Origin: Clostridia bacterium
GTDB lineage: Bacteria > Bacillota > Clostridia > Oscillospirales > Acutalibacteraceae
Assembly: GCA_017548045.1 (NCBI GenBank)
Contig: JAFYNR010000031.1
Location: 1 to 64,000 of the forward strand
Reading direction: 5' to 3'
Length of the DNA: 64,000 nucleotides
The translations under genes were made by a program, and so were the position numbers. The notes beneath the pieces were generated by a model. It was given only the letters and a program-made list of their open reading frames with translations. It did no database searches and was not told the DNA's origin. Numbering within the stretch: position 1 is the stretch's first letter; each line of letters opens with the position of its first letter. Positions 1 through 64,000 of the stretch are shown piece by piece.

Positions 1-77
1 TGGTCCGAGTGGCGAGACTTGAACTCACGGCCTCTTGACCCCCAGTCAAGCGCGCTACCAACTGCGCCACACCCGGA
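1..77 (-). tRNA. tRNA-Pro (anticodon GGG), CCA encoded
   Basis: Read on the minus strand this folds as a full cloverleaf. A 7-bp acceptor stem (TCCGGGT with ACTCGGA, one G-T wobble) is followed by an encoded CCA end. The anticodon stem CTTGA/TCAAG closes a 7-base loop CTGGGGG, which puts GGG at the anticodon positions and assigns proline (codons CCC/CCT). The T arm carries GTTCAAGTC. The gene sits exactly at the window edge and looks complete. A good sigma-A-type promoter lies just upstream on the same strand. Confidence 0.95.
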
Positions 78-110
78 TTTTTTGCTGAGCTTTCGTGCTC
101 AACGAATGCT

Positions 111-138
111 ATTATAACACAGAATTATGAAATGTCAA
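111..138 (-). promoter_or_regulatory. Sigma-A-type promoter of tRNA-Pro
   Basis: On the minus strand a perfect -35 TTGACA (133-138) and a perfect -10 TATAAT (111-116) are separated by 16 bp. The -10 ends 33 bp before the tRNA 5' end, so a short 5' leader would be removed by RNase P. Confidence 0.85.
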
Positions 139-231
139 GATAAATTTTCAAAAAACTCAAAAAATTTTCGGCGAATTCAGACGGGGGAGCAGTGAAAACG
201 GCAAAGTGTCTGACGATTACGGAATACACCG

Positions 232-756
232 TCAATCAACAGTCAAATCAATATCCGTGCAATAGTCTCCGTCAATAAAAATAATGTCTGCGTTGTGTTT
301 TTGAGCCTCTTTCAGATAAAAAGCATTTTCCTCTATGAAGAAATCGGGGGAGCAGGAATCGTCAGCCAATCGGTTCTCGATAACGTTTTCGTATCCGATT
401 ATATCGTCAAAATGATTCCTTATATAATTTTCGCTCATTACAAGGCAGACGTATTTGATGTTTTTGATGTAATCGGCAGAAAAATCCTTTTTCCAATCAA
501 AAGGGATGTAACAGCCTTCAACAATTAAATTCTGCCTGTTCTCAACGGCAGTTTTGATTATTTCACGGACAACGGGCCACAGATATTCCGTTAATTTTTT
601 GGTACTGCTTAACGGAGTAAGGCTTGTGTTACCGCTGCGGATAAGCCCCATTTTCAGATGGTCAACCGATAAATAAGGGTATTTGTATTTCTCAAGTAAT
701 TTCTGTGCAAGAAGAGTTTTGCCTGTGTGCGATGCACCTGTAATCAGAATAATCAT
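232..756 (-). CDS. P-loop NTPase, small-molecule kinase-like
   Basis: This 174-residue protein opens with a beta strand and a Walker A motif (GASHTGKT, residues 7-14), as in adenylate-kinase-like and 2-phosphoglycerate-kinase-like proteins. Later hydrophobic strands such as NLIVEGCY and ADIIFIDGD fit the core of a P-loop kinase fold. The substrate is not evident; a phosphotransferase acting on a small metabolite is the most that can be inferred. It starts 21 bp after trmB on the same strand behind a GAGG sequence, so it is probably the last gene of the pfkB-trmB operon. No convincing terminator was seen between it and the tRNA promoter. Confidence 0.7.
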   Translation of the reverse strand: MIILITGASHTGKTLLAQKLLEKYKYPYLSVDHLKMGLIRSGNTSLTPLSSTKKLTEYLWPVVREIIKTAVENRQNLIVEGCYIPFDWKKDFSADYIKNIKYVCLVMSENYIRNHFDDIIGYENVIENRLADDSCSPDFFIEENAFYLKEAQKHNADIIFIDGDYCTDIDLTVD

Positions 757-777
757 AATTGCATTTCCTCGGAAGGA

Positions 778-1446
778 TTATTTGATATATGCTTCGAGTC
801 TGTATATGGGCATACCCTGTGATGCGAATTTCTGCTCATATTCCGTTTCGATGTTTCCTTCAAAATCACTGTTGTGAAGGTCAAGAGAAACGTTTTTAAG
901 ACTGAATCCGAAGCTTGTAAGCTGTTCTATCGAATATTCGAAGAAGTGCATATTATCGGTTTTCTGATGTATTTCCGCACCGGGCTTGAGCACAGTCTTA
1001 TAGCTTTTGAGAAAACGCTCGTTTGTCAGACGGTGATTTGCATATCTCTTTTTGGGGTACGGGCAGGAGAAATTGAGGTAAATACGTTCGATTGATTGAG
1101 GCTTTATGTATTTTTCAAGATATTCCGCGCCTGTATCAAGAAATTTCAGGTTTGTTATTCCTTCTTTCATTGCGGTTTCGCAGGCAATGACAAGTACGTT
1201 TGAGCACTTTTCAAGCGCAAGAACGTTTATGTCGGGGCGGCGTTTTGCGAGCTCGCAGGCAAATCTGCCCTTACCGCATCCGATTTCGAGAACAACGGGA
1301 TTATCGTTACCGAAAAGCTCCTGCATATCGAGATATTCTTTCTTCTCAACAGCGGTTACAAAATTGCTGTCGTCGCTGAAAAGGGTAATGACGTTGTTGC
1401 ATTTTTCAAGGCGTTCATCAAGATGTTTCTTTTTTCTCATTCTCAT
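778..1446 (-). CDS. trmB: tRNA (guanine-N7-)-methyltransferase TrmB
   Basis: This 222-residue protein has the usual length and motifs of TrmB, which methylates G46 in the tRNA variable loop using S-adenosylmethionine. The SAM-binding motif LEIGCGKGRF lies near residues 53-62. The family signatures YLNFSCPYPKKRYANHR (residues about 122-138) and HQKTDN are present. The canonical segment is F-x-DPWPK, so the SCPYPK variant is slightly unusual. An AGGTG ribosome binding site sits 7 bp before the ATG. It lies 16 bp after pfkB on the same strand, so co-transcription is likely. Confidence 0.92.
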   Translation of the reverse strand: MRMRKKKHLDERLEKCNNVITLFSDDSNFVTAVEKKEYLDMQELFGNDNPVVLEIGCGKGRFACELAKRRPDINVLALEKCSNVLVIACETAMKEGITNLKFLDTGAEYLEKYIKPQSIERIYLNFSCPYPKKRYANHRLTNERFLKSYKTVLKPGAEIHQKTDNMHFFEYSIEQLTSFGFSLKNVSLDLHNSDFEGNIETEYEQKFASQGMPIYRLEAYIK

Positions 1447-1462
1447 AGCTTATCACCTGGAT

Positions 1463-2308
1463 TTATTCTTTTGGTACTGCGCCTCTGTGGGCTACAACAA
1501 AGGCGCTCAGTTTTGCCCCTGCGTTGCCTGCGGCGGTTATATCCTTGCTTTTCAGGTATTCGCAAAGGAAGGCGGCACTGTAACTGTCGCCTGCACCTAC
1601 GGTTGAAACGACCTTTGCTTCAACTGCGGGGATATCATAAAATATGTCGCTCGGTTTATCGTATATAAGTGAGCCGCGGGCGCCTTTTGTATAAAGAACA
1701 AGACGGATGCTGCCGAACCTTTCACAGATTGATTTTACTGTTTCGGTTTCACTGCTTTTCACGTTGTAAAGACCGAATTTGCGCAGCAGAGGTTCTTCTT
1801 CATCGCTTATTTTCAGAATTGTTGCGTTTTCAAGGCAGAGACGGCAGGAGTCTTCGTCATAGCAGTCCGGGCGAAGATTGATGTCGCAGAAAATCTCCTT
1901 AAAATCACCTTTTTTCAGAATGTTTTTTACTGCACGCCGGGATACTTCATCACGCTGAATGAGAGTGCCGAATGCAAAAACATCAGCATTGTAACTGTTT
2001 TCGGCTGCCGTAATTTTATCGTATGCGGCAGGGCGCAGCACGTTGTATTCGGGATGTCCGTCCTTGACCGTGACAAGGCACTGACCGGTGACGCAATCGT
2101 TTTTCTGAACGTATGCGGTACCTACACCGAATTCATTGAGCTTTTCGAGTGCGGCTGTTGCCAGTTCATCGCCGCCTACAGCTGAAATCAACGAGCTTTC
2201 GGCACCGAGGGCGGCACAGTGTGCACAAAAATTAAGGGGTGCACCGCCGATTTCCGCTTCACCGTTGAATATGTCAAAAATTATTTCTCCTATGGCAAGT
2301 ATCTTCAT
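1463..2308 (-). CDS. PfkB-family sugar kinase (fructokinase-like)
   Basis: This 281-residue ribokinase-type kinase phosphorylates a sugar or nucleoside using ATP in the cytosol. It shows the N-terminal GEIIFDIF strand, the substrate-lid motif GGAPLNFCAHCAALGA, and the C-terminal signature STVGAGDSYSAAFL, whose Asp is the catalytic base. The ATG at 2308 was chosen because GGAG lies 8 bp upstream; a longer reading to 2350 has no such site. Overall form is closest to fructokinases, but the substrate is not proven. It is the first gene of a probable operon with trmB and is divergent from the MraY-like gene. Confidence 0.88.
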   Translation of the reverse strand: MKILAIGEIIFDIFNGEAEIGGAPLNFCAHCAALGAESSLISAVGGDELATAALEKLNEFGVGTAYVQKNDCVTGQCLVTVKDGHPEYNVLRPAAYDKITAAENSYNADVFAFGTLIQRDEVSRRAVKNILKKGDFKEIFCDINLRPDCYDEDSCRLCLENATILKISDEEEPLLRKFGLYNVKSSETETVKSICERFGSIRLVLYTKGARGSLIYDKPSDIFYDIPAVEAKVVSTVGAGDSYSAAFLCEYLKSKDITAAGNAGAKLSAFVVAHRGAVPKE

Positions 2309-2337
2309 AAAAACAGCTCCGTACGAATAATAGTTTA

Positions 2338-2366
2338 AGTATAACCTCAAAATCGGTTAAAGTCAA
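2338..2366 (-). promoter_or_regulatory. Promoter of the pfkB-trmB operon
   Basis: On the minus strand, -35 TTGACT (2361-2366) and -10 TATACT (2338-2343) are 17 bp apart, about 30 bp before the pfkB start. It is back to back with the rightward promoter at 2378-2406. Confidence 0.75.
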
Positions 2367-2377
2367 ACCAAATGATA

Positions 2378-2406
2378 TTGAAAAATGCAGTTTTGTGTGT
2401 TATTAT
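2378..2406 (+). promoter_or_regulatory. Promoter of the MraY-like gene
   Basis: -35 TTGAAA (2378-2383) and -10 TATTAT (2401-2406) are separated by 17 bp, about 30 bp before the start codon at 2437. Confidence 0.65.
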
Positions 2407-2436
2407 ATTCCGGTAATATTACTTCGGAGGTATTTT

Positions 2437-3393
2437 ATGCTTACTAATCTTTTGCCCGAAAAATTATTTTATATCCTTATGGTTATAGGTTCAGCAGGAA
2501 TCTGCACTGTGCTTCTTGCACTTTTCAAGAACAAGCTTCCCAAAGACCAGGGCAGGGAGTTTGCGTTTAACGGCAAGCTTTCCGCAGGCAAAGTAAGAGG
2601 TGCAGGCATTGTTTTTGTATGTGCGTTTATAATTGCCGCCTTGCTTTTTGTGCCTGTGTCGCTTGAATATGTATTCTACTATGTGCTTATCTTCCTTGGT
2701 ATGCTTTCGGGTTATCTTGATGACCGTTCCGAAAAGCCTTGGGGCGAGTATAAAAAGGGTGCCATTGATCTTGTTATTTCAGCACTTACTGCGGCAAACT
2801 TCGTTTATTTCAATCAGGGCCTTACAAGTGTGTCGCTTTTCGGAATGACACTCAATATTCATCCCGTTCTTTTCGGAGTTATCGCCGCAGTTCTTGTGTG
2901 GATGCTTATTAATGCCGTTAACTGCTGTGACGGTATTGACGGCTTTTGCGGAAGCCTTACCACCGTTTCAATGGTTTCGGTTATGGCTACAGGTGCGGCA
3001 CTCGGTATGGATTCAAGAATCAATCTGCTTGTTATCCTTATGATACTTGTGCTTATCCCTTATCTCTGGAAGAATGCGGAACCGAGCACAATGATGATGG
3101 GCGATGCAGGTTCAAGAGCGCTCGGACTTTTCCTCTGCATCTGCGTGCTCAAAACAGGAAATATTCTGCTTACAATTCCTCTTTGCTTCGTTATTTGTCT
3201 TGACGGCCTTCTGGGTATTGCAAAGGTGTCACTTATCCGTTTTCTTAAGATTAACGCTTTCAAGAATATCCGCACTCCCTTGCACGATCATTTCAGAAAG
3301 AACAAGGGCTGGTCAAACACTCAGGTTATATTCAGACTCTGTATGATACAGGCAATTATTTCCGCAGTAACGTTTATTGCGGTTATGAAATAA
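2437..3393 (+). CDS. MraY-like polyprenyl-phosphate sugar-phosphate transferase
   Basis: This 318-residue multi-pass membrane protein belongs to the MraY/WecA family, which moves a phospho-sugar from a nucleotide carrier to undecaprenyl phosphate. Visible motifs are GYLDDR, NAVNCCDGIDG and MGDAGSRALG. A C-terminal PLHDHFRKNKGW stands where MraY has P-x-HHHFE-x-x-GW. The middle His of that triplet is Asp here and the usual MGDTGS is MGDAGS, so this is a divergent member. The start at 2437 has GGAGG 6 bp upstream. It is a single-gene unit with its own promoter and terminator, not in a mur/fts cluster. It may be the main MraY or a paralogue for another envelope polymer. Confidence 0.8.
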   Translation: MLTNLLPEKLFYILMVIGSAGICTVLLALFKNKLPKDQGREFAFNGKLSAGKVRGAGIVFVCAFIIAALLFVPVSLEYVFYYVLIFLGMLSGYLDDRSEKPWGEYKKGAIDLVISALTAANFVYFNQGLTSVSLFGMTLNIHPVLFGVIAAVLVWMLINAVNCCDGIDGFCGSLTTVSMVSVMATGAALGMDSRINLLVILMILVLIPYLWKNAEPSTMMMGDAGSRALGLFLCICVLKTGNILLTIPLCFVICLDGLLGIAKVSLIRFLKINAFKNIRTPLHDHFRKNKGWSNTQVIFRLCMIQAIISAVTFIAVMK

Positions 3394-3400
3394 AAAGGAT

Positions 3401-3432
3401 GCCTCCGTTGCAATTATGCATCGGAGGCTTTT

Positions 3433-3436
<4 letters not shown>
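3401..3436. terminator. Intrinsic terminator, probably bidirectional
   Basis: GCCTCCG (3401-3407) pairs with CGGAGGC (3422-3428), with an inner TGCA-ATTA-TGCA stem. TTTTTT follows on the plus strand and an A-rich run precedes it, so it can end both the MraY-like gene and the converging ABC operon. Confidence 0.88.
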
Positions 3437-4527
<1,091 letters not shown>

Positions 4528-4529
4528 AG

Positions 4530-5366
4530 TTATCCTTTCACGGCGCCTGCCACAACGCCTTTGATGATATATTTCTGGCAGAACAGATAGAAAATTATTA
4601 TCGGCAGAATAGCAAGCACAAGCATCGCCATAAGCGCACCCATATCCTTATTGCCGTAGCCGCCTGTAAGAGCCATCTGAACCGCAACGGGCAGGGTTCT
4701 GTTTTTTCCCGAACCGAGTATGAGATAGGGGAGAAGATAATCGTTCCATATCCACATTGAGTTCAGAATGGCAACTGTTATTGCAGTGGGCTTGAGAATG
4801 GGGAAAACGATAAGAAAAAATGTTCTGAGCGGGCTGCAGCCGTCAATGGTTGCGGCCTCTTCAATTTCAGTGGGGATGCTTTTGATGAAACCGCTGAACA
4901 TAAAAACGGAAAGTCCCGATCCGAAGCCGAGATAAGTCAGTATTATGCCGGGCAGGTTGTTGAGCTTAAGTTCAAACACCAGATAGGTAACGGTATACAT
5001 TACCATCTGAAAAGGGACGATCATACTGAAAACAAAAAGGTAGTATATTACCTTGGTGAAACGGTTTTTTATTCTGACAATATACCATGCCCCCATAGAA
5101 GTGAGCAGAACAATGCCTGCAACGGAAAACACCGTTATAATCAGCGAATTTGCAAAGGCTTTTGAAAAATCGGATTGTGTAAATCCTTTAACAAAGTTTT
5201 TAAACCCTGCATATGCTTCTCCCGTGGGTATCGAAAAAGGTTCTTCCGAAATATAAAAATTGGTTTTTACGGAGTTGAGCAATATGATAAATATGGGGGC
5301 AAGAAATACAGCTGCAAAAAGAAACAGGAGAATATAAACGGCAATATTTTTTCTTTTTGCTTTCAT
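4530..5366 (-). CDS. Carbohydrate ABC transporter permease (MalG/UgpE type)
   Basis: This 278-residue inner-membrane permease has about six predicted transmembrane segments. The EAA loop EEAATIDGCSPLRTFFLIVFPILKP contacts the ATPase and is typical of CUT1 sugar importers. The C-terminus (YIIKGVVAGAVKG) matches the usual ending of this family. The ATG at 5366 overlaps the TGA of the upstream permease gene (TGATG), which indicates translational coupling; AAGGAG lies upstream. Confidence 0.92.
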   Translation of the reverse strand: MKAKRKNIAVYILLFLFAAVFLAPIFIILLNSVKTNFYISEEPFSIPTGEAYAGFKNFVKGFTQSDFSKAFANSLIITVFSVAGIVLLTSMGAWYIVRIKNRFTKVIYYLFVFSMIVPFQMVMYTVTYLVFELKLNNLPGIILTYLGFGSGLSVFMFSGFIKSIPTEIEEAATIDGCSPLRTFFLIVFPILKPTAITVAILNSMWIWNDYLLPYLILGSGKNRTLPVAVQMALTGGYGNKDMGALMAMLVLAILPIIIFYLFCQKYIIKGVVAGAVKG

Positions 5367-6220
5367 CAATGCTCAATCTCCTTTTGTCTTGTTGCACGTA
5401 GCTGTATGAAAGCAATAACCGCAACAAGCAGAAAAAATAAAACAGCTTTTGCCTGACCGGTGCCGTGCCATTGAGGCAGTTTAAGCCCTGTATGGTCATA
5501 GAAGGTTTTATAGATATCCAGAGCAAGCAGTGAGGTGTCGGCTGATTTTCCGTTAAGTGCAAGGTTCTGGTCAAAAAGTTTGAATGAATTTGTAAGTGTA
5601 AGAAAACCGCATATGGTGACAGATGGCATTACCATGGGGATTGTTATACGGAAAAGGGTCTGGGCAGGGGAGGCACCGTCAATGGCGGCGGCTTCGTTAA
5701 GTTCATCGGGAATATTCTGAATACCTGCAATATAGATAATCATCATATATCCGATAAGCTGCCAGTTCATGAGAATAACCAGACCCCAGAAGCCGTATTC
5801 GCTTTTGTAGGTAATGTCAACGCCGAAATATCCGAGAACGCCGTTTATGATAAGGCTCCATATATGACCGAGAACAATTCCGCCGATAAGGTTGGGCATA
5901 AAGAAAACAGTGCGGAAAAAGTTGGTGCCTTTAAGACCTCTTGTCAGCAGTAAAGCAATGGAAAACGCAATAACGTTTATGGTTATTACCGATACAAATG
6001 TGAATTTAACAGTGAGCCACAGAGAACTCAGAAAGGTTTTGTCTGTCGTGAATATTCTTATATAGTTTTCTATGCCGACCCACACACTGTCGTTTACTGT
6101 TTTGAATTCCGTAAAGGAGAGATACAATCCCATCGCGAACGGAATAAGAAACGAAATTGCAAGGGCGGTAAGTGCAGGCACAAGAAAAACGGGAAAATAT
6201 TTTTTCAGGCTTTTATGCAT
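5366..6220 (-). CDS. Carbohydrate ABC transporter permease (MalF/UgpA type)
   Basis: This 284-residue permease is the first of the pair. It has an N-terminal cytoplasmic stretch, about six transmembrane helices, and the EAA loop NEAAAIDGASPAQTLFRITIPMVMP. The ATG at 6220 is preferred over an in-frame GTG at 6241 because GGAG lies 8 bp before it. It should form the membrane channel as a heterodimer with the product of 4530-5366. A short GC stem-loop lies between it and the binding-protein gene. Confidence 0.92.
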   Translation of the reverse strand: MHKSLKKYFPVFLVPALTALAISFLIPFAMGLYLSFTEFKTVNDSVWVGIENYIRIFTTDKTFLSSLWLTVKFTFVSVITINVIAFSIALLLTRGLKGTNFFRTVFFMPNLIGGIVLGHIWSLIINGVLGYFGVDITYKSEYGFWGLVILMNWQLIGYMMIIYIAGIQNIPDELNEAAAIDGASPAQTLFRITIPMVMPSVTICGFLTLTNSFKLFDQNLALNGKSADTSLLALDIYKTFYDHTGLKLPQWHGTGQAKAVLFFLLVAVIAFIQLRATRQKEIEH

Positions 6221-6248
6221 AGAATCAACTCCGTGTATCACAGTCGCA

Positions 6249-6267
6249 AAGGGGGAATATCCCCCTT
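6249..6267 (-). promoter_or_regulatory. Intercistronic stem-loop between binding-protein and permease genes
   Basis: AAGGGGG and CCCCCTT form a perfect 7-bp stem with a 5-base loop, directly after the binding-protein stop codon. No long U-run follows on the minus strand. Such elements commonly protect the 3' end of the binding-protein message or partly terminate transcription, giving more binding protein than permease; that role is inferred. Confidence 0.6.
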
Positions 6268-6271
6268 GTGA

Positions 6272-7636
6272 TTATTCCCCGAACTCGTTTTTCCATTCAT
6301 CAACGGCAATCTTTTTGACCTCATCCCAGTTCAGCTTGCCCTGTGCATATTTGAGCAGTGCCGCACCCAGCGAGTCTTTATATCCGGTGCTCGGGAATAC
6401 GGTAAAGTTCCAGGGGATATTTTCAATATCGTTTTTGTTAAGCCACCTTACAACCTCGCGTGCAAGAGGGTCGTCGGGAACCTCGTTTTCTGCAAACGTG
6501 TCAAAGGGCGAAATAAATCCCAGTTCTTCGGTTACGTATTTTTTGCCTGTTTCGGAACTGAAAAGCCAATAAATGAAATCTGCGGCAGCTTTTTGCTTTG
6601 TGGATGAGGATTGTGAATTGATGCATATAAAATTCTCTGTTCCGATGCAGATGCCTGTTTTTTCTTCCCCGTCAATGCCCATATAAATCGGCAGAAAAAT
6701 GATATCCTCTGCGGCTACCTTGTTGCCCGTAACACCGAGAATCTGAGAAGCACCCCAGTTGCCGTTCTGAACCATTGCACATTTGCCCAGCGCAAACTCC
6801 GCCATTGATGCCGTTACGTCAACCGTGCCAAGCTGTTTTTTGTCGATTACGGAGTTGTTGATATAAAGGTCAAAAATATTTCTGAAATTCTGTGCATATC
6901 TGAAATCAATTTCTTTGTATCCTTCACCCGTAAGGTCAATGTTTTTGTCGCGGAATTCAAGGGTAACGGGAATGTTCATAAGGTGAGTCTGCCAACGCCA
7001 GTCTTCGCCCGTTTTGAGAGATGTGGAAGCGAAAACACCATTTATGCCAAGCTTTTCACGGTTTGCCTGCATATCCTCAACAACCGCCTTGAATACGGAA
7101 AAGCTTGTGATTTCGTCAACGGAACGGATATCCGTTTTTTTGTCGGGGAGTGCAAAATAAGCATCAAGAATTTTCTTGTTGCAGATGATTCCGTAGCCTT
7201 CAACAACGTAGGGGATTCCGTAAACCTTTCCTCCCGATGTTATTGCAAGCGACTTGTCTTTGAGATGCTTGTAAAGCTCGGTATCACTCAAATCAGCGCA
7301 GTAATCAGCCCATGATGCATAGCCGATAGGTCCGTTAATCTGAAAGATATCGGGAGCCTCATCCGTCGCCATACGGGCAGTGAGGGTTGATTCGTATGTG
7401 CCTGAAGCGGCAGTTTCAACAATCAGTTTAATACCCGTTTCTTTTTTGTAAGCATCTGAAATGCGTTCATACACTTCCGCAATTTCAGGCTTGAAGTTAA
7501 GATAACGTATTTCTTTTACCACCTGAGTATTGTTGTCTGCCTGAGTGCCGCTGTTACCGGCTTTAGTACCGCAAGCGGAAAAAATGAAGGCGAAAACAGT
7601 AACGGCAAGCATAACAGAAATGATTTTTTTGAACAT
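6272..7636 (-). CDS. Extracellular sugar-binding lipoprotein of ABC transporter
   Basis: This 454-residue lipoprotein has a basic N-terminus, a hydrophobic core and a lipobox ending FSAC, so it should be diacylated on Cys and anchored outside the membrane. The body resembles family 1 solute-binding proteins, with a WLFSSETGKKYVTEELGFISP-type C-terminal lobe and NGNWGASQI. The ATG at 7636 was chosen because AGGAGG lies just upstream and it gives a proper signal peptide; upstream in-frame codons are not convincing. It is the first gene of the transporter operon. The sugar is not evident; nearby intracellular glycosidases suggest oligosaccharides or host-derived glycans. Confidence 0.9.
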   Translation of the reverse strand: MFKKIISVMLAVTVFAFIFSACGTKAGNSGTQADNNTQVVKEIRYLNFKPEIAEVYERISDAYKKETGIKLIVETAASGTYESTLTARMATDEAPDIFQINGPIGYASWADYCADLSDTELYKHLKDKSLAITSGGKVYGIPYVVEGYGIICNKKILDAYFALPDKKTDIRSVDEITSFSVFKAVVEDMQANREKLGINGVFASTSLKTGEDWRWQTHLMNIPVTLEFRDKNIDLTGEGYKEIDFRYAQNFRNIFDLYINNSVIDKKQLGTVDVTASMAEFALGKCAMVQNGNWGASQILGVTGNKVAAEDIIFLPIYMGIDGEEKTGICIGTENFICINSQSSSTKQKAAADFIYWLFSSETGKKYVTEELGFISPFDTFAENEVPDDPLAREVVRWLNKNDIENIPWNFTVFPSTGYKDSLGAALLKYAQGKLNWDEVKKIAVDEWKNEFGE

Positions 7637-7739
7637 TTTTTTATTCCTCCTTGCTGATATTATGTACTTTGCATCGGCAAATACGCAGTATGAAGGAAAA
7701 TAAAATGAATTTAATTGCCACATATTCTTTTGGCAGCTA

Positions 7740-7768
7740 TTGACGAAAAAATAAAAAATTGCTATACT
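7740..7768 (+). promoter_or_regulatory. Promoter of glnA
   Basis: -35 TTGACG (7740-7745) and -10 TATACT (7763-7768) are spaced by 17 bp, 33 bp before the TTG start codon. No obvious GlnR-type inverted repeat was seen overlapping it. Confidence 0.75.
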
Positions 7769-7800
7769 TTAACCGTATATTTATAAAAGGAGTGATTCCC

Positions 7801-9225
7801 TTGGCAAAATCAATTCAGGATATTCTGACAATTATCAAAGAAAACGGCATTAAGATGGTAGACTTCAAGATGGTAGACATCAACGGTCAGTACCGTCACG
7901 TTACCATTCCTGCCGAAAATTTCTCTGAAGATACAATGAAAAGCGGTATCGGCTTTGATGCTTCAAACTACGGTTATGCAGTTGTTGAAAAGAGCGATAT
8001 GGTGTTCATTCCCGACCCCGATACAGCGGTTATCGATCCCTTCTGCTCTATCCCCACACTGTCAATGACGGGTAACGCAATGATTATCGACACACCCGAA
8101 AACAGACCTCTCGCACAGTATCCCAGAAACATTATCAAGGCTGCTGTTGAATATATGAAGAACAGCGGTGTAGCCGATGAAATGAAGATTTTGCCCGAGT
8201 TTGAATTCTATCTTTTTGACGAGGTTAAGTGGAACGTTGAAGGCAAGCACATCGGTGCTACCGTAGATGCCACACAGTCATACTGGAATTCCGGCAACGA
8301 AGGTCTCGGTGTTGTTGTTCCCAAGCAGAAGAATTATCACATTGCAAAGCCTTTTGACACATCCTACGAATGCCGCAGTGAAATGTGTATGCATATGAAG
8401 GATGCAGGTATTGAAATCAACTACCATCATCCCGAGGTTGCCGCATCGGGTCAGTATGAAATTGAGCCTCAGCTTGGCGAGGTTGTTCATATGGCAGATG
8501 CATCAATGATGATTAAATACATCATTCACAACACTGCACTCAAATACGGCAAGACCGCAACGTTTATGCCTAAGCCCATCTACGGTGAAGCAGGCAGCGG
8601 TATGCACGTTCATATGCTTCTTTTCAAGGACGGCGAGCCTGTATTCTCAGATGATAACGGCTACTCACATCTGAGCGAAACAGCCCATTACTTTATGGGC
8701 GGTCTGCTTAAGCATATCGGTGCACTCTGTGCTATTACAAATCCCAGCACCAACTCCTTCAAGCGTCTTATTCCCGGTTTTGAAGCTCCCGTAACCGTTG
8801 GCTACGCAACCTCAAACAGAAGTGCGGTTATCCGTATTCCCGCATATGCCAAGAGCCCCGATAAGCGCAGATTTGAGCTTCGTAACCCCGATGCAACCTG
8901 CAACCCCTATTTCTGCTATGCGGCAATTCTTATGGCAGGTCTTGACGGCGTTAAGAATAAGATTGATCCCCACGCAAACGGTTGGGGTCCCTACGATGTT
9001 AACCTTTATCACCTCAGCGATGAAGAGAAGGCAAAGCTTTCACACCTTCCCGTATCGCTTGAAGAAGCGCTTGATGCACTGGAGGCAGATTACGACTTCC
9101 TTACAGAAGGCGGAGTATTCCCTGTTGAGCTTATCAAAAACTTCATCAGCGCAAAGCGTGACGAGTGCCGCCAGCTTTCGGCTATTCCTCATCCCGCAGA
9201 GTTTGATAAGTACTACAACCTTTAA
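7801..9225 (+). CDS. glnA: Glutamine synthetase, type I
   Basis: This 474-residue enzyme makes glutamine from glutamate, ammonia and ATP. GSI motifs include LPEFEFYLFD and GSGMHVHMLL, the ATP/glutamate loop NPSTNSFKRLIPGFEAP, NRSAVIRIP and RRFELRNPDATCNPYF. A Tyr sits in NLYHLSDEE, at the position of the adenylylated Tyr of GSI-beta enzymes; whether it is modified here is unknown. The start is a TTG at 7801 with AAAGGAG 8 bp upstream. The gene is monocistronic, with its own promoter and terminator. Confidence 0.95.
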   Translation: MAKSIQDILTIIKENGIKMVDFKMVDINGQYRHVTIPAENFSEDTMKSGIGFDASNYGYAVVEKSDMVFIPDPDTAVIDPFCSIPTLSMTGNAMIIDTPENRPLAQYPRNIIKAAVEYMKNSGVADEMKILPEFEFYLFDEVKWNVEGKHIGATVDATQSYWNSGNEGLGVVVPKQKNYHIAKPFDTSYECRSEMCMHMKDAGIEINYHHPEVAASGQYEIEPQLGEVVHMADASMMIKYIIHNTALKYGKTATFMPKPIYGEAGSGMHVHMLLFKDGEPVFSDDNGYSHLSETAHYFMGGLLKHIGALCAITNPSTNSFKRLIPGFEAPVTVGYATSNRSAVIRIPAYAKSPDKRRFELRNPDATCNPYFCYAAILMAGLDGVKNKIDPHANGWGPYDVNLYHLSDEEKAKLSHLPVSLEEALDALEADYDFLTEGGVFPVELIKNFISAKRDECRQLSAIPHPAEFDKYYNL

Positions 9226-9233
9226 TCACAATA

Positions 9234-9268
9234 GGGCCGACCGTCTTTGCGGTCAGCCCTTATTTTTT
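9234..9268 (+). terminator. Intrinsic terminator of glnA
   Basis: A GGGCcGACCG stem pairs with CGGTCaGCCC around a short loop, followed by TTATTTTTT, 9 bp after the glnA stop codon. Confidence 0.85.
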
Positions 9269-9294
9269 AACGAGTATGAAAGAAGGATGATGTT

Positions 9295-9603
9295 ATGTCT
9301 GTTATCAGCATTAACAAAATAAATTTTGAACAGATAATCAGTACGGATAAGCCTGTACTTATCGATTTTTACGCCGATTGGTGCGGACCCTGCCGTATGG
9401 TTTCTCCTCTTGTTGATGAAATTGCAGAGGAGAATCCGCAGTATACCGTGGGCAAAATCAACGTTGATAACGAGCCTGAGCTTGCACAGGCATTTGCAGT
9501 TTCAAGCATCCCTATGCTTGTTGTCATCAAAAACGGAAAAATCACAAATCAGGCAGTGGGTGCAATGCCCAAAGATAAAATTCTTGAGCTTATTGAAAAA
9601 TGA
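9295..9603 (+). CDS. trxA: Thioredoxin
   Basis: This 102-residue cytosolic thioredoxin has the active-site motif WCGPC near residues 28-32. The cis-proline loop SSIPMLVVIKNG and the FYADWCGPC strand are typical of the family. It reduces protein disulfides using electrons from thioredoxin reductase, which is not in this window. AAGGA lies 7 bp before the ATG. Its stop codon overlaps the start of the following beta-helix gene (ATGA), an uncommon pairing. Confidence 0.94.
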   Translation: MSVISINKINFEQIISTDKPVLIDFYADWCGPCRMVSPLVDEIAEENPQYTVGKINVDNEPELAQAFAVSSIPMLVVIKNGKITNQAVGAMPKDKILELIEK

Positions 9604-11225
9604 ACGGATTAAGCAGGGTTTTTTTAAATGTAAATGACGGTGATACGGTTGTACTAAAAAAAAACCGTGTCTATGATGTCCGTCAGGATGACTCTTTTGA
9701 ACTGAGAGGATATTATTGCTCCAATACTGCAAAGCAGGATGAAAACCCCGAGGGTCTGCACTGTACCGCAATATATCTGAAAGAAAAAAAGAATATAGTT
9801 ATAGACGGCAACGGTGCCACTCTGCTTGTTCACGGCAAAATGACACCGCTTCTGTTTGACCGGTGCGAAAACATAACGGTTAAAAATCTTTGTATAGATT
9901 ACGCTTGCCCCACAATGGCAGAATTTACTGTTATTTCAAATAATGACGGTGAATGTATTTTCAAAATCAATAAAGAATGTCTTTTCAGACTTGAAGATAA
10001 CGAAATTATCTGGCAGGGAGAAAAGGGTGCCGACGGTAAGCTTTACTGGGAACACGGCTGCACTGCAAATAAGCGTTACACAAAGCTCCATAACCCCGAA
10101 ACAAAGCTTAACCGTGATTTCAGCCGCAACAACCTTGTGCTTGAAAGTGCGGAATATATTGATGATTTTACGTTAAAAGTCCGCTTGAAAAACAAAAATG
10201 TTGATTTACCCGCAGGCAGTGTAATTCAGTCCAGAAGCATTGTCCGTGACAGAACGGGCAGTTTTTTTGAACGCTGTAAGAATCTTGTTTTTGAGAATTG
10301 CAGGGTCAGGTTTATGCACGGCCTGGGTATGGTGTCGCAGTTTTGTGAAAACATAACCTTCCGTAACTGTGATTTTACGCCCAAGGAAGGCAGAACCGTT
10401 GCAAGCACTGCGGATTTCTTTCAGTTTTCGGGTTGCAGAGGCGATCTGATTATAGATTCCTGCAAGGCAGGCGGTGCCCACGATGACTACGTTAATGTTC
10501 ACGGCACCCATTTGCAGATTGTTGATGTCAGTGAAAATAAAATCACAGTGCGTTTTATGCACCCTGAAAGCTGGGGCTTTCAGGCATTTGAAACGGGTGA
10601 TGAGCTTGATTTCATAAAATGGGATACGCTTATACCTTATGCAGGTGCAAGGGTGGTTTCCTTTGAAAAAATCAACAATACTGATATCAGGCTGGAAATT
10701 GAAGGCGAGGTGCCGTCGGTTGAACTCGGCAAGGACGTTGTTGAAAACAAATCGTGGACACCCAATCTTTACGTGCGCAACTGTGAATTCGGTCCTACGT
10801 CGGGTAGGGGAATTCTCTGCACAACCCGCGGAGAGGTTATCATTGAAAACAATCGTTTTGAAAAGCTGTGGGGTCCTGCACTTCTGATTGAAGATGACTG
10901 CAACTTCTGGTTTGAATCGGGCTACACAACAGATATTACGTTCCGTAACAACACGGTTTCCTGCTGTGAATATGCCGCAATGTGGGATGGCTCGCCCGTA
11001 ATACGCTGTACTCCCAAGGTTATGAATGAAAATTCAACAGAGTTTGTTCACGGTAAGCTTGCCGTAACGGGCAACAGATTCATAAATCCGCCAACAGGTA
11101 ATCATCTTATTCTTCTCGAATATATGAAAGAGGCGGTGATTGCCGATAACACGTTCGATGCGCAGTATTCCTTGAAGTCAAAGTGTGTCGGAAATATTAC
11201 CGATAAAAATAATATTACAGAATGA
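9600..11225 (+). CDS. Right-handed beta-helix glycosidase, GH110 alpha-galactosidase-like
   Basis: This 541-residue protein has the repeated short strands of a parallel beta-helix (NIVIDGNGATLLVHGK, NITVKNLCIDYA, NITFRNCDF and others). The HDDYVNVHGTHLQIV segment and overall layout resemble GH110 alpha-1,3-galactosidases, which release terminal galactose from blood-group-B-type and linear alpha-1,3-galactosides. There is no signal peptide, so it would act in the cytosol on imported oligosaccharides. The start overlaps the thioredoxin stop by 4 bp and has only a weak ribosome binding site, so coupled translation is likely. Family assignment is by recognised pattern and needs a profile search. 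Confidence 0.72.
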   Translation: MNGLSRVFLNVNDGDTVVLKKNRVYDVRQDDSFELRGYYCSNTAKQDENPEGLHCTAIYLKEKKNIVIDGNGATLLVHGKMTPLLFDRCENITVKNLCIDYACPTMAEFTVISNNDGECIFKINKECLFRLEDNEIIWQGEKGADGKLYWEHGCTANKRYTKLHNPETKLNRDFSRNNLVLESAEYIDDFTLKVRLKNKNVDLPAGSVIQSRSIVRDRTGSFFERCKNLVFENCRVRFMHGLGMVSQFCENITFRNCDFTPKEGRTVASTADFFQFSGCRGDLIIDSCKAGGAHDDYVNVHGTHLQIVDVSENKITVRFMHPESWGFQAFETGDELDFIKWDTLIPYAGARVVSFEKINNTDIRLEIEGEVPSVELGKDVVENKSWTPNLYVRNCEFGPTSGRGILCTTRGEVIIENNRFEKLWGPALLIEDDCNFWFESGYTTDITFRNNTVSCCEYAAMWDGSPVIRCTPKVMNENSTEFVHGKLAVTGNRFINPPTGNHLILLEYMKEAVIADNTFDAQYSLKSKCVGNITDKNNITE

Positions 11226-11230
11226 AAAAA

Positions 11231-11263
11231 GCCTACGGATTTAAGTCCGTAGGCAATTTTTTT
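11231..11263. terminator. Intrinsic terminator between GH110-like gene and gatB
   Basis: GCCTACGGA and TCCGTAGGC form a perfect 9-bp stem with a 6-base loop. AATTTTTTT follows on the plus strand and GAAAAAA precedes, so it can serve both converging units. Confidence 0.9.
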
Positions 11264-12671
11264 ATTTATTGAGTTCCGCTTCAAGCATTTCTCTGATAAC
11301 ATCGGGTGAACCGTTGCCTCTGAGTTCCTTCATAACACAGCCGAAAAGTGACTGCATAGCCTTTACCTTGCCGTTCTTGTAATCCTCAACAGCCTTGCCG
11401 TTTTCAGCAATCACTTTGCAAACGGTTTCAAGAATGAAGCTGTTGTCAATCTTTGCGCTAAGTGAGTTTTCTTCACAGTATGCATCAACGTCAACGTCGT
11501 TTTCAAACACTGCCGAAAGAACCTTCTTGCCTGCCGCACGGGTGATTTCTCCGCCTTCAACAAGCTCAATAATTCTTGCAAGCTTTGCAGGCTCAATTTC
11601 AAGGCTTGTGAGTTCAAGACGCTTCATCTGACCCATACATTCGGTGAGAATCCAGCTTGCGGCAGTTTTTGCATTACAGCCCATAGCAACAACCTTGTCA
11701 AAGGTATCGCTGAGTTTTCTGTCAGAAGCGAGAACGCCAGCTTCTTTAGCGGCAATTCCCATTTCTTCATAATGACCTGCTTTTTCTTCTGCGGTTGCAG
11801 GCATACTTGCTCTGATTTCTTCAAGCCATTCGTCGTCAATTACGATGGGCATAAGGTTAGGGTCGGGGAAATAACGGTAATCCGCCGCAGTTTCTTTGTT
11901 ACGCATGGGGAATGTGCGTCTTTTAACGTCATCCCAACGGCGTGTTTCCTGAACGAGCATTTCGGTATGACGCTCAATGGCATCCACGTGACGAACCTTT
12001 TCGAATTCGATAGCATCCTTGATTTCGGAAAGTGAACTCATATTCTTGATTTCCGAACGGACACCAAGCTCGTTTGAGCCTTCGGGACGGACTGAAATGT
12101 TAACGTCGCATCTCATTGCACCTTCTTCACATTCCGAAATGCCTGCAAACTGAAGGCTGGATTTAAGCTTCTTGAGGTAGGTTATAACCTCGTCGGCACT
12201 GCGGAAGTCGGGACGGCTTACGATTTCGATGAGGGGAACACTGGTACGGTTAAAGTCAACAAATGAAGTGTTGGTTGCTTCATCGTGAACAAGCTTGCCC
12301 GCATCCTCCTCAACGTGAATCTGCTTGATGCCGATTTTTCTTTCGCCAAGGTCTACACAGCCGTCAACACAGATGGGGTTGAACCACTGTGTAATCTGGT
12401 ATGCGCAGGGAAGGTCGGGATAATAATAACTCTTTTTATCGAAAGTAGTGTACTGATTGATTTTGCAGTTAAGCATAAAGCCTGCCTTGACTGCAAGCTC
12501 AATGGCGTGCTTGTTTGTAACGGGGAGCATACCGGGCATACCGCTGCAGGCAGGGCATACGCAGTCATTGGGCTCCTTGGGGCTTGAGTGACCGCCGCAG
12601 GAGCAGAAAAGCTTTGAGTCTGTTGAAAGCTCAACGTGAGTTTCAAGACCGATAACAAGTTCGTATTTCAT
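11262..12671 (-). CDS. gatB: Asp/Glu-tRNA amidotransferase subunit GatB
   Basis: This 469-residue kinase-like subunit activates mischarged Asp-tRNA(Asn) or Glu-tRNA(Gln) for transamidation. It is complete: N-terminal YELVIGLETHVEL, the Cys-rich CVCPACSGMPGMLP zinc segment, YYYPDLPCAYQITQ, HVEEDAGKLVHD, and the C-terminal helical and YqeY-like tail (about 295-469). A small variation is NRTSVPLIEIVS, where NRAGVPLIEIVS is usual. Its ribosome binding site GGAGG lies inside the end of the gatA-like gene. It is the last gene of the aspS-gatA-gatB operon. Confidence 0.95.
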   Translation of the reverse strand: MKYELVIGLETHVELSTDSKLFCSCGGHSSPKEPNDCVCPACSGMPGMLPVTNKHAIELAVKAGFMLNCKINQYTTFDKKSYYYPDLPCAYQITQWFNPICVDGCVDLGERKIGIKQIHVEEDAGKLVHDEATNTSFVDFNRTSVPLIEIVSRPDFRSADEVITYLKKLKSSLQFAGISECEEGAMRCDVNISVRPEGSNELGVRSEIKNMSSLSEIKDAIEFEKVRHVDAIERHTEMLVQETRRWDDVKRRTFPMRNKETAADYRYFPDPNLMPIVIDDEWLEEIRASMPATAEEKAGHYEEMGIAAKEAGVLASDRKLSDTFDKVVAMGCNAKTAASWILTECMGQMKRLELTSLEIEPAKLARIIELVEGGEITRAAGKKVLSAVFENDVDVDAYCEENSLSAKIDNSFILETVCKVIAENGKAVEDYKNGKVKAMQSLFGCVMKELRGNGSPDVIREMLEAELNK

Positions 12672-12673
12672 AA

Positions 12674-13873
12674 TTATGCCTCCGTCCTTTCAACGCCGTG
12701 AGCAATGCTCAGAAGAACGCTTTCCTTAAATGAATCTGCAATAAGCTGAACGCCCTTTGCAGAAAGTGCGGGCAAGCCGGTGATTGAGGGGATAGCGGTG
12801 AATACGCTTTCCTCATAAACCTTTTCGAATGCACCGAGAGCATCGTAGGGCTTGTATTCGGTTTTGCCGCATACGGGAGTAAGAATTGCATCGTACGATG
12901 CAAGAATTGCTTTTACCTTATCGCAAACAACTCTGCGGATTCTGAGAGCTTTGTCGTAGCAGTTTTCATACCTGCCCTTTGAAAGCACGTCTGAGCCGTA
13001 AATAACGGTTGCTTTGGTGAGGAAACCGAAGGCTTCGGTTCTGCTCTTAACGTAAAGCTCGTCAATGTTCTTATATTCGGGAGTGCGGTAGCCGTATTTA
13101 ACACCGTCAAATCTTGAAACATTGTTGCAGGTTTCTGCTGCCATAAGAATCTGCCACGCGGTCTGTGCCTGTTCAACGCAGTCAAGTGAAACGGTTTCTA
13201 CCGTTGCGCCCAATGACTTTATTTTTTCTGCATACGCATCGATTTTTGCTTTTGTATCGCCGTCAGCCTTTTCGTAAAGCTCGGCGATAATGCAAACCTT
13301 CATTGATGAAACGTCTTCATCAAGCGAATACTCATATTTTTCCTGAGGAAGGCTTGTGCCGTCCTTGCTGTCGTGACCTGCAATAACACCGAGAATGTCC
13401 TTGATGTCTGCGGCACTTGATGCATATACACCGACCTGCTCGCCCGAAGCGGCGCAGGAGATAATTCCGTAGCGTGAAACAGTGCCGTAGGTAGGCTTGA
13501 TGAAATCAACACCCGAAAGTGCCGCAGCACGTCTGGGTGCGCCGTTAAGGTCAACGCCGATTGCCGCCTTGATTTCACCCTTTGCAACAAGCTCAGCCGC
13601 CGCACCTTTGATGCAGCCGTTTTCCGTTACGGGCTCAAAATATGATGTTTCGCCTGCAAGGTCCAAACCGAACTCGCCGACGTTTGCTTTGCCTGCAATT
13701 ACGTAGCCTGCTTTTTCAAGTCTTTCAACAGCTTCGGCGCTGAAAAGGGGTTTGAAATTTTCAAGCATACGGGAGCCTGCGGTTGCGGGTACGTCTTTTA
13801 CAAGGATTGTATCGTCAACGGCAACCGTGCCTGATTTATTGATTGTATTAATGAAATATCCCACTTTTAACAC
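12674..13873 (-). CDS. gatA: GatA-like subunit lacking the amidase catalytic triad
   Basis: This 399-residue protein aligns with GatA over its length (MLENF, GKANVGEFGL, IKPTYGTVSRYGI, NNVSRFDGVKYGYR), but GatA is normally about 480-490 residues. The N-terminal 60 or so residues are missing. The catalytic Lys of the IKDN motif corresponds to Asp20 (VAVDDTI). The glycine/serine loop GGSSGGSA is replaced by NGCIKGAA (85-92). The nucleophilic Ser of DTGGSIR corresponds to Ala112 (DLNGAPR). Glutamine hydrolysis by the known mechanism should be impossible. The frame is intact, so it appears maintained. The GTG start overlaps the aspS stop region with little ribosome binding site, suggesting translational coupling. 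Confidence 0.85.
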   Translation of the reverse strand: MLKVGYFINTINKSGTVAVDDTILVKDVPATAGSRMLENFKPLFSAEAVERLEKAGYVIAGKANVGEFGLDLAGETSYFEPVTENGCIKGAAAELVAKGEIKAAIGVDLNGAPRRAAALSGVDFIKPTYGTVSRYGIISCAASGEQVGVYASSAADIKDILGVIAGHDSKDGTSLPQEKYEYSLDEDVSSMKVCIIAELYEKADGDTKAKIDAYAEKIKSLGATVETVSLDCVEQAQTAWQILMAAETCNNVSRFDGVKYGYRTPEYKNIDELYVKSRTEAFGFLTKATVIYGSDVLSKGRYENCYDKALRIRRVVCDKVKAILASYDAILTPVCGKTEYKPYDALGAFEKVYEESVFTAIPSITGLPALSAKGVQLIADSFKESVLLSIAHGVERTEA

Positions 13874-13874
13874 C

Positions 13875-15980
13875 TCACTTTACAAGTCTGGGTACCTGCC
13901 AGCTGTCCTCTGTACTCTGAGGAGCGCCGTCAAGGAGTGCCTTACGCTCAAAGGGCTGTTCGCGCTTGTCACTGCGGAGAATGTTTGTCATAGGCATTAC
14001 GTATACCATAGGCTTAATATCTGCAGTGTCAATCTTTTCAAGCTCAGCTTCATCCTTGAGCATATTTTCAAATATCTTTGTCATTGCCTTCTTTTCATCG
14101 GCAGTGAAACTTAACTCGTTCACCTGTTCAAGGCTTTCGAGTCTGTCTTTTTTACTGATGACAGCTTTTGCACCGCTTACGGCAGATGCGAATGAGTTAC
14201 TGTCGCCGCCGTCTGAACCGAGGGTTTCAACGCTTCCTTTGCCCCTGATGCTTACGTTTGCCTCAAAGAGCTGAAGTTCCGTAACTTCACCGGGTGCGCC
14301 GAGCATCTGATCCTGAGCAGTACCGTCAAGGGGGAATGCAATAACGTCACGGATTGTTTCGGTGTCTGCAAGAAGCATAACGATTCTGTCAACACCGGGT
14401 GCCATACCTGCGTGGGGGGGAGCACCAAACTGGAATGCGTTGTAGAGTGCGCTGAATCTTCTTTCAACCTCATCCTCACTATATCCTGCAATTTCAAAGG
14501 CTTTTCTCATAATTTCGGGGCTGTGATTACGAACCGCACCCGAAGCAAGCTCTATACCGTTACAAACAAGGTCGTACTGATATGCAAGGATTTCGGTGGG
14601 ATCCATTGTTTCAAGGGCTTTAAGACCGCCCTGAGGCATTGAGAAGGGATTGTGAGTGAAAATGATTTTATCTGTTGTTTCATCGTGCTCGTACATGGGG
14701 AAGTCAACAACGAAACAGAATTCAAATGAATCGTTCTTTATAAGTTCAAGCTCATTGCCAAGCCATGTGCGTATTACGCCTGCGTTCTTGCTTGCAACTT
14801 CCGCATTTGTATCGCAGATGAAGAATATTGTTTCGCCTTCCTTAACACCGGTAAGTTCAACAATTTCCTTCATTTCATCGGGAGTCATAACCTTGCTGAT
14901 GGGGTCATCCTTGAAGCCATAGTTTGCGGCATCAAGAAGAGTGATATGTGCAAGACCTGCCATCTTTGCCTGCTTTGTAGCAAAAGCGAGGGATTTATCA
15001 AAGAACCATCTTTCGTTCTTGCAGGGAGCAACAATGGCTCTTACGTACTTATTCATAAAGGGCTTGAATTTGACTCTCTTGAACAAGTCGGTTACGTCGC
15101 AGATAACCAGGGGGTTGCGAAGGTCGGGTTTATCTGAGCCGTATTTTGCCATTGACTCTGCATAGGGAATTCTTCTGAAGGGTGAAGCGGTAACCTTCTT
15201 ATCTGAAAATGTTCTGAAAATATTGCTTACAACGTCTTCGCAAACCTGAAGAACTTCTTCCTGAGTTGAAAATGCCATTTCAAAGTCAAGCTGATAGAAT
15301 TCGCCGGGTGAACGATCAGCTCTTGCATCTTCATCTCTGAAGCAGGGAGCAATCTGATAGTATTTATCAAAGCCCGATACCATAAGAAGCTGCTTGAACT
15401 GCTGAGGAGCCTGGGGCAGGGCATAAAATTTGCCGGGATGCTTACGGCTGGGAACAAGGAAGTCTCTTGCGCCTTCGGGTGAAGAAGCAGTGAGAATGGG
15501 TGTCTGGATATCGAGGAAGCCTCTTTCTTCCATAAGTCTTCTCATATAACCGATTACCTTTGAACGGAGGAGAATGTTGTTATGGAGTGCGGGATTTCTC
15601 AGGTCAAGGAATCTGTGCTTAAGACGGATATTCTCATTTGTATCGGTTGAGCCGATTTCAAAGGGAAGGTCGCGGCTGCATACACCGAGAACCTCAAGCT
15701 TATCAACAACAAGCTCAACAAGACCTGTCTCAATTTTGGGGTTAACCGTATTTTCGTCACGCTTGGTAACGATACCTTCAACAGAAAGAACGGTTTCCTT
15801 GCTGACGCCTTTAAGCAGGTTTTCGTTGTGAACAACAACCTGTGTAACGCCTGTTTCATCACGCAAGTCAACAAAAAGAACGCCGCCGTGGTCACGTATA
15901 ACGTCTACCCAGCCTGCGAGCATTACGGTCTGACCGATATGCTGTTCTCTTATTTCGTTGCAACGGTGAGTTCTGTACAT
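13875..15980 (-). CDS. aspS: Aspartyl-tRNA synthetase with C-terminal GatC domain
   Basis: This 701-residue fusion has a complete class IIb AspRS over about residues 1-590: an OB-fold with GWVDVIRDHGGVLFVDLRD, motif 2 FRDEDARADRSPGEFYQLD, a bacterial GAD insertion, and motif 3 GMAPGVDRIVMLL. A linker follows, then a GatC-like domain (about 610-701) with LSFTADEKKAMTKIF, IDTADIKPMVYVMP, NILRSDK and a final SWQVPRLVK, as at GatC ends. His in RDHGG matches the residue associated with non-discriminating AspRS, which charges both tRNA(Asp) and tRNA(Asn). GGAGG lies 9 bp before the ATG. A T-box leader precedes it, and gatA-like and gatB genes follow. Confidence 0.93.
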   Translation of the reverse strand: MYRTHRCNEIREQHIGQTVMLAGWVDVIRDHGGVLFVDLRDETGVTQVVVHNENLLKGVSKETVLSVEGIVTKRDENTVNPKIETGLVELVVDKLEVLGVCSRDLPFEIGSTDTNENIRLKHRFLDLRNPALHNNILLRSKVIGYMRRLMEERGFLDIQTPILTASSPEGARDFLVPSRKHPGKFYALPQAPQQFKQLLMVSGFDKYYQIAPCFRDEDARADRSPGEFYQLDFEMAFSTQEEVLQVCEDVVSNIFRTFSDKKVTASPFRRIPYAESMAKYGSDKPDLRNPLVICDVTDLFKRVKFKPFMNKYVRAIVAPCKNERWFFDKSLAFATKQAKMAGLAHITLLDAANYGFKDDPISKVMTPDEMKEIVELTGVKEGETIFFICDTNAEVASKNAGVIRTWLGNELELIKNDSFEFCFVVDFPMYEHDETTDKIIFTHNPFSMPQGGLKALETMDPTEILAYQYDLVCNGIELASGAVRNHSPEIMRKAFEIAGYSEDEVERRFSALYNAFQFGAPPHAGMAPGVDRIVMLLADTETIRDVIAFPLDGTAQDQMLGAPGEVTELQLFEANVSIRGKGSVETLGSDGGDSNSFASAVSGAKAVISKKDRLESLEQVNELSFTADEKKAMTKIFENMLKDEAELEKIDTADIKPMVYVMPMTNILRSDKREQPFERKALLDGAPQSTEDSWQVPRLVK

Positions 15981-16041
15981 TTTATCATACCTCCGTCTGA
16001 ACACTGCAAAAGCAGAAATGTTTACTGATTGAAAAAATAAA

Positions 16042-16248
16042 AAGTCCCGAGAATTTCTTTTGAAAATTCTCGGGACGAGTTGTTAATACCCGCGGTGCCA
16101 CCCGTGTTGATACATTTAAGTATCCTCTCTTTTTATTCAGTTGGGGAGTGCCGCTGAAGTGTTGCTGTTCTTACTACTCATCTGAAGTGCGCTTTCAGCC
16201 CGTGACGCACAATCTCTGGCAGACTTTCCACAAAAGACAGGTCTTCGG
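16042..16248 (-). promoter_or_regulatory. T-box riboswitch leader of aspS-gatA-gatB
   Basis: On the minus strand the leader carries the T-box core GGGTGGCACCGCGGG (16089-16103). It then has a perfect GTCCCGAGAATTT stem-loop followed by TTTTTATTTTTT (16042-16077), the terminator alternative to the antiterminator. An AGAGA element and a GGCTGAAAG-capped hairpin lie in the 5' half, as in stem I of clostridial leaders. A candidate specifier is GAAC (16167-16170), which contains overlapping GAA (Glu) and AAC (Asn) codons; this assignment is tentative. Uncharged cognate tRNA should favour antitermination and raise operon expression. Confidence 0.92.
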
Positions 16249-16254
16249 TAAAAT

Positions 16255-16283
16255 ATTATACCAAAATATATTTTGGTTGTCAA
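16255..16283 (-). promoter_or_regulatory. Promoter of the aspS-gatA-gatB operon
   Basis: A perfect -35 TTGACA (16278-16283) and a perfect -10 TATAAT (16255-16260) are 17 bp apart on the minus strand. The start would fall near 16248, giving a leader of about 270 nt before the aspS ATG. Confidence 0.9.
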
Positions 16284-16400
16284 CAGTAATTTATGCACTA
16301 AATTCAGCGTTTATGCTTAATAATTTACTGCGTTTTGGTGGATTTTTTTCGTGCTATGTGATATATTTATATTGAAGATAAAAATAGAAGGTGATCGGCT

Positions 16401-17342
16401 TTGAGAAAGTTTATCATAGATACGGATGTGGGCGGCGACGATGCCGCGGCTCTCGTTATGGCTCTGCGTGAGCCTGACATTGAGATATTGGGTATAACCA
16501 CTCTGGGTGGTAACGTACCTATTGAAAATACAACTCTCAATGCATTGCAGGTTGTTGAGGAATGCGGCAGAGAAGTGCCTGTCTATATGGGTTGCAATAA
16601 ACCTCTTATGCGTGAGCTTGTTACGGCAGATAATGTTCACGGTAAAGACGGAATGGGGGATTGCGGTCTTATTCATCCCACGCGCAAACCCGAGAAACTG
16701 CACGCCGTTGAGTTTATTCTTGAAACTGTTGCCGCACATCCCGATGAGGTGGAAATTGTATCTCTCGGACCGGCCTCAAATATCGCTCTTGCTATTATGA
16801 AAGACAGAGATACAATGAAAAAGGTGAAACACATATGGTCTATGTCCACGTGCGGCTTCGGTGCCGGCAACATTACGCCTGTGGCGGAATTCAATGTGTT
16901 TGTTGATGCGGAAAGCTATGCCGTAATGCTCAACAGCGGAATTCCGATGACGGTTGCGGGCTTTGACCTTTGCCTTGGCGATGCATCGCTGACCCCCGAT
17001 GAGCTTGACGGACTTTTGCATACACCTCTCGGAAGATTTATTGCCGAGGGTAACAGAGTGAAGCTTGCGTTCAACGAAAGTCTGACAGGCAGAGCCTTTG
17101 CGGATTTGCCCGATACGGTTGCAATGGCGGCGGTGCTTCATCCCGATGTTGTTACCGAATCTGTAACTGCCCACTGCTATTGCTGCGCGGAAGAAACTCC
17201 GGCTTACGGTCAGGTCATCATATACGATATTAAGAAACCGCTTTCCGTTAAATATGATATTCCCGAAACCTTTACTACCGTTATCAAAGCAATTAATCCG
17301 GACTTGTTCAAGCAATATCTGTATGCTTCACTTGAAGAATAA
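16401..17342 (+). CDS. Nucleoside hydrolase, IunH family
   Basis: This 313-residue enzyme of the inosine-uridine nucleoside hydrolase family splits the N-glycosidic bond of ribonucleosides. The calcium-binding motif DTDVGGDDA is at residues 7-15. SLGPASNIALAI and the AEFNVFVDAESYAVML region are family hallmarks. The start is a TTG at 16401 with GAAGGTG upstream; no better in-frame ATG precedes the Asp motif. It is a single gene, divergent from the T-box operon, and likely serves nucleoside salvage. Confidence 0.9.
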   Translation: MRKFIIDTDVGGDDAAALVMALREPDIEILGITTLGGNVPIENTTLNALQVVEECGREVPVYMGCNKPLMRELVTADNVHGKDGMGDCGLIHPTRKPEKLHAVEFILETVAAHPDEVEIVSLGPASNIALAIMKDRDTMKKVKHIWSMSTCGFGAGNITPVAEFNVFVDAESYAVMLNSGIPMTVAGFDLCLGDASLTPDELDGLLHTPLGRFIAEGNRVKLAFNESLTGRAFADLPDTVAMAAVLHPDVVTESVTAHCYCCAEETPAYGQVIIYDIKKPLSVKYDIPETFTTVIKAINPDLFKQYLYASLEE

Positions 17343-17361
17343 CTGAGTGTGTAAGAAAGAA

Positions 17362-17402
17362 CTCCCGATAACAGAAGCGTTATCGGGAGCAATTTTATTT
17401 TT
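17362..17402. terminator. Intrinsic terminator
   Basis: CTCCCGATAAC and GTTATCGGGAG form a perfect 11-bp stem with a 6-base loop, followed by CAATTTTATTTTTT. It ends the nucleoside hydrolase gene and may also serve the converging gene. Confidence 0.9.
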
Positions 17403-18709
17403 TATACTTTTTTTTCGGCTTTTTTTACGGTTTCAGCTTCAAGCTCATCCTTCTTTTTGAGCCTTACCTTAACAAGATATGACGTGAGGTTATAGATAAC
17501 CGAGCAAAGAGGAACGCTGAGCAGAATTCCGGGGATACCGAAGGCGGTGCCGCCGACCGAAACAGCAACAAGCACCCATATTCCGGGCAAACCTACGGAT
17601 TTTCCCACAACCTTGGGATAAATCAGATTGCCCTCAAGCTGCTGAAGAACAACGATGAAAACAACAAACCACAGTGCTTTCATCGGGTTGTCAAAGAGAA
17701 TCAGCAGTGCACCGAAGGTCGTACCTATGAACGCACCGAAAACGGGTATAAGCGCCGTAAAACCTACAAGCACCGAAATAACAGCCGCATACGGCATTTT
17801 GAATATCAGCATACCAATGAAACAAAGAACACCTATGATAACCGCTTCAGTAAGCTGACCCGTAATGAAGCTTGTGAAGGTTCTGTCTGCAATTTCTACA
17901 AGATTTGCAAGGCGCTCCACATCGTTCTTTCTTGGCAGAAATGCCTGCAAAAACTTTTTTGCCTGAGCAGAAAGCCTTTCCTTCTGTGCAAGAAGATAGA
18001 GTGAAAAAGCAATCGCAATTATAAGATTCACAATGCCTGTAACGATTGAGCCTGTGAAATCAATGGTTTTATCAACAATACCGCTACTATTGATAAGGTT
18101 TTTGAGAGTGTCAAGAATTTTACTTGAATTAAAGGTTAATTCGGGCAACGTCACACCGTGACTTTCGGCAAAAGCCATAAGCCTCTGTGCCCATATTTCA
18201 ACCTGCGCAATGTACTGCGGTACGGATTTGATAAGCGATTGAAGTGCGTTGACGAATTCGGGTATAATCATAAACACCAATGCAAAAAGCAGGCCGATGA
18301 TAATAACCGTACTGAGAATAAGGCACACGGGCCGCCTTGCCTTCAATCTCTTTTCTTTATCGCATTTTCTGAAAATTCTGTCAAAAACTCTTTCGACGGG
18401 TCTGAGCAGTACGTTTATGACAAACGCAAGGCAGAAGCCTGTTACAAAAGGTGAGATAATTGAAGAAATTGAACCGAATATGCCCGAAACCTTATCTGTG
18501 TTGTTTATTCCCCAGGCAAAAAGAACTATGAATGCGGCAAGTCCTGCAACATACTTAAAGGTGTTTTTGTTGAATTCAAAAACGATTTTTCCGCCGTTGC
18601 TTTTATTCTTTTTTTCCGGAGTGTCAACTCCGCCGTCCTCGGGGATAACGCTGGCAATAAGATCTTTTGAGGTAGGCTCGGTGGGCTGAGTGTTATTGTT
18701 ATTTTCCAT
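17402..18709 (-). CDS. AI-2E family (PerM-like) transporter
   Basis: This 435-residue membrane protein has about eight predicted hydrophobic segments and the conserved C-terminal block LEGNLIYPKVVGKSVGLPGIWVLVAVSVGG of the AI-2E/PerM family. The family includes exporters of the quorum signal AI-2 but also proteins with other cargo, so the substrate is uncertain. N-terminal (about 1-45) and C-terminal tails are charged and probably cytosolic. Its ATG lies 1 bp after the stop codon of the permease gene at 18711, so the two genes form an operon. Confidence 0.87.
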   Translation of the reverse strand: MENNNNTQPTEPTSKDLIASVIPEDGGVDTPEKKNKSNGGKIVFEFNKNTFKYVAGLAAFIVLFAWGINNTDKVSGIFGSISSIISPFVTGFCLAFVINVLLRPVERVFDRIFRKCDKEKRLKARRPVCLILSTVIIIGLLFALVFMIIPEFVNALQSLIKSVPQYIAQVEIWAQRLMAFAESHGVTLPELTFNSSKILDTLKNLINSSGIVDKTIDFTGSIVTGIVNLIIAIAFSLYLLAQKERLSAQAKKFLQAFLPRKNDVERLANLVEIADRTFTSFITGQLTEAVIIGVLCFIGMLIFKMPYAAVISVLVGFTALIPVFGAFIGTTFGALLILFDNPMKALWFVVFIVVLQQLEGNLIYPKVVGKSVGLPGIWVLVAVSVGGTAFGIPGILLSVPLCSVIYNLTSYLVKVRLKKKDELEAETVKKAEKKV

Positions 18710-18710
18710 T

Positions 18711-20120
18711 TTATGCCTTTATCTTTGAACCGATATCCTTCTTTTTCATAAAGATAACACCGATAACCATAATTATTGCAAAAATTATGAGATAACCGGG
18801 GATTTCACCTGCGTGTGCTTTAACAGAAGCGATAACCATAAAGATACTGCCTGCGATGGCAAGCACGGGAGCAACAAAACGCTTGAAGCCCTTGAAATCC
18901 TTGTTAGTCATCATTTTAATAAAGACAGGGATATAGAAGGGATAAATTGTAACGATGGGAAGCTCGGTGGGGTCGAATGCAAACATACCCAGCTTGCCGC
19001 TGAACGAACTGAATGATGCACAGTAGAAGTAGAAGAGCCATGCAGCGCAGAGAAGAAGACCGAAAACAGCCGAGTTTGCAGGCATATTTGTGTTCTTGTC
19101 AACGTCTGCAAACACCTTGGGCGAGGGACCTCTGCCTCTGGTTGAAAGTGAATAAAGACCTCTTGTGCAGCCCAGCATAAGACCGTTGAGTGTGCCGAGA
19201 CAGGATATAATAACGAAAACGAAAATGCCGGTACCCATAATGTTGCCGAATACGTTTGCAAATGCAAGCTTGGCACCAGTCATACCGTTAACGAGCATAG
19301 TTTCGTTATCAACGGCACCGGCAAGACCTACGTAGTAGAAAACGTAAATCGCAACGATGATGATTGAACCGATAACAAGTGCTCTGGGAAGATTTTTCTT
19401 TGCATCTTTGATTTCAGCGTTGATTGACGTTGCGATAATCCAGCCTTCATATGCAAAAACCGTTGCGCATACTGCGCTGAAAACAGCATCGAAGTTTGAT
19501 GCGGGGGGAGTGAGGTTGTTTTCGGTGAAAACCGAGGGATCAACGAGTTCCGTGAAGTTCTTCACAAGCGTGCCGTTTGAAAGACCGTAGATCGAGCCGA
19601 CAACAGCCATAAGAAGAAGGGGAACAAGCTTGATAAACGTTGTTGAAACCTGGAATTTACCCGCAATGACAGGAGAAAGAGCGTTCATAGCATAACTGCC
19701 TACAAGGTAGAAGCAGGCAAGCGCAAAGCAAAGACCGCTTGTTTCGGGGTTTTCCTGATTGAATACTATGAGGGTGAACCTTGCGGAAAGCCAAGCGAGA
19801 GCCATTGTAAGAGTGGGATAATAAATCGTTGAAAGGAACCAGCCTGCAAGGTAAGCGTATTTTTCGCCTACTGCAGCTTCAGCGTAGTCAACAACGCCGT
19901 TTACTTTTTCATATTTTGTTGCCATAATGGAGAAGGTGTATGCACAAATAATCATGATAATACCGCCGATAACCCATGAAAGGATACCGAGCTTCAGATT
20001 ACCGCCCGTAACCTGAAGAATTTTTTCTGCCTTGAAGAAAACACCGCTGCCTACTACAATACCTACAACCATACAGATTGCGGTGAGCAGACCGTATTTC
20101 TTCTTAAGTTCTGTTGCCAT
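18711..20120 (-). CDS. APC-superfamily amino acid permease
   Basis: This 469-residue transporter has about twelve predicted transmembrane helices. The N-terminal GIVVGSGVFFKAEKIL matches the helix-1 substrate-binding motif G-x-G-x-x of APC amino acid transporters. FAYEGWIIATSINAEIKDAKKNLPRAL is the conserved helix 6 region. These are usually proton-coupled importers or exchangers. GGAGG lies 7 bp before the ATG and a promoter lies upstream; the AI-2E family gene follows with a 1-bp gap. Confidence 0.9.
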   Translation of the reverse strand: MATELKKKYGLLTAICMVVGIVVGSGVFFKAEKILQVTGGNLKLGILSWVIGGIIMIICAYTFSIMATKYEKVNGVVDYAEAAVGEKYAYLAGWFLSTIYYPTLTMALAWLSARFTLIVFNQENPETSGLCFALACFYLVGSYAMNALSPVIAGKFQVSTTFIKLVPLLLMAVVGSIYGLSNGTLVKNFTELVDPSVFTENNLTPPASNFDAVFSAVCATVFAYEGWIIATSINAEIKDAKKNLPRALVIGSIIIVAIYVFYYVGLAGAVDNETMLVNGMTGAKLAFANVFGNIMGTGIFVFVIISCLGTLNGLMLGCTRGLYSLSTRGRGPSPKVFADVDKNTNMPANSAVFGLLLCAAWLFYFYCASFSSFSGKLGMFAFDPTELPIVTIYPFYIPVFIKMMTNKDFKGFKRFVAPVLAIAGSIFMVIASVKAHAGEIPGYLIIFAIIMVIGVIFMKKKDIGSKIKA

Positions 20121-20155
20121 TTAATAACCTCCAAATCATAATTAGGTTAATTAAA

Positions 20156-20184
20156 ATTTTACAATTTTCTCACAGAATTGTCAA
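20156..20184 (-). promoter_or_regulatory. Promoter of the amino acid permease operon
   Basis: On the minus strand, -35 TTGACA (20179-20184) and -10 TAAAAT (20156-20161) are separated by 17 bp, about 36 bp before the permease ATG. Confidence 0.75.
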
Positions 20185-20233
20185 TGTTTTTTAGTCTAAA
20201 TGATGTAATAATTATTACCGTATAATCCGGAAC

Positions 20234-20262
20234 TTGCCTAAATCGGATAAATGTGATAAAAT
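20234..20262 (+). promoter_or_regulatory. Probable promoter of small lipoprotein gene
   Basis: -35 TTGCCT (20234-20239) and -10 TAAAAT (20257-20262) are spaced by 17 bp, 30 bp before the start codon at 20292. Confidence 0.6.
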
Positions 20263-20291
20263 GTATTCAAATTTGTTTACGGAGGATGCTT

Positions 20292-20687
20292 ATGCTGAAA
20301 AGAATTATTTCCGCTTTGTGTGTAACGGTTATTGCCGTGAGCTTTACAGCCTGCCAAAAAATCGACGGCGGCAATACAGGTTCAACCGATTCAAAAGCCG
20401 CTTCTCAAAAGGTGACGAGAATATACAATAGTTTTGCAGACGTTTTGCCTTCTTTTGATTTCGACGGTGAAAAGACAGAGAATTACAAGGAGGGAATAAG
20501 CTATTCTTTCAGTGCGAAATGTTCCGACAGTAAATTCAAAAAATACATCGACAAGGTGAATAAAGCAGGTTTTGACCAAAAACCGTCGGAAGGCAAAGGC
20601 TACTATGCAGCTTACAGTGAAGACGGATATTACACCGAAATAACCCTTGTCAACGGAAATATAACCGTGTTTATCAAGCGTAAATGA
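20292..20687 (+). CDS. Small exported lipoprotein, function unknown
   Basis: This 131-residue protein begins MLKRIISALCVTV and has a lipobox ending SFTAC, so it should be a membrane-anchored lipoprotein. The mature part is small, charged and rich in Lys, Ser and Tyr, with no recognised motif. The ATG at 20292 has GGAGG 6 bp upstream and gives a clean signal peptide; upstream in-frame starts do not. It is a single gene with its own promoter and terminator. Confidence 0.7.
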   Translation: MLKRIISALCVTVIAVSFTACQKIDGGNTGSTDSKAASQKVTRIYNSFADVLPSFDFDGEKTENYKEGISYSFSAKCSDSKFKKYIDKVNKAGFDQKPSEGKGYYAAYSEDGYYTEITLVNGNITVFIKRK

Positions 20688-20706
20688 CATTAAAAGCAAA
20701 ATAAAT

Positions 20707-20746
20707 GGCTTGGGCAGGAAACATAACCTGCTCAAGCCGTTTTTTT
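20707..20746. terminator. Intrinsic terminator of small lipoprotein gene
   Basis: A 12-bp stem GGCTTGGGCAGG with CCTGCTCAAGCC (one mismatched pair) is followed by GTTTTTTT. It lies between the lipoprotein gene and the converging spoIVA, and could serve both. Confidence 0.87.
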
Positions 20747-22223
20747 ACAGGATTATACAAATTAATCCGCTGCATCCTTCGTTTATGACTCTTTCAAGTG
20801 TTTCACGGAGTTTGAGCCTTGCATCAGAAGGCATACGGTAAAGCTTGTTGTGAAGACCTTCGTTGACCAGTCTGTGCAACGAGGTGCCGAAAATGTTTGA
20901 TTGCCATATCATCGATGGATTTTCTTCAAATTCCTTCAGCAGATATTTTATCAGTTCCTCCGACTGGCTTTCCGAGCCTACGATGGGTGCAACTTCTGTC
21001 TGTATATCGGCCCTCATAATGTGGAGCGATGGTGCGCTTGCTTTAAGTCTGACTCCGTATCTTCCGCCCTGCTTCATTATTTCGGGTTCTTCCAGCGTAA
21101 GGTCATCAACGTCGGGGAGCACGATTCCGTAGCCCGTGGCTTCAACCTCATCAAGAGCATCCTGAATACGCTTGTAGCCGCTTTGAGCAGCGGAAAATTC
21201 TTTCATTTTCTTCATAAGCTGCTGCTCGTTTTCAACCGAAACACCTGTTTCTTCTCCAAGAATTTTGAAGAAAAGGGAAGGGTTAAGTGTAACCGATATA
21301 CCTGCACCGCCTTCGGAAAGATTAATGCTGTCTACCGTTGATTTTTCTACGTGCTCGCTGTCTGAAATCCTGCTTGCAAAAACCTTTACGTCGTTTACCT
21401 TTTTCAGATTTCCGGCAAGTGAGCTTATTTTACCGAATATATCCGAGCGAAGCCAGTGTTCTCTGTCAAGCGAAGTGATCCACGCAGGAAGATCGATTTT
21501 TACCTCTTTTATCGGGAATTCAAACAGGATTTGTGACAGTATTTCGCTGATTTCTTCTCCCGTAAGCTCAAGACAGTTGACGGGCACAACGGGAACTCCG
21601 TAGTTTTCCGACATTTCGTGTGCAAGTGAAACTGCGGCAGACGATGAGGGCGATTTGCAGTTAAGAAGTACAACGAAGGGCTTTTCAAGTGCTTTCAATT
21701 CGCTTATAACCCGCTTTTCGGCTTCTTCATATTCTTTGCGAGGGATTTCGCTTATTGAGCCGTCGGTAGTAACGACAAGACCTATTGTCGAATGCTCGGT
21801 AATAACCTTCTGCGTGCCGATTTCGGCCGCCATATTGAAAGGAATTTCATCCTCGTACCACGGCGTTTTCACCATTCTCGGTGCTTCTCCCTCTATGTAT
21901 CCCAGCGAAGACGGAACGATATATCCTACACAGTCAATCATTCTAACCTTCATTTTTGAGTTTGAAGGCAGATTGATTTCAACCGCATCCTCGGGGATGA
22001 ATTTTGGTTCCGTTGTCATAATGGTGCGGCCTGCTGATGACTGGGGAAGCTCGTCTGTTGCTCTTTCCCGACGGGCATCGTCGCTGATGTGAGGCAAGAC
22101 CATGGATTCCATAAACTTTTTGATGAATGTGCTTTTCCCGGTTCTTACGGGTCCCACTACGCCGATATAAATATCGCCTCCCGTGCGTGCGGCTATGTCC
22201 TGATAAATGTTACTGTTTGCCAT
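20745..22223 (-). CDS. spoIVA: Stage IV sporulation protein A
   Basis: This 492-residue ATPase is the base layer of the spore coat. It polymerises on the forespore surface under control of ATP hydrolysis. The N-terminal P-loop GPVRTGKS is near residues 24-31, followed by the family sequence SAGRTIMTTEPKFIPEDAVEI. The full length and the C-terminal half match the normal 490-residue form. GGAGG lies 7 bp upstream of the ATG. It implies that the organism forms, or recently formed, endospores. Confidence 0.96.
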   Translation of the reverse strand: MANSNIYQDIAARTGGDIYIGVVGPVRTGKSTFIKKFMESMVLPHISDDARRERATDELPQSSAGRTIMTTEPKFIPEDAVEINLPSNSKMKVRMIDCVGYIVPSSLGYIEGEAPRMVKTPWYEDEIPFNMAAEIGTQKVITEHSTIGLVVTTDGSISEIPRKEYEEAEKRVISELKALEKPFVVLLNCKSPSSSAAVSLAHEMSENYGVPVVPVNCLELTGEEISEILSQILFEFPIKEVKIDLPAWITSLDREHWLRSDIFGKISSLAGNLKKVNDVKVFASRISDSEHVEKSTVDSINLSEGGAGISVTLNPSLFFKILGEETGVSVENEQQLMKKMKEFSAAQSGYKRIQDALDEVEATGYGIVLPDVDDLTLEEPEIMKQGGRYGVRLKASAPSLHIMRADIQTEVAPIVGSESQSEELIKYLLKEFEENPSMIWQSNIFGTSLHRLVNEGLHNKLYRMPSDARLKLRETLERVINEGCSGLICIIL

Positions 22224-22293
22224 TTCAAGTCCTCCGAATTCACATTTTATTGCTTTCCATAAACAATATGCGAATTCGGGACAATGTATGACA

Positions 22294-22327
22294 CAAAAGA
22301 AAGTGCCTTGCCGAAGCAGGGCACTTT
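22294..22327 (-). terminator. Intrinsic terminator after the secreted lipase gene
   Basis: On the minus strand, AAAGTGCC and GGCACTTT pair around a 12-base loop and are followed by CTTTTGTG, just after the stop codon at 22333. Confidence 0.7.
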
Positions 22328-22332
22328 CCTTT

Positions 22333-23853
22333 TCAGAACGATTCTTTTATCATTTCGAATATTGAAATTACGATTATGTCCTCGTCTCTGCGAGTTTCAA
22401 CGGGTAAATCGCTGCTTGCAGGCTTGAGTTCGTCACTGCCCGTAAGCATCATAAACTGAGGATAAAGCTCGTTTGAACGTACCGTGGGCTGACCTTTGTA
22501 GTTGAGCGCCCAGTTGATAAATTCAAGGTATTCGTCACCGAAATCCGAGTGGCCGCTGTCTCTGACAAACCAGGTGTATTCGGGAAAAGCGCAGGTGGAA
22601 GCGTCAATTATTCCGTCGGGTGAAAGGTGATTGTGTCCGCACTTTCTGTTTGCCTGCTTGTAGTTTTCGCCCAGTGTGCCGTTTATGGGAGCGCAGGTTG
22701 CGCCGAGAGTCATATATTTTGTGTCAATAAGATAATCCGACTGACCTGCGGGCTCGGCTGTGACGGGTATTGATGAAATATTGTAGCCTGCGCTGATGAT
22801 GATTTTTGCACCGTCAGCCTTTGCCTGCTTGAGGATTTTTTCGGCTTTTGTCTGCACGTTGTCGTGGTAATAGTCGATTTTTTCAACAAGACCGTCGTAT
22901 TTTTCGTCGCCCTTGAGCATTATTTCTTTTGCTTCGTCGTAATATTCATCGGGCACGAAGGACCAAAGACCGGGCATAGTTCCGAAAATATCAATAAGGC
23001 ATTCGTCAAAAATCTTGTCAAGCTGAGCATCAAGCATTTTCTGAACGTAGTTCAGTGCGAAATCCGCAAGACCGTAATCGCAGAGAAGTGACACAACGGC
23101 ACCGATAAGCTGACTCTGTGCGTCCTCGTAACCCATAATTCCTTTGAGGTATGTTTCAAGAGCTTCGCCTTTATGGGAAACAGAGATTTCTTCCGTGAAA
23201 AGAGCGCCTACAAGAGAAAGTCCCTTATATGCAGGTGAAAGACATACGAGCTTGTCAATATTTTTTCCGCCGTAGAGCTCAAGGTATGACATAAGCACGG
23301 TGTTACCCTGGCTGTGGCAGGCAAAGGAAATCTTTTTATGCCCCGTTGTTGCTTTTACTTCATCGACAAAATCTCTGAGAAGCTTTGCATTGTCAACCGG
23401 AGAAAGCCGCCAATCGTAAAGAAACGTGAAATATTTATCGTCAATATCCTCGTTGGTGAGAGTGTGAGCGATTTTATGCAAATCCGCTTCAATTCCGTCA
23501 AATTCCACACCTGAATTTTCGATTGCCGTACCGTCGGGATTGAGTGCGGCGGCGCCGAGCATTTTTTCTGCGCCCCTTGCGGCGTACTTACCGAAAATTC
23601 TGTCATTGCCCACAAGCAGACCGCCCATAACGGCCATAAGCAGGTCGGGTACCGAATTTGCTATTGCATCGCCCGAGGGAGGGAAAACGGAAACGGGTTC
23701 CTCGCTGTCAAGCTCGTTGTAAATCGGAGCGCCGAAGCCGGGGATATAAATGACGGGAGTATGTCCGCAGTTACAGTTTTTTGCCGCAAAAGCAGGTGTG
23801 CATAGGCTGAAAACAAGCCCTGCCGCAAGAATGATGCTGATAAGTTTTTTCAT
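22333..23853 (-). CDS. Secreted LCAT-like alpha/beta hydrolase (lipase/acyltransferase)
   Basis: This 506-residue protein has a signal peptide (MKKLISIILAAGLVF...TPAFA) and then a Cys-rich start (NCNCGH). VIYIPGFGAPIY is the oxyanion-side strand and FACHSQGNTVLMSYL carries the nucleophilic Ser in a C-H-S-Q-G elbow, where the usual first Gly is Cys. The layout, with RLSPVDNAKLL after YDWR, resembles lecithin:cholesterol acyltransferase-type hydrolases. The ATG at 23853 has GGAAGG upstream. The last 40 residues may hold a cell-contact segment, but no sorting motif is visible. It would act on lipids or esters outside the cell. Confidence 0.78.
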   Translation of the reverse strand: MKKLISIILAAGLVFSLCTPAFAAKNCNCGHTPVIYIPGFGAPIYNELDSEEPVSVFPPSGDAIANSVPDLLMAVMGGLLVGNDRIFGKYAARGAEKMLGAAALNPDGTAIENSGVEFDGIEADLHKIAHTLTNEDIDDKYFTFLYDWRLSPVDNAKLLRDFVDEVKATTGHKKISFACHSQGNTVLMSYLELYGGKNIDKLVCLSPAYKGLSLVGALFTEEISVSHKGEALETYLKGIMGYEDAQSQLIGAVVSLLCDYGLADFALNYVQKMLDAQLDKIFDECLIDIFGTMPGLWSFVPDEYYDEAKEIMLKGDEKYDGLVEKIDYYHDNVQTKAEKILKQAKADGAKIIISAGYNISSIPVTAEPAGQSDYLIDTKYMTLGATCAPINGTLGENYKQANRKCGHNHLSPDGIIDASTCAFPEYTWFVRDSGHSDFGDEYLEFINWALNYKGQPTVRSNELYPQFMMLTGSDELKPASSDLPVETRRDEDIIVISIFEMIKESF

Positions 23854-23870
23854 TGTCGTACCCTTCCTCA

Positions 23871-24320
23871 TTATGAATTATATTCAGCCGCTCGGGCTGT
23901 TGCCAGTTTGTCGCAGCGTTCGTTTTCGGGGTGCCCCGCATGACCCTTGACCCACACGATTTTATACTCGTGCTTGCGGATTTCCGTTATTAATTCCTGC
24001 CACAATTCGGGATTAAGCACGGGCTTTTTATCCGCTTTTTTCCAGCCGTTTTTCATCCAGTTCCATATCCAGCCCTGCAAAAACGCATCGGCAACGTATT
24101 TTGAATCGGTGTAAACGGTAACGTCACATTTCTGATTTAATTTTTTCAGTGCTTCAATAACGGCTGTCAGCTCCATACGGTTGTTGGTCGTGGGATTTTC
24201 TCCGCCGCTGAGTTCCATTTCGTGACCGCCGTAGCGAAGAATGGCGCCCCATCCTCCCGGACCGGGGTTGCCCGAACAGGCACCGTCTGTGAATATATCA
24301 ACCTTTTTCAGTTCTGCCAT
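23871..24320 (-). CDS. rnhA: Ribonuclease HI
   Basis: This 149-residue enzyme cleaves the RNA strand of RNA-DNA hybrids. The four acidic residues are in place: [33 protein letters not shown] and ENERCDKLA. The conserved His is in [10 protein letters not shown]. The ATG at 24320 has CGGAG 6 bp upstream; a longer reading adds 34 residues that do not belong to the family. The next gene (secreted lipase) starts 17 bp after its stop codon. Confidence 0.95.
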
Positions 24321-24451
24321 AAGATTCTCCGAAGTAAATTTATAATTGGTAATTATATCACCATTTTTTTGAATAAACAATAGGAAAACGGTTATTTTCA
24401 GAAAAAATGCCAATAATATCACTCGAAAAAGTTTTCGGAAGGACTGATGTT

Positions 24452-26758
24452 ATGAAAGCAGTGATTATGGCTGGCGGAGAAGGAAGAAGACTCAGACCCT
24501 TGACCTGCACGTTACCGAAGCCTATGGCAAAAATTCTCGGCAAACCCATTATTGAGTACATTTTTGACCTGCTTTGTGCAGGGGGAGTGAAGCGTGCGGC
24601 TGTTACGCTGGGGTATCTGCCCCATATGATTGAGGAGTCGTATGAAGGCGGGTACAAAGGTCTTGAGCTTGATTTTATCAGAGAGGATGAACCTTTGGGC
24701 ACTGCCGGAAGTGTAAAAAACGCAGCCGCTGAATTTGAAGAACCGTTTTTTGTCGTCAGCGGTGATGCTCTTTGTAATTTTGATTTGAATAAGATTATGG
24801 CATATCACAAGGCAAGCGGTGCGGCGGTGACCGTTGTTGCGGTTGAAGCATCCGACCCGAGAGAATACGGTGTTGTAAGGGTTGATAAAGAAAACCGCGT
24901 GACGGGTTTTATCGAAAAACCGTCGTGGAATCAGGCTGTAAGCAATCTTGCAAACACGGGAGTTTACGTTATCAGTCCCAAGTGTCTTGAACTTATTCCC
25001 AAAGGTAAGCCCTATGACTTTGCATCGGACTTGTTTCCTCTTATGCTTGAAAGGGGAATGCCGATTTATTGCTATCATACATCGGATTACTGGTGTGATA
25101 TAGGCAGTGTTGAAGCGTATATGAAGTGTCAGAGGGATGCATTTGACGGAAAAATAAAGCTGTTGTCGGGCGAAACCGCAAAAGGCATCTATACCGAAAA
25201 TCGTCTCCCTTCGGGTGATTACAGCATCGTACCGCCCGTGTTTATAGGTAACAATACCGAAATCTCAGACGGTGCCGTAATAGGTCCGTATGCAGTCATA
25301 GGTGATGGGTGCTGTATCGGAAGAAATTCAAAAATAAGATATTCCGTCGTTTCGGATAATTGCTGCTTTGCCGCCGATACTTCCGTAACAGGTGCGCTCA
25401 TATGCTCGGGTGCGGCACTGAGAAGCAGATGTTCAATGTATGAAAACAGTGTTGCAGGTTCGGGTTGTGTTATCGGTGAGGATGTGTGCGTGAAACCGGG
25501 TGTAAGCATATGGCCGGGCAAGGTTGTCGGCAAAGGCACCGCTGTCGGTTCAAACGTAAAATACGGCAACGTAAAAGCCGAATATTTCAGCGGCGGCAGA
25601 GTGAGTGAAGGCGGCGGTGTAAGGCTCGGTGCCGAAAACTGCGTTCGCCTCGGTGCTTCGCTGGGCAGTGTGGCGGAGGGGCGTAAAATTGCGTTGGCTT
25701 GTGACGGCACGCCTTATTCACGGATAATGTGCCGTGCAATGGCGGCAGGCATAAGTGAAACGGGTGCCGCAGTGTGGGATTTCGGTGAATGCTTTGAGTC
25801 TCAGTTCAGATATCTTGTCAACGTATGCGGGCTTGAAGCAGGGGCTTTTGCCGGCAGCGGCGATGAAAGATATGTTGAGTTTTGTTCACGCGGAGGGTTG
25901 AGCTTGCCTTGCAGACTTGAAAGGCAGCTTGAAGCGGCAATGTCAAGATGCGAATTCAGAGAGGCATCCGACACGGAGCTTGCAGATCCTGCCGATATGT
26001 CGGGTATGAAACATCTGTACGTGCAGGGTATTATGACGCAGCTACCCTTCGCTTTGAAGGAAAAAGCGGTTTTTAAATCCGAAAACTCCGCAATAAGGAA
26101 TCTGATATCCTCCTGCATTTCAAGTCTGAGCGCGGAAGAAGACGGCAATACCGTGTTTGAGGTGAGTTCCGACGGTGCAAAACTGTCTGCGTTTTGTGAC
26201 GGAAAGAACTACGGTTACGAAAAGCTGCTTGCCGTTGCCTGCGATGATGAAATGAGTAAGGGCAGGGATGTTGCGGTGCCTTATGATTCGCCGGAATATC
26301 TTAATCTGATTGCTGAAAAATACGGCAGAAGGGTTTACAGATATCTTTCAACTCCTGCCGACGGTGCGGATGCGAAGGCAAGGCAGCTTGCGGCAAAACA
26401 GCCTTTTGTCAGAGACGGCCTTTTCCTTGCGGCGAAACTTCTTTCGGTTATGAAGGAGAAAAACTGCAAACTTGAAAATCTTGTTTCACTGCTTCCGGAA
26501 AAGTGTGTAGTGAGAAAAACCGTCAGAATAAATTTTTCACCTTCCTACCTGTTTGACCTTGCAGGCGAGGCGACAGGGGTAACGGGTAATGACCGCGAAG
26601 GTATAAAAATTGTCCGAAACGACGGAAGCCTGCGTGTTATTCCCGAAAGAGGAGGCGTAAGCGTGCGTATTCTTGCTGAGGCGGATACCGCCGAAACCGC
26701 AGAGGAAATTTGTGCAGGTTTTGAGGATATCATAAACAATGCAAACGACAAAGTTTAG
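24452..26758 (+). CDS. NDP-sugar pyrophosphorylase with LbH and phosphomannomutase-like domain
   Basis: This 768-residue protein has a nucleotidyltransferase domain (about 1-230) starting MKAVIMAGGEGRRLRPLT with KPMAKILGKPIIEY and GDALCNFD. A left-handed beta-helix (about 245-390) and a phosphohexomutase-like C-terminal half follow. This is the layout of fused mannose-1-phosphate guanylyltransferase/phosphomannomutase proteins. The mutase part looks degenerate: no recognisable phosphoserine loop (S-x-NP type) is seen, only CDGTPYSR and AGSGDERY at the expected places. A sugar nucleotide for envelope glycans is a likely product. The ATG at 24452 has AAGGA 8 bp upstream. Confidence 0.82.
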   Translation: MKAVIMAGGEGRRLRPLTCTLPKPMAKILGKPIIEYIFDLLCAGGVKRAAVTLGYLPHMIEESYEGGYKGLELDFIREDEPLGTAGSVKNAAAEFEEPFFVVSGDALCNFDLNKIMAYHKASGAAVTVVAVEASDPREYGVVRVDKENRVTGFIEKPSWNQAVSNLANTGVYVISPKCLELIPKGKPYDFASDLFPLMLERGMPIYCYHTSDYWCDIGSVEAYMKCQRDAFDGKIKLLSGETAKGIYTENRLPSGDYSIVPPVFIGNNTEISDGAVIGPYAVIGDGCCIGRNSKIRYSVVSDNCCFAADTSVTGALICSGAALRSRCSMYENSVAGSGCVIGEDVCVKPGVSIWPGKVVGKGTAVGSNVKYGNVKAEYFSGGRVSEGGGVRLGAENCVRLGASLGSVAEGRKIALACDGTPYSRIMCRAMAAGISETGAAVWDFGECFESQFRYLVNVCGLEAGAFAGSGDERYVEFCSRGGLSLPCRLERQLEAAMSRCEFREASDTELADPADMSGMKHLYVQGIMTQLPFALKEKAVFKSENSAIRNLISSCISSLSAEEDGNTVFEVSSDGAKLSAFCDGKNYGYEKLLAVACDDEMSKGRDVAVPYDSPEYLNLIAEKYGRRVYRYLSTPADGADAKARQLAAKQPFVRDGLFLAAKLLSVMKEKNCKLENLVSLLPEKCVVRKTVRINFSPSYLFDLAGEATGVTGNDREGIKIVRNDGSLRVIPERGGVSVRILAEADTAETAEEICAGFEDIINNANDKV

Positions 26759-26777
26759 TAATATATATAAATATATC

Positions 26778-26806
26778 TTGACTTTATAAGCACAAAAAGA
26801 TAAAAT
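26778..26806 (+). promoter_or_regulatory. Promoter of the rnj-gdpP-rplI-dnaB operon
   Basis: -35 TTGACT (26778-26783) and -10 TAAAAT (26801-26806) are spaced by 17 bp. The start would fall just before the stem-loop at 26814-26832. Confidence 0.75.
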
Positions 26807-26813
26807 ATACCGT

Positions 26814-26832
26814 GGGGCAGGAGCACTGCCCC
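26814..26832 (+). promoter_or_regulatory. GC-rich stem-loop at the 5' end of the RNase J message
   Basis: GGGGCAG and CTGCCCC form a perfect 7-bp stem with a 5-base loop. It should begin within about 5 nt of the predicted transcript 5' end. No U-run follows, so it is not a terminator. A 5'-terminal hairpin can shield an mRNA from 5'-end-dependent decay. Confidence 0.55.
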
Positions 26833-26890
26833 GCGAACTGAACATAATTTGAGATTTATATACACCGAATTTTCAGGTAAAGGAGAATAT

Positions 26891-28729
26891 ATGCAGAAAA
26901 AAACAAATAAAAACAATCAGCAAAAAAGCAACGGAGCAGTTAAGGATAATTCAAAAAATCAGCAAAAAAGCAAGAAGAATCAGGATGCTTCAAAGAGACC
27001 TTACAGAAAAAACTTTTCAAAAAACAGAAACGGCTCTGCAAAGAAATACAGGAAATCTGCGATGGTTGACGAAATACCCGTAAGAATAGCCTTCCTCGGC
27101 GGTCTTAATGAGGTTGGTAAGAATATGACTCTTTATGAGTACAAGGACGATATGTTCCTTGTGGATTGCGGACTTGCTTTCCCAGACCCCGAAATGCTGG
27201 GTGTTGACCTTGTTATTCCCGATTTTTCCTATGTTGAGAAGAATGCGGATAAGATAAAGGGTATTGTTATCACACACGGTCACGAAGACCATATAGGCGG
27301 TCTTGCTTACTTACTCAAAACCGTGAATATTCCCGTATACGGCACCAAGCTGACCATCGGTCTTATTCAGGGTAAGCTTAAGGAACACGGTCTTCTCAGC
27401 AGTGCAAAGCTTAACGAAATTGCACCCGGCGACGTGGTGAAGCTTGGCGGATTTGAGGTTGAAGCAATCCACGTCAATCACTCCATCCCCGATGCGATAG
27501 CCCTTGCAATCAAGTGCGAATGCGGTACGGTTATCCAGACGGGTGACTTCAAGGTTGACAGCACACCCATTGACGGCGGAATGATTGATCTTTCAAGATT
27601 TGCACAGCTGGGTGACGAAGGCGTGCTTTGCCTTCTTTCCGACTCAACCAACGCAGAAAGAGCAGGATACACCGAAAGCGAGCGCAAGGTCGGAGAATCG
27701 TTTGACGTGCTTTTCCGTAAGGCAGGCAAGAACAGAATCATCGTTGCAACGTTTGCTTCAAATATTCACAGAGTTCAGCAGATTATAAACGTTGCCCATT
27801 CTCTCGGCAGAAAGGTTGCCATAATCGGCAGAAGTCTTGAGAACGTTGTCAACATCAGTGCACAGCTCGGCTATCTTAACATCCCCGATAACGTTATGAT
27901 TAACGCAGATTTAATCAATAAGTATCCTGCTGAGGATATCGTTGTTATTACGACGGGAAGCCAGGGCGAGCCTATGTCGGCTCTTTCAAGAATGGCTTTC
28001 TCAGACCACAAGAAGGTTGAAATCAGACCCAACGACTACGTTATCATTTCCGCAACTCCTATTCCCGGTAACGAAAAAACAGTGGGTAAGGTTGTTAACG
28101 AGCTTCTTAAACTGGGCGCTCAGGTTATATATGAGAAAATGTACGACGTTCACGTTTCGGGCCATGCCTGTCAGGAGGAACTGAAACTTATAATGGGGCT
28201 TGTGAAGCCCAGATATTTTATTCCCGTTCACGGCGAGCAGAAGCATCTGCGAAAGCACGCAAGGCTTGCGGAGGGTATGGGAATAGGTACCGAAAACATT
28301 TTTATTGCAGATAACGGCTACGTTGCTGAAATTACCAATCATTCAATCAAGAGTGCGGCATCTGTGCCTGCAGGCAGAGTGTTTGTTGACGGCTACGGCG
28401 TAGGCGACGTAGGCAGTGTGGTTCTCAGAGACAGAAAGCATCTCGGTCAGGACGGTATCATTGTCGTTACCGCTTCCGTTGACTATGAAACCGGTCAGCT
28501 TATAGCAGGTCCCGAGGTTATTTCAAGAGGCTTTGTTTACGTCAAAGAGAATGAGGAGCTTATTGCTCAGGCACGTAAGGTTGCTGAAAAGGCGCTTGAA
28601 ACCTGCTATTACAGCAACATCAGCGATATAAACGCAATCAAGGGTAAACTCAGAGATGCTGTTTCCCATTTTGTATACGAACAGACAAAGAGAAGCCCTA
28701 TGATTCTTCCCATTATTATGGAGGTCTAA
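26891..28729 (+). CDS. rnj: Ribonuclease J
   Basis: This 612-residue metallo-beta-lactamase/beta-CASP nuclease performs 5'-to-3' exonucleolytic and endonucleolytic RNA decay and maturation. THGHEDHIGG (metal site) follows a VDCGLAFPD loop; HVNHSIPDA, QTGDFK, SDSTNAERAG and the beta-CASP motif HVSGHACQEE are present. The first 55 or so residues are a Lys/Asn/Gln-rich low-complexity extension, as in many clostridial RNase J proteins. The ATG at 26891 has AAAGGAG 5 bp upstream. It heads an operon with gdpP, rplI and dnaB. Confidence 0.95.
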   Translation: MQKKTNKNNQQKSNGAVKDNSKNQQKSKKNQDASKRPYRKNFSKNRNGSAKKYRKSAMVDEIPVRIAFLGGLNEVGKNMTLYEYKDDMFLVDCGLAFPDPEMLGVDLVIPDFSYVEKNADKIKGIVITHGHEDHIGGLAYLLKTVNIPVYGTKLTIGLIQGKLKEHGLLSSAKLNEIAPGDVVKLGGFEVEAIHVNHSIPDAIALAIKCECGTVIQTGDFKVDSTPIDGGMIDLSRFAQLGDEGVLCLLSDSTNAERAGYTESERKVGESFDVLFRKAGKNRIIVATFASNIHRVQQIINVAHSLGRKVAIIGRSLENVVNISAQLGYLNIPDNVMINADLINKYPAEDIVVITTGSQGEPMSALSRMAFSDHKKVEIRPNDYVIISATPIPGNEKTVGKVVNELLKLGAQVIYEKMYDVHVSGHACQEELKLIMGLVKPRYFIPVHGEQKHLRKHARLAEGMGIGTENIFIADNGYVAEITNHSIKSAASVPAGRVFVDGYGVGDVGSVVLRDRKHLGQDGIIVVTASVDYETGQLIAGPEVISRGFVYVKENEELIAQARKVAEKALETCYYSNISDINAIKGKLRDAVSHFVYEQTKRSPMILPIIMEV

Positions 28730-30694
28730 ATGAAATTCAAAGGTTTCTGGTATGACAGCCTGCTTATATTTGTGACTGCCGGTATTTCTGCGGTCTTCAT
28801 AGCTATGACGTTTTTTATTGAAAAGCGTCTTGCGGCTGCAGAATGCCTTGCCTTTGCATTGGTTATCGTTATTGCCCTTTACAGAGTTTTTTCAGCTAAA
28901 AGCAGATACAAGAAGTTTATTGTGAAAACCGCAAAGAAACTTGATTTTACAGATCAAAAGGTTCTTTCAAATGCACCGTTTCCTGTTGCTGTATGCGATG
29001 AAGCAGGCACGATAACCTGGTGCAGCGAAAAATTTCTGAATGAAATTTCAAAGGGTGAAATCACCTCGGCAGAAAATATAAAGTCCTATACAAACGGTGT
29101 CACAATAGATTCGATTGTTAACAGGGAAAATGTCTGTGTGCTTGTTGACGGCAGGTATTATACGGTTTATACGATACCTTACAGGTCGTCGGGAAAGGGA
29201 TATACCGCGCTGTATTACCTCGATAACACCGGTCTTAAAAAAACCGAGCTTGATTATTTCAATTCAAGACCTTACGCGGTTCTCATCGAAATGGATAACC
29301 TTGATGACTCCAGAAGTGAATTCAGGGAAAGTGAGCTTGCTGAAATAAGAAGCCGTATAGAAGGCTCTCTCGATGATTGGGCTGAGCTTCACGGAAGTGT
29401 TTTGAAAAAGGTAAGCGAAGACCGTTACCTGATTATAACCGAGCAGCAGAATTTCAGCCGTATGACAGAAGAAAGATTTACCATTCTTGAAACGGTCAGA
29501 AATTATGAGTATAAAGAAATGAAGGTAGGGGCAACCCTTTCAATCGGCGTTTCGGGCGGCGAAAGCATCAGAGCCTGCGAAAAAGGTGCGAGAAAAGCCC
29601 TTGAAATGGCTTTGGGCAGAGGCGGCGACCAGGTTGCCATAAAGAATAAGGATGGCTACGATTATATAGGCGGTGTTTCAAAAAGCGCTGAAAAACGCAA
29701 TAAGGTCAAAAGCCGTGTGGTAGGCTCTGCACTTGCGGAGCTTATCAAGTCAAGCAGTAACGTTATCGTTATGGGTCACTCGTATACGGATCTTGATGCA
29801 ATCGGTTCAGCGGTAGGCATAGTTTGTGCCTGCGAAGGCTTCGGCATACCTGCTTACATAGCAACAGACAGAAAAAAGACTCTTGCATCAACCCTCATAG
29901 AAAGACTTGACGAAGCAAACAAAGGCGGAATCATTATCGGGCAGGAAAAGGCGCTTGACCTTATCGACAGGAAAAGTCTGCTTATAGTCACCGATACGCA
30001 TATTTCAACGTTTGTGGAATTTCCGAAAATTCTTGAAAAAGCAGAAACAAGGGTTGTTATTGACCATCACAGACGTTCAAAATCCGAAATAGAAAATGCG
30101 GTTATATTCTATCACGACCCGAATGCATCCTCAGCCTGCGAGATGGTGACGGAGATTCTGCAGTATATAAACCCCGATATAAAAATCGACAAGGGTGTTG
30201 CGGAAGCACTGCTTTCAGGTATAATGCTTGATACCAAGGATTTTGTAATGGGTACTGGTGTTCGTACGTTTGAAGCGGCGGCATACCTCAAGGATAAAAA
30301 GGCGGATATGATAAGCGTCAAAAAGCTTTTTTCAAATTCGCTTGAAGTGAATAAGCTGAAAACCAGAGTTATTTCATCCGCTGAAAATTACAAGGGCTGT
30401 GCGGTGTCAACCGTTGATTTTGAATCGCCGGACGTAAGGGTGATTGCAGCGCAGGCTGCAGATGAACTTCTTAAGGTCAGCGGAATAAAAGCCTCGTTTG
30501 TAATATTTGAAAACGGTGACTGTGTGAATATTTCCGCACGCAGTCTCGGAGAAATAAACGTTCAGGTTATTATGGAAGCGTTGGGCGGCGGCGGTCATCA
30601 GACAATGGCGGCGTGCCAGCTTAAAGAAAGCACGAGGGAGTCTGCGAACGATGCACTCCGCAGTGCTGTGGATAATTTTTTCGAAAATAATTAA
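28730..30694 (+). CDS. gdpP: Cyclic-di-AMP phosphodiesterase GdpP
   Basis: This 654-residue membrane protein hydrolyses c-di-AMP to pApA. Two N-terminal transmembrane helices (about 10-50) are followed by a PAS-like domain (to about 150). A degenerate GGDEF domain ends in GRGGDQVAIK. The DHH domain has GHSYTDLDAIGSA, DTH and DHHRRS, and a DHHA1 domain ends in GGGGHQTMAA. The length matches the family. The ATG directly follows the RNase J stop codon, with GGAGG inside the last codons of that gene, so translation is coupled. Confidence 0.95.
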   Translation: MKFKGFWYDSLLIFVTAGISAVFIAMTFFIEKRLAAAECLAFALVIVIALYRVFSAKSRYKKFIVKTAKKLDFTDQKVLSNAPFPVAVCDEAGTITWCSEKFLNEISKGEITSAENIKSYTNGVTIDSIVNRENVCVLVDGRYYTVYTIPYRSSGKGYTALYYLDNTGLKKTELDYFNSRPYAVLIEMDNLDDSRSEFRESELAEIRSRIEGSLDDWAELHGSVLKKVSEDRYLIITEQQNFSRMTEERFTILETVRNYEYKEMKVGATLSIGVSGGESIRACEKGARKALEMALGRGGDQVAIKNKDGYDYIGGVSKSAEKRNKVKSRVVGSALAELIKSSSNVIVMGHSYTDLDAIGSAVGIVCACEGFGIPAYIATDRKKTLASTLIERLDEANKGGIIIGQEKALDLIDRKSLLIVTDTHISTFVEFPKILEKAETRVVIDHHRRSKSEIENAVIFYHDPNASSACEMVTEILQYINPDIKIDKGVAEALLSGIMLDTKDFVMGTGVRTFEAAAYLKDKKADMISVKKLFSNSLEVNKLKTRVISSAENYKGCAVSTVDFESPDVRVIAAQAADELLKVSGIKASFVIFENGDCVNISARSLGEINVQVIMEALGGGGHQTMAACQLKESTRESANDALRSAVDNFFENN

Positions 30695-30707
30695 GGAGAT
30701 ATAAATT

Positions 30708-31148
30708 ATGAAAGTTGTACTTATTCAGGACGTTAAAGGTCTTGGCAAAAAAGGCGAGCTTGTCAACACTTCAGACGGCTATGCAAGAAACTTCCTTTTT
30801 CCCAGAAAACTTGCAATGGAGGCAAATGCTCAGGCAATGAGCGAGCTTAAAAACAGAGAGGCTGCGGAAAAGCACCGTATTGATACCGAAATTGCGGCGG
30901 CAAAGGCAAATGCGGCAAAGCTTGAAGGCAAAACCGTGAAACTTACCGCAAAGGGTGGCGCAGGCGGCAAGCTTTTCGGCTCCGTAACCTCAAAGGATGT
31001 AGCAGGTCTTATTTCAAAGGAATACGGCATTGTTCTTGATAAGCGTAAGGTCGTTGTTGAAGACATAAAAGCATTCGGCACATATCCCGTAGAGGTAAAA
31101 CTCTATAACGGCATTTCCGCTTCAATGTACGTAAGCGTACAGGAGTAA
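30708..31148 (+). CDS. rplI: 50S ribosomal protein L9
   Basis: This 146-residue protein has the N-terminal rRNA-binding domain ([30 protein letters not shown] pattern), a long connecting helix rich in Ala and Lys, and a C-terminal domain ending in YVSVQE. AAGGAG lies upstream of the ATG. The gdpP-rplI-dnaB order is a common arrangement in Firmicutes. Confidence 0.97.
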
Positions 31149-31175
31149 AATTTTTAATCCGAACGGAGAATAACA

Positions 31176-32558
31176 ATGGCAGATAACGGAATGTTTTCCC
31201 TCGATAATATTCAGATGCCGTTCAGTGCCGAGGCAGAGCAGGCTGTGTTGGGCAGTATTCTTGTTGACCCTTCGTGCCTTTCTCAGGCGGCGGTTTACAT
31301 AAACCCCGATTCCTTCTATCTTCCTCAGCATTCGGCAATCTTTTCTGCAATGATAACCCTTGACAGCACCGGCAGAACCATTGACCCTCTTGTTGTGCTT
31401 GACCTTCTTGTTCAGCAGGGCGTATACGACAATGGCTCGGGAAGAAATTATCTTTTTGAGCTTGCTCAGATGGTTCCGTCAACGGCGAACGTTGAGATGT
31501 ATGCAAAGATCGTGCGCGAAAAATTTTATATGCGCACACTTATCGGTATTTCATCCGAAACAATCGAAAGTGCGGTTTCTCAGGAAGAAACTGCCGATGC
31601 ATTGCTTGATAATGCCGAGCAGAAGATTTATAACATCCGCCAGGGCAAAACCTCGAATGCGCCCTCAAAGCTCAAGGATATCATTGTAAACAACGTTTAT
31701 GATACTCTCAAAAAGATAACCGGTGAAGACAAGGATCTTTACAAAGGCTACACAACGGGCTTCAGCGACCTTGATAAAATTCTGACGGGTCTCAACAAAT
31801 CCGACCTTGTGCTTATCGGTGCCCGTCCCGCAATGGGTAAAACAAGCTTTGCGCTGAATCTTGCCCGTAACGTTGCGGCAATCGGTAAACGAAAGGTTCT
31901 TTTCTTCTCGCTTGAAATGACAAAGGAACAGCTTGCAATGCGTGTCCTCGGCACGGAAGCAAGAGTATCCAGCCATAAAATGAGAAACGGAAACATTTCT
32001 CAGGATGAATGGGTAAGATTAGGCATGGCAACAAGCGCACTCAACGACTGTGAGCTTTATTTTGACGATACCTCAACAATTACCGTTCCCGAGATGAAGG
32101 CAAAAACAAGGCGTCTGGGCGGCGTTGAATGTGTTATCATTGACTACCTCGGTCTTATCAAAGGCAGCACACGCACCGAAAACCGTGTGCAGGAGGTCAG
32201 TGAAATCACACGTAACCTCAAAATGATGGCAAAGGACCTTAACATACCCATCGTTTGTTGTGCACAGCTTTCCAGAGGTACGGAAGGCAGAGGCAAGTCT
32301 CACAGACCTCAGCTTGCCGACCTTCGTGAATCGGGCTCAATTGAGCAGGATGCCGATATCGTTATGATGCTTTACAGACCCGATTACTATAACGGAGAAA
32401 AAGACGATAACGATGAACCCGATGCACCCCGTCAGGATGTGAACATAGCGGAGGTTATCGTTGCCAAAAACCGTCACGGCGAAACGGGTACGGTTGAATT
32501 CGCTTGGGACGGCGAACATACTCTTTTCGTGCAGTTGGAGAAAAATCTGGATGATTGA
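31176..32558 (+). CDS. dnaB: Replicative DNA helicase
   Basis: This 460-residue hexameric helicase opens the replication fork. The N-terminal domain starts MPFSAEAEQAVLGSIL. The RecA-like domain has Walker A ARPAMGKTSFAL, the ALFLEM-like FSLEMTKEQLAMR, Walker B CVIIDYLGLI, and the arginine-finger segment RPQLADLRESGSIEQDAD. CGGAG lies 7 bp upstream. Its end overlaps the start of tilS by 8 bp. Confidence 0.97.
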   Translation: MADNGMFSLDNIQMPFSAEAEQAVLGSILVDPSCLSQAAVYINPDSFYLPQHSAIFSAMITLDSTGRTIDPLVVLDLLVQQGVYDNGSGRNYLFELAQMVPSTANVEMYAKIVREKFYMRTLIGISSETIESAVSQEETADALLDNAEQKIYNIRQGKTSNAPSKLKDIIVNNVYDTLKKITGEDKDLYKGYTTGFSDLDKILTGLNKSDLVLIGARPAMGKTSFALNLARNVAAIGKRKVLFFSLEMTKEQLAMRVLGTEARVSSHKMRNGNISQDEWVRLGMATSALNDCELYFDDTSTITVPEMKAKTRRLGGVECVIIDYLGLIKGSTRTENRVQEVSEITRNLKMMAKDLNIPIVCCAQLSRGTEGRGKSHRPQLADLRESGSIEQDADIVMMLYRPDYYNGEKDDNDEPDAPRQDVNIAEVIVAKNRHGETGTVEFAWDGEHTLFVQLEKNLDD

Positions 32559-33882
32559 TAAAGTAAAATCGAGAGTCAGAGATATGATTCCCGAAGGGGC
32601 GGCGGTTGTTGCCGCTGTTTCCGGCGGAAGCGACTCAATGGCTATGCTCAGCATTCTCAATGAAATCAAGGATGAATTCGGGTTCAGCCTTTGTGCTGCA
32701 CACGTCAATCACGGGCTTCGCGGCGAAGCGGCGGACGGTGACGAAAAATTTGTCTGCGAAAAGTGTGATGCAATGGGTATAAAGCTTTATGTGAAGCGTG
32801 CTGATGTTGCGGAACTTGCCGAAAGGCAGGGGATTGGTCTTGAAGAATGCGGCAGAAACGTGAGATATGAGTTTTTTAACTCGTTGGGCGAAAACATTAT
32901 TATTGCTACGGCGCATAACCTGAGTGACAGAGTTGAAACCTTCTTTTTCAATTTTGCAAGAGGCAGTGCCTTGCGAGGACTTTGCTCGATACCTGCTTCA
33001 AGGGATAATATTATAAGACCCGTAATCGATTGCACCAAGGATGAAATCCTTGAATATTGCACAAGTAACGGTATTGAATTTGTTACTGATGCCACCAACG
33101 ATGACGTTTCATATACCCGCAACAGGATAAGGCACAACATTGTGAAAGAATTCAGGAATGTCAATCCGTCTTTTGAAGCAAGTGCAGGCAGATGTATTTC
33201 TGCCGTTAATGAGGATGAAGCCTTTCTCTCATCTCTTGCATATGAGACGGTTGAAAAGGCAAAGTGCGAAGGCGGATACTCAGCATCCGTACTTGATTTA
33301 TCGGCGGTACCTGTGAAAAAAAGGGCGTTGATAAACATAATTGAGCTTTGCAAGGGCGTTACACCCGAATATAAATTCATCGATAAAATCTGCGCGTTGC
33401 TGAAAAACGGCGGCTCAATGCAGATTAACGGCGGTGTTACCGTAAGAGTCCGCAGGGGAGTGCTTGATTTTCCGTCTGCAGGTGATGATATCCCTGAAAC
33501 GGAATTGTGCGAAAGGATGGATTTCGGCTCTGCCGTAATTACTGCACGGATTATTAACAAAGAAGAAATAAATAATTTACAAAACATTTCAAAATCCGTA
33601 TTGGAATATTACCTTGATTGTGATAAAATACACGGCAGGGCAGTGGTGAGAAGCCGTTCTGACGGCGATTTTATAGCGCTTGCATCAAGAAAATGCACCA
33701 AAAGTCTGAAAAAGCTTTTCAATGAGCTGGCAATCCCGCCTGAAAAGAGAAACTGTGTTGCGGTTTTCTCTGACGATAAGGGGGTTTTTCTTGTTGAGGG
33801 TGCAGGCATATCCCGAGATGTTACCGTTGATAAAAACACAAAAAAGGTTATGAGAATACGGATTGAAAGACAGGATGTGTAA
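32551..33882 (+). CDS. tilS: tRNA(Ile)-lysidine synthase
   Basis: This 443-residue N-type ATP pyrophosphatase modifies C34 of tRNA(Ile) with lysine so that it reads AUA. The PP-loop SGGSDSMAM lies at about residues 25-33. [20 protein letters not shown] and [10 protein letters not shown] are typical; the usual HNxxDQ motif reads HNLSDR here. A C-terminal TilS substrate-binding domain follows (about 365-440). The ATG at 32551 lies inside dnaB with GGAG upstream, giving an 8-bp overlap. Confidence 0.93.
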
Positions 33883-33884
33883 AA

Positions 33885-34427
33885 ATGCTCAATGATATTG
33901 AAAAAGTATATTACAGTGAAGAAACACTGAAAAATATTGTAGATCGCTTGGGTGCGCAGATAAGTGAAGATTACAAGGATAAAAACCTGCTTCTTGTCAG
34001 CGTGCTTAAAGGCTCTGTTGTTTTTATGGCAGATCTTATGAGGGCTATTACCGTGCCTTGTGCGATTGATTTCATGTGTGTTTCGAGCTATGCAAATAAA
34101 ACCGAATCATCAGGTGTTGTTAAAATCATAAAGGATCTTGATATCAACCTTGAAGGCTGGGACGTTCTTATTGTTGAAGATATTCTTGATTCCGGCAAAA
34201 CTCTCAGCTATATCAAAAAAATCCTTCTCAGCAGAAACCCCAGAAGCATCAGAATCTGCACATTGCTGGATAAACCGGAACGCAGAGTGGTTGACGACAT
34301 TTTTGCGGATTATTCAGGTGCCGAAGTTCCCGATGAATTTGTTGTGGGCTACGGTCTTGATTACGATGAGAAATACAGAAATCTGCCCTACATAGGCGTT
34401 CTTAAAAGAGGCGTATATGAAAAATAA
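33885..34427 (+). CDS. hpt: Hypoxanthine phosphoribosyltransferase
   Basis: This 180-residue purine salvage enzyme converts hypoxanthine or guanine with PRPP to IMP or GMP. The PRPP-binding loop [11 protein letters not shown] is near residues 99-109, with [12 protein letters not shown] and the flexible-loop region [14 protein letters not shown]. The C-terminal [19 protein letters not shown] is a family signature. It lies between tilS and ftsH, the classic Firmicutes order. Confidence 0.96.
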
Positions 34428-34472
34428 TTTTTAACCCATGGGGAAAGATAGATTAAGGAGTGATCGTTCAAA

Positions 34473-36371
34473 TTGAACCCGAAAAAGACTAATCCGGGCG
34501 CACAGAAAAGGCGCATTTCATCAATTCTTGCATATGTGCTCATTCCGCTTATGCTTATCAGCGGTATAGCTTATTTTATGACTGCACAGAAGCAGGAGAA
34601 AACCGAATATTATCAGATAGTTGCCCTCTTTGATGAAGGCAAGGTAGCCGAATATTCTCTTAACCTCAGCAGCGGCGCTCTCACCTACAAGCTTCAGGGC
34701 GAAGCTGCCGAAAGAACCTTCTCGGTACCCAGTGTGAATCTTTTTATTGAAGACATTCACAGCGGTGTTATCGAGCACAACAGACAAAATCCCGATAATC
34801 CCGTGAAAGCAAAATACATTGCAGGGTCAACGGGTCAGTGGCTTTACAATATTGTGCCTACATTGCTTCTTCTTGCGGTTATGGGTATTCTTACCTTCGT
34901 TATGTTCAAGCGTATGAATCAGACGATGAGTAACGAGAATAACCGTACTCTCAGCTTCGGCAAAGCCAGAATCAAGCAGGCAAAGGACGAAAAGAGAAAG
35001 ACTACCTTTGCAGACGTTGCAGGTGCAGACGAAGAAAAGGAAGAGCTTGAAGAAATTGTTCAGTTCCTTAAAAATCCTTCAAAGTTTGATTCTCTCGGCG
35101 CAAGAATTCCCAAGGGCGTGCTTCTTGTAGGCCCTCCGGGTACAGGTAAAACCTTGCTGGCAAGAGCTGTTGCAGGTGAAGCCGATGCACCCTTCTTCTC
35201 AATTTCAGGCTCCGATTTTGTTGAGATGTACGTAGGTGTGGGTGCTTCAAGAGTCCGTGACCTTTTTGACCAGGCAAAGAAAAGCTCACCTTCAATTATT
35301 TTTATTGATGAAATCGATGCGGTAGGCCGTCACAGAGGTGCAGGTATGGGCGGCGGACACGACGAAAGAGAGCAGACGCTTAATCAGCTTCTCGTTGAAA
35401 TGGACGGTTTCGGTGCTAACGAAGGCGTTATCGTAATTGCCGCCACAAACCGACCCGATATTCTTGACCCCGCGCTTCTCAGACCCGGCAGATTTGACCG
35501 TCAGGTAACGGTTAATTATCCCGATACCAAGGGCAGAACCGAAATTCTTAAGGTTCACGCAAAGAAAAAGCCTCTTGCCCCCGATGTTGACCTTAACAGC
35601 ATTGCTCACGCAACGGTAGGCTTTACAGGTGCGGATCTTGAAAATCTTCTTAACGAAGCCGCACTTCTTGCCGCAAGATGTGACAAAAAGGCGATTACAA
35701 TGGAAGAAATTGATGAGGCGGCTCTTAAAGTTCAGGTAGGTTCTGAAAAGAAATCACACAAAATGAACGAAAAAGCGAAGAAACTGACCGCTTATCACGA
35801 GGCAGGTCATGCAGTTTCAAGCTATTATCTTGAAAACGAAGATCCCGTTCATCAGATTTCTATTATTCCCAGAGGTATGGCAGGCGGTTACACCCTTTAC
35901 AGACCCACAGAGGATAAGAACTACACTTCGAAAAATGAAATGCTTGACAGTCTTGTAGGTCTTCTCGGCGGACGCGTTGCCGAGGCACTTGTGCTTGGCG
36001 ATATTTCAACCGGTGCTTCAAATGATATTGCACGTGCAACCGAAATTGCAAGAAGTATGGTCACCAAGTACGGTATGAGTGAAAAACTTGGTCCCATTGC
36101 ATTCGGCAGTGATAACAATGAGGTTTTCCTCGGAAAGAATTACGGACAGGTCCGCAACTATTCCGAAAGCGTAGCATCTGAAATTGACTCTGAAATTGAG
36201 AGCATTGTGAGAAATGCTTATACAAGAACAGAAACTATTCTTAATGAGCACATGGATAAGCTTCATCTTATTGCACAGTATCTTTTCGAAAACGAAAAGA
36301 TGACAGGTGAAGAATTTGCAAAGGCTATGGAAGAAAAGCCTCAAGCTCCCGCTGAGGAAACAGAAGAATAA
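34473..36371 (+). CDS. ftsH: ATP-dependent zinc metalloprotease FtsH
   Basis: This 632-residue membrane-anchored AAA protease degrades unstable and misassembled membrane and cytosolic proteins. Two transmembrane helices (about 17-35 and 125-145) flank a small external domain. The AAA domain has [23 protein letters not shown] and RPGRFDRQV. The protease site is HEAGHAVSS. The most likely start is TTG at 34473; AAGGAG is 12 bp upstream, a long spacing that may limit translation. It ends the housekeeping run; only a U-poor stem-loop follows. Confidence 0.95.
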
Positions 36372-36376
36372 ATGTT

Positions 36377-36418
36377 ATGCCGCCCCGTTTTTACTGAAAA
36401 GTAACTTTGAGGCGGCAT
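36377..36418 (+). terminator. Weak stem-loop after ftsH
   Basis: ATGCCGCC and GGCGGCAT form an 8-bp stem around a 26-base loop that holds a small TACT-GAAA-AGTA hairpin. The following bases (TATAATGTG) are not U-rich, so termination may be partial. Confidence 0.45.
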
Positions 36419-36460
36419 TATAATGTGATATTTTGAATTGTTATTGCAGAGGTGTTATAT

Positions 36461-37717
36461 ATGAAAAACAAATGTAAAAAAAGATTTGTTGCGGTTCTGA
36501 GTGTGATTGCCGCAGTAATTATATTTTTAAGCATTGCAGGACCGCAGCTTGTGCTTATGGCGGCGCGTCAGCCGGAGTCGGAAACAGGTTTTGCATACAG
36601 TGAATATTTCCTCAACAGTTACGATGATATCCGTCTTAATCTCAAAGAACGTGTCAACAAACTTCGCAACAGCGGGATTACGGTTGAAACCTCCGAATAT
36701 GCGGTGGATGAAAGCGATAATCTTTATGTAGACAACATATATATTCCTTCCGTTAAAGAGAAAACAAATCTTATCGTGCTCACAACAGGTGTTCACGGTA
36801 TGGAAGGATATATCGGTTCGGTTATGCTTGATGTTTTCTTTGAAGATATTTATCCCGGATTGGATACAGAAAAAACCGGTGTGCTTATAGTTGCAAATGT
36901 TAATCCCTACGGTATGAAATATATGCGCAGATATAACGAAAATAATGTTGACCTTAACCGCAATTTCATTATTGATTGGGAAAAATTTGACCTTTCTTCA
37001 AACAAGGATTACCCGGAAGTGAAAGAGTTTCTTCAGCCCGAAGGCAAAATAAAAAATGCATTCTGGCATGAAGCTGGCTTTTACCTGAATCTTGCCAAAG
37101 AAGCTCTTACAAAGGGAGCAGATAAGGTTTCGGATGCGCTTCTTACAGGGCAGTATGAATACCCCAATGGTGTTTATTATGGCGGTAATGGTGATGAAAA
37201 ATCTACATCATACCTTAAAAATGTATTTAACACCTGTCTTGACGGTGAATATGAAAATATAGTTCATATAGATATTCACTCGGGATATGGTCCGCGTTAT
37301 AATATGGTCATTTTCAATTCTGTTTATGAAACAATGACGGAAGCGGAGACCAAAGAGGCTTTCGATTATGAGTATGTTATTTCCCATGACTCGGAATCTT
37401 TTTATGCTACAACGGGAGATACTACCGATTATTTCTATCGTCTGGCAGAAAGCAAGAATACAGATAAAGCGCTTTTTTCAACTTGTTTTGAGTTTGGTAC
37501 AATAGGTGACAGTTTTGTTGACTCTATTCTTTCGCTTAAATACACTGTTGATGAAAATCGCCAGCATTGGTATCCTTCCGACAGTAAGGTTGCAAGTGAA
37601 GTTGTCCGTGAAAATTATAATGAACTGTTTTATCCTACTGAAACACAGTGGAGAGAAAAAACAGTTGAAGATTTCAAAACTGCAACAACAGGCGTTCTTA
37701 ACGCAAAATTGAAATAG
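36461..37717 (+). CDS. Membrane-anchored M14/DUF2817-type zinc carboxypeptidase
   Basis: This 418-residue protein has an N-terminal signal anchor (about residues 8-30), then a zinc peptidase domain with HGMEGYIGS (His and Glu ligands), NPYGMKYMRRYNENNVDLNRNF and HIDIHSGYG (third ligand). This set matches the DUF2817 branch of M14 carboxypeptidases, proposed to trim peptides or cell-wall fragments outside the cell. The ATG at 36461 has AGAGGTG upstream. It is a single gene closed by a bidirectional terminator. Confidence 0.82.
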   Translation: MKNKCKKRFVAVLSVIAAVIIFLSIAGPQLVLMAARQPESETGFAYSEYFLNSYDDIRLNLKERVNKLRNSGITVETSEYAVDESDNLYVDNIYIPSVKEKTNLIVLTTGVHGMEGYIGSVMLDVFFEDIYPGLDTEKTGVLIVANVNPYGMKYMRRYNENNVDLNRNFIIDWEKFDLSSNKDYPEVKEFLQPEGKIKNAFWHEAGFYLNLAKEALTKGADKVSDALLTGQYEYPNGVYYGGNGDEKSTSYLKNVFNTCLDGEYENIVHIDIHSGYGPRYNMVIFNSVYETMTEAETKEAFDYEYVISHDSESFYATTGDTTDYFYRLAESKNTDKALFSTCFEFGTIGDSFVDSILSLKYTVDENRQHWYPSDSKVASEVVRENYNELFYPTETQWREKTVEDFKTATTGVLNAKLK

Positions 37718-37721
37718 TTTA

Positions 37722-37752
37722 AAAAGAGCACCTGGTGTTCAGGTGCTCTTTT
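37722..37752. terminator. Bidirectional intrinsic terminator
   Basis: AAAAGAGCACCTG and CAGGTGCTCTTTT form a perfect 13-bp stem with a 5-base loop, providing A and U tracts on both sides between two converging genes. Confidence 0.92.
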
Positions 37753-37764
37753 GCAATATTTTCA

Positions 37765-39264
37765 TTACCAACTGTATATAACTGTTTCACCGTCGATTTC
37801 CCATTGTGACGGTGTGCGGTTTTCATAAATGTCAATGGGTTTGATTGTGTGCTTACTCTGGAATGTTTTATAAGCCAGCGAAAGGTCTTTTTTCTGTTCA
37901 TCTGTTAGGTTGTCGGTGCAGGATACAAAAAGGGGAGTGTTGCTGTATGAGAGAAGATGAAGCCACTGTTTGTTCTTTTCCCAGGGGATGTAATCTTTAA
38001 GAATTCCCACGCAGTCTGCATCGCACATATAGAAAGCTTCGTTCTGTGCAAGACGGAACGCAAGGGTGTTTACACCGTTTTTCCTTGTTGCATCCCATTC
38101 TCTTCCGCTTGTATCGTTACCTGTTCTGTAAAGCTCAACAAGGCCTGCACACAGATGTGAAACCGTGTTACAGCCGATTATCAGCATATCACCTGCCGCA
38201 TCTCTGATAAGCCTGTAAAGGTCAAGCACAATCTCGGCGTTTGTTTTTGTTTTGTCGTAGAAGCTCCAGCCGTCGGCTTTGGTTATGGTTTCATTAAGCT
38301 CACTGCCCCAGCTTCCGAATAAATCTGCCGTTGTAAAATCGTGCTTAAGAAGCTCGTAGCCCCAATCTTTGATTCTTTCAATATCAGCCTTTATGTATGC
38401 CTTTGAATCGGGATGAGTGGGGTCGAGATACTGCCTTTTACCGCTTCGGAGAAGTCGCATATCTTCTGTTATTGCGGCGTCTCTGTTATGAAGGGGTCTT
38501 ATCCATATACCGGGTCTTGCTCCCAGTTCCTTTATTTCGTCGGCAAGCTTTTTCATATCACCGAATTTTTCATTGGGTATCCACGGTCCTTCGCAGGAGT
38601 TAATCTGCCAGCAGTCATCGATTACTTCAAAAGGCTTGTTATCAATACCTTTTGCAAGCCCAAGCTGAACCTTTGTATCTGTAATTATTTCATCGTAACT
38701 GCTTTTGCCGTAAGCATAGTACCAGTTGTTGCCGCCGTAAATTCTTTCTTCGGGAATAAGCGGATTATCGCAAAGTGATTTGCAGTAATCGCAAAGACAG
38801 CCGTATACGTCGCCCGAGTCATAGCTTTTGAAAACAAACGTTGCAAGGTGAACCGTTCTTCCGCCAAGCTCAACACCGCAGCCGCCGTTTCTGCAATCAA
38901 CAAGGGCTTTTATTCCGTTTGCAGTGCATTTGAAGCTGATAAAGGCATTGGGCTGTGTTTTAACACCGAAACAGAAACATTCTGACTTGTCGGTAGCAAT
39001 AAAATACCAGGGAAAGTATCTGGTATTGTTGCAAAGTCTTGTGAATTCAAGCTCGCCGTAACTGCGTTCCCACACATCGCCGAGAACGTAAATATCATCA
39101 TTTGCTTCGAAAGCCCAGTCAAGCTCAATGAATCTGATCTTATCGTTGTTTGCGGTCAGATACAAATCCAGAGTATTACCGTTTACGGTATAATTTATAA
39201 CCGTATCGGAAATACCGTTTTCACTTATTATTTTCTTACTGAAAGCATCAATATTGAAATTCAT
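37765..39264 (-). CDS. GH36-type alpha-galactosidase-like enzyme
   Basis: This 499-residue cytosolic protein has a beta-sandwich N-terminal part and a TIM barrel with FEVIDDCWQ and GIWIRPL. LLKHDF carries the probable nucleophilic Asp, and YRTGNDTSGREWD holds a probable acid/base Asp. This arrangement fits GH36-like alpha-galactosidases or alpha-N-acetylgalactosaminidases, though it is shorter than full GH36 enzymes (about 700). There is no signal peptide. It starts only 12 bp after znuB with AAAGGA upstream, so it appears to be the last gene of the zinc uptake operon, an unusual place. Confidence 0.77.
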   Translation of the reverse strand: MNFNIDAFSKKIISENGISDTVINYTVNGNTLDLYLTANNDKIRFIELDWAFEANDDIYVLGDVWERSYGELEFTRLCNNTRYFPWYFIATDKSECFCFGVKTQPNAFISFKCTANGIKALVDCRNGGCGVELGGRTVHLATFVFKSYDSGDVYGCLCDYCKSLCDNPLIPEERIYGGNNWYYAYGKSSYDEIITDTKVQLGLAKGIDNKPFEVIDDCWQINSCEGPWIPNEKFGDMKKLADEIKELGARPGIWIRPLHNRDAAITEDMRLLRSGKRQYLDPTHPDSKAYIKADIERIKDWGYELLKHDFTTADLFGSWGSELNETITKADGWSFYDKTKTNAEIVLDLYRLIRDAAGDMLIIGCNTVSHLCAGLVELYRTGNDTSGREWDATRKNGVNTLAFRLAQNEAFYMCDADCVGILKDYIPWEKNKQWLHLLSYSNTPLFVSCTDNLTDEQKKDLSLAYKTFQSKHTIKPIDIYENRTPSQWEIDGETVIYSW

Positions 39265-39276
39265 TTTATCATCCTT

Positions 39277-40119
39277 TTATGATTTTTTTGCAATTTTACC
39301 TGCGATAAAGCAGAAGATGAATGAAACGATATCCGCAGCGACAATGGTGGAGCCTACGGGAGTGCCGTAAAGAATGGCAATGAATATTCCTGCTACGGCA
39401 CAGGCTACCGATATGATTGCAGAACTGATGATAACTGAACGAAAACTTTTGAAAAGCCTCATTGCCGAAAGTGCAGGGAAGATAATCAGCGCAGATATCA
39501 GCAGTGCGCCTACAAGGTTCATAGCAAGCACGATTACAACGGCAGTTACAACCGCAATAAGTGTGTTATATGCTTTGGTGTTTGTGCCTGTTGCGCAGGC
39601 GAAGGCTTCGTCAAAGGTGACGGCGAAAATCCTGTTATAGAATAAAATGAAAACAAGAATTACAACCGCTGTAAGTGCGAGGCAAAGAATAACATCGGTT
39701 TTTGAAAGGGTAAGAATTGACGTTGAGCCGAAAAGAGTGGTGCACACGTCGCCGCTGACGTTTGACGATGTTGAAAATACGTTAAGTAGCAGATAGCCGA
39801 GAGCAAGCGTACCGACGGATATCATTGCAATGGCGGCATCGCCCTTGATTTTGGTGCTTGAATTAAGCCCGAGAAGGAGTATGGCCGCCGCTATTGTTAC
39901 GGGTAATGCAACGGTCATCGGTGCCGTACCGCATACTGCGGCAACCGCTATTGCACCGAAGGCAACGTGCGAAAGTCCGTCACCTATCATAGAGTATCTC
40001 TTGAGCACGAGGCTTACGCCCAAAAGTGCGGCGCAAAGTGCTATAAGTACGCCTGCAATAAGGGCATATCTGACAAAGGTGTAGCTGAAATATGATGATA
40101 ATGATTCAATTATATTCAT
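39277..40119 (-). CDS. znuB: Zinc ABC transporter permease ZnuB
   Basis: This 280-residue membrane permease of the ABC-3 (metal) family has about eight to nine hydrophobic segments. Family sequences include YSMIGDGLSHVAFG near residue 42 and LLISALIIFPALSAMRL. It forms the channel for zinc (or manganese) import with ZnuC and ZnuA. The start overlaps the znuC stop by 4 bp (ATGA). Confidence 0.93.
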   Translation of the reverse strand: MNIIESLSSYFSYTFVRYALIAGVLIALCAALLGVSLVLKRYSMIGDGLSHVAFGAIAVAAVCGTAPMTVALPVTIAAAILLLGLNSSTKIKGDAAIAMISVGTLALGYLLLNVFSTSSNVSGDVCTTLFGSTSILTLSKTDVILCLALTAVVILVFILFYNRIFAVTFDEAFACATGTNTKAYNTLIAVVTAVVIVLAMNLVGALLISALIIFPALSAMRLFKSFRSVIISSAIISVACAVAGIFIAILYGTPVGSTIVAADIVSFIFCFIAGKIAKKS

Positions 40120-40826
40120 TCGTCACAACCTCCGTCGCAGATAAAGCAGTGGCATCCGTCGCTGTTTTTGTAATCCTCTTTTGTGCCAAAAAACAAAGGC
40201 TTGTTACCGATGTGCAGAATGTGAGATGCAAATTCGATGGCGGCGTGTATGTCGTGTGATACCATTATTACCGTTATGCCTTCTTTGTTGATTTCAGTAA
40301 TCAGATGATATAGATTTTTGGTAACTACGGGGTCAAGACCTGCAACGGGCTCGTCAAGAATGAGCAGCTTTTTTGTTGCACACAATGCCCTTGCAAGAAG
40401 CACTCGCTGCTGCTGACCGCCCGAAAGCTCACGGTAGCATTTGTCTGAAAGGTCTGTGATACCGAGCCTTTTCATAATATCTGCCGCCTGCTTTTTCTGA
40501 GCTTTTGAATAAAAGGGTTTTATTCCGCAACCGTTAAGACATCCGGAAAGAATAATTTCTTTAACCGATGCGGGGAAATCCTTCTGCACTTCCGTCTGCT
40601 GCGGCAGATAGCCGATTTCATTCTGTCTGAGTCCGTCACCGAATTCAATTTTACCCGCAACAACTGACTTCTGACCTAAAAGAGTTTTCATCAGTGTGCT
40701 TTTACCTGAACCGTTTTCACCGACAATGCAAAGATAATCGCCTTTGCCGACGCTGAAGTTAAGGTCTGTTACAATGGCTTTTCCCTCGTAACCCAGAGAA
40801 ACGCCGCTAACGTTTATAAGAGCCAT
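40116..40826 (-). CDS. znuC: Zinc ABC transporter ATPase ZnuC
   Basis: This 236-residue ATPase has Walker A GENGSGKSTL (37-46), a QxxEV-type Q-loop in GYLPQQTEV, signature ELSGGQQQRVLLARAL and Walker B LLILDEPVAGLD. The C-terminal end is His/Cys-rich (HCFICDGGCDE), which could bind metal. The start overlaps the znuA stop codon (TGATG), so translation is coupled. Confidence 0.94.
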   Translation of the reverse strand: MALINVSGVSLGYEGKAIVTDLNFSVGKGDYLCIVGENGSGKSTLMKTLLGQKSVVAGKIEFGDGLRQNEIGYLPQQTEVQKDFPASVKEIILSGCLNGCGIKPFYSKAQKKQAADIMKRLGITDLSDKCYRELSGGQQQRVLLARALCATKKLLILDEPVAGLDPVVTKNLYHLITEINKEGITVIMVSHDIHAAIEFASHILHIGNKPLFFGTKEDYKNSDGCHCFICDGGCDE

Positions 40827-41767
40827 CAGTTGAGAGCCTCCCGTAATACTTCAAGATTTTTTTTCATTATACCGACGTATGTTGTGCCGCTTGTGATATC
40901 GGCAAGTGAAACCGATTGGCAGGAGTCGAGTGAAGCGGCTTTTGCTCCGCTTGCTTCGCATACGGTTTTTGCGATTGAACCGTCAGAGCCGTCTATTGTA
41001 AGCACAACGGGCAAATCCGATTCTTTGGTTTTGTTAATAAGAAAAGCCATAGTCTGAAAGCTTGCTTCGCTTTCGGATGAACAGCCTGCGAAAGCGGCAT
41101 AGTATTCAAGAGAATAATCTTCAACAAGATAGCGGAAGGGGAAACGGTCAGCAAAGAGCAGTGTGCTCCGTTTTGCGGATGCAACGGTGCTTTGGTACTC
41201 CGAATCGAGTTTGTCCAGTTCTTCGGTATATGCTTTTGTGTTTGCTTTGTATTTATCTGTATTTTCGCTGTCTGTTTCACAGATAATTCCGCAAAGCTTT
41301 TCGGTTATTGATGCGGCATTTTTCAGTGAAAGCCATACGTGCTCATCTTTGTTACGGTGGCTTTCGCCTTCGTGATGATGCTCATGTTCCATACCTGCAA
41401 CATATTCTTCATCATAGGTTTCAACAAGCTCCATAAGTGCAACCGTTCTGAGGCTTTGATTGTTTGCGGAAGCAAGAACACCATCAACCCATTGATCGCT
41501 GATTCCGCCTACGTAAACAAAAATATCTGCAGAGGAAATTTTAATAATATCCTGAGCCGTAGGTTCATAGCTGTGCAGGTCTCCGCCGTCATCAAGAAGC
41601 AGGGTAAGACCTTCATCGGTGCCGAGAATGTTTTTGATAAAGTCGTATTGAGGAAATGCGGTACAGACTATGCTGAGTCCGTCCTGCTTTTTTTCTTCTG
41701 CCGTACCGCAGGAACAAAGAACCAGCAGGGCGGTAACAATAACAATTACAGAAATTATTTTTTTCAT
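40826..41767 (-). CDS. znuA: Zinc-binding lipoprotein ZnuA/AdcA
   Basis: This 313-residue lipoprotein captures zinc outside the cell for ZnuBC. It has a signal peptide with lipobox VLCSC, the cluster A-I fold with the first ligand region DLHSYEPTAQDI, and a His-rich loop HEHHHEGESHRNKDEH before VWLSLKN. The His-rich loop is typical of zinc rather than manganese carriers. The ATG at 41767 was chosen for the AGGGAG site 6 bp upstream and the clean signal peptide. Confidence 0.93.
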   Translation of the reverse strand: MKKIISVIVIVTALLVLCSCGTAEEKKQDGLSIVCTAFPQYDFIKNILGTDEGLTLLLDDGGDLHSYEPTAQDIIKISSADIFVYVGGISDQWVDGVLASANNQSLRTVALMELVETYDEEYVAGMEHEHHHEGESHRNKDEHVWLSLKNAASITEKLCGIICETDSENTDKYKANTKAYTEELDKLDSEYQSTVASAKRSTLLFADRFPFRYLVEDYSLEYYAAFAGCSSESEASFQTMAFLINKTKESDLPVVLTIDGSDGSIAKTVCEASGAKAASLDSCQSVSLADITSGTTYVGIMKKNLEVLREALN

Positions 41768-41778
41768 TTTATTCTCCC

Positions 41779-42162
41779 TTATTTGCATGTTCCGCATTTG
41801 CCCGTAAGCAGGGTGTGGCTGTCAAGCTCAAAGCTTGTGCTGTTAAGAATGTTGCTTTGTATCTGTGCGGTTACGTTACTGTCAAGGTGATAAACCTTGC
41901 CGCAATCGGTGCATTTCATATGCAGGTGCCCTTCGCATTTTTTATCGCTTATATACTGATATACAAATCTTCTACTGGTTCCTTTTACCGTGCGGTGAAC
42001 AAGACCGTCTTCAACAAGCTTTGTCATAAGACGGTAGGCGGTGCTCTGGCTTATCTCACTGCCGATTCCGTTGATTATTTCTTCTATGGTAAATGCTTTT
42101 TCACTGTTGCTTTGCAAAAAGTCAATAAGACTTTTGCGCTGATGAGTGTTATATGTTTTCAT
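41779..42162 (-). CDS. zur: Fur-family regulator, probably zinc-sensing Zur
   Basis: This 127-residue metalloregulator has a winged helix (QRKSLIDFLQSN to GLVHRTVKG) and a dimerisation domain with the structural zinc Cys pairs CTDCGKVYHL and CGTC. KCEGHLHMKC provides sensing-site His residues. As the first gene of a zinc uptake operon it is most likely Zur, repressing znu when zinc is plentiful; Fur or PerR is possible. The ATG at 42162 has GGAGG upstream at 10 bp. The promoter is divergent from that of an exported phosphoesterase. Confidence 0.87.
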   Translation of the reverse strand: MKTYNTHQRKSLIDFLQSNSEKAFTIEEIINGIGSEISQSTAYRLMTKLVEDGLVHRTVKGTSRRFVYQYISDKKCEGHLHMKCTDCGKVYHLDSNVTAQIQSNILNSTSFELDSHTLLTGKCGTCK

Positions 42163-42201
42163 TTTAAGTTTGCCTCCGAATTTGAGAATAACTCCTAAAT
42201 T

Positions 42202-42229
42202 ATTATACATAAATAAGAAGCAAAGTCAA
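42202..42229 (-). promoter_or_regulatory. Promoter of the zur-znuACB-GH36 operon
   Basis: On the minus strand, -35 TTGACT (42224-42229) and -10 TATAAT (42202-42207) are 16 bp apart. The -35 and flanking bases form part of an inverted repeat AAGTCAAC...GTTGACTT shared with the divergent promoter. Confidence 0.82.
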
Positions 42230-42247
42230 CATTATTTTTCGGTTCGG

Positions 42248-42276
42248 TTGACTTTATGCATAATTTGTTATAAAAT
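42248..42276 (+). promoter_or_regulatory. Promoter of the exported phosphoesterase gene
   Basis: -35 TTGACT (42248-42253) and -10 TAAAAT (42271-42276) are spaced by 17 bp, 34 bp before the ATG at 42311. It is the mirror image of the zur promoter across a 16-bp centre. Confidence 0.8.
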
Positions 42277-42310
42277 ATATAAGCAAAAAATTTAATAGGA
42301 GGCACAGAAT

Positions 42311-43492
42311 ATGAAACGTATTCTCTCACTTGTCCTTGTACTCGTAATGGTTTTCGGTGCATTTGCTGTTAACGCTTCGGCGGCTGATGACGGTGTGCTC
42401 AGATTTGACGAAAACGGCGAGTTCAAGATTATGCACATCTGCGACTGTCAGGACGATTATCCTGCAGACCCCGAAATGCTCACATTCCTTGATGCGGTTG
42501 TTAAGGAATACAAGCCTGACCTTGTTGTTCTCGGCGGTGACAATACCGTAGGCCCCGAAAATATGAAACAGGAAGACAAGGATGCCGCTATCAAAGAGCT
42601 TGTTTCGGTTTTTGTTGAAAACGAAACATACTTTACCCTTGTTTTCGGTAACCACGACCATCAGCAGGGCTTTACTGATGACGAACTGTTTGTTATGTAT
42701 CAGAAGCACGGCGGAAAATACTGCCTTGCATACGATGCAGATCCCTCACTTACAGGCACCGCAACTCACGCACTTCCCGTTCTCGGTTCAGAAAGCGGCA
42801 AAACAGAGCTTATGCTTTATATGTTTGACTCAAACCAGTATGTATCGGTTAATAGATTTGAGGATGAATATGACAGCGTAAATCCCGATCAGATTGAATG
42901 GTACAAGAATGTAAGCAAGGCTGCCGAAGCAGAAAACGGCAAGGTGGTTCCTGCACTTGTGTTCCAGCACATTATCGTCGGCGAAGTTTATGATGCACTT
43001 TTCCACGAAGCTCCCTTCGATATGGGCGAGCTTTCAAGAACTTTCAACGGCAAGACCTATTCATTCCTTCCCAGAACAGAAAACATTGAATCCGGTTTCC
43101 TCTTTGAGTTCCCTTGCCCCGGATATTACAACCACGGTCAGTTTGACGCAATGGTTGAAAGAGGCGACGTAATGGGCATCTTCTCAGGTCACGACCATAC
43201 AAACGACTTTGTAACAGAGCTTGACGGAATCAAGATTGTCAACACCGCAGGTGCTACACACGGCGGTTACAGCACAGATTTCAACAGAGGCGTAAGAATG
43301 ATTACCGTTAACGAAAATAACCCCGGCACGTTTGAAACAGAGATGGTAACAACCCGTCAGTTTGCCATTGATAACAGCGATTATGCTGAGGCTGTAGGTA
43401 TCAGCAAGTTCGGTGCGGCAATAGTTATTGCATTCGGCGATTTTCTTGAGGCTATGGGTAAATTTACCGGTATTTTCTCAAGACTCTTTTAA
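42311..43492 (+). CDS. Exported calcineurin-like metallophosphoesterase
   Basis: This 393-residue protein has a signal peptide (MKRILSLVLVLVMV...NASA) and the two-metal phosphoesterase motifs in order: CDCQDD, LGGDN, GNHD, FQHI and GHDH. Such proteins hydrolyse phosphate mono- or diesters outside the cell. The last 30 residues are hydrophobic (AAIVIAFGDFLEAMGKF...) and may attach it to the membrane. AGGAGG lies 8 bp before the ATG. Its promoter is divergent from zur and may share a control site, which would make it zinc-responsive; that is inferred. Confidence 0.85.
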   Translation: MKRILSLVLVLVMVFGAFAVNASAADDGVLRFDENGEFKIMHICDCQDDYPADPEMLTFLDAVVKEYKPDLVVLGGDNTVGPENMKQEDKDAAIKELVSVFVENETYFTLVFGNHDHQQGFTDDELFVMYQKHGGKYCLAYDADPSLTGTATHALPVLGSESGKTELMLYMFDSNQYVSVNRFEDEYDSVNPDQIEWYKNVSKAAEAENGKVVPALVFQHIIVGEVYDALFHEAPFDMGELSRTFNGKTYSFLPRTENIESGFLFEFPCPGYYNHGQFDAMVERGDVMGIFSGHDHTNDFVTELDGIKIVNTAGATHGGYSTDFNRGVRMITVNENNPGTFETEMVTTRQFAIDNSDYAEAVGISKFGAAIVIAFGDFLEAMGKFTGIFSRLF

Positions 43493-43510
43493 TTGAATTT
43501 AGCAATGAAA

Positions 43511-43549
43511 AAATCCCCGGAAAGTTAATCTTTCCGGGGATTTACTTTG
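43511..43549. terminator. Bidirectional intrinsic terminator
   Basis: AAATCCCCGGAAAG and CTTTCCGGGGATTT form a perfect 14-bp stem with a 5-base loop between two converging genes, with flanking A and T runs. Confidence 0.9.
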
Positions 43550-43557
43550 TTTATTTA

Positions 43558-45222
43558 TCAGCTGTACATCTGTGAGTAAGCAAGGTTCTTTCTGACTGTA
43601 TCGCAATACTGCTTTGCAACGCGGTCAGTCCACATCGTCTTTTCGTCAACAACATTCTTACCGTCTTCCTTGAAGAGATCTTCCTGGTATGATGTAAGCT
43701 CATCGTTTGCCATTTCATCCTTGATAGCGGCTTTCCAGTCAACGTCGTCTGTGTTGTCGCTTACAAAGTACATAATGTGATAACCGTATTCTGTTTCAAC
43801 AATACCTGTGTCGCCGGCCTTTCTTGCAGGATCAAAGCTCCACTTTTCAAAGTTTTCAACGTAGTTGTCGCTGATTCTGATATTCTCGTAAAGACCGCCT
43901 GTTTCGGCTGATGCTGTGTCAGCGGTATTTTCTTTAACCATAGCTGAGAATGCATCTTCAGTTACTTTATCGCCGAGACCTGAAAGAAGATCGTTTGCAA
44001 TTTTGTTTGCTGCCATCTTTTCTTCGTCGGTAACGTTGTTTTCATCTTTTGCTTCAAACTCAATGAGGCAGTGACGGACTGAAACACTGTTTGAATTATA
44101 TGCAGGTGCAATTACGAATACGATGTTTGCTGATTTTTCAGTTGCAAACGTGTTAACTTCGCCTGCCTTGCGGCCTGCTGCGAACACCCAGTCAGCACCT
44201 TCTGTACCGATAGCGGTATTAAGTGATGCATATGAAGTTGCAATTGATTTCTTTGTTGTGTCTTCTTTGCTGTCGTTGTAAGCCTTTACAGCCTCGATAA
44301 GTGCGTTTTCATCGGTTGCCTTTGCAGCGATTTCTTTTGCAGCAGCGATAAGTTTATCGTTTTCAGCCTTCTGTCTTGCGGCAAGGGCATCGTCTGTTTC
44401 GCCTTCGTTCTTTGTGAGGGTCTTGAATGCGATTGAATAATAACGTACGTCAGCATAATCGTAGTTTTTCTGATTTGCCTTGTACTCTGCGGTAATGGTT
44501 TCGTCTGTGATTGAATCGGTTACTTCTGTCTGTTTTGCATCTGTGAAGTTCTGAGCAAGAAGCTCCATTTCAAGCTGCTTTACAAAAGCCTTCTCGTTAA
44601 AGCCTGCACCGAAGTAGGTTTTAAGGAATGCGTTGAGTGAATAGTTGTTTTCGGCAGCCTGTGTTCTGTAAGTTTCAACGGTTTCGTTGATTTCGGCTTG
44701 CTGATCTTCGGTGAGAGTTGTGCCTGCGGCAACAGCCTCGTTGTAGTAGCCGATTGTCTGCTGTGCTATTAAAACAGCTCTTTCCTTAAGAACAACATCC
44801 CAGGTGAGAACGTTGCCTTCGTCATCCTTCTGTGTTGATTCCTGCTCATCGGGGGGGAGAGAAGAATCGAAACCTGTGGGATTGTAGCCGTAAACCTGCT
44901 CGTACTGATAAGCCTGGTTAGCCATCTCATTGTATGCCATCGAGTAGTAGTAATTGAACTCTGCTACCGAAACCTTGGTGTCGCCAACCTTGAGCGCTGT
45001 TGCGGCTCTGTTGATAACGCCTGTTGAGTCAAGAATTTTAAATCCTGCAAAACCTACTATTGCAACAACAAGCACGATTGCAACTACCTTCTTGATAATG
45101 CCGGTGGCAGTTGTTCTTTTTTCAATGCTCTTTGCGTTTTTCTTTGCAGCTTTGGCTATTCTTGCTTTACGCTCCTCACGGTAAAGTTCAGCCTTGCTCT
45201 TTGAGCTTTCGTTTTTTGCCAT
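43558..45222 (-). CDS. Membrane-anchored PpiC/SurA-type peptidyl-prolyl isomerase
   Basis: This 554-residue foldase has a Lys/Ala-rich cytosolic start (1-40), one transmembrane helix (about 44-64), a SurA-like N-terminal chaperone region, and a C-terminal parvulin domain. The parvulin part has VRHCLIEF, SGLGDKVTEDAFSAMVKENT and the end ETEYGYHIMYF. It should help exported proteins fold at the outer face of the membrane, like PrsA, but with a transmembrane anchor instead of a lipobox. AAAGGA lies before the ATG. A likely promoter with TATAAT lies at 45334-45339, but its -35 spacing (15 bp to TTGCAA) is poor. Confidence 0.87.
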   Translation of the reverse strand: MAKNESSKSKAELYREERKARIAKAAKKNAKSIEKRTTATGIIKKVVAIVLVVAIVGFAGFKILDSTGVINRAATALKVGDTKVSVAEFNYYYSMAYNEMANQAYQYEQVYGYNPTGFDSSLPPDEQESTQKDDEGNVLTWDVVLKERAVLIAQQTIGYYNEAVAAGTTLTEDQQAEINETVETYRTQAAENNYSLNAFLKTYFGAGFNEKAFVKQLEMELLAQNFTDAKQTEVTDSITDETITAEYKANQKNYDYADVRYYSIAFKTLTKNEGETDDALAARQKAENDKLIAAAKEIAAKATDENALIEAVKAYNDSKEDTTKKSIATSYASLNTAIGTEGADWVFAAGRKAGEVNTFATEKSANIVFVIAPAYNSNSVSVRHCLIEFEAKDENNVTDEEKMAANKIANDLLSGLGDKVTEDAFSAMVKENTADTASAETGGLYENIRISDNYVENFEKWSFDPARKAGDTGIVETEYGYHIMYFVSDNTDDVDWKAAIKDEMANDELTSYQEDLFKEDGKNVVDEKTMWTDRVAKQYCDTVRKNLAYSQMYS

Positions 45223-45402
45223 TATTGTTCATCCTTTTCTTTCTATGTTTTTATAACCGCCGCATAGAGTTCAAATCATTTCACTCTGACGGTTAAGTGC
45301 CAACCGAACAAAATCGGCACAATGATATTATATTATACTATCTTTAATAAATTTGCAAGCGTTTGTAATAAATTTATACCTTATTAACAAATAGAAGGGT
45401 GA

Positions 45403-46371
45403 TTATTTGGTAAGAGTGCCGTCAATAAACTCACGTCTGAACCAGACATCGGGTACTTCGAAGCTTTTTCCGTCAAGATATTCAAGGCAGCCTGCATCGG
45501 TTGAAAACGTAAATTTCAGTCTGTACGAATAAAGAAACTGCTTTTTGTAACCCAAAACCTTGTTGAGTGCGTTGGTGCCGTATTTGCCGTCACCCAGCAG
45601 TGGATGGCCTATGCTTGCAAAATGTGCTCTTATCTGATGTGTTCTTCCCGTGAGAAGCTCAACCTCCACAAGACTTAATCCGTCCTTTTCGGATATAACC
45701 GAATACTGAGTGCGGATTTCTTTTGAGCCTTTTCTTTCCGAAGCAAAAACTTCAACCTTGTTTTTCTTTTCGTCCTTGATAAGCCAGCCTGTCAGCAATC
45801 CTTTTTTCTTCTTGAGAGTGCCGTGAATAACGCAAAGATAATACTTTTCCATTTCACGGTCTTTGAGCTTCTGATTAAGAATACGCAGACTTTCCGCATT
45901 TTTTGCGGCAATAACGATGCCGCCTGTGTTGCGGTCAATTCTGTTTACAAGCGCAGGCGCAAATGAATTTTCATCCTTGGGATTATATTCGCCCTTTTCA
46001 TAAAGATAGCGTTTTACTCTGGTAATCAGCGTATCGTTATATTCGGTTTCATCGGGATGGGAGAGAATGCCTACCTTCTTGTCAAGAAGTATTATGTTTT
46101 CATCCTCATAAACAACGTCAAGATTTTTTGATGCGGAAAGAAAGTCGTAATGCTCATCGGCAGGTGCAAAAAATTCGTCGTTGATATACATATCAACAAT
46201 ATCGCCTTCGCAGAGTTTAAGCGCAATATCTCCTTTTTTTGAGTTTACTTTTATCCTCTTTGTTCTTATGTATTTGTACATAAGTGACTTGGGCAGGGCA
46301 GGAACGGCTTTTGAAATGAATTTATCAAGCCTTTGTCCCGAATCGTTTTTTGAAATTGTGAATGTTTTCAA
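45403..46371 (-). CDS. RluA-family pseudouridine synthase
   Basis: This 322-residue enzyme has an N-terminal S4 RNA-binding domain (RLDKFISKAVPALPKSL) and a catalytic domain with ALVNRIDRNTGGIVIAAK, which holds the catalytic Asp (usual form HRLDxxTSG). LLTGRTHQIRAHFASIGHPLLGD is the second signature. It isomerises uridines in rRNA or tRNA; the exact target (RluC or RluD type) is not clear. The start is TTG at 46371 with GGAG 8 bp upstream. It is divergent from radC. Confidence 0.9.
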   Translation of the reverse strand: MKTFTISKNDSGQRLDKFISKAVPALPKSLMYKYIRTKRIKVNSKKGDIALKLCEGDIVDMYINDEFFAPADEHYDFLSASKNLDVVYEDENIILLDKKVGILSHPDETEYNDTLITRVKRYLYEKGEYNPKDENSFAPALVNRIDRNTGGIVIAAKNAESLRILNQKLKDREMEKYYLCVIHGTLKKKKGLLTGWLIKDEKKNKVEVFASERKGSKEIRTQYSVISEKDGLSLVEVELLTGRTHQIRAHFASIGHPLLGDGKYGTNALNKVLGYKKQFLYSYRLKFTFSTDAGCLEYLDGKSFEVPDVWFRREFIDGTLTK

Positions 46372-46392
46372 TATAATCGCTCCGAAAATTTA

Positions 46393-46420
46393 TTTACAAA
46401 AATTAAAAATGGTGTATAAT
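46393..46420 (+). promoter_or_regulatory. Promoter of radC
   Basis: -35 TTTACA (46393-46398) and a perfect -10 TATAAT (46415-46420) are spaced by 16 bp, 32 bp before the ATG at 46453. Confidence 0.7.
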
Positions 46421-46452
46421 ACAGCAAGTATTTGTTTTTCAAGAGGTACACT

Positions 46453-47154
46453 ATGGAAAATAAACGGAAAAATCCCCACGAAAACCACAGAGCAAGGCTC
46501 AGAGAGACCTTCAGACAGGCCGGGATTGACGGTATGCCTGACCATAATCTGCTGGAATTTCTTTTGTTTTATTCGATACCGAGGAAGGATACTAACGAGC
46601 TTGCACACAGGCTGATTGCTTCATTCGGTTCGCTGAATAAAGTGTTTGATGCAACCTACGAGAAACTTCTCGAAATTGACGGAATGGGCGAAAACTCCGC
46701 TATGCTTATTTCTTCAATTCCTGCGCTGTGCAGAAGGTATGAAGAAGGAATTACCAAAGGTAAAATAAATCTTTCCGAACCTGAGAAAGCCGCTGAGTAT
46801 GTGATAAAGAAGTTTTACGGCAGTAAGGTTGAGGAGTTTTATATGCTGTGCCTTGACGGTGCCGGAAATCTTATAAACTGCTGTAAAATCGGCAAAGGCA
46901 CGGTAAGCAGCGTGAGTATTGATAAGCGCAACGTTCTTGAAACCGCATTCAGAAACAATACCGACGGTGTGATTTTTGCTCATAATCATCCGGGCGGAGT
47001 GGTTGCACCGTCAAGAGAGGATATCCTTCTGACGAGTGAGCTGTGTTCGCTTCTCAAAAATGTGGGGATAAGACTTATTGACCACTTCATCGTATCCGGA
47101 GGAGAATATCTTTCACTTGCATCGGTTGAAAAATTCAGAAACTTATTTGTTTAA
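46453..47154 (+). CDS. radC: RadC/UPF0758 JAMM-domain protein
   Basis: This 233-residue protein has a helix-hairpin-helix region (YEKLLEIDGMGENSAMLI) and a C-terminal JAMM metalloprotease-like domain with AHNHPGGVVAPSREDI. The family is named for a supposed DNA repair role that is not well established. The ATG at 46453 has AGAGG 6 bp upstream. It is a single gene with its own promoter and a strong terminator directly after the stop codon. Confidence 0.9.
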   Translation: MENKRKNPHENHRARLRETFRQAGIDGMPDHNLLEFLLFYSIPRKDTNELAHRLIASFGSLNKVFDATYEKLLEIDGMGENSAMLISSIPALCRRYEEGITKGKINLSEPEKAAEYVIKKFYGSKVEEFYMLCLDGAGNLINCCKIGKGTVSSVSIDKRNVLETAFRNNTDGVIFAHNHPGGVVAPSREDILLTSELCSLLKNVGIRLIDHFIVSGGEYLSLASVEKFRNLFV

Positions 47155-47191
47155 CAAGGCTGTATCGTATGCTGATACAGCCTTGCTTTTT
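47155..47191. terminator. Intrinsic terminator
   Basis: CAAGGCTGTATC and GATACAGCCTTG form a perfect 12-bp stem with a 7-base loop, followed by CTTTTT. It starts immediately after the radC stop codon and faces the converging GH5 gene. Confidence 0.92.
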
Positions 47192-47192
47192 G

Positions 47193-48674
47193 TTAAAATT
47201 CAACTTTGACGGTATGAGTGCCTGTGCCTGCCGTAACTTTTAGCATTGCAGCACCGCCTTCACCCATTGGCTCAAGGGCGTATTCGCCGTCACAGGTAAT
47301 GTTCTTTGCCGCTTTGGGGAGATAAATCTCGGTAGGTGCGTTGTATTCCTTATCCTGCTCGTAAGTGAGGGTAAAGATATTGTTTTCTCTGTCTGTTGTG
47401 TATTCCTTGATATCGCCGCAAACCGCAACGGGGCAGGCTCTGACAAGGCAGGTCATTATTGGGTCGTTGAGCAGGCCGTCGTAATATGCCCAGTATGTAT
47501 TGCCCCAATGGTAGCCGTCAAATTTGTCGAGAAGGTAATTGATGTGGAAAAGCCAGTCCGTGCCTTCGGATGCGCCGCCCCATTCACCGACGATAAGCGG
47601 AACATCGAGCCTTTGCTGCGAGCGTCTGTGCTCGTCAAAAATTGAGCCTACACGGCTGTTGCTTGCGTATTTGTAAGCAGGGGTATCAACCATAAGGTCG
47701 TATGCATGAGGTGCAAAGCAAAGCTTTTCTTCGCGTTTGCCGTCGTAATTTACGGCGGGTGTGGAGTAGGGGATACCGAGATTAGAATAATAACTGTTTT
47801 CCATCATAATGATGCCGTTATCGGTAACTTCACGCACAGCCTTAGCGGTTCTGTTTATAAACTCCGAATAATAACCCGTATCAAATTTTTTGATCAGAGC
47901 ATCTCCTCCGCTTGTTGCTTTGCGGAAAAGTGCGGGGTCGTTGAAGGGCTCAAGGCATTTTATAAGGTTTCCTGTGAACACCTGCTTGAGCATCCAGAGC
48001 TTTTTGCATCGTTTGTCGGTGAGGACTGTCTTGGCAACACCGCCGATGAGCTTTCTGAATACCTTGCCTCCGTCAGTTCCGGGGAAGGGCTCGTTAAGAA
48101 GGTCAAATCCAAAAAGAGCAGGATGATCCTTGAAACGTTCCGCAACGTGCTTCCACATATCACAGAAATATGTCTGCAAAGGAATACCGTTATATTCTTT
48201 GTTTGCCCAGAAGTTATCAAAACAATGCTGAACTGCTTTGCCCCAGAAGTAGCCTTCTGCCCAAACCAATTTCACAGGCTTGAATTCAGCGCCATCAGTC
48301 ATGCAAGCCCAATAGGGTGCACCGTCACCGCCCGTGTTGTAGAAGCCGGCATAAAGGTCCTGGTGCATATCAAGGTAGAAGTAGATGCCGTGTTTTGCAC
48401 ACAAATCCGCAACCTTCTCAACCTTATCGAGATATTCTTCGTTATATTGACGGGGTTCGGGTTCAACTGCATCCCAGGTAAGTCCCAGTCTTATAATATT
48501 AAAGCCCAGCTCACTCAAACGCGAAATAAGTTTTTCGTCGAAATCAAGAACATAGGTTCTTCTTTCGTTTTCGGATTTGTTGTAGCCTTTGTCGCAAAGA
48601 TTTATACCACTGAAAATTCTCTGTCTGCCTTCAGAATCGATAAATTTCTGACCGGATGTGGTAATTTTAAGCAT
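47193..48674 (-). CDS. GH5 endoglycoceramidase-like glycosidase, cytosolic
   Basis: This 493-residue TIM-barrel enzyme resembles the endoglycosylceramidase branch of GH5. Motifs are GFNIIRLGLTWDAVEPE, YLDMHQDLYAG, the acid/base Glu in FDLLNEPFPG and the nucleophile Glu in VGEWGG. A beta-sandwich C-terminal domain (about 400-493) follows. Relatives cut the whole glycan from glycosphingolipids, or act on related beta-glycosides such as sterol glucosides. There is no signal peptide, so the substrate would have to be taken up. AAGGAG lies 8 bp before the ATG. It is a single gene. Confidence 0.82.
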   Translation of the reverse strand: MLKITTSGQKFIDSEGRQRIFSGINLCDKGYNKSENERRTYVLDFDEKLISRLSELGFNIIRLGLTWDAVEPEPRQYNEEYLDKVEKVADLCAKHGIYFYLDMHQDLYAGFYNTGGDGAPYWACMTDGAEFKPVKLVWAEGYFWGKAVQHCFDNFWANKEYNGIPLQTYFCDMWKHVAERFKDHPALFGFDLLNEPFPGTDGGKVFRKLIGGVAKTVLTDKRCKKLWMLKQVFTGNLIKCLEPFNDPALFRKATSGGDALIKKFDTGYYSEFINRTAKAVREVTDNGIIMMENSYYSNLGIPYSTPAVNYDGKREEKLCFAPHAYDLMVDTPAYKYASNSRVGSIFDEHRRSQQRLDVPLIVGEWGGASEGTDWLFHINYLLDKFDGYHWGNTYWAYYDGLLNDPIMTCLVRACPVAVCGDIKEYTTDRENNIFTLTYEQDKEYNAPTEIYLPKAAKNITCDGEYALEPMGEGGAAMLKVTAGTGTHTVKVEF

Positions 48675-48788
48675 AGTACCAACTCCTTTTCTTTACAGTC
48701 CACATTATACTCATTATAACATTGAAAGAGATTTATTGCAACTGTTTTATACTGTTACAAAAATCGCACTGTTATTCGGCTTTGACTA

Positions 48789-48817
48789 TTGCACATAGGT
48801 CAGTTATATGGTAAAAT
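48789..48817 (+). promoter_or_regulatory. Probable promoter of the Fe-alcohol dehydrogenase gene
   Basis: -35 TTGCAC (48789-48794) and -10 TAAAAT (48812-48817) are spaced by 17 bp, 33 bp before the TTG start at 48851. Confidence 0.6.
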
Positions 48818-48850
48818 TATAAAAAATATATTACGATTGGAGTAATCGAA

Positions 48851-50071
48851 TTGGCAGCTTCAACACTTTTCAAAATGTATTGCAGAACCTATCAGGGAAT
48901 TTTTAGGGTAGCGGTTAACTTCCTTAACTGGAAAGAGCCCGAGCTTGTCAAGGGTGCAGGCAGCGTGAAAAAGCTTCCCGAGGTAGTTAAAGGCAACGGA
49001 CACAACAGCGTTCTTGTTGTAACGGATAAGGGTCTTATGGGTCTTCACCTTCTTGACGGCCTTTTTGAAGGTCTTGACAAGGCAGGCGTAAAGTATGCTG
49101 TTTATGACGGCACACAGCCCAACCCCACAATCAACAATATTGAAGAAGCAAGGCAGCTTTACGTTGATAACGGCTGTTCGGCAGTTATTGCATTCGGCGG
49201 CGGTTCACCTATGGACTGTGCAAAGGTTGCGGCAGCAAGAATTGCACGACCCAAAACAAGCGTACAGAAGATGAGAGGTACTCTCAAAATCCTCAAGAAG
49301 CTTCCCACAATTTATGCCGTGCCCACAACGGCAGGCACAGGCTCGGAAACAACAATCGCAGCCGTTGTATCTGACCCCGCCACACACGAAAAATATGCTT
49401 TGCAGGATCCCGTGCTTCGTCCCAAGTATGCAGTGCTTGATCCCGAGCTTACGGTAGGTCTGCCTCCTCATATTACCTCAACAACAGGTATGGATGCGCT
49501 TACTCACGCAGTTGAAGCCTATATCGGCCACAGTAACACAAAAGGCACAGCCGCTGCTGCCGAAAAAGCAACAAAGATGATATTTGAAAACATACTCAAG
49601 GTTTATGAAAACGGCAAGGACCTTGAAGCAAGAGAAAATATGCTTGAAGCATCATACCTTGCAGGTATTGCTTTCACAAGAGCATACGTAGGCTACGTTC
49701 ACGCAATCGCTCACAATTTCGGCGGTATGTACGGTACACCTCACGGTCTTGCAAACGCGGTTATTCTTCCCTACGTGCTTGATGCATTCGGCGAAACCGC
49801 ACACAAGCCTCTTGCTAAGCTTGCCGATATCGCAGGCCTTGAAACAGCAGGTATGACAGAAGCACAGAAGGCAGAGTTCTTCATTGCAAAGATCAGAGAG
49901 TTCAATAAGCTTCTCAACATCCCCGAGCATCTTGACGTGCTCAAGGAAGAGGATGTTGAAACAATTGCAAAACGTGCAAATAAAGAGGGCAATCCTCTCT
50001 ATCCCGTTCCCAAAATTATGGATGTTGAAGACCTTAAGGTAATTATCCGCAAGGTAGGAAACCTTAATTAA
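48851..50071 (+). CDS. Iron-containing alcohol dehydrogenase
   Basis: This 406-residue group III dehydrogenase uses NAD(P)H to interconvert alcohols and aldehydes or ketones. It shows AFGGGSPMDCAK (nucleotide loop), PTTAGTGSE, the metal site TGMDALTHAVEAY and YVHAIAHNFGGMYGTPHGLANA with its two His ligands. The start is TTG at 48851 with GGAGT upstream. The N-terminal 30 residues before VKGAGSV are a little longer than usual. The substrate is not evident; a fermentative butanol- or ethanol-type role is plausible. Confidence 0.92.
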   Translation: MAASTLFKMYCRTYQGIFRVAVNFLNWKEPELVKGAGSVKKLPEVVKGNGHNSVLVVTDKGLMGLHLLDGLFEGLDKAGVKYAVYDGTQPNPTINNIEEARQLYVDNGCSAVIAFGGGSPMDCAKVAAARIARPKTSVQKMRGTLKILKKLPTIYAVPTTAGTGSETTIAAVVSDPATHEKYALQDPVLRPKYAVLDPELTVGLPPHITSTTGMDALTHAVEAYIGHSNTKGTAAAAEKATKMIFENILKVYENGKDLEARENMLEASYLAGIAFTRAYVGYVHAIAHNFGGMYGTPHGLANAVILPYVLDAFGETAHKPLAKLADIAGLETAGMTEAQKAEFFIAKIREFNKLLNIPEHLDVLKEEDVETIAKRANKEGNPLYPVPKIMDVEDLKVIIRKVGNLN

Positions 50072-50107
50072 AACACATTATATTTTGCCGAAAGGAGAGG
50101 AGTAAAA

Positions 50108-51385
50108 ATGAAAGTTCGCAGAATCATAAGTTTTTTGCTTGCGGCGGTTATGATTTTCAGTATGTGTACGGGTGTATCCCTTGCAACCGATAACAACAAA
50201 TGGGAGCCGAAAAATGCAGAACCCTTTGTGTTTGTTCACGGTCTTAACGGCTGGGGCGGTGCGGAAGATATTAACGGTATCGTTCCTTACTGGGGCGCAA
50301 CAACGGGCGACCTTATGGCTTATCTTCAGGGCGAAGGCTACGAGTGTTATTCTGCATCCGTAGGTCCTCTCAGCAGTGCGTGGGACAGAGCCTGCGAGCT
50401 TTACGCTCAGCTTATGGGCACGACGGTTGACTACGGCGAAGCCCATTCAGCGGCGCATAATCACGACCGCTTCGGCAGAACGTATTACACGTCACTTATT
50501 CCGGATTGGGGTCAGCTTGATGAAAACGGTAAGATTCAGAAAATACATCTGATCGGTCACAGCTTCGGCGGTACCACGGTGCGTATGCTTATACAGCTTC
50601 TTACCGAAGGCTCCGCGGAAGAGCTGGCGGTAACACCTTCTGATGAAATATCAGGTCTTTTTACAGGCGGCAAGAGCGATTGGGTAAAGAGTGCAACCGC
50701 TATCTGCACTCCTCATAACAGTTCGACGGTTTATTATCCGCTTGTTGCGTTGGGTCTTGACGTTGTTGTTCAGACCTTCAGCTATATTTATGCAGGTGTA
50801 ATGGGAAGAACATTCCTCAACGGCGGTATGGTGGATTTTCACCTTGAACAGTTCGGGCTTACGGATGTGCCCGGCGGTGAAAAGGCTGATAATTTCTTCG
50901 TTGCATTGGGCAGAGTTCTTGCAAATAAAGAGGATTCCTGTCAGTATGACCTTACGCCCGAGGGCAGTGCAAAAATGAACGCTGAGCTTGATATAAATGA
51001 AGGCATTTACTATTTCTCGTATCCGTTTTCAACAACCAAGCGCTTACCCGGAACGGAGATTGAAATTCCTTCAATCAGTACGAATCCCGTTATTTTTCTT
51101 ACGGCGGTTGTTATGGGAATTATGCAGTTTACAGACCCCACTACGGGTACCGTCTACGATGAAAAATGGCTTGCAAACGATGCACTTGTCAATACGGAAA
51201 GTGCAAAGTATCCTTTTGATGAACCTTACAAGGATTTTGACGGCACGTACGAAAAAGGAATCTGGAACGTAATGCCCGTTCAGCAGGGTGACCACGGTGC
51301 GGCAATAGGTCTTTTTGCAGATAAGGATAAAACGCAGAGCTTTTATCTTGAGCTTTGTGAAATGCTTAACGCACTTCCCGAATAA
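50108..51385 (+). CDS. Secreted triacylglycerol lipase, staphylococcal/Geobacillus type
   Basis: This 425-residue protein has a signal peptide (MKVRRIISFLLAAVMIF...SLA) and a lipase fold. FVHGLNGWGG is the oxyanion strand, HLIGHSFGGTTVRML the nucleophile elbow, YDLTPEGSA carries the probable catalytic Asp, and QQGDHGAA the probable His. The insert DYGEAHSAAHNHDRFGRTY matches the zinc-binding region of family I.5/I.6 lipases. It would release fatty acids from host or dietary lipids. GGAGAGG lies before the ATG. The following exported protein may be its partner. Confidence 0.87.
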   Translation: MKVRRIISFLLAAVMIFSMCTGVSLATDNNKWEPKNAEPFVFVHGLNGWGGAEDINGIVPYWGATTGDLMAYLQGEGYECYSASVGPLSSAWDRACELYAQLMGTTVDYGEAHSAAHNHDRFGRTYYTSLIPDWGQLDENGKIQKIHLIGHSFGGTTVRMLIQLLTEGSAEELAVTPSDEISGLFTGGKSDWVKSATAICTPHNSSTVYYPLVALGLDVVVQTFSYIYAGVMGRTFLNGGMVDFHLEQFGLTDVPGGEKADNFFVALGRVLANKEDSCQYDLTPEGSAKMNAELDINEGIYYFSYPFSTTKRLPGTEIEIPSISTNPVIFLTAVVMGIMQFTDPTTGTVYDEKWLANDALVNTESAKYPFDEPYKDFDGTYEKGIWNVMPVQQGDHGAAIGLFADKDKTQSFYLELCEMLNALPE

Positions 51386-51392
51386 AAACACA

Positions 51393-51417
51393 GGGGCTGT
51401 ATACGCAGCCCCTTTTG
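51393..51417 (+). terminator. Intrinsic terminator after the lipase gene
   Basis: GGGGCTG and CAGCCCC pair around a 6-base loop and are followed by TTTTG. The short U-run may allow read-through into the gene at 51435. Confidence 0.7.
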
Positions 51418-51434
51418 AATTTAAGGAGAAAAGT

Positions 51435-52475
51435 ATGACAAAGAAAACAGTTGCGTTAATTCTGGCGGTATCCTTACTCTTAAGCGGATTCTCGCTGACA
51501 GGTGAGGTAAGCGATGCAAGAAGAAACGTTGAGGGCTGTATTGAAACTGTTGTAAGAGCAGTTAAAAGTGTGCTGGATATCAGAAGCTATTCCGATTATA
51601 CAGAGCTTTTCGAAATTCCCGAGACGGAAAACGGCTATGTGCCTCAGGGCTACTGCTTCAGTGAAGCATATAATGCTCACTTTATCTCTTATTATCACGA
51701 TGATGCCGCAACCGTGATTTCGCTTATTGACGGTGAAAACGGTGAAAAAATCAAAACTCTTTCTCTCAAAAAATCAAACGGTAAGGATTTTACGGGGCAC
51801 GCGGGCGGTATTGCCGAAGACGGACAGTATCTCTATGTAGTTGACGGCAAAAAGATTTACCGTATATCTCTGACGCTGGTGTTTATGACACCGGATGGAG
51901 ATTCGCTTCCTCTTGTTGACAAAGTAAATACAGACGTAAAATGTTCTTACCTTAACTCAGACGGAACTTATCTTTATGCAGGTGAATTTTATACATTTAC
52001 GTCGAGCGGAAGCTATGATACCGATAAATCTCACCATATGGCGATTTCTCTTTTTGAAACAACCTATGCACGCTGCAATGCGTACAATATAACAAACCTT
52101 GAATTCAGACCCGACGGTGATGAAATTTCGGTTCCTTCAATCATTTTTACAACACCCAACTGTGTTCAGGGTTTTGCAAGAATGCCCGACGGTACCTTTG
52201 CACTCAGCATTTCATACGGAAGAAACAACAATTCAACACTTGCTTACTATAAAGATGTAACTCTTGGTGAGAGTGATTTTGTTGCTGAATATGAAAACGT
52301 TTCAGTGCCTGCGTACCATCTGAGAAACAGTACTAAGACCGAATCCTTGCGTCAGCCGCCTTTGCTTGAGGGGATTGATGATATGAAAGGCAAGGCTTCG
52401 GGTATATTTGAATCCTGTGCTCAGAAATATGGTGATGCGGCGTTTATTGTTGATAAAATCTGCATTTTTAACTGA
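51435..52475 (+). CDS. Exported protein of unknown function, possible beta-propeller
   Basis: This 346-residue protein has a signal peptide (MTKKTVALILAVSLLLSGFS). The mature part has repeated short strand-turn patterns with aromatic residues (YVPQGYCFSEAYNAHFISYY, YLYVVDGKKIYRIS, YLYAGEF, GFARMPDGTFALSISYG), which resemble blades of a beta-propeller. No catalytic motif was recognised. The ATG at 51435 has AAGGAG 6 bp upstream. It follows the secreted lipase by 49 bp, so it may act with it at the cell surface. Confidence 0.65.
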   Translation: MTKKTVALILAVSLLLSGFSLTGEVSDARRNVEGCIETVVRAVKSVLDIRSYSDYTELFEIPETENGYVPQGYCFSEAYNAHFISYYHDDAATVISLIDGENGEKIKTLSLKKSNGKDFTGHAGGIAEDGQYLYVVDGKKIYRISLTLVFMTPDGDSLPLVDKVNTDVKCSYLNSDGTYLYAGEFYTFTSSGSYDTDKSHHMAISLFETTYARCNAYNITNLEFRPDGDEISVPSIIFTTPNCVQGFARMPDGTFALSISYGRNNNSTLAYYKDVTLGESDFVAEYENVSVPAYHLRNSTKTESLRQPPLLEGIDDMKGKASGIFESCAQKYGDAAFIVDKICIFN

Positions 52476-52637
52476 AAAAGATTAACAAACTTTTTGATGA
52501 ATAAAATGTTACGATTGACGTTGTTTGTTTGAATTCAACAAATTATGCATAGTCGTGTTGTGCAAAACAAACAAAATATTTTTTTGGTACTTTCTTAAAC
52601 TGTTAAGGCTGAATAATTTGAAAAAGCTTGATATTTG

Positions 52638-52681
52638 GTGATATTGCACAAATATGCATATCGTGTTTTGTGCAATATCAC
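52638..52681. repeat. 15-bp perfect inverted repeat abutting a promoter
   Basis: GTGATATTGCACAAA (52638-52652) and TTTGTGCAATATCAC (52667-52681) are perfect inverted copies with a 14-bp centre. The right arm ends at the base before the -35 hexamer of the promoter at 52682. A partial copy of the right half lies at about 52544-52567 (ATGCATAGTCGTGTTGTGCAA). This looks like a repressor or activator operator, not a terminator, since no U-run follows. Confidence 0.75.
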
Positions 52682-52709
52682 TTGACTTTTTTGGAAAACA
52701 GTGTATAAT
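52682..52709 (+). promoter_or_regulatory. Promoter of the 44-residue gene
   Basis: -35 TTGACT (52682-52687) and a perfect -10 TATAAT (52704-52709) are 16 bp apart, immediately downstream of the 15-bp inverted repeat. Confidence 0.85.
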
Positions 52710-52741
52710 AAAGCCACAACGAAAAGAAAGGATGAATGTAA

Positions 52742-52876
52742 ATGAATTTCGAAAAAGTAACATTTGAAGCAGAGAAAAAACTCCTTGATGAAATCGGCAG
52801 CGAAAAGAAGTTTCTTACATTCAAGAAACTCTGCAAAATCTTTGAGTTGAATGCTCTTCTCAGCGGCCGCAACTAA
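52742..52876 (+). CDS. 44-residue protein of unknown function
   Basis: A small reading frame begins ATG at 52742 with AAAGGA upstream and encodes 44 residues starting MNFEKVTFEAEKKLL. The protein is amphipathic and Lys/Glu/Leu-rich, and could form one or two helices (EAEKKLLDEIG, FKKLCKIFELNALL) with a single Cys. A near-consensus promoter and an operator-like palindrome stand before it, which supports real expression. No family was recognised. It might be a small regulatory protein or toxin-like peptide, but there is no direct evidence. Confidence 0.6.
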   Translation: MNFEKVTFEAEKKLLDEIGSEKKFLTFKKLCKIFELNALLSGRN

Positions 52877-53018
52877 TCGGCAGCAAAGGGCTGATTCTCA
52901 TCACCCTGCAAAAACGTCACCTTTACGGTGATTTCATATAATCTGAGGAGGCTTGCCTGCTCAGAACAACAGAAAAATTACAGACCGAAGGGCTAAGGCT
53001 TTTCGGTCTTTTTTGATG
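52877..53018 (+). ncRNA. Candidate structured RNA or 3' UTR ending in a terminator
   Basis: This stretch has no gene but shows several stems: ATCACC (52898-52903) can pair with GGTGAT further on, CTGAG...CTCAG (52943-52964), and the terminator AGACCGAA...TTCGGTCT followed by TTTTTT (52982-53014). It could be a structured 3' UTR of the 44-residue gene or a small RNA processed from it. It did not match SRP RNA, 6S RNA or a riboswitch class that I can recognise. Confidence 0.4.
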
Positions 53019-53055
53019 TGTCGGATAATATCTTTTCATAAAAGGAGATGTTTTT

Positions 53056-53319
53056 ATGAATTGCTGTATTACCGAGCTTCGGTGCAAAGAGGTTATCAAT
53101 AAGGCTGACGGCTGCCGTCTGGGCCTTGTAAGTGATGTTGAAGTGGACACCTGTTGCGGCAGGGTAGCCGCACTTGTCATTTACGGCAGACCAAAGTATT
53201 GGGGTATCTGCGGCAAAAGGGAAAGAATAAGAGTCTGCTGGGAGGATATTGAGGTTATCGGGGCGGATACAATCCTTGTTTGCAAATGCAGTAACGATGA
53301 TTCACGGCGCCGAAGATAA
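53056..53319 (+). CDS. ymxH: YlmC/YmxH-family sporulation protein (PRC barrel)
   Basis: This 87-residue protein has the PRC-barrel-like core of the YlmC/YmxH family: ELRCKEVINKADGCRLGLVSDVEVD, then IYGRPKYWGICGKRE and WEDIEVIGADTILV. Genes of this family are linked to sporulation and are common in Clostridia; the molecular role is unclear. AAAGGAG lies 8 bp before the ATG. A terminator at 52982-53014 separates it from the upstream small gene. Confidence 0.85.
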   Translation: MNCCITELRCKEVINKADGCRLGLVSDVEVDTCCGRVAALVIYGRPKYWGICGKRERIRVCWEDIEVIGADTILVCKCSNDDSRRRR

Positions 53320-53677
53320 AAATGAAAAAAATGTAACCTTTATCCGTTCTGAATTGTTATAACAGTGAAAGGACCTTTCAAGCGGTGGTGATTTAATGGA
53401 CACAAAAACGCAGCAAATCCTTTACGGATTTGCGAGTATTTTAACGAATAATAAGCGAAAATAATCCGACAAAAAACACGGTTCGGATTGTACTCGTTAC
53501 CCTAGGTGTGTGTACCTTTGCAAGCCTTTTTTGCTCAGTATAAGAAACGTGTTACTAACCTTATGTGTCAAAAATTCTGTTGATTTTGGAATGGCATACT
53601 GTTATACTTAAATCGTATCAGTAAGAATCCGGTTGTTTTTAGCTGATATTCATCTGTATAATTTAAGAGGTGATACT
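53320..53677 (+). other. Gene-poor stretch with an ECF-like promoter pattern and inverted repeats
   Basis: This stretch holds TGTAACCTTT (53332-53341), which resembles the -35 element of extracytoplasmic-function sigma factors, followed by GTGAAAGGACC and a GGTGGTGATTTA ribosome-binding-like site before a 22-codon frame. Two inverted repeats are visible: GCAAATCC/GGATTTGC (53413-53433) and AATCCGA/TCGGATT (53463-53489). The pattern looks like the front of a sigma factor gene that has been cut off, but this is an interpretation. Confidence 0.35.
53396..53464 (+). CDS. Possible 22-residue peptide or truncated gene start
   Basis: ATG at 53396 follows GGTGGTGATTTA and opens 22 codons beginning MDTKTQQILYGF and ending at TAA 53462-53464. 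The protein is too short to assign. It may be the first codons of a deleted gene; the sequence after it matches no gene. Confidence 0.2.
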   Translation: MDTKTQQILYGFASILTNNKRK

Positions 53678-54727
53678 GTGCCGTTACAAATCGTAAGACA
53701 AGATATAACAAAAATGAAGGTTGATGCCATTGTCAACACCACCAATGAAGCAATGGTGGGTTGCAGCGGAGTCGACCTTGCCGTGCATACCGCTGCAGGT
53801 CCGATGCTTGATGAGGAATGCCGTAAAATCAGACCTCTCGGTCTCGGAACAGCGAAGATTACGGGCGCATACAACCTCGATGCGAAGTATGTTATCCACA
53901 CTTCGGGACCCGTATGGCACGGCGGTCTTGTAGGCGAGAGCATCATTCTCAAGTCATGCTATACTGAATCTTTGAAACTCGCAGTTGCAAACGGCTGTGA
54001 ATCCGTTGCGTTTCCGCTGATTTCATCAGGCGTTTACGGTTATCCGAAAGACCAGGTGCTTAAATTCGCAATTCAGATTATTACCGAATTCCTTTTTGAA
54101 CACGAACTTACTGTATATCTCTGTGTTTATGACCGCAAATCTTATGAATTCAGCAGAGTTGTTTTCGACGAAATCAGCGAGTTTATCGATGATGATTATG
54201 TTGAAGAACAAAAAGCTGTTTTCACATCGGAAATTGAATGCTTTGAAAGAACACTTCTTCCGAAAAAAATCCGAAGAAGAGATAAATTCAATAAAACCGA
54301 ACCGCCTGTCTGTGCATCGATGCCTGCACCTGCCGAATACAGCAGTGAAAATAATAAAACTCTCGCAGAATACATGAAAGCAATGGATAAATCCTTTGCA
54401 TACAAACTGTTTGACTACATTGATTCAAAGGGAATGACCGATGTTGAATGCTACAAAAAAGCCAACGTTGACAAGAAAACGTTCTCCAAAATCAAGTGCA
54501 ATCCCGATACGTACAGACCGTCGAAGCAGACGGCAGTTGCTTTTGCAATAGCCCTTGAGCTGACCCTCAATGAAACGCAGGATTTGCTTGCCTCCGCAGG
54601 TATGACTCTTTCACGCAGTTTCACGTTTGATAAGATAATCAGATATTATCTGCAGAAAGGTGTCTATGATATCTTCGAAATAAATGAAGCACTGTTTGAG
54701 TTTGACCAGGTGTTGTTGGGCTGTTAA
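53678..54727 (+). CDS. Macro-domain protein with HTH-like C-terminal helical domain
   Basis: This 349-residue protein has an N-terminal macro domain (about 1-165): VDAIVNTTNEAMVGCSGVD, GTAKITGAY, YVIHTSGPVW and PLISSGVYGYP. Macro domains bind ADP-ribose and some remove it from proteins or nucleic acids. After a charged linker, a C-terminal helical domain (about 240-349) contains LFDYIDSKGMTDVECYKKANV and PSKQTAVAFAIALELTLNETQDLLASAG, which looks like a XRE-type helix-turn-helix. The start is GTG at 53678 with AGAGGTG upstream. The next genes include an ADP-ribosylglycohydrolase, so a role in ADP-ribose turnover is likely. Confidence 0.83.
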   Translation: MPLQIVRQDITKMKVDAIVNTTNEAMVGCSGVDLAVHTAAGPMLDEECRKIRPLGLGTAKITGAYNLDAKYVIHTSGPVWHGGLVGESIILKSCYTESLKLAVANGCESVAFPLISSGVYGYPKDQVLKFAIQIITEFLFEHELTVYLCVYDRKSYEFSRVVFDEISEFIDDDYVEEQKAVFTSEIECFERTLLPKKIRRRDKFNKTEPPVCASMPAPAEYSSENNKTLAEYMKAMDKSFAYKLFDYIDSKGMTDVECYKKANVDKKTFSKIKCNPDTYRPSKQTAVAFAIALELTLNETQDLLASAGMTLSRSFTFDKIIRYYLQKGVYDIFEINEALFEFDQVLLGC

Positions 54728-54754
54728 TAAATATGGGCTTAAAGGAGTGTATAT

Positions 54755-55192
54755 ATGAGCCTTTATATTGATGTTGATGGAATAAAAGTATACTTAAAGA
54801 TTAAGAATTATAAAACCGCGAATAAGGATAATTGGGATTCCTTGTGGTGTAAATGTGACTATTCTTTCAGTTCTGGAGAATGGCTTAATTATCATAAAGA
54901 AGATGATGAGATTTTGCTTTGCAGTGAAATTAAAGAATTGGAAACAGTTTTAACAATGCTGATTAATGGCGAAATAAAAGAAGAAAAAGAAATAAACTTT
55001 ATTGAACCTGATTTTGTGTTCAATATTTATCCGATAAAAGATGCACAAAATACGGTTCCCGATATTTTGCTTGAATGGGAAGTTTATTTTTGGCACGAGG
55101 GCTTAACTGATAATTATCTTTCCATAACTCTTGATCGAGACGAGATAATAAAATTGAGAGATTATCTTTCGTATATAATTAGAAAACGTTAA
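54755..55192 (+). CDS. WapI-family-like small protein
   Basis: This 145-residue acidic protein is rich in Trp, Tyr, Glu and Ile. The pattern (WLNYHKEDDEILLCSEIKELETVLTMLI, EPDFVFNIY, LEWEVYFWHEG, SITLDRDEIIKLRDYL) resembles WapI-type immunity proteins, which protect against contact-dependent nuclease toxins; the match is from memory. Its coding sequence is more A+T-rich than its neighbours, which suggests separate acquisition. AAAGGAG lies before the ATG. It lies 27 bp after the macro-domain gene. Confidence 0.55.
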   Translation: MSLYIDVDGIKVYLKIKNYKTANKDNWDSLWCKCDYSFSSGEWLNYHKEDDEILLCSEIKELETVLTMLINGEIKEEKEINFIEPDFVFNIYPIKDAQNTVPDILLEWEVYFWHEGLTDNYLSITLDRDEIIKLRDYLSYIIRKR

Positions 55193-55254
55193 ATCAATCA
55201 AGCAGATTAAAAGTCTCCCGTCGAGCGACCAATTGAATAAAACAAATCGCTATA

Positions 55255-55300
55255 ATGTGGTTGTAAGGTTGAGAAACCAAGCAACCACATTTTATTTTTG
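55255..55300 (+). terminator. Terminator-like hairpin directly before the ribosome binding site of the ARH-vWA gene
   Basis: AATGTGGTTG (55255-55264) pairs with CAACCACATT (55283-55292) and encloses GGTT-GAGA-AACC. TTTATTTTT follows and leads directly into GGAGG (55301-55305) and the ATG at 55313. It can act as an intrinsic terminator for the upstream gene or as an attenuator controlling the downstream gene. Confidence 0.75.
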
Positions 55301-55312
55301 GAGGACAAAACA

Positions 55313-56782
55313 ATGACAGGTGCAATTATAGGCGATGTTGTCGGCTCAAGATTCGAGTTCGATAATCACAAATCAAAGGATTTCGAAATGTTTCATGCAG
55401 AATGCGATTTCACAGACGATTCGGTTATGACCATAGCAATCGCAAAGGCTTTGCAGACCTATGGCAAAATTACTGATTATGATGATTTCAAAAAATATCT
55501 TGTCAGAGTAATGCACGAGGTGGGCAGAAGATATCCGCAATGCGGTTACGGCGGTAGATTTCTTCTGTGGATGATGGAAAACTGGACAGAGCCTTATAAC
55601 AGTTACGGCAACGGCTCTGCTATGAGAGTTTCGCCCGTCGGTTGGTTTGCAAATTCGCTTGCGGAATGCGAAAAACTTGCAAAGGCAACCGCCGAAGTCA
55701 CCCACAATCACCCCGAAGGAATCAAGGGTGCGGTATCCGTTGCGGGTACGATTTATCTTGCAAGAACGGGTCAAACAATGGATGAAATCAAAGAATATGT
55801 CAGCAAATTCTATACAATCGATTTCACTCTCGATGAAATCCGTGAGGACTACGATTTCTATGAGATTTGCCAGAAATCCGTGCCTCAGGCATTTGAAGCA
55901 TTCTTCGAGTCAACAAGTTTTGAGGATGCAATCAGAAATGCAATTTCCATCGGCGGTGACAGCGACACAATCGCCGCAATCACAGGCTCAATCGCAGAAG
56001 CCTACTACGGTGTTGACGAAGAAATGAAAGATACTGCACTTTCTTATCTTGATGATTATCTTCTTGAAATCACAGAAAAGTTTGTTAATGAAGTTATGAA
56101 AAAGGAGAAAAGAATAATGAAAAACAATGTAACTGAACTCGTATTTATCCTTGACAGAAGCGGTTCAATGTCAGGTCTTGAGAGCGACACAATCGGCGGA
56201 TTCAACGCTATGATTGAAAAACAGAAAAAACAGGACGGCGAATGTTACGTTTCAACCGTGCTTTTTGATAACGTCAGCGAAGTGCTTCACGACAGAGTGA
56301 AACTTTCCGAAATCAGACCCATGACAGACCGTGATTACACCGTCAGAGGCTGTACAGCACTCATTGATGCAATCGGCGGTGCGATTCATCACATCGGTAA
56401 CGTTCACAAGTATGCACGTCCCGAGGATGTGCCCGAAAACACGGTGTTTATTATCACAACCGACGGTATGGAGAACGCCAGCCGCCGTTACACAAGCGAC
56501 AGAGTTAAGGCTATGATTGAGCGTCAGAAAAAGAAATACGGCTGGGAATTTCTCTTCATCGGTGCGAATATCGATGCAGTCGAAACCGCCGCAAGATACG
56601 GCATCGGTGCCGACAGAGCAGTAAACTACAATGCCGATAAAGAAGGCACAAGCATCGTCTACGAATCCATCGCAAAAGCGGTGTGCAGTGTGCGTGCAAA
56701 AGCACCTCTTTGCTCAAACTGGAGCGATGAAATCAACGAAGATTATGTCCGCAGAGGAAAAAACGCTGAAAATTGCTGTTAA
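55313..56782 (+). CDS. ADP-ribosylglycohydrolase fused to a vWA domain
   Basis: This 489-residue protein joins two units usually encoded apart. Residues about 1-258 are an ARH/DraG-type hydrolase with IGDVVGSRFEF, FTDDSVMT, NGSAMRVSPVGW and the second metal site IGGDSDTIAAITG; it would remove ADP-ribose from targets or degrade ADP-ribose conjugates. Residues about 270-489 are a vWA domain with the MIDAS motif FILDRSGSMSG and ITTDGMENASRRY. At the junction, AAAGGAG and an in-frame ATG (56117) remain, as if the two genes had merged by loss of a stop codon. A free vWA protein could be made from that ATG. GGAGG lies 7 bp before the 55313 start. Confidence 0.85.
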   Translation: MTGAIIGDVVGSRFEFDNHKSKDFEMFHAECDFTDDSVMTIAIAKALQTYGKITDYDDFKKYLVRVMHEVGRRYPQCGYGGRFLLWMMENWTEPYNSYGNGSAMRVSPVGWFANSLAECEKLAKATAEVTHNHPEGIKGAVSVAGTIYLARTGQTMDEIKEYVSKFYTIDFTLDEIREDYDFYEICQKSVPQAFEAFFESTSFEDAIRNAISIGGDSDTIAAITGSIAEAYYGVDEEMKDTALSYLDDYLLEITEKFVNEVMKKEKRIMKNNVTELVFILDRSGSMSGLESDTIGGFNAMIEKQKKQDGECYVSTVLFDNVSEVLHDRVKLSEIRPMTDRDYTVRGCTALIDAIGGAIHHIGNVHKYARPEDVPENTVFIITTDGMENASRRYTSDRVKAMIERQKKKYGWEFLFIGANIDAVETAARYGIGADRAVNYNADKEGTSIVYESIAKAVCSVRAKAPLCSNWSDEINEDYVRRGKNAENCC

Positions 56783-56816
56783 TCAGACAAACCCGGATGA
56801 TCGGTTTCAAAAAAAG

Positions 56817-56842
56817 AACCTCCTTGCAGCTGCAAGGAGGTT
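56817..56842. terminator. Perfect palindromic terminator
   Basis: A 26-base perfect palindrome built of AACCTCCTTGCA and TGCAAGGAGGTT lies between two converging genes. On the minus strand it is followed by CTTTTTTT, so it is a good terminator for the PHP gene; on the plus strand the following TTTCGGTTCTTT is weaker. Confidence 0.85.
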
Positions 56843-56861
56843 TCGGTTCTTTCAAAAAGTA

Positions 56862-57857
56862 TCATTTTTCAAAATATATTGCACCGCTTTGTGCGAATAT
56901 CAGGGGCGGCAAATCCATTCCCTTTTGCTCGGGAATTTTTGATGCTATTGCAATATCGTGGATTTTACTGTAAATAAAGCCGGGTTCAAAAACAACGTGA
57001 GCACACATAAAACCGTCTTTCTTCACAGGCAGGGTTACGGAATAATCCCCGGTCTTTTTGGCTATATGGGAGTAACATTCACCGTCGCGGTCAAAAACAA
57101 TAAGCTTATGTTTTCTGTGAAGCTTTTTAACGTTGATTGTTACGCTTGTGTTTTCGTTAAGCTTAACCGTATCGCCGAGCACGGAATCACCGCTGAACAT
57201 ATCAATAAATGTTGTGCCTGCGTCGAAGCATATAGTGGTACGGCCTTTTACGATAGCATCCAGAATATCTTCGGGTGTGTTTGATTTCGCGTAAACATAA
57301 GTGGTGGGCCAGGTCAGAAGGTTGGTAACAACGTAATCCCTGTGGTAATCACTGCCGCCTACAACGGGGAGCTTGCGGCCGTTTCTTAACTGTTCGTGCC
57401 ACCATTCCGTACATTCGAGATTATCAAAGTGTGTCGGTGAGTTCCAGACCTCAAGAACGTCCACGTCTTCGGCTTTCATTTCCCATCTCCACGGGCACTG
57501 CTTGCAGTGGGGATGATTCATACATATTACCGCACCGCGTTCTTCAGCCTTTGTTTTTACTCTCAGAAAATCTTCATAGCTTTCGCAGGTATCGTAATCT
57601 TCTTTATCGATTACGTCTTTGACACCCCACATATTGCAGTGTCCGCCGTGTTTTGTAAGCTCGGCGCCGTAAATAAGCGTAATCCCGTCAATCTCTGGGA
57701 ACTCCTTGCAGTTAACGTTATGGTCAGTGATTATAAGAAAATCAATTCTACTCTTTTTGGCTTTTTGAATAATCTGCTCCAGCGTAAGACCGCCGTCAGA
57801 TGCAACCGTGTGGCAATGGGGAACACCCGAATACCACTTGTATCCTTCGTAACTCAT
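56862..57857 (-). CDS. PHP-domain metallohydrolase, CehA/McbA type
   Basis: This 331-residue protein has a polymerase-and-histidinol-phosphatase (PHP) domain with metal-binding motifs HCHTVASDGGLT, ITDHN, ICMNHPHC and GGSDYHRD. The C-terminal part (about 225-331) is beta-rich. Members of the CehA/McbA group hydrolyse phosphoesters or carbamates; the substrate cannot be told. The ATG at 57857 has AAAGGAG 7 bp upstream. It is a single gene converging with the ARH-vWA gene. Confidence 0.83.
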   Translation of the reverse strand: MSYEGYKWYSGVPHCHTVASDGGLTLEQIIQKAKKSRIDFLIITDHNVNCKEFPEIDGITLIYGAELTKHGGHCNMWGVKDVIDKEDYDTCESYEDFLRVKTKAEERGAVICMNHPHCKQCPWRWEMKAEDVDVLEVWNSPTHFDNLECTEWWHEQLRNGRKLPVVGGSDYHRDYVVTNLLTWPTTYVYAKSNTPEDILDAIVKGRTTICFDAGTTFIDMFSGDSVLGDTVKLNENTSVTINVKKLHRKHKLIVFDRDGECYSHIAKKTGDYSVTLPVKKDGFMCAHVVFEPGFIYSKIHDIAIASKIPEQKGMDLPPLIFAQSGAIYFEK

Positions 57858-58124
57858 TTCAAAACTCCTTTGCATAATATATAGCAATCTTGCGGAAAGA
57901 ATTAACAACAGACTTATTTCAAAAGTTGATTATAAAATAAGTATATCACTGTAATCCGTATAAATCAATACAGCGACGGTAAACAATATTGCGATTTTAT
58001 ATATTGCCCTAATTCAGAAGCGGCAACGGCAGGGGAGATGTCTGCTTTTGCTGCCAAAATGTCATTATTAACCGTGTGTATCGTTTGGCTGAAAATCGCT
58101 GATATGTGTGCTGTTATATAATAA
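57858..58124. other. Gene-free stretch left of the Abi remnant
   Basis: Nothing convincing is encoded here. A minus-strand frame of 60 codons (57965-58147) has no ribosome binding site and no recognised motif. The stretch probably holds the PHP gene promoter and the left junction of the truncated gene that follows. Confidence 0.5.
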
Positions 58125-58364
58125 GTATTACAAACGATATATAACAAACTTCACACCTGTGTGGGTACGCATATTGCTACAGATCAATCGGGCATTATTA
58201 GGACAACATTGCGAAGCGCTTCTGGTGTAATTAGTTCAATTAATGATCTACGAAATAGGCATTCTTTGGCTCATCCCAATGGAAGCATCATTACACCGAG
58301 AGAAGCAGAGTTGTGTATTAGGATTGTAAAAGACTTAACTGACTATATTGAAAAAGTAGTATAA
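58125..58364 (+). pseudogene. C-terminal remnant of an abortive-infection (HEPN-like) protein
   Basis: About 80 codons stay open from 58125 to a TAA at 58362-58364. The sequence IIRTTLRSASGVISSINDLRNRHSLAHPNG followed by TPREAELCIRIVKDLTDYI matches the C-terminal part of Abi-type proteins (R-x4-6-H with an LRN...AHP core). There is no proper start codon or ribosome binding site and the N-terminal domain is missing, so this is a 5'-truncated gene. A strong terminator follows. It marks past gene loss at the edge of the restriction locus. Confidence 0.65.
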
Positions 58365-58371
58365 AAACAAA

Positions 58372-58412
58372 AAGAGCTAACTGACTATAAAAATCAGTTA
58401 GCTCTTAACTTT
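58372..58412 (+). terminator. Intrinsic terminator after the Abi remnant
   Basis: AAGAGCTAACTGA and TCAGTTAGCTCTT form a perfect 13-bp stem with a 9-base loop, followed by AACTTTT. Confidence 0.85.
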
Positions 58413-58828
58413 TAGATAATTCAAATGTTGCCAAAACGTTGCCACAGAGCATTGTTGAAACCTCAAATCCTAGGTGTATCAACGCTTGTGCCGTTTGGTT
58501 GTATTATTCCCACTCGCCTAATTCGGGGGTGATTTAAAACGTCGAAAACTGAAAACCCTTGATAAATAAGTCGAACATTTGTTTGGTATGTTCAGGGTTA
58601 TACTCATTTTTCAACTTTATGGTATCACAGATGTACCTTAGCTATTTTTAAGTTTTTCTTCCGAAAAACTCATTTGTATGTGATGATTTTACCATATTCC
58701 TGACCCCAAGTCAACAGAATTTGAATTTTGTGGAAAAATAATTCTTATCCATTGCGATAAGTCTATTTTGACTCTCATTGTTTTGATACTGAACATCGAA
58801 GATTGCATTTTTGACTGCAATCTTTGTT
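58413..58828. other. Gene-free stretch, possible integration scar
   Basis: No gene of useful length is present. It contains GTTGCCAAAACGTTGCCACA (58430-58449), a repeat-like sequence often seen next to tyrosine integrase genes, and ATTATTCCCACTC (58502-58514). The complement of the latter, GAGTGGGAATAAT, resembles the 3' end of guaA, a known integration site. The rest is A+T-rich. No integrase is seen, so an old excision or decay event is the most that can be inferred. Confidence 0.4.
58799..58824 (-). terminator. Possible terminator hairpin of the restriction operon
   Basis: AAGATTGCA and TGCAATCTT form a perfect 9-bp stem with an 8-base loop just after the stop codon of the GIY-YIG gene. 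No U-run follows on the minus strand, so it may only stabilise the message end. Confidence 0.4.
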
Positions 58829-59902
58829 TCATTTGTCGCTTTTTAAATACTTCATTAATTGAACAGTTGCCTTACTACGACCTTGAACACTTGAAAGTCC
58901 GTTTTCTTTTAATTCCTTGAGCGGGAACTTTTCTGCCGGATACTTTTCAATTAGCTTTAACTTCATATATCTGATATCAGGGTCTTTAGCAAGCTCTTTG
59001 TAGTATTGATAATCCTCATCAGAACGATTGCCATATAAATCAGCAGCTATTACTTCGCATTTATACATGATTGATTTATATTTTTCACCGACATAAATGT
59101 AAACAGTATCTCCAATAGATGTGTTTGTCGATTGACTCCATTCGATCACATCCAGATTTTCAAATGCTCCGATAATATCGTAATATTTCGGGTTACATGG
59201 TATAATCCACACATCATCTATGCGTGAAGAAGTTTTTCGACCTTCTGCTTTCGCACGAATATCGTTTAGCCATTCTCCGTTATATTTGAAGTATCTTGGA
59301 CCAGCAACTCCCCATTTTCCGCCAGTAAGTTCAGTTGCAAGTGCAGAAAGAGAGAGTTTTCTACCTTTATATTCAACATTTCTGTCATCTGCAACAACAC
59401 ACTCTGTACCTGAGTTAGGATTCCCACGGTTGAAGTATGTAATTGTAGCACCTACCGGGATATTACACTTTGAGAATGTAAAAGGGGACAGTCTTTCGAT
59501 GTGTTCTTCTTCAATTTCCTGTGCAAGCTCTTCGCTCTTTTGCTCTTCATCTGATAAATCGTAAAGATGAAGTTTGTCTTTACGACCGCCTAATTCAGCT
59601 ATAGTTTCGAATATTTCATATGCTGTTTCAGGCGGCATTGCATAGAATTCTCTTACACGTTTCTTGCCGTCAACGTTATCGATTGAGCGAAGATTCGGAT
59701 TGATTTTATCAATCATGCTATGAAGCTTTAAATCTGTAAGACGTGTCTCAACTTCGTATGTAGCATATATACGAAATGCAAACGGTATGCATTCGCTTCG
59801 GTTGAGTTGTTGTAAACGCTTGTCTACATCATCTGCATATCCGATTTTTACATATTCGGGAAATGAGGGGTTAGTAAGTATATAAATAACACCGTTGCTC
59901 AT
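58829..59902 (-). CDS. GIY-YIG nuclease with RAMA and EVE-like domains
   Basis: This 357-residue protein appears to have three modules. Residues about 1-110 are a T5orf172-type GIY-YIG domain (IYILTNPSFPEYVKIG, then the DDVDKRL Arg). The usual metal-ligand Glu before L-x-x-H appears as Asp in TDLKLH, so activity is uncertain. Residues about 148-222 look like a RAMA/DUF4357 domain (YKGRKLSLSALATELTGG, FKYNGEWLNDIR). Residues about 228-350 look like an EVE/PUA-like domain (WIIPCNPKYYDI, GDTVYIYV, PLKELKENGLSS). RAMA and EVE domains are linked to reading modified DNA. The start overlaps the preceding gene by 4 bp. Confidence 0.75.
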   Translation of the reverse strand: MSNGVIYILTNPSFPEYVKIGYADDVDKRLQQLNRSECIPFAFRIYATYEVETRLTDLKLHSMIDKINPNLRSIDNVDGKKRVREFYAMPPETAYEIFETIAELGGRKDKLHLYDLSDEEQKSEELAQEIEEEHIERLSPFTFSKCNIPVGATITYFNRGNPNSGTECVVADDRNVEYKGRKLSLSALATELTGGKWGVAGPRYFKYNGEWLNDIRAKAEGRKTSSRIDDVWIIPCNPKYYDIIGAFENLDVIEWSQSTNTSIGDTVYIYVGEKYKSIMYKCEVIAADLYGNRSDEDYQYYKELAKDPDIRYMKLKLIEKYPAEKFPLKELKENGLSSVQGRSKATVQLMKYLKSDK

Positions 59903-60129
59903 TTTACGTCTCCTTTATATCTTTCTTCGATATAATCAATCTCTTCGATAACAGATAAATCTGTGTAACAACCTTCTTCTTTGAAGCCTATACGTTGGTA
60001 TGCGTGTCCGCCATCAACGAAACACGCACCGCAACTGCACTCGACAAAGTGATGTCTGAACTTTGATTCAATTATATCTCCGCAAAGATTACATTGTATT
60101 GAGTTTTTAATTATCTTTCTTTGCATCAT
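59899..60129 (-). CDS. Small zinc-ribbon-like protein of a restriction operon
   Basis: This 76-residue protein has two Cys pairs, CNLC and CSCGAC, and a pair of His residues (KFRHHFVEC), which suggests a small zinc ribbon. The rest (DGGHAYQRIGFKEEGCYTDL) is unusual and has no known catalytic motif. It starts at the base after the metallopeptidase stop codon and overlaps the GIY-YIG gene by 4 bp, so all are co-translated. It may bind nucleic acid or help assemble the complex; this is inferred. Confidence 0.65.
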   Translation of the reverse strand: MMQRKIIKNSIQCNLCGDIIESKFRHHFVECSCGACFVDGGHAYQRIGFKEEGCYTDLSVIEEIDYIEERYKGDVK

Positions 60130-60852
60130 TTAATTGCTGCCTTGTTCTTCTGAATAATAATCTAAAATTAAATCATTTAGCATTTTTTGTGTTTCTCTCC
60201 AATAAGGCATATATTTATCCATAATTGCAATAAAATCTTTACTATGATTACGGACCTTAAGATGTGCCAATTCGTGTAGAATTACATACTCCAAACACTC
60301 TATCGGTTTTTTTGCAAGCTGTAGATTCAGCCAAATTTTGCGAGTATTTGTGTTGCACGTTCCCCATCGAGTTGTCATGTATTTAGTCTGCCAAGAATTG
60401 CAATATAAACCTGTAATCTTTTCCCACTTAGGAAGATATATCTCAATTTTGTCTTTTAGCAAGCTACGATACCACTCATTAACAAATGCCTCGCGTTGTT
60501 TTGAAGTGCTTTCTTTTCTTACGGTTAATATAGCTTCGTTGCCTTCAAGTACAAGTGAATTTCCTTTATAACTATACTCAACACGTAAAAAATATTGCTG
60601 ACCGAAAACATAGAGTGTTTCCCCGGAAACATATTCGCGTTTACACTGACGAGATTGTTTTTTGAATTTTTCCTGTTGCTTTTTTATCCAACTTAATTTA
60701 GTGCGAACAAACATTGCAATACTTTCGTCGGAAAGATGTGTTGGAGCAGAAACACGAACCTTGCCATCTGGAGGAACGACCGCAAGATGCAGATTTTTTA
60801 TATTCTTTTTTTGTACATCTATTTCGATTCCTGAAATTTCTATCTGCATCAA
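60130..60852 (-). CDS. YgjP-type M48-like zinc metallopeptidase
   Basis: This 240-residue protein belongs to the YgjP/DUF45 family often found in type I restriction operons. The zinc site is HELAHLKVRNHSKDF near residues 190-204. The WGTCNTNTRKIWLNLQLAKKP segment, strongly conserved in the family, precedes it. The role in restriction loci is not known; cleavage of a restriction subunit to control it has been suggested for such associations, but nothing here proves it. The start overlaps hsdR by 4 bp (ATGA). Confidence 0.88.
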   Translation of the reverse strand: MMQIEISGIEIDVQKKNIKNLHLAVVPPDGKVRVSAPTHLSDESIAMFVRTKLSWIKKQQEKFKKQSRQCKREYVSGETLYVFGQQYFLRVEYSYKGNSLVLEGNEAILTVRKESTSKQREAFVNEWYRSLLKDKIEIYLPKWEKITGLYCNSWQTKYMTTRWGTCNTNTRKIWLNLQLAKKPIECLEYVILHELAHLKVRNHSKDFIAIMDKYMPYWRETQKMLNDLILDYYSEEQGSN

Positions 60853-63800
60853 TATTCCTCTTGTTCTACAACGATTTTGTATAAGCGTTCAACCATATCT
60901 TCATTTTTCAAAACTTTATATAATTCACGCTTAATTCTATTTTCTTTGGTTGGATTGTTTCTAAAACCATCCATTTTAGAAGACATAACAGCTTTGTGTA
61001 AACGAACAGCTAATTCCTCATTCTCGCCACAATTATCATAAAAAGCTCTCATTGCTCCATTATTACGAATAGATTCCGGATAATGGTCGTTATCTTCCGG
61101 TTTACTTATGTTTTTAGCCAACTCAAGATATCTTTGAAGAAGTTGTTTATAGGCAATTACACCACGTTTGCGGTCGAGAATTAATTGTTCAAGAACTTCC
61201 GACATCTTGCTATAATAGGCTGGATTGATAACAACCTTCTGAACAACCTTCTTTCGAATGTTGTTCTCAATTGCTTCTGCTGCACTTTCTTGCTCTTTGC
61301 CGTCTTTGTTCAATTTATCTTCTTGTTCCAAAATAAAATCGAGAAGAGTAAAATCGTCAAACATAGCAATCTTTTCAGCATCATCAGCAACAATATAATT
61401 GTCGATCAGATAACGCATACCGGGTTCGAACTGTTTAAAGTCAAGAAAGTCACCGCTTGCACGCCCGATAACTTCACGAAGTTTGATGTACATATTAACA
61501 CGTTCTTCAAACTTTGCTTGATCGACAGCAGAAATATTTGCATCATCCATTCTTGGCTTGAATTCAGCAAAAGCTCGAATCAATCGTGATACTAATTTAT
61601 AAAGCTTTTCACGACTGCGAGCAAAAGCTTCGTCGTTGTCCAAATCGACTCCATTCTCACCACAGAAATAGTGGATGTAATCTAGCTCTGCGTAGGGCAT
61701 AGCAACACCTTCGCACAGTTCATCAAGAGCATCCAAGGTGTCAAGGAAATACTTTTTTGATTCCTCGGTACGATCCTTGATAAGTCCGGCAACATCCTCT
61801 GCATCGAAATCTTCAAATGCACCGGTAGTATAAGTGTTGATTGCATCAGCAAGATCACCAAACAACTGCTTATAATCCACAATATAACCAAAATCTTTAC
61901 TCTCATCATCAAGGCGATTAACACGACAAATAGCTTGGAATAACCCATGGTCGTGCATTGCCTTATCAATGTAAAGGTAAGTACAGGGAGGGGCATCAAA
62001 GCCTGTGAGAAGCTTGTCAACAACAATCAGAAGTTTCATATTAGCAGGTTCCTCAATGAACTTGCGCTTAGCTTCTTTTTCAAAGTCCGCTACACTTTGA
62101 CTGTTAAGCATCTTTTGGTATATTTCATATTTTTCAAAGGTTTCAGTTTCCTCATCGTCACTGACTGTATCTGTACGCAAATCTCCGGCTTGTGGTTCAT
62201 AAGAGGTAATAATCGCACACTTTTTGAAACCTGTCTGTTGGAAAATTTCATAGTATTTACATGCTGCATAAACAGATCCAGCTACAAGCATAGCGTTACC
62301 GTTTCCATCCATCAGACGGGATTTTGTTTCAAAATCAAACTGAATATCAAGGGCAATCTTTTCAAGACGAGAACGAGATGAAAACACCTTCTGCATAGTT
62401 GCCCACATAGATTTTAATCTTGCTTGGGCACGAAGAGTCAGACCCTTGGTCTTAATTTCAAACCAAGTGTCGATTTTTTCCTGCGATTTGATTTCCTGCG
62501 GAACATCACGGTATTCGTAACGCAAGTCAAGAACAACACCATCACGAACAGCTTCATCAAATTTGTATGTGTGTATGTAACCGCCAAAAGTTTCAAGACT
62601 TGTCTTTTTATCCTTTTTAAGCAAGGGTGTTCCTGTAAAACCGACAAAAACACCACTGGGAATAATGGTCTTCATAGCGACATGAAGTTTACCGGACTGT
62701 GTACGATGGCACTCATCAACGAATACCACGAAATCACCCTTCGCAGAATAATCCACGGGTAGTGATTTCTTGATTTCTTCGATGTATTTGTCGTAATCTT
62801 TGTCGGTTACTTCTCCGCCTTTTTTACCAAACTTGTGGATCAGAGAACAAATTAAGCGATGATCATAAGAATTTATAATACTTACAAGGTCTGCTCCACT
62901 CTTGGTACGAATGATATTTTCATCTACGCCCTTGTATGCCTTTTCTATCTGATCATCAAGCTCTTCACGGTCAGTTACAATCAAAACACGAGCGTTGGGA
63001 TTGTTTGCAAGAATCCATTTTGACAGCCAAATCATAGAAAGAGTTTTACCACTTCCCTGAGTGTGCCAAATGATACCGCCGCGGTTTTCTCCGGTTAAAC
63101 GATACTGTGCGCGTTTTATAGCATAGTATTGGTTATAGCGGCAAACCTTTTTTATGCCTTTATCAAAAATAACAAAGTTGTGAATAAGGTCAAGGAAACG
63201 CTTTTTATAAAACATCGCAAAAATCTGCTTATCCAAAGGATTCTCAATATCTTTGCTCTTTTCCTCAATTAACACATCGGTTTCGCTACGCTCGTAAGCG
63301 AACTCTGCAAATCCGTCTTCTTTCCACTCATAGTAATGCTTTTCAGGAGTAAGAAGTGTGCCATAACGTAACCCTTCACTATCATTACCAGCCATACAGA
63401 ACTGCATTGTAGTAAAGAATTTTTCAATAAAATGAGCTTTTTGATTGGTAAGATTCTGACGAATACCTTCTGCAACCGAAACGCTGCTTCGCTTTAATTC
63501 GATAACAGCAAGAGCAATACCGTTAACATAAACAACAAGGTCAGGACGCTTGGTGTTTTCGCCAACAACAGTTACTTCTTCAGCAACAGCAAAATCATTA
63601 TTGGTTATATCGTTAAAGTCAATAAAGAATACCGTTTTCGGTGCTTCACCAGCTTCTTCAACAACTTTTGCACCGTATTTAAGCAAACGGTAAACTTCTT
63701 TATTTGCATCATAAAGACCGTGCTGAAGATTGTTTGCAGTTTTTGAAAGTTCATCAATAGCACGACGTGCAAGCTTGTCCGAATATCCGCATTTACTTGT

Positions 63801-63944
63801 CAAATAGGCATAAAGACGCTCCTGCATGATATTGCTGTTTTCACTATCATGCAAGTCTCCGAGATATGTATAATGGAGCTTGTCCACAAGGAATTTGACA
63901 ACACGATTTTGTGTTGCTTTTTCTATTGCATCAATTTGAGGCAT
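60849..63944 (-). CDS. hsdR: Type I restriction enzyme motor/nuclease subunit HsdR
   Basis: This 1031-residue protein has an N-terminal PD-(D/E)XK nuclease (RPDLVVYVNG then AVIELKRSS). An SF2 motor follows with Walker A TQGSGKTLSM, DECHRTQ and VGFTGTPLL, a second RecA-like domain with CRVNRLDDESKDFG, and a helical C-terminal domain that would bind the HsdM/HsdS core. The length is normal. With HsdM and HsdS it would translocate and cut unmethylated DNA. AAGGAGG lies 6 bp before the ATG. The preceding gene ends 11 bp upstream. Confidence 0.96.
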   Translation of the reverse strand: MPQIDAIEKATQNRVVKFLVDKLHYTYLGDLHDSENSNIMQERLYAYLTSKCGYSDKLARRAIDELSKTANNLQHGLYDANKEVYRLLKYGAKVVEEAGEAPKTVFFIDFNDITNNDFAVAEEVTVVGENTKRPDLVVYVNGIALAVIELKRSSVSVAEGIRQNLTNQKAHFIEKFFTTMQFCMAGNDSEGLRYGTLLTPEKHYYEWKEDGFAEFAYERSETDVLIEEKSKDIENPLDKQIFAMFYKKRFLDLIHNFVIFDKGIKKVCRYNQYYAIKRAQYRLTGENRGGIIWHTQGSGKTLSMIWLSKWILANNPNARVLIVTDREELDDQIEKAYKGVDENIIRTKSGADLVSIINSYDHRLICSLIHKFGKKGGEVTDKDYDKYIEEIKKSLPVDYSAKGDFVVFVDECHRTQSGKLHVAMKTIIPSGVFVGFTGTPLLKKDKKTSLETFGGYIHTYKFDEAVRDGVVLDLRYEYRDVPQEIKSQEKIDTWFEIKTKGLTLRAQARLKSMWATMQKVFSSRSRLEKIALDIQFDFETKSRLMDGNGNAMLVAGSVYAACKYYEIFQQTGFKKCAIITSYEPQAGDLRTDTVSDDEETETFEKYEIYQKMLNSQSVADFEKEAKRKFIEEPANMKLLIVVDKLLTGFDAPPCTYLYIDKAMHDHGLFQAICRVNRLDDESKDFGYIVDYKQLFGDLADAINTYTTGAFEDFDAEDVAGLIKDRTEESKKYFLDTLDALDELCEGVAMPYAELDYIHYFCGENGVDLDNDEAFARSREKLYKLVSRLIRAFAEFKPRMDDANISAVDQAKFEERVNMYIKLREVIGRASGDFLDFKQFEPGMRYLIDNYIVADDAEKIAMFDDFTLLDFILEQEDKLNKDGKEQESAAEAIENNIRKKVVQKVVINPAYYSKMSEVLEQLILDRKRGVIAYKQLLQRYLELAKNISKPEDNDHYPESIRNNGAMRAFYDNCGENEELAVRLHKAVMSSKMDGFRNNPTKENRIKRELYKVLKNEDMVERLYKIVVEQEEY

Positions 63945-63955
63945 ATTAGTCCTCC

Positions 63956-64000
63956 TTATAACAAATGGTTTCTTTCAATGTATTTCTCTATGCGTTTTTG
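63956..64000 (-). CDS. C-terminal end of an upstream gene, probably hsdS
   Basis: One minus-strand frame enters from beyond the window and ends at TAA (63956-63958), with the last residues IEKYIERNHLL. Its position just before hsdR, and the basic/helical tail, fit the specificity subunit HsdS, but HsdM or an accessory gene cannot be excluded from 14 codons. Confidence 0.5.
   Translation of the reverse strand, partial: QKRIEKYIERNHLL

Follow-up and report, generated by a model that had tools for sequence, protein, structure and literature searches.

A conserved family of GatA homologues without the glutaminase triad, encoded with AspRS-GatC and GatB: a candidate ammonia-dependent Asp-tRNA(Asn) amidotransferase

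What does a GatA homologue do in an intact operon once its glutaminase residues are gone? The question is raised by a gene in a stretch of 64,000 nucleotides (the window, contig JAFYNR010000031.1) from the genome of a Clostridia bacterium. The gene is called gatA* here, GatA* meaning a GatA homologue without the Ser-cisSer-Lys triad. The first-pass annotation had described an open frame of 399 codons, a protein lacking all three catalytic residues with an N-terminus about 60 residues short, and a normal gatB downstream, and had argued that this is not simple decay. The frame was indeed found to be uninterrupted. Its product scores 184.9 bits with the Pfam Amidase model (cut-off 27) and 271.4 bits with the NCBIfam gatA model TIGR00132, below the model cut-off of 481.1. 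Since the relatives begin with ATG or GTG four codons in, the start may be the internal GTG given in Table 1, which is preceded by GAGGTG.

Residues were matched by a HMMER alignment of the window GatA* with solved GatA chains, with Thermotoga maritima GatA (3al0_A) as the reference. The VAIKDN motif with the catalytic Lys is aligned with VAVDDT, and the DTGGS motif with the nucleophilic Ser is aligned with DLNGA. About seven residues are missing just before the segment that replaces the cis-Ser loop. Thus, all three replacements proposed in the first-pass annotation were confirmed, and the same alignment contained no alternative Ser-cisSer-Lys triad elsewhere in the protein. The shortening was confirmed as well; GatA* is about 60 residues shorter at the N-terminus than canonical GatA of the same order, and 19 residues lie ahead of the Lys column, compared with 82-86 in five of seven canonical open frames (leader included). 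According to an excerpt of PMC4027206, R334 and D418 of yeast GatA bind glutamine and E330 supports R334. The corresponding columns, assigned from the alignment, are Thr289, Ser356, and Leu285 in the window GatA*. Because the glutamine-site residues and the triad residues are both replaced, glutamine binding and catalysis should both be lost.

Table 1. Features of the gatA* operon in the window
Feature	Positions	Strand	Description	Basis
gatB	11262..12671	(-)	469 aa; active-site E10, H12, E121, E122, E149, N210 and zinc C23, C25, C39, C42 intact	
gatA*	12674..13873	(-)	399 aa; probable start GTG at 13864 (396 aa)	family scores and alignment
Ala112 codon	13538..13540	(-)	replaces nucleophilic Ser	
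NGCIKGAA (residues 85-92)	13598..13621	(-)	replaces GGSSGGSA loop with cis-Ser	
Asp20 codon	13814..13816	(-)	replaces catalytic Lys; D in 100/103 and E in 3/103 members	
aspS-gatC fusion	13875..16004	(-)	709 aa (relatives suggest start 15980); AspRS with RDHGG and C-terminal GatC	
GatC domain of the fusion (residues 619-708)	13881..14150	(-)		family models

Is this loss confined to one genome? Among 99 genomes (the window's own, G000, and relatives), homologues with the same changes and 45-95% identity were found in the window's genus, family, and order. The changed motif was then searched for as a DNA pattern in 84,980 species genomes, which gave at least 119 matching stretches, the true number being larger. 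Among the matches listed, all 119 carry the motif within an open frame; both ends are present in 101 of these frames, of which 98 have at least 350 codons. The record titles of the 119 listed matches all point to MAGs or uncultured bacteria, and 85 of them (counted by eye) name a herbivore host. Of 118 sequences, 103 distinct members remained once those with an identical 380-residue core and frames not longer than 350 aa had been taken out. In all 103, the Lys, the cis-Ser, and the glutamine-binding Arg are absent, and the nucleophilic Ser is lost in 76. At the cis-Ser column, L, I, D, or E is found; the nucleophile column contains A (56), S (27), T (12), Y (4), M (3), or F (1). All triad residues are kept in 29 canonical GatA sequences of the same order, a set that leaves out G062 and the reduced GatA forms described below. 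Thus, the loss of Lys and cis-Ser is shared by the whole family. Part of the invariance at D/E-x-N-G-x-x-R-R-A comes from the search itself, because its pattern selects the changed motif; the Lys and cis-Ser columns fall outside this pattern.

In 12 of the 56 columns conserved within both GatA* and canonical GatA, the residue has been swapped, at several places in the old pocket motifs. Near these motifs, the new residues Asp20, Asp71, Asn110, and Arg115 are invariant or nearly so, where canonical GatA has Lys, Gly, Gly, and Gln. Over 77 sequences (the window and 76 of 77 chosen relatives), 54 columns are invariant. The dN/dS values against four relatives are 0.05-0.14 for gatA* and 0.01-0.11 for gatB. 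GatA* is a conserved family under purifying selection. A decaying pseudogene or an assembly artefact might be suspected in a draft genome of 68 contigs and 85.7% completeness. This explanation was rejected and is barely credible in view of the long frames (at least 350 codons) with start and end present in 98 of the 119 listed stretches, the low dN/dS, and the invariant columns across the family, so the earlier argument against simple decay was borne out.

The operon has the order AspRS-GatC (fused in the window), gatA*, and gatB. As the first-pass annotation had stated, the window GatB is normal by family models and by alignment. The ten tested GatB residues (active site and zinc) are intact in all 97 rows, that is, 96 stretches longer than 300 residues and the window, as expected of a GatCAB. 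The GatC domain scores 37.3 bits with PF02686 (cut-off 23) and 46.5 bits with TIGR00135, just below its cut-off of 47.1. Among the 119 listed loci, gatB comes next after gatA* in 102 of 105 with room for it, and 67 of the 71 with enough sequence on the other side have aspS no more than 500 nt upstream. Judged by frame length, 35 of these 67 aspS genes are fused with gatC and 32 are separate. No other genes are near-universal neighbours of gatA*. The operon AspRS has the RDHGG motif in all 18 rows read and in 60 of the 67 upstream genes; the other seven did not match the search pattern. The other AspRS copy in those genomes has RDLG in 16 of 18 cases, two being unread. The His/Leu difference is presumably one between relaxed and strict tRNA choice. 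The operon AspRS is evidently a dedicated second copy, which is fused to GatC in the window.

Is there a working GatA elsewhere in the genome? The window's genome, as far as assembled (85.7%), has one amidase-family gene, one gatB, asnS, glnS, and two aspS genes. The single amidase-family gene is gatA* itself; a second, canonical GatA was looked for in this assembly and none was found. The sister genome G021, with 97% completeness, likewise has GatA* as its sole GatA match and otherwise the same gene set. The first-pass annotation had left room for a paralogue beside a working GatA. This option does not fit the window's genome as far as assembled; canonical GatA is also present in three of 21 GatA* genomes (G045, G058, and G070). 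Since the window's genome has both glnS and asnS, the complex is not required for tRNA-Gln charging and may be dispensable for tRNA-Asn charging.

Neither AsnA nor AsnB over the cut-off was found in the window's genome or in G021. AsnA is present in none of the 21 GatA* genomes, and AsnB over the cut-off in three (G002, G011, and G045). Within the genus, AsnA or AsnB was found in two of 15 GatA* genomes versus 29 of 30 others (Fisher p = 2e-8, a value made too strong by kinship). Outside the genus, AsnA was found in none of six GatA* genomes versus 27 of 48 others (p = 0.02, overstated since the genomes are related). The counts behind these comparisons were compiled by hand from the individual gene searches. 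The complex seems to take the place of asparagine synthetase. The three genomes with AsnB count against such a replacement, as does the lack of AsnA in 20 of 35 canonical GatCAB genomes. No asnS over the cut-off was found in 11 of the 21 GatA* genomes. Within the genus, its absence (6/15 versus 4/29 others, p = 0.07) is not clearly above the background of incompleteness, so that the loss of AsnRS, considered as proof that the complex charges tRNA-Asn, is only suggestive. In G044 (95% complete), the complex may be the sole route to Asn-tRNA(Asn), because the only GatB belongs to the GatA* set and no asnS over the cut-off was found.

Does the tRNA agree? The tRNA genes were collected with an Rfam tRNA search and named by ARAGORN (36 of 37 matches in G000, L285 being unnamed; 39 of 41 in G044, L305 being unnamed and one not fetched; G007 was read in part). 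The tRNA-Asn has G1-C72 in G000 (one gene), G044 (two genes), and G007 (one seen), and no tRNA-Asn with U1-A72 was seen in these three genomes. Bacterial GatCAB is described in an excerpt of PMC9976931 as requiring U1-A72, with G1-C72 and U20a as antideterminants. Thus, G1-C72 counts against an Asp-tRNA(Asn) amidotransferase. By eye, U20a is present in the tRNA-Asp of G044 and G007 and absent from the tRNA-Asn. Since U20a marks tRNA-Asp only, the two tRNAs might still be told apart, although GatB would have had to change. Unlike the window's genus, another GatA* species has a tRNA-Asn with U1-A72 (L094:2397-2472, + strand) on the same 8 kb stretch as its gatA*.

With a probability of roughly 0.6, I take the operon to encode an Asp-tRNA(Asn) amidotransferase that would run on free ammonia and replace asparagine synthetase. 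This reading draws on the family-wide residue loss, the intact GatB, the conserved operon, the purifying selection, and the in-genus complementarity with asparagine synthetase; the Ser kept at the nucleophile column in 27 of 103 members was counted against it. The GatC-fused AspRS would aspartylate tRNA-Asn and pass Asp-tRNA(Asn) to GatB, which would activate the Asp side chain with ATP and then amidate it. GatA* would remain a structural partner of GatB and GatC. The best inference is that the ammonia would have to come from a free pool or from another enzyme, and since GatA* would not hydrolyse glutamine, a free pool may be proposed, from which ammonia would reach GatB directly or via the changed GatA* pocket. 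The product would be the main asparagine source where AsnA and AsnB are missing. The assembly of the complex, the tRNA used, and ammonia as the donor are what I infer. The rumen and hindgut are rich in ammonia, which would fit a free-ammonia donor. Carbamoyl-phosphate synthetase I has likewise lost its glutaminase site, retained the domain, and uses free ammonia, yet it is an unrelated protein and not tRNA-dependent. Among tRNA-dependent enzymes, yeast GatFAB can use NH4Cl for amidation, as documented in the excerpt of PMC4027206.

How does this operon compare with known systems? Bacterial GatCAB, solved from Staphylococcus aureus, Aquifex aeolicus, and T. maritima, has in common with it the GatA fold family, a normal GatB, the GatC domain, and partly the gene order aspS-gatC-gatA-gatB. 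Unlike bacterial GatCAB, the window has no triad, no glutamine-binding residues, about 60 fewer N-terminal residues, and a GatC fused to AspRS. According to an excerpt of PMC4206432, Bdellovibrio, Deinococcus, and Thermus make asparagine on tRNA despite having AsnRS; their GatCAB occurs beside AsnRS and GlnRS without AsnA or AsnB, and Deinococcus and Thermus have a second AspRS, as here. No degenerate GatA is reported for them, their second AspRS is of archaeal type, and their tRNA-Asn has U1-A72, whereas the window's AspRS is bacterial-type with a GAD domain and its tRNA-Asn has G1-C72. The NCBIfam family NF009460 (bifunctional AspRS/GatC) likewise combines AspRS and, after it, a GatC domain in a single chain. 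Its definition includes no dead GatA, and the window fusion does not belong to it, because it scores 443.3 bits against a cut-off of 1379. In archaeal GatDE, also an AdT, an asparaginase-like subunit provides the ammonia. Some gatA* operons have GatD-like genes nearby, although GatE is not GatB and no GatD-like gene was seen in the window. Judged by titles and abstract openings, searches of open-licence papers turned up no description of a natural GatA family lacking the glutaminase residues.

The GatDE comparison suggests a different donor, in which another glutaminase or asparaginase docks and delivers ammonia, with GatA* as the docking scaffold, as GatD serves archaeal GatE. In 20 of the 119 listed loci, an asparaginase/GatD-like gene is indeed no more than four ORFs away from gatA*, often directly after gatB. 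None is found in most of the fetched stretches, many of which are short, and nine of the 20 genes have Val for the Thr of TGGTI; a motif scan, which covered the window only, found no GatD-like gene and hence no GatDE-type arrangement there. A docked donor is therefore unlikely. Only slightly less plausible is a complex that amidates or handles a substrate other than Asp-tRNA(Asn), or that acts as a tRNA-binding regulator. It was proposed because the tRNA-Asn of G000, G044, and G007 lacks U1-A72, and it would agree with the asnS of the window's genome. However, the tested GatB residues are all kept, the operon AspRS has RDHGG beside an RDLG copy (with the meaning of His and Leu assumed above), and the complex and AsnA/AsnB occur in a complementary manner. 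The U1-A72 of the L094 species and the lack, by eye, of the tRNA-Asp U20a in tRNA-Asn also argue against another substrate.

GatA* might instead hydrolyse glutamine or another amide via new catalytic residues. The GatA*-specific invariant residues cluster near the old motifs, and the quarter or so of members with Ser at the nucleophile column would agree with this. Against it, the Lys and cis-Ser of the triad have disappeared along with the glutamine-site Arg, Glu, and Asp, and the oxyanion loop region is deleted, so new catalysis is improbable, somewhat more so than the two explanations above.

The free-ammonia amidotransferase can be drawn more boldly, in a version that is tentative as a whole and less likely than not. 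This would be an ammonia-only tRNA-dependent amidotransferase, with the GatA* pocket as an ammonium entry marked by the four new residues, a GatB accepting G1-C72 tRNA-Asn, and AspRS-GatC as a built-in transamidosome, by which gut Clostridia would make asparagine on tRNA from environmental ammonia. The GatA glutaminase is treated as half of GatCAB, and the GatA* lineage separates the structural role of GatA from the catalytic one. GatA* is thus a natural candidate for an ammonia-dependent amidotransferase in a wide lineage of uncultured gut bacteria, and for an asparagine route that annotation would take for auxotrophy or for an ordinary GatCAB. The U1-A72 rule for bacterial GatCAB can be tested directly on the G1-C72 tRNA-Asn.

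Are other genes commonly linked to the operon? In a set of 125 loci, in which some contigs are duplicated, the asparaginase/GatD-like gene is the next commonest neighbour after aspS and gatB, and it occurs in only 21 of them; a common ammonia-supplying neighbour was thus rejected. The nine genes with Val at the Thr of TGGTI, which I take to be the catalytic residue of asparaginase/GatD-like proteins, are in L077, L090, L097, L123, L127, L129, L133, L135, and L159. The change may have inactivated them, which would place dead asparaginases next to a dead glutaminase. An AlaX-like alanyl-tRNA editing gene lies at +2 or +3 after the operon, on the same strand, in 12 of the 119 listed loci (L064, L070, L090, L097, L115, L123, L127, L129, L138, L148, L161, and L179); the domains of two of these were checked only via a copy in L196. 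A glutamine-synthetase-like gene, recognized by eye, lies near the operon at 7759-9225 (+) of the window. It is probably unlinked to gatA*, because such a gene is near only three of 125 gatA* loci.

Reduced GatA forms were also found in other AspRS/GatC/GatA/GatB clusters. In G051 (447 aa) and G056 (445 aa), the Lys and the loop are lost and the Ser is kept. In G088, G057, and G065, GatA has shrunk to 323, 316, and 302 aa without the triad (L212:1990-2958, L211:2272-3219, and L213:1860-2765), and no other full GatA match was found in each of these genomes. The AspRS of all five clusters has RDHGG. G035, a duplicate of L031, was left out of this comparison, and G062 was rejected as a reduced form; it looks short, yet its triad is intact. 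In an unrooted tree without two truncated rows (G086 and the canonical G070), canonical GatA and GatA* are each set apart by a well-supported branch (100/98 and 100/99). A single stepwise loss leading to the reduced forms would be compatible with this tree, whose long branches call for caution beyond that. A 412-aa protein encoded at L247:838-2073 has a start resembling GatC and a remainder resembling a degenerate GatA-like amidase (matched by Pfam Amidase only). It may be a GatC-GatA fusion, located away from the gatB gene of that genome.
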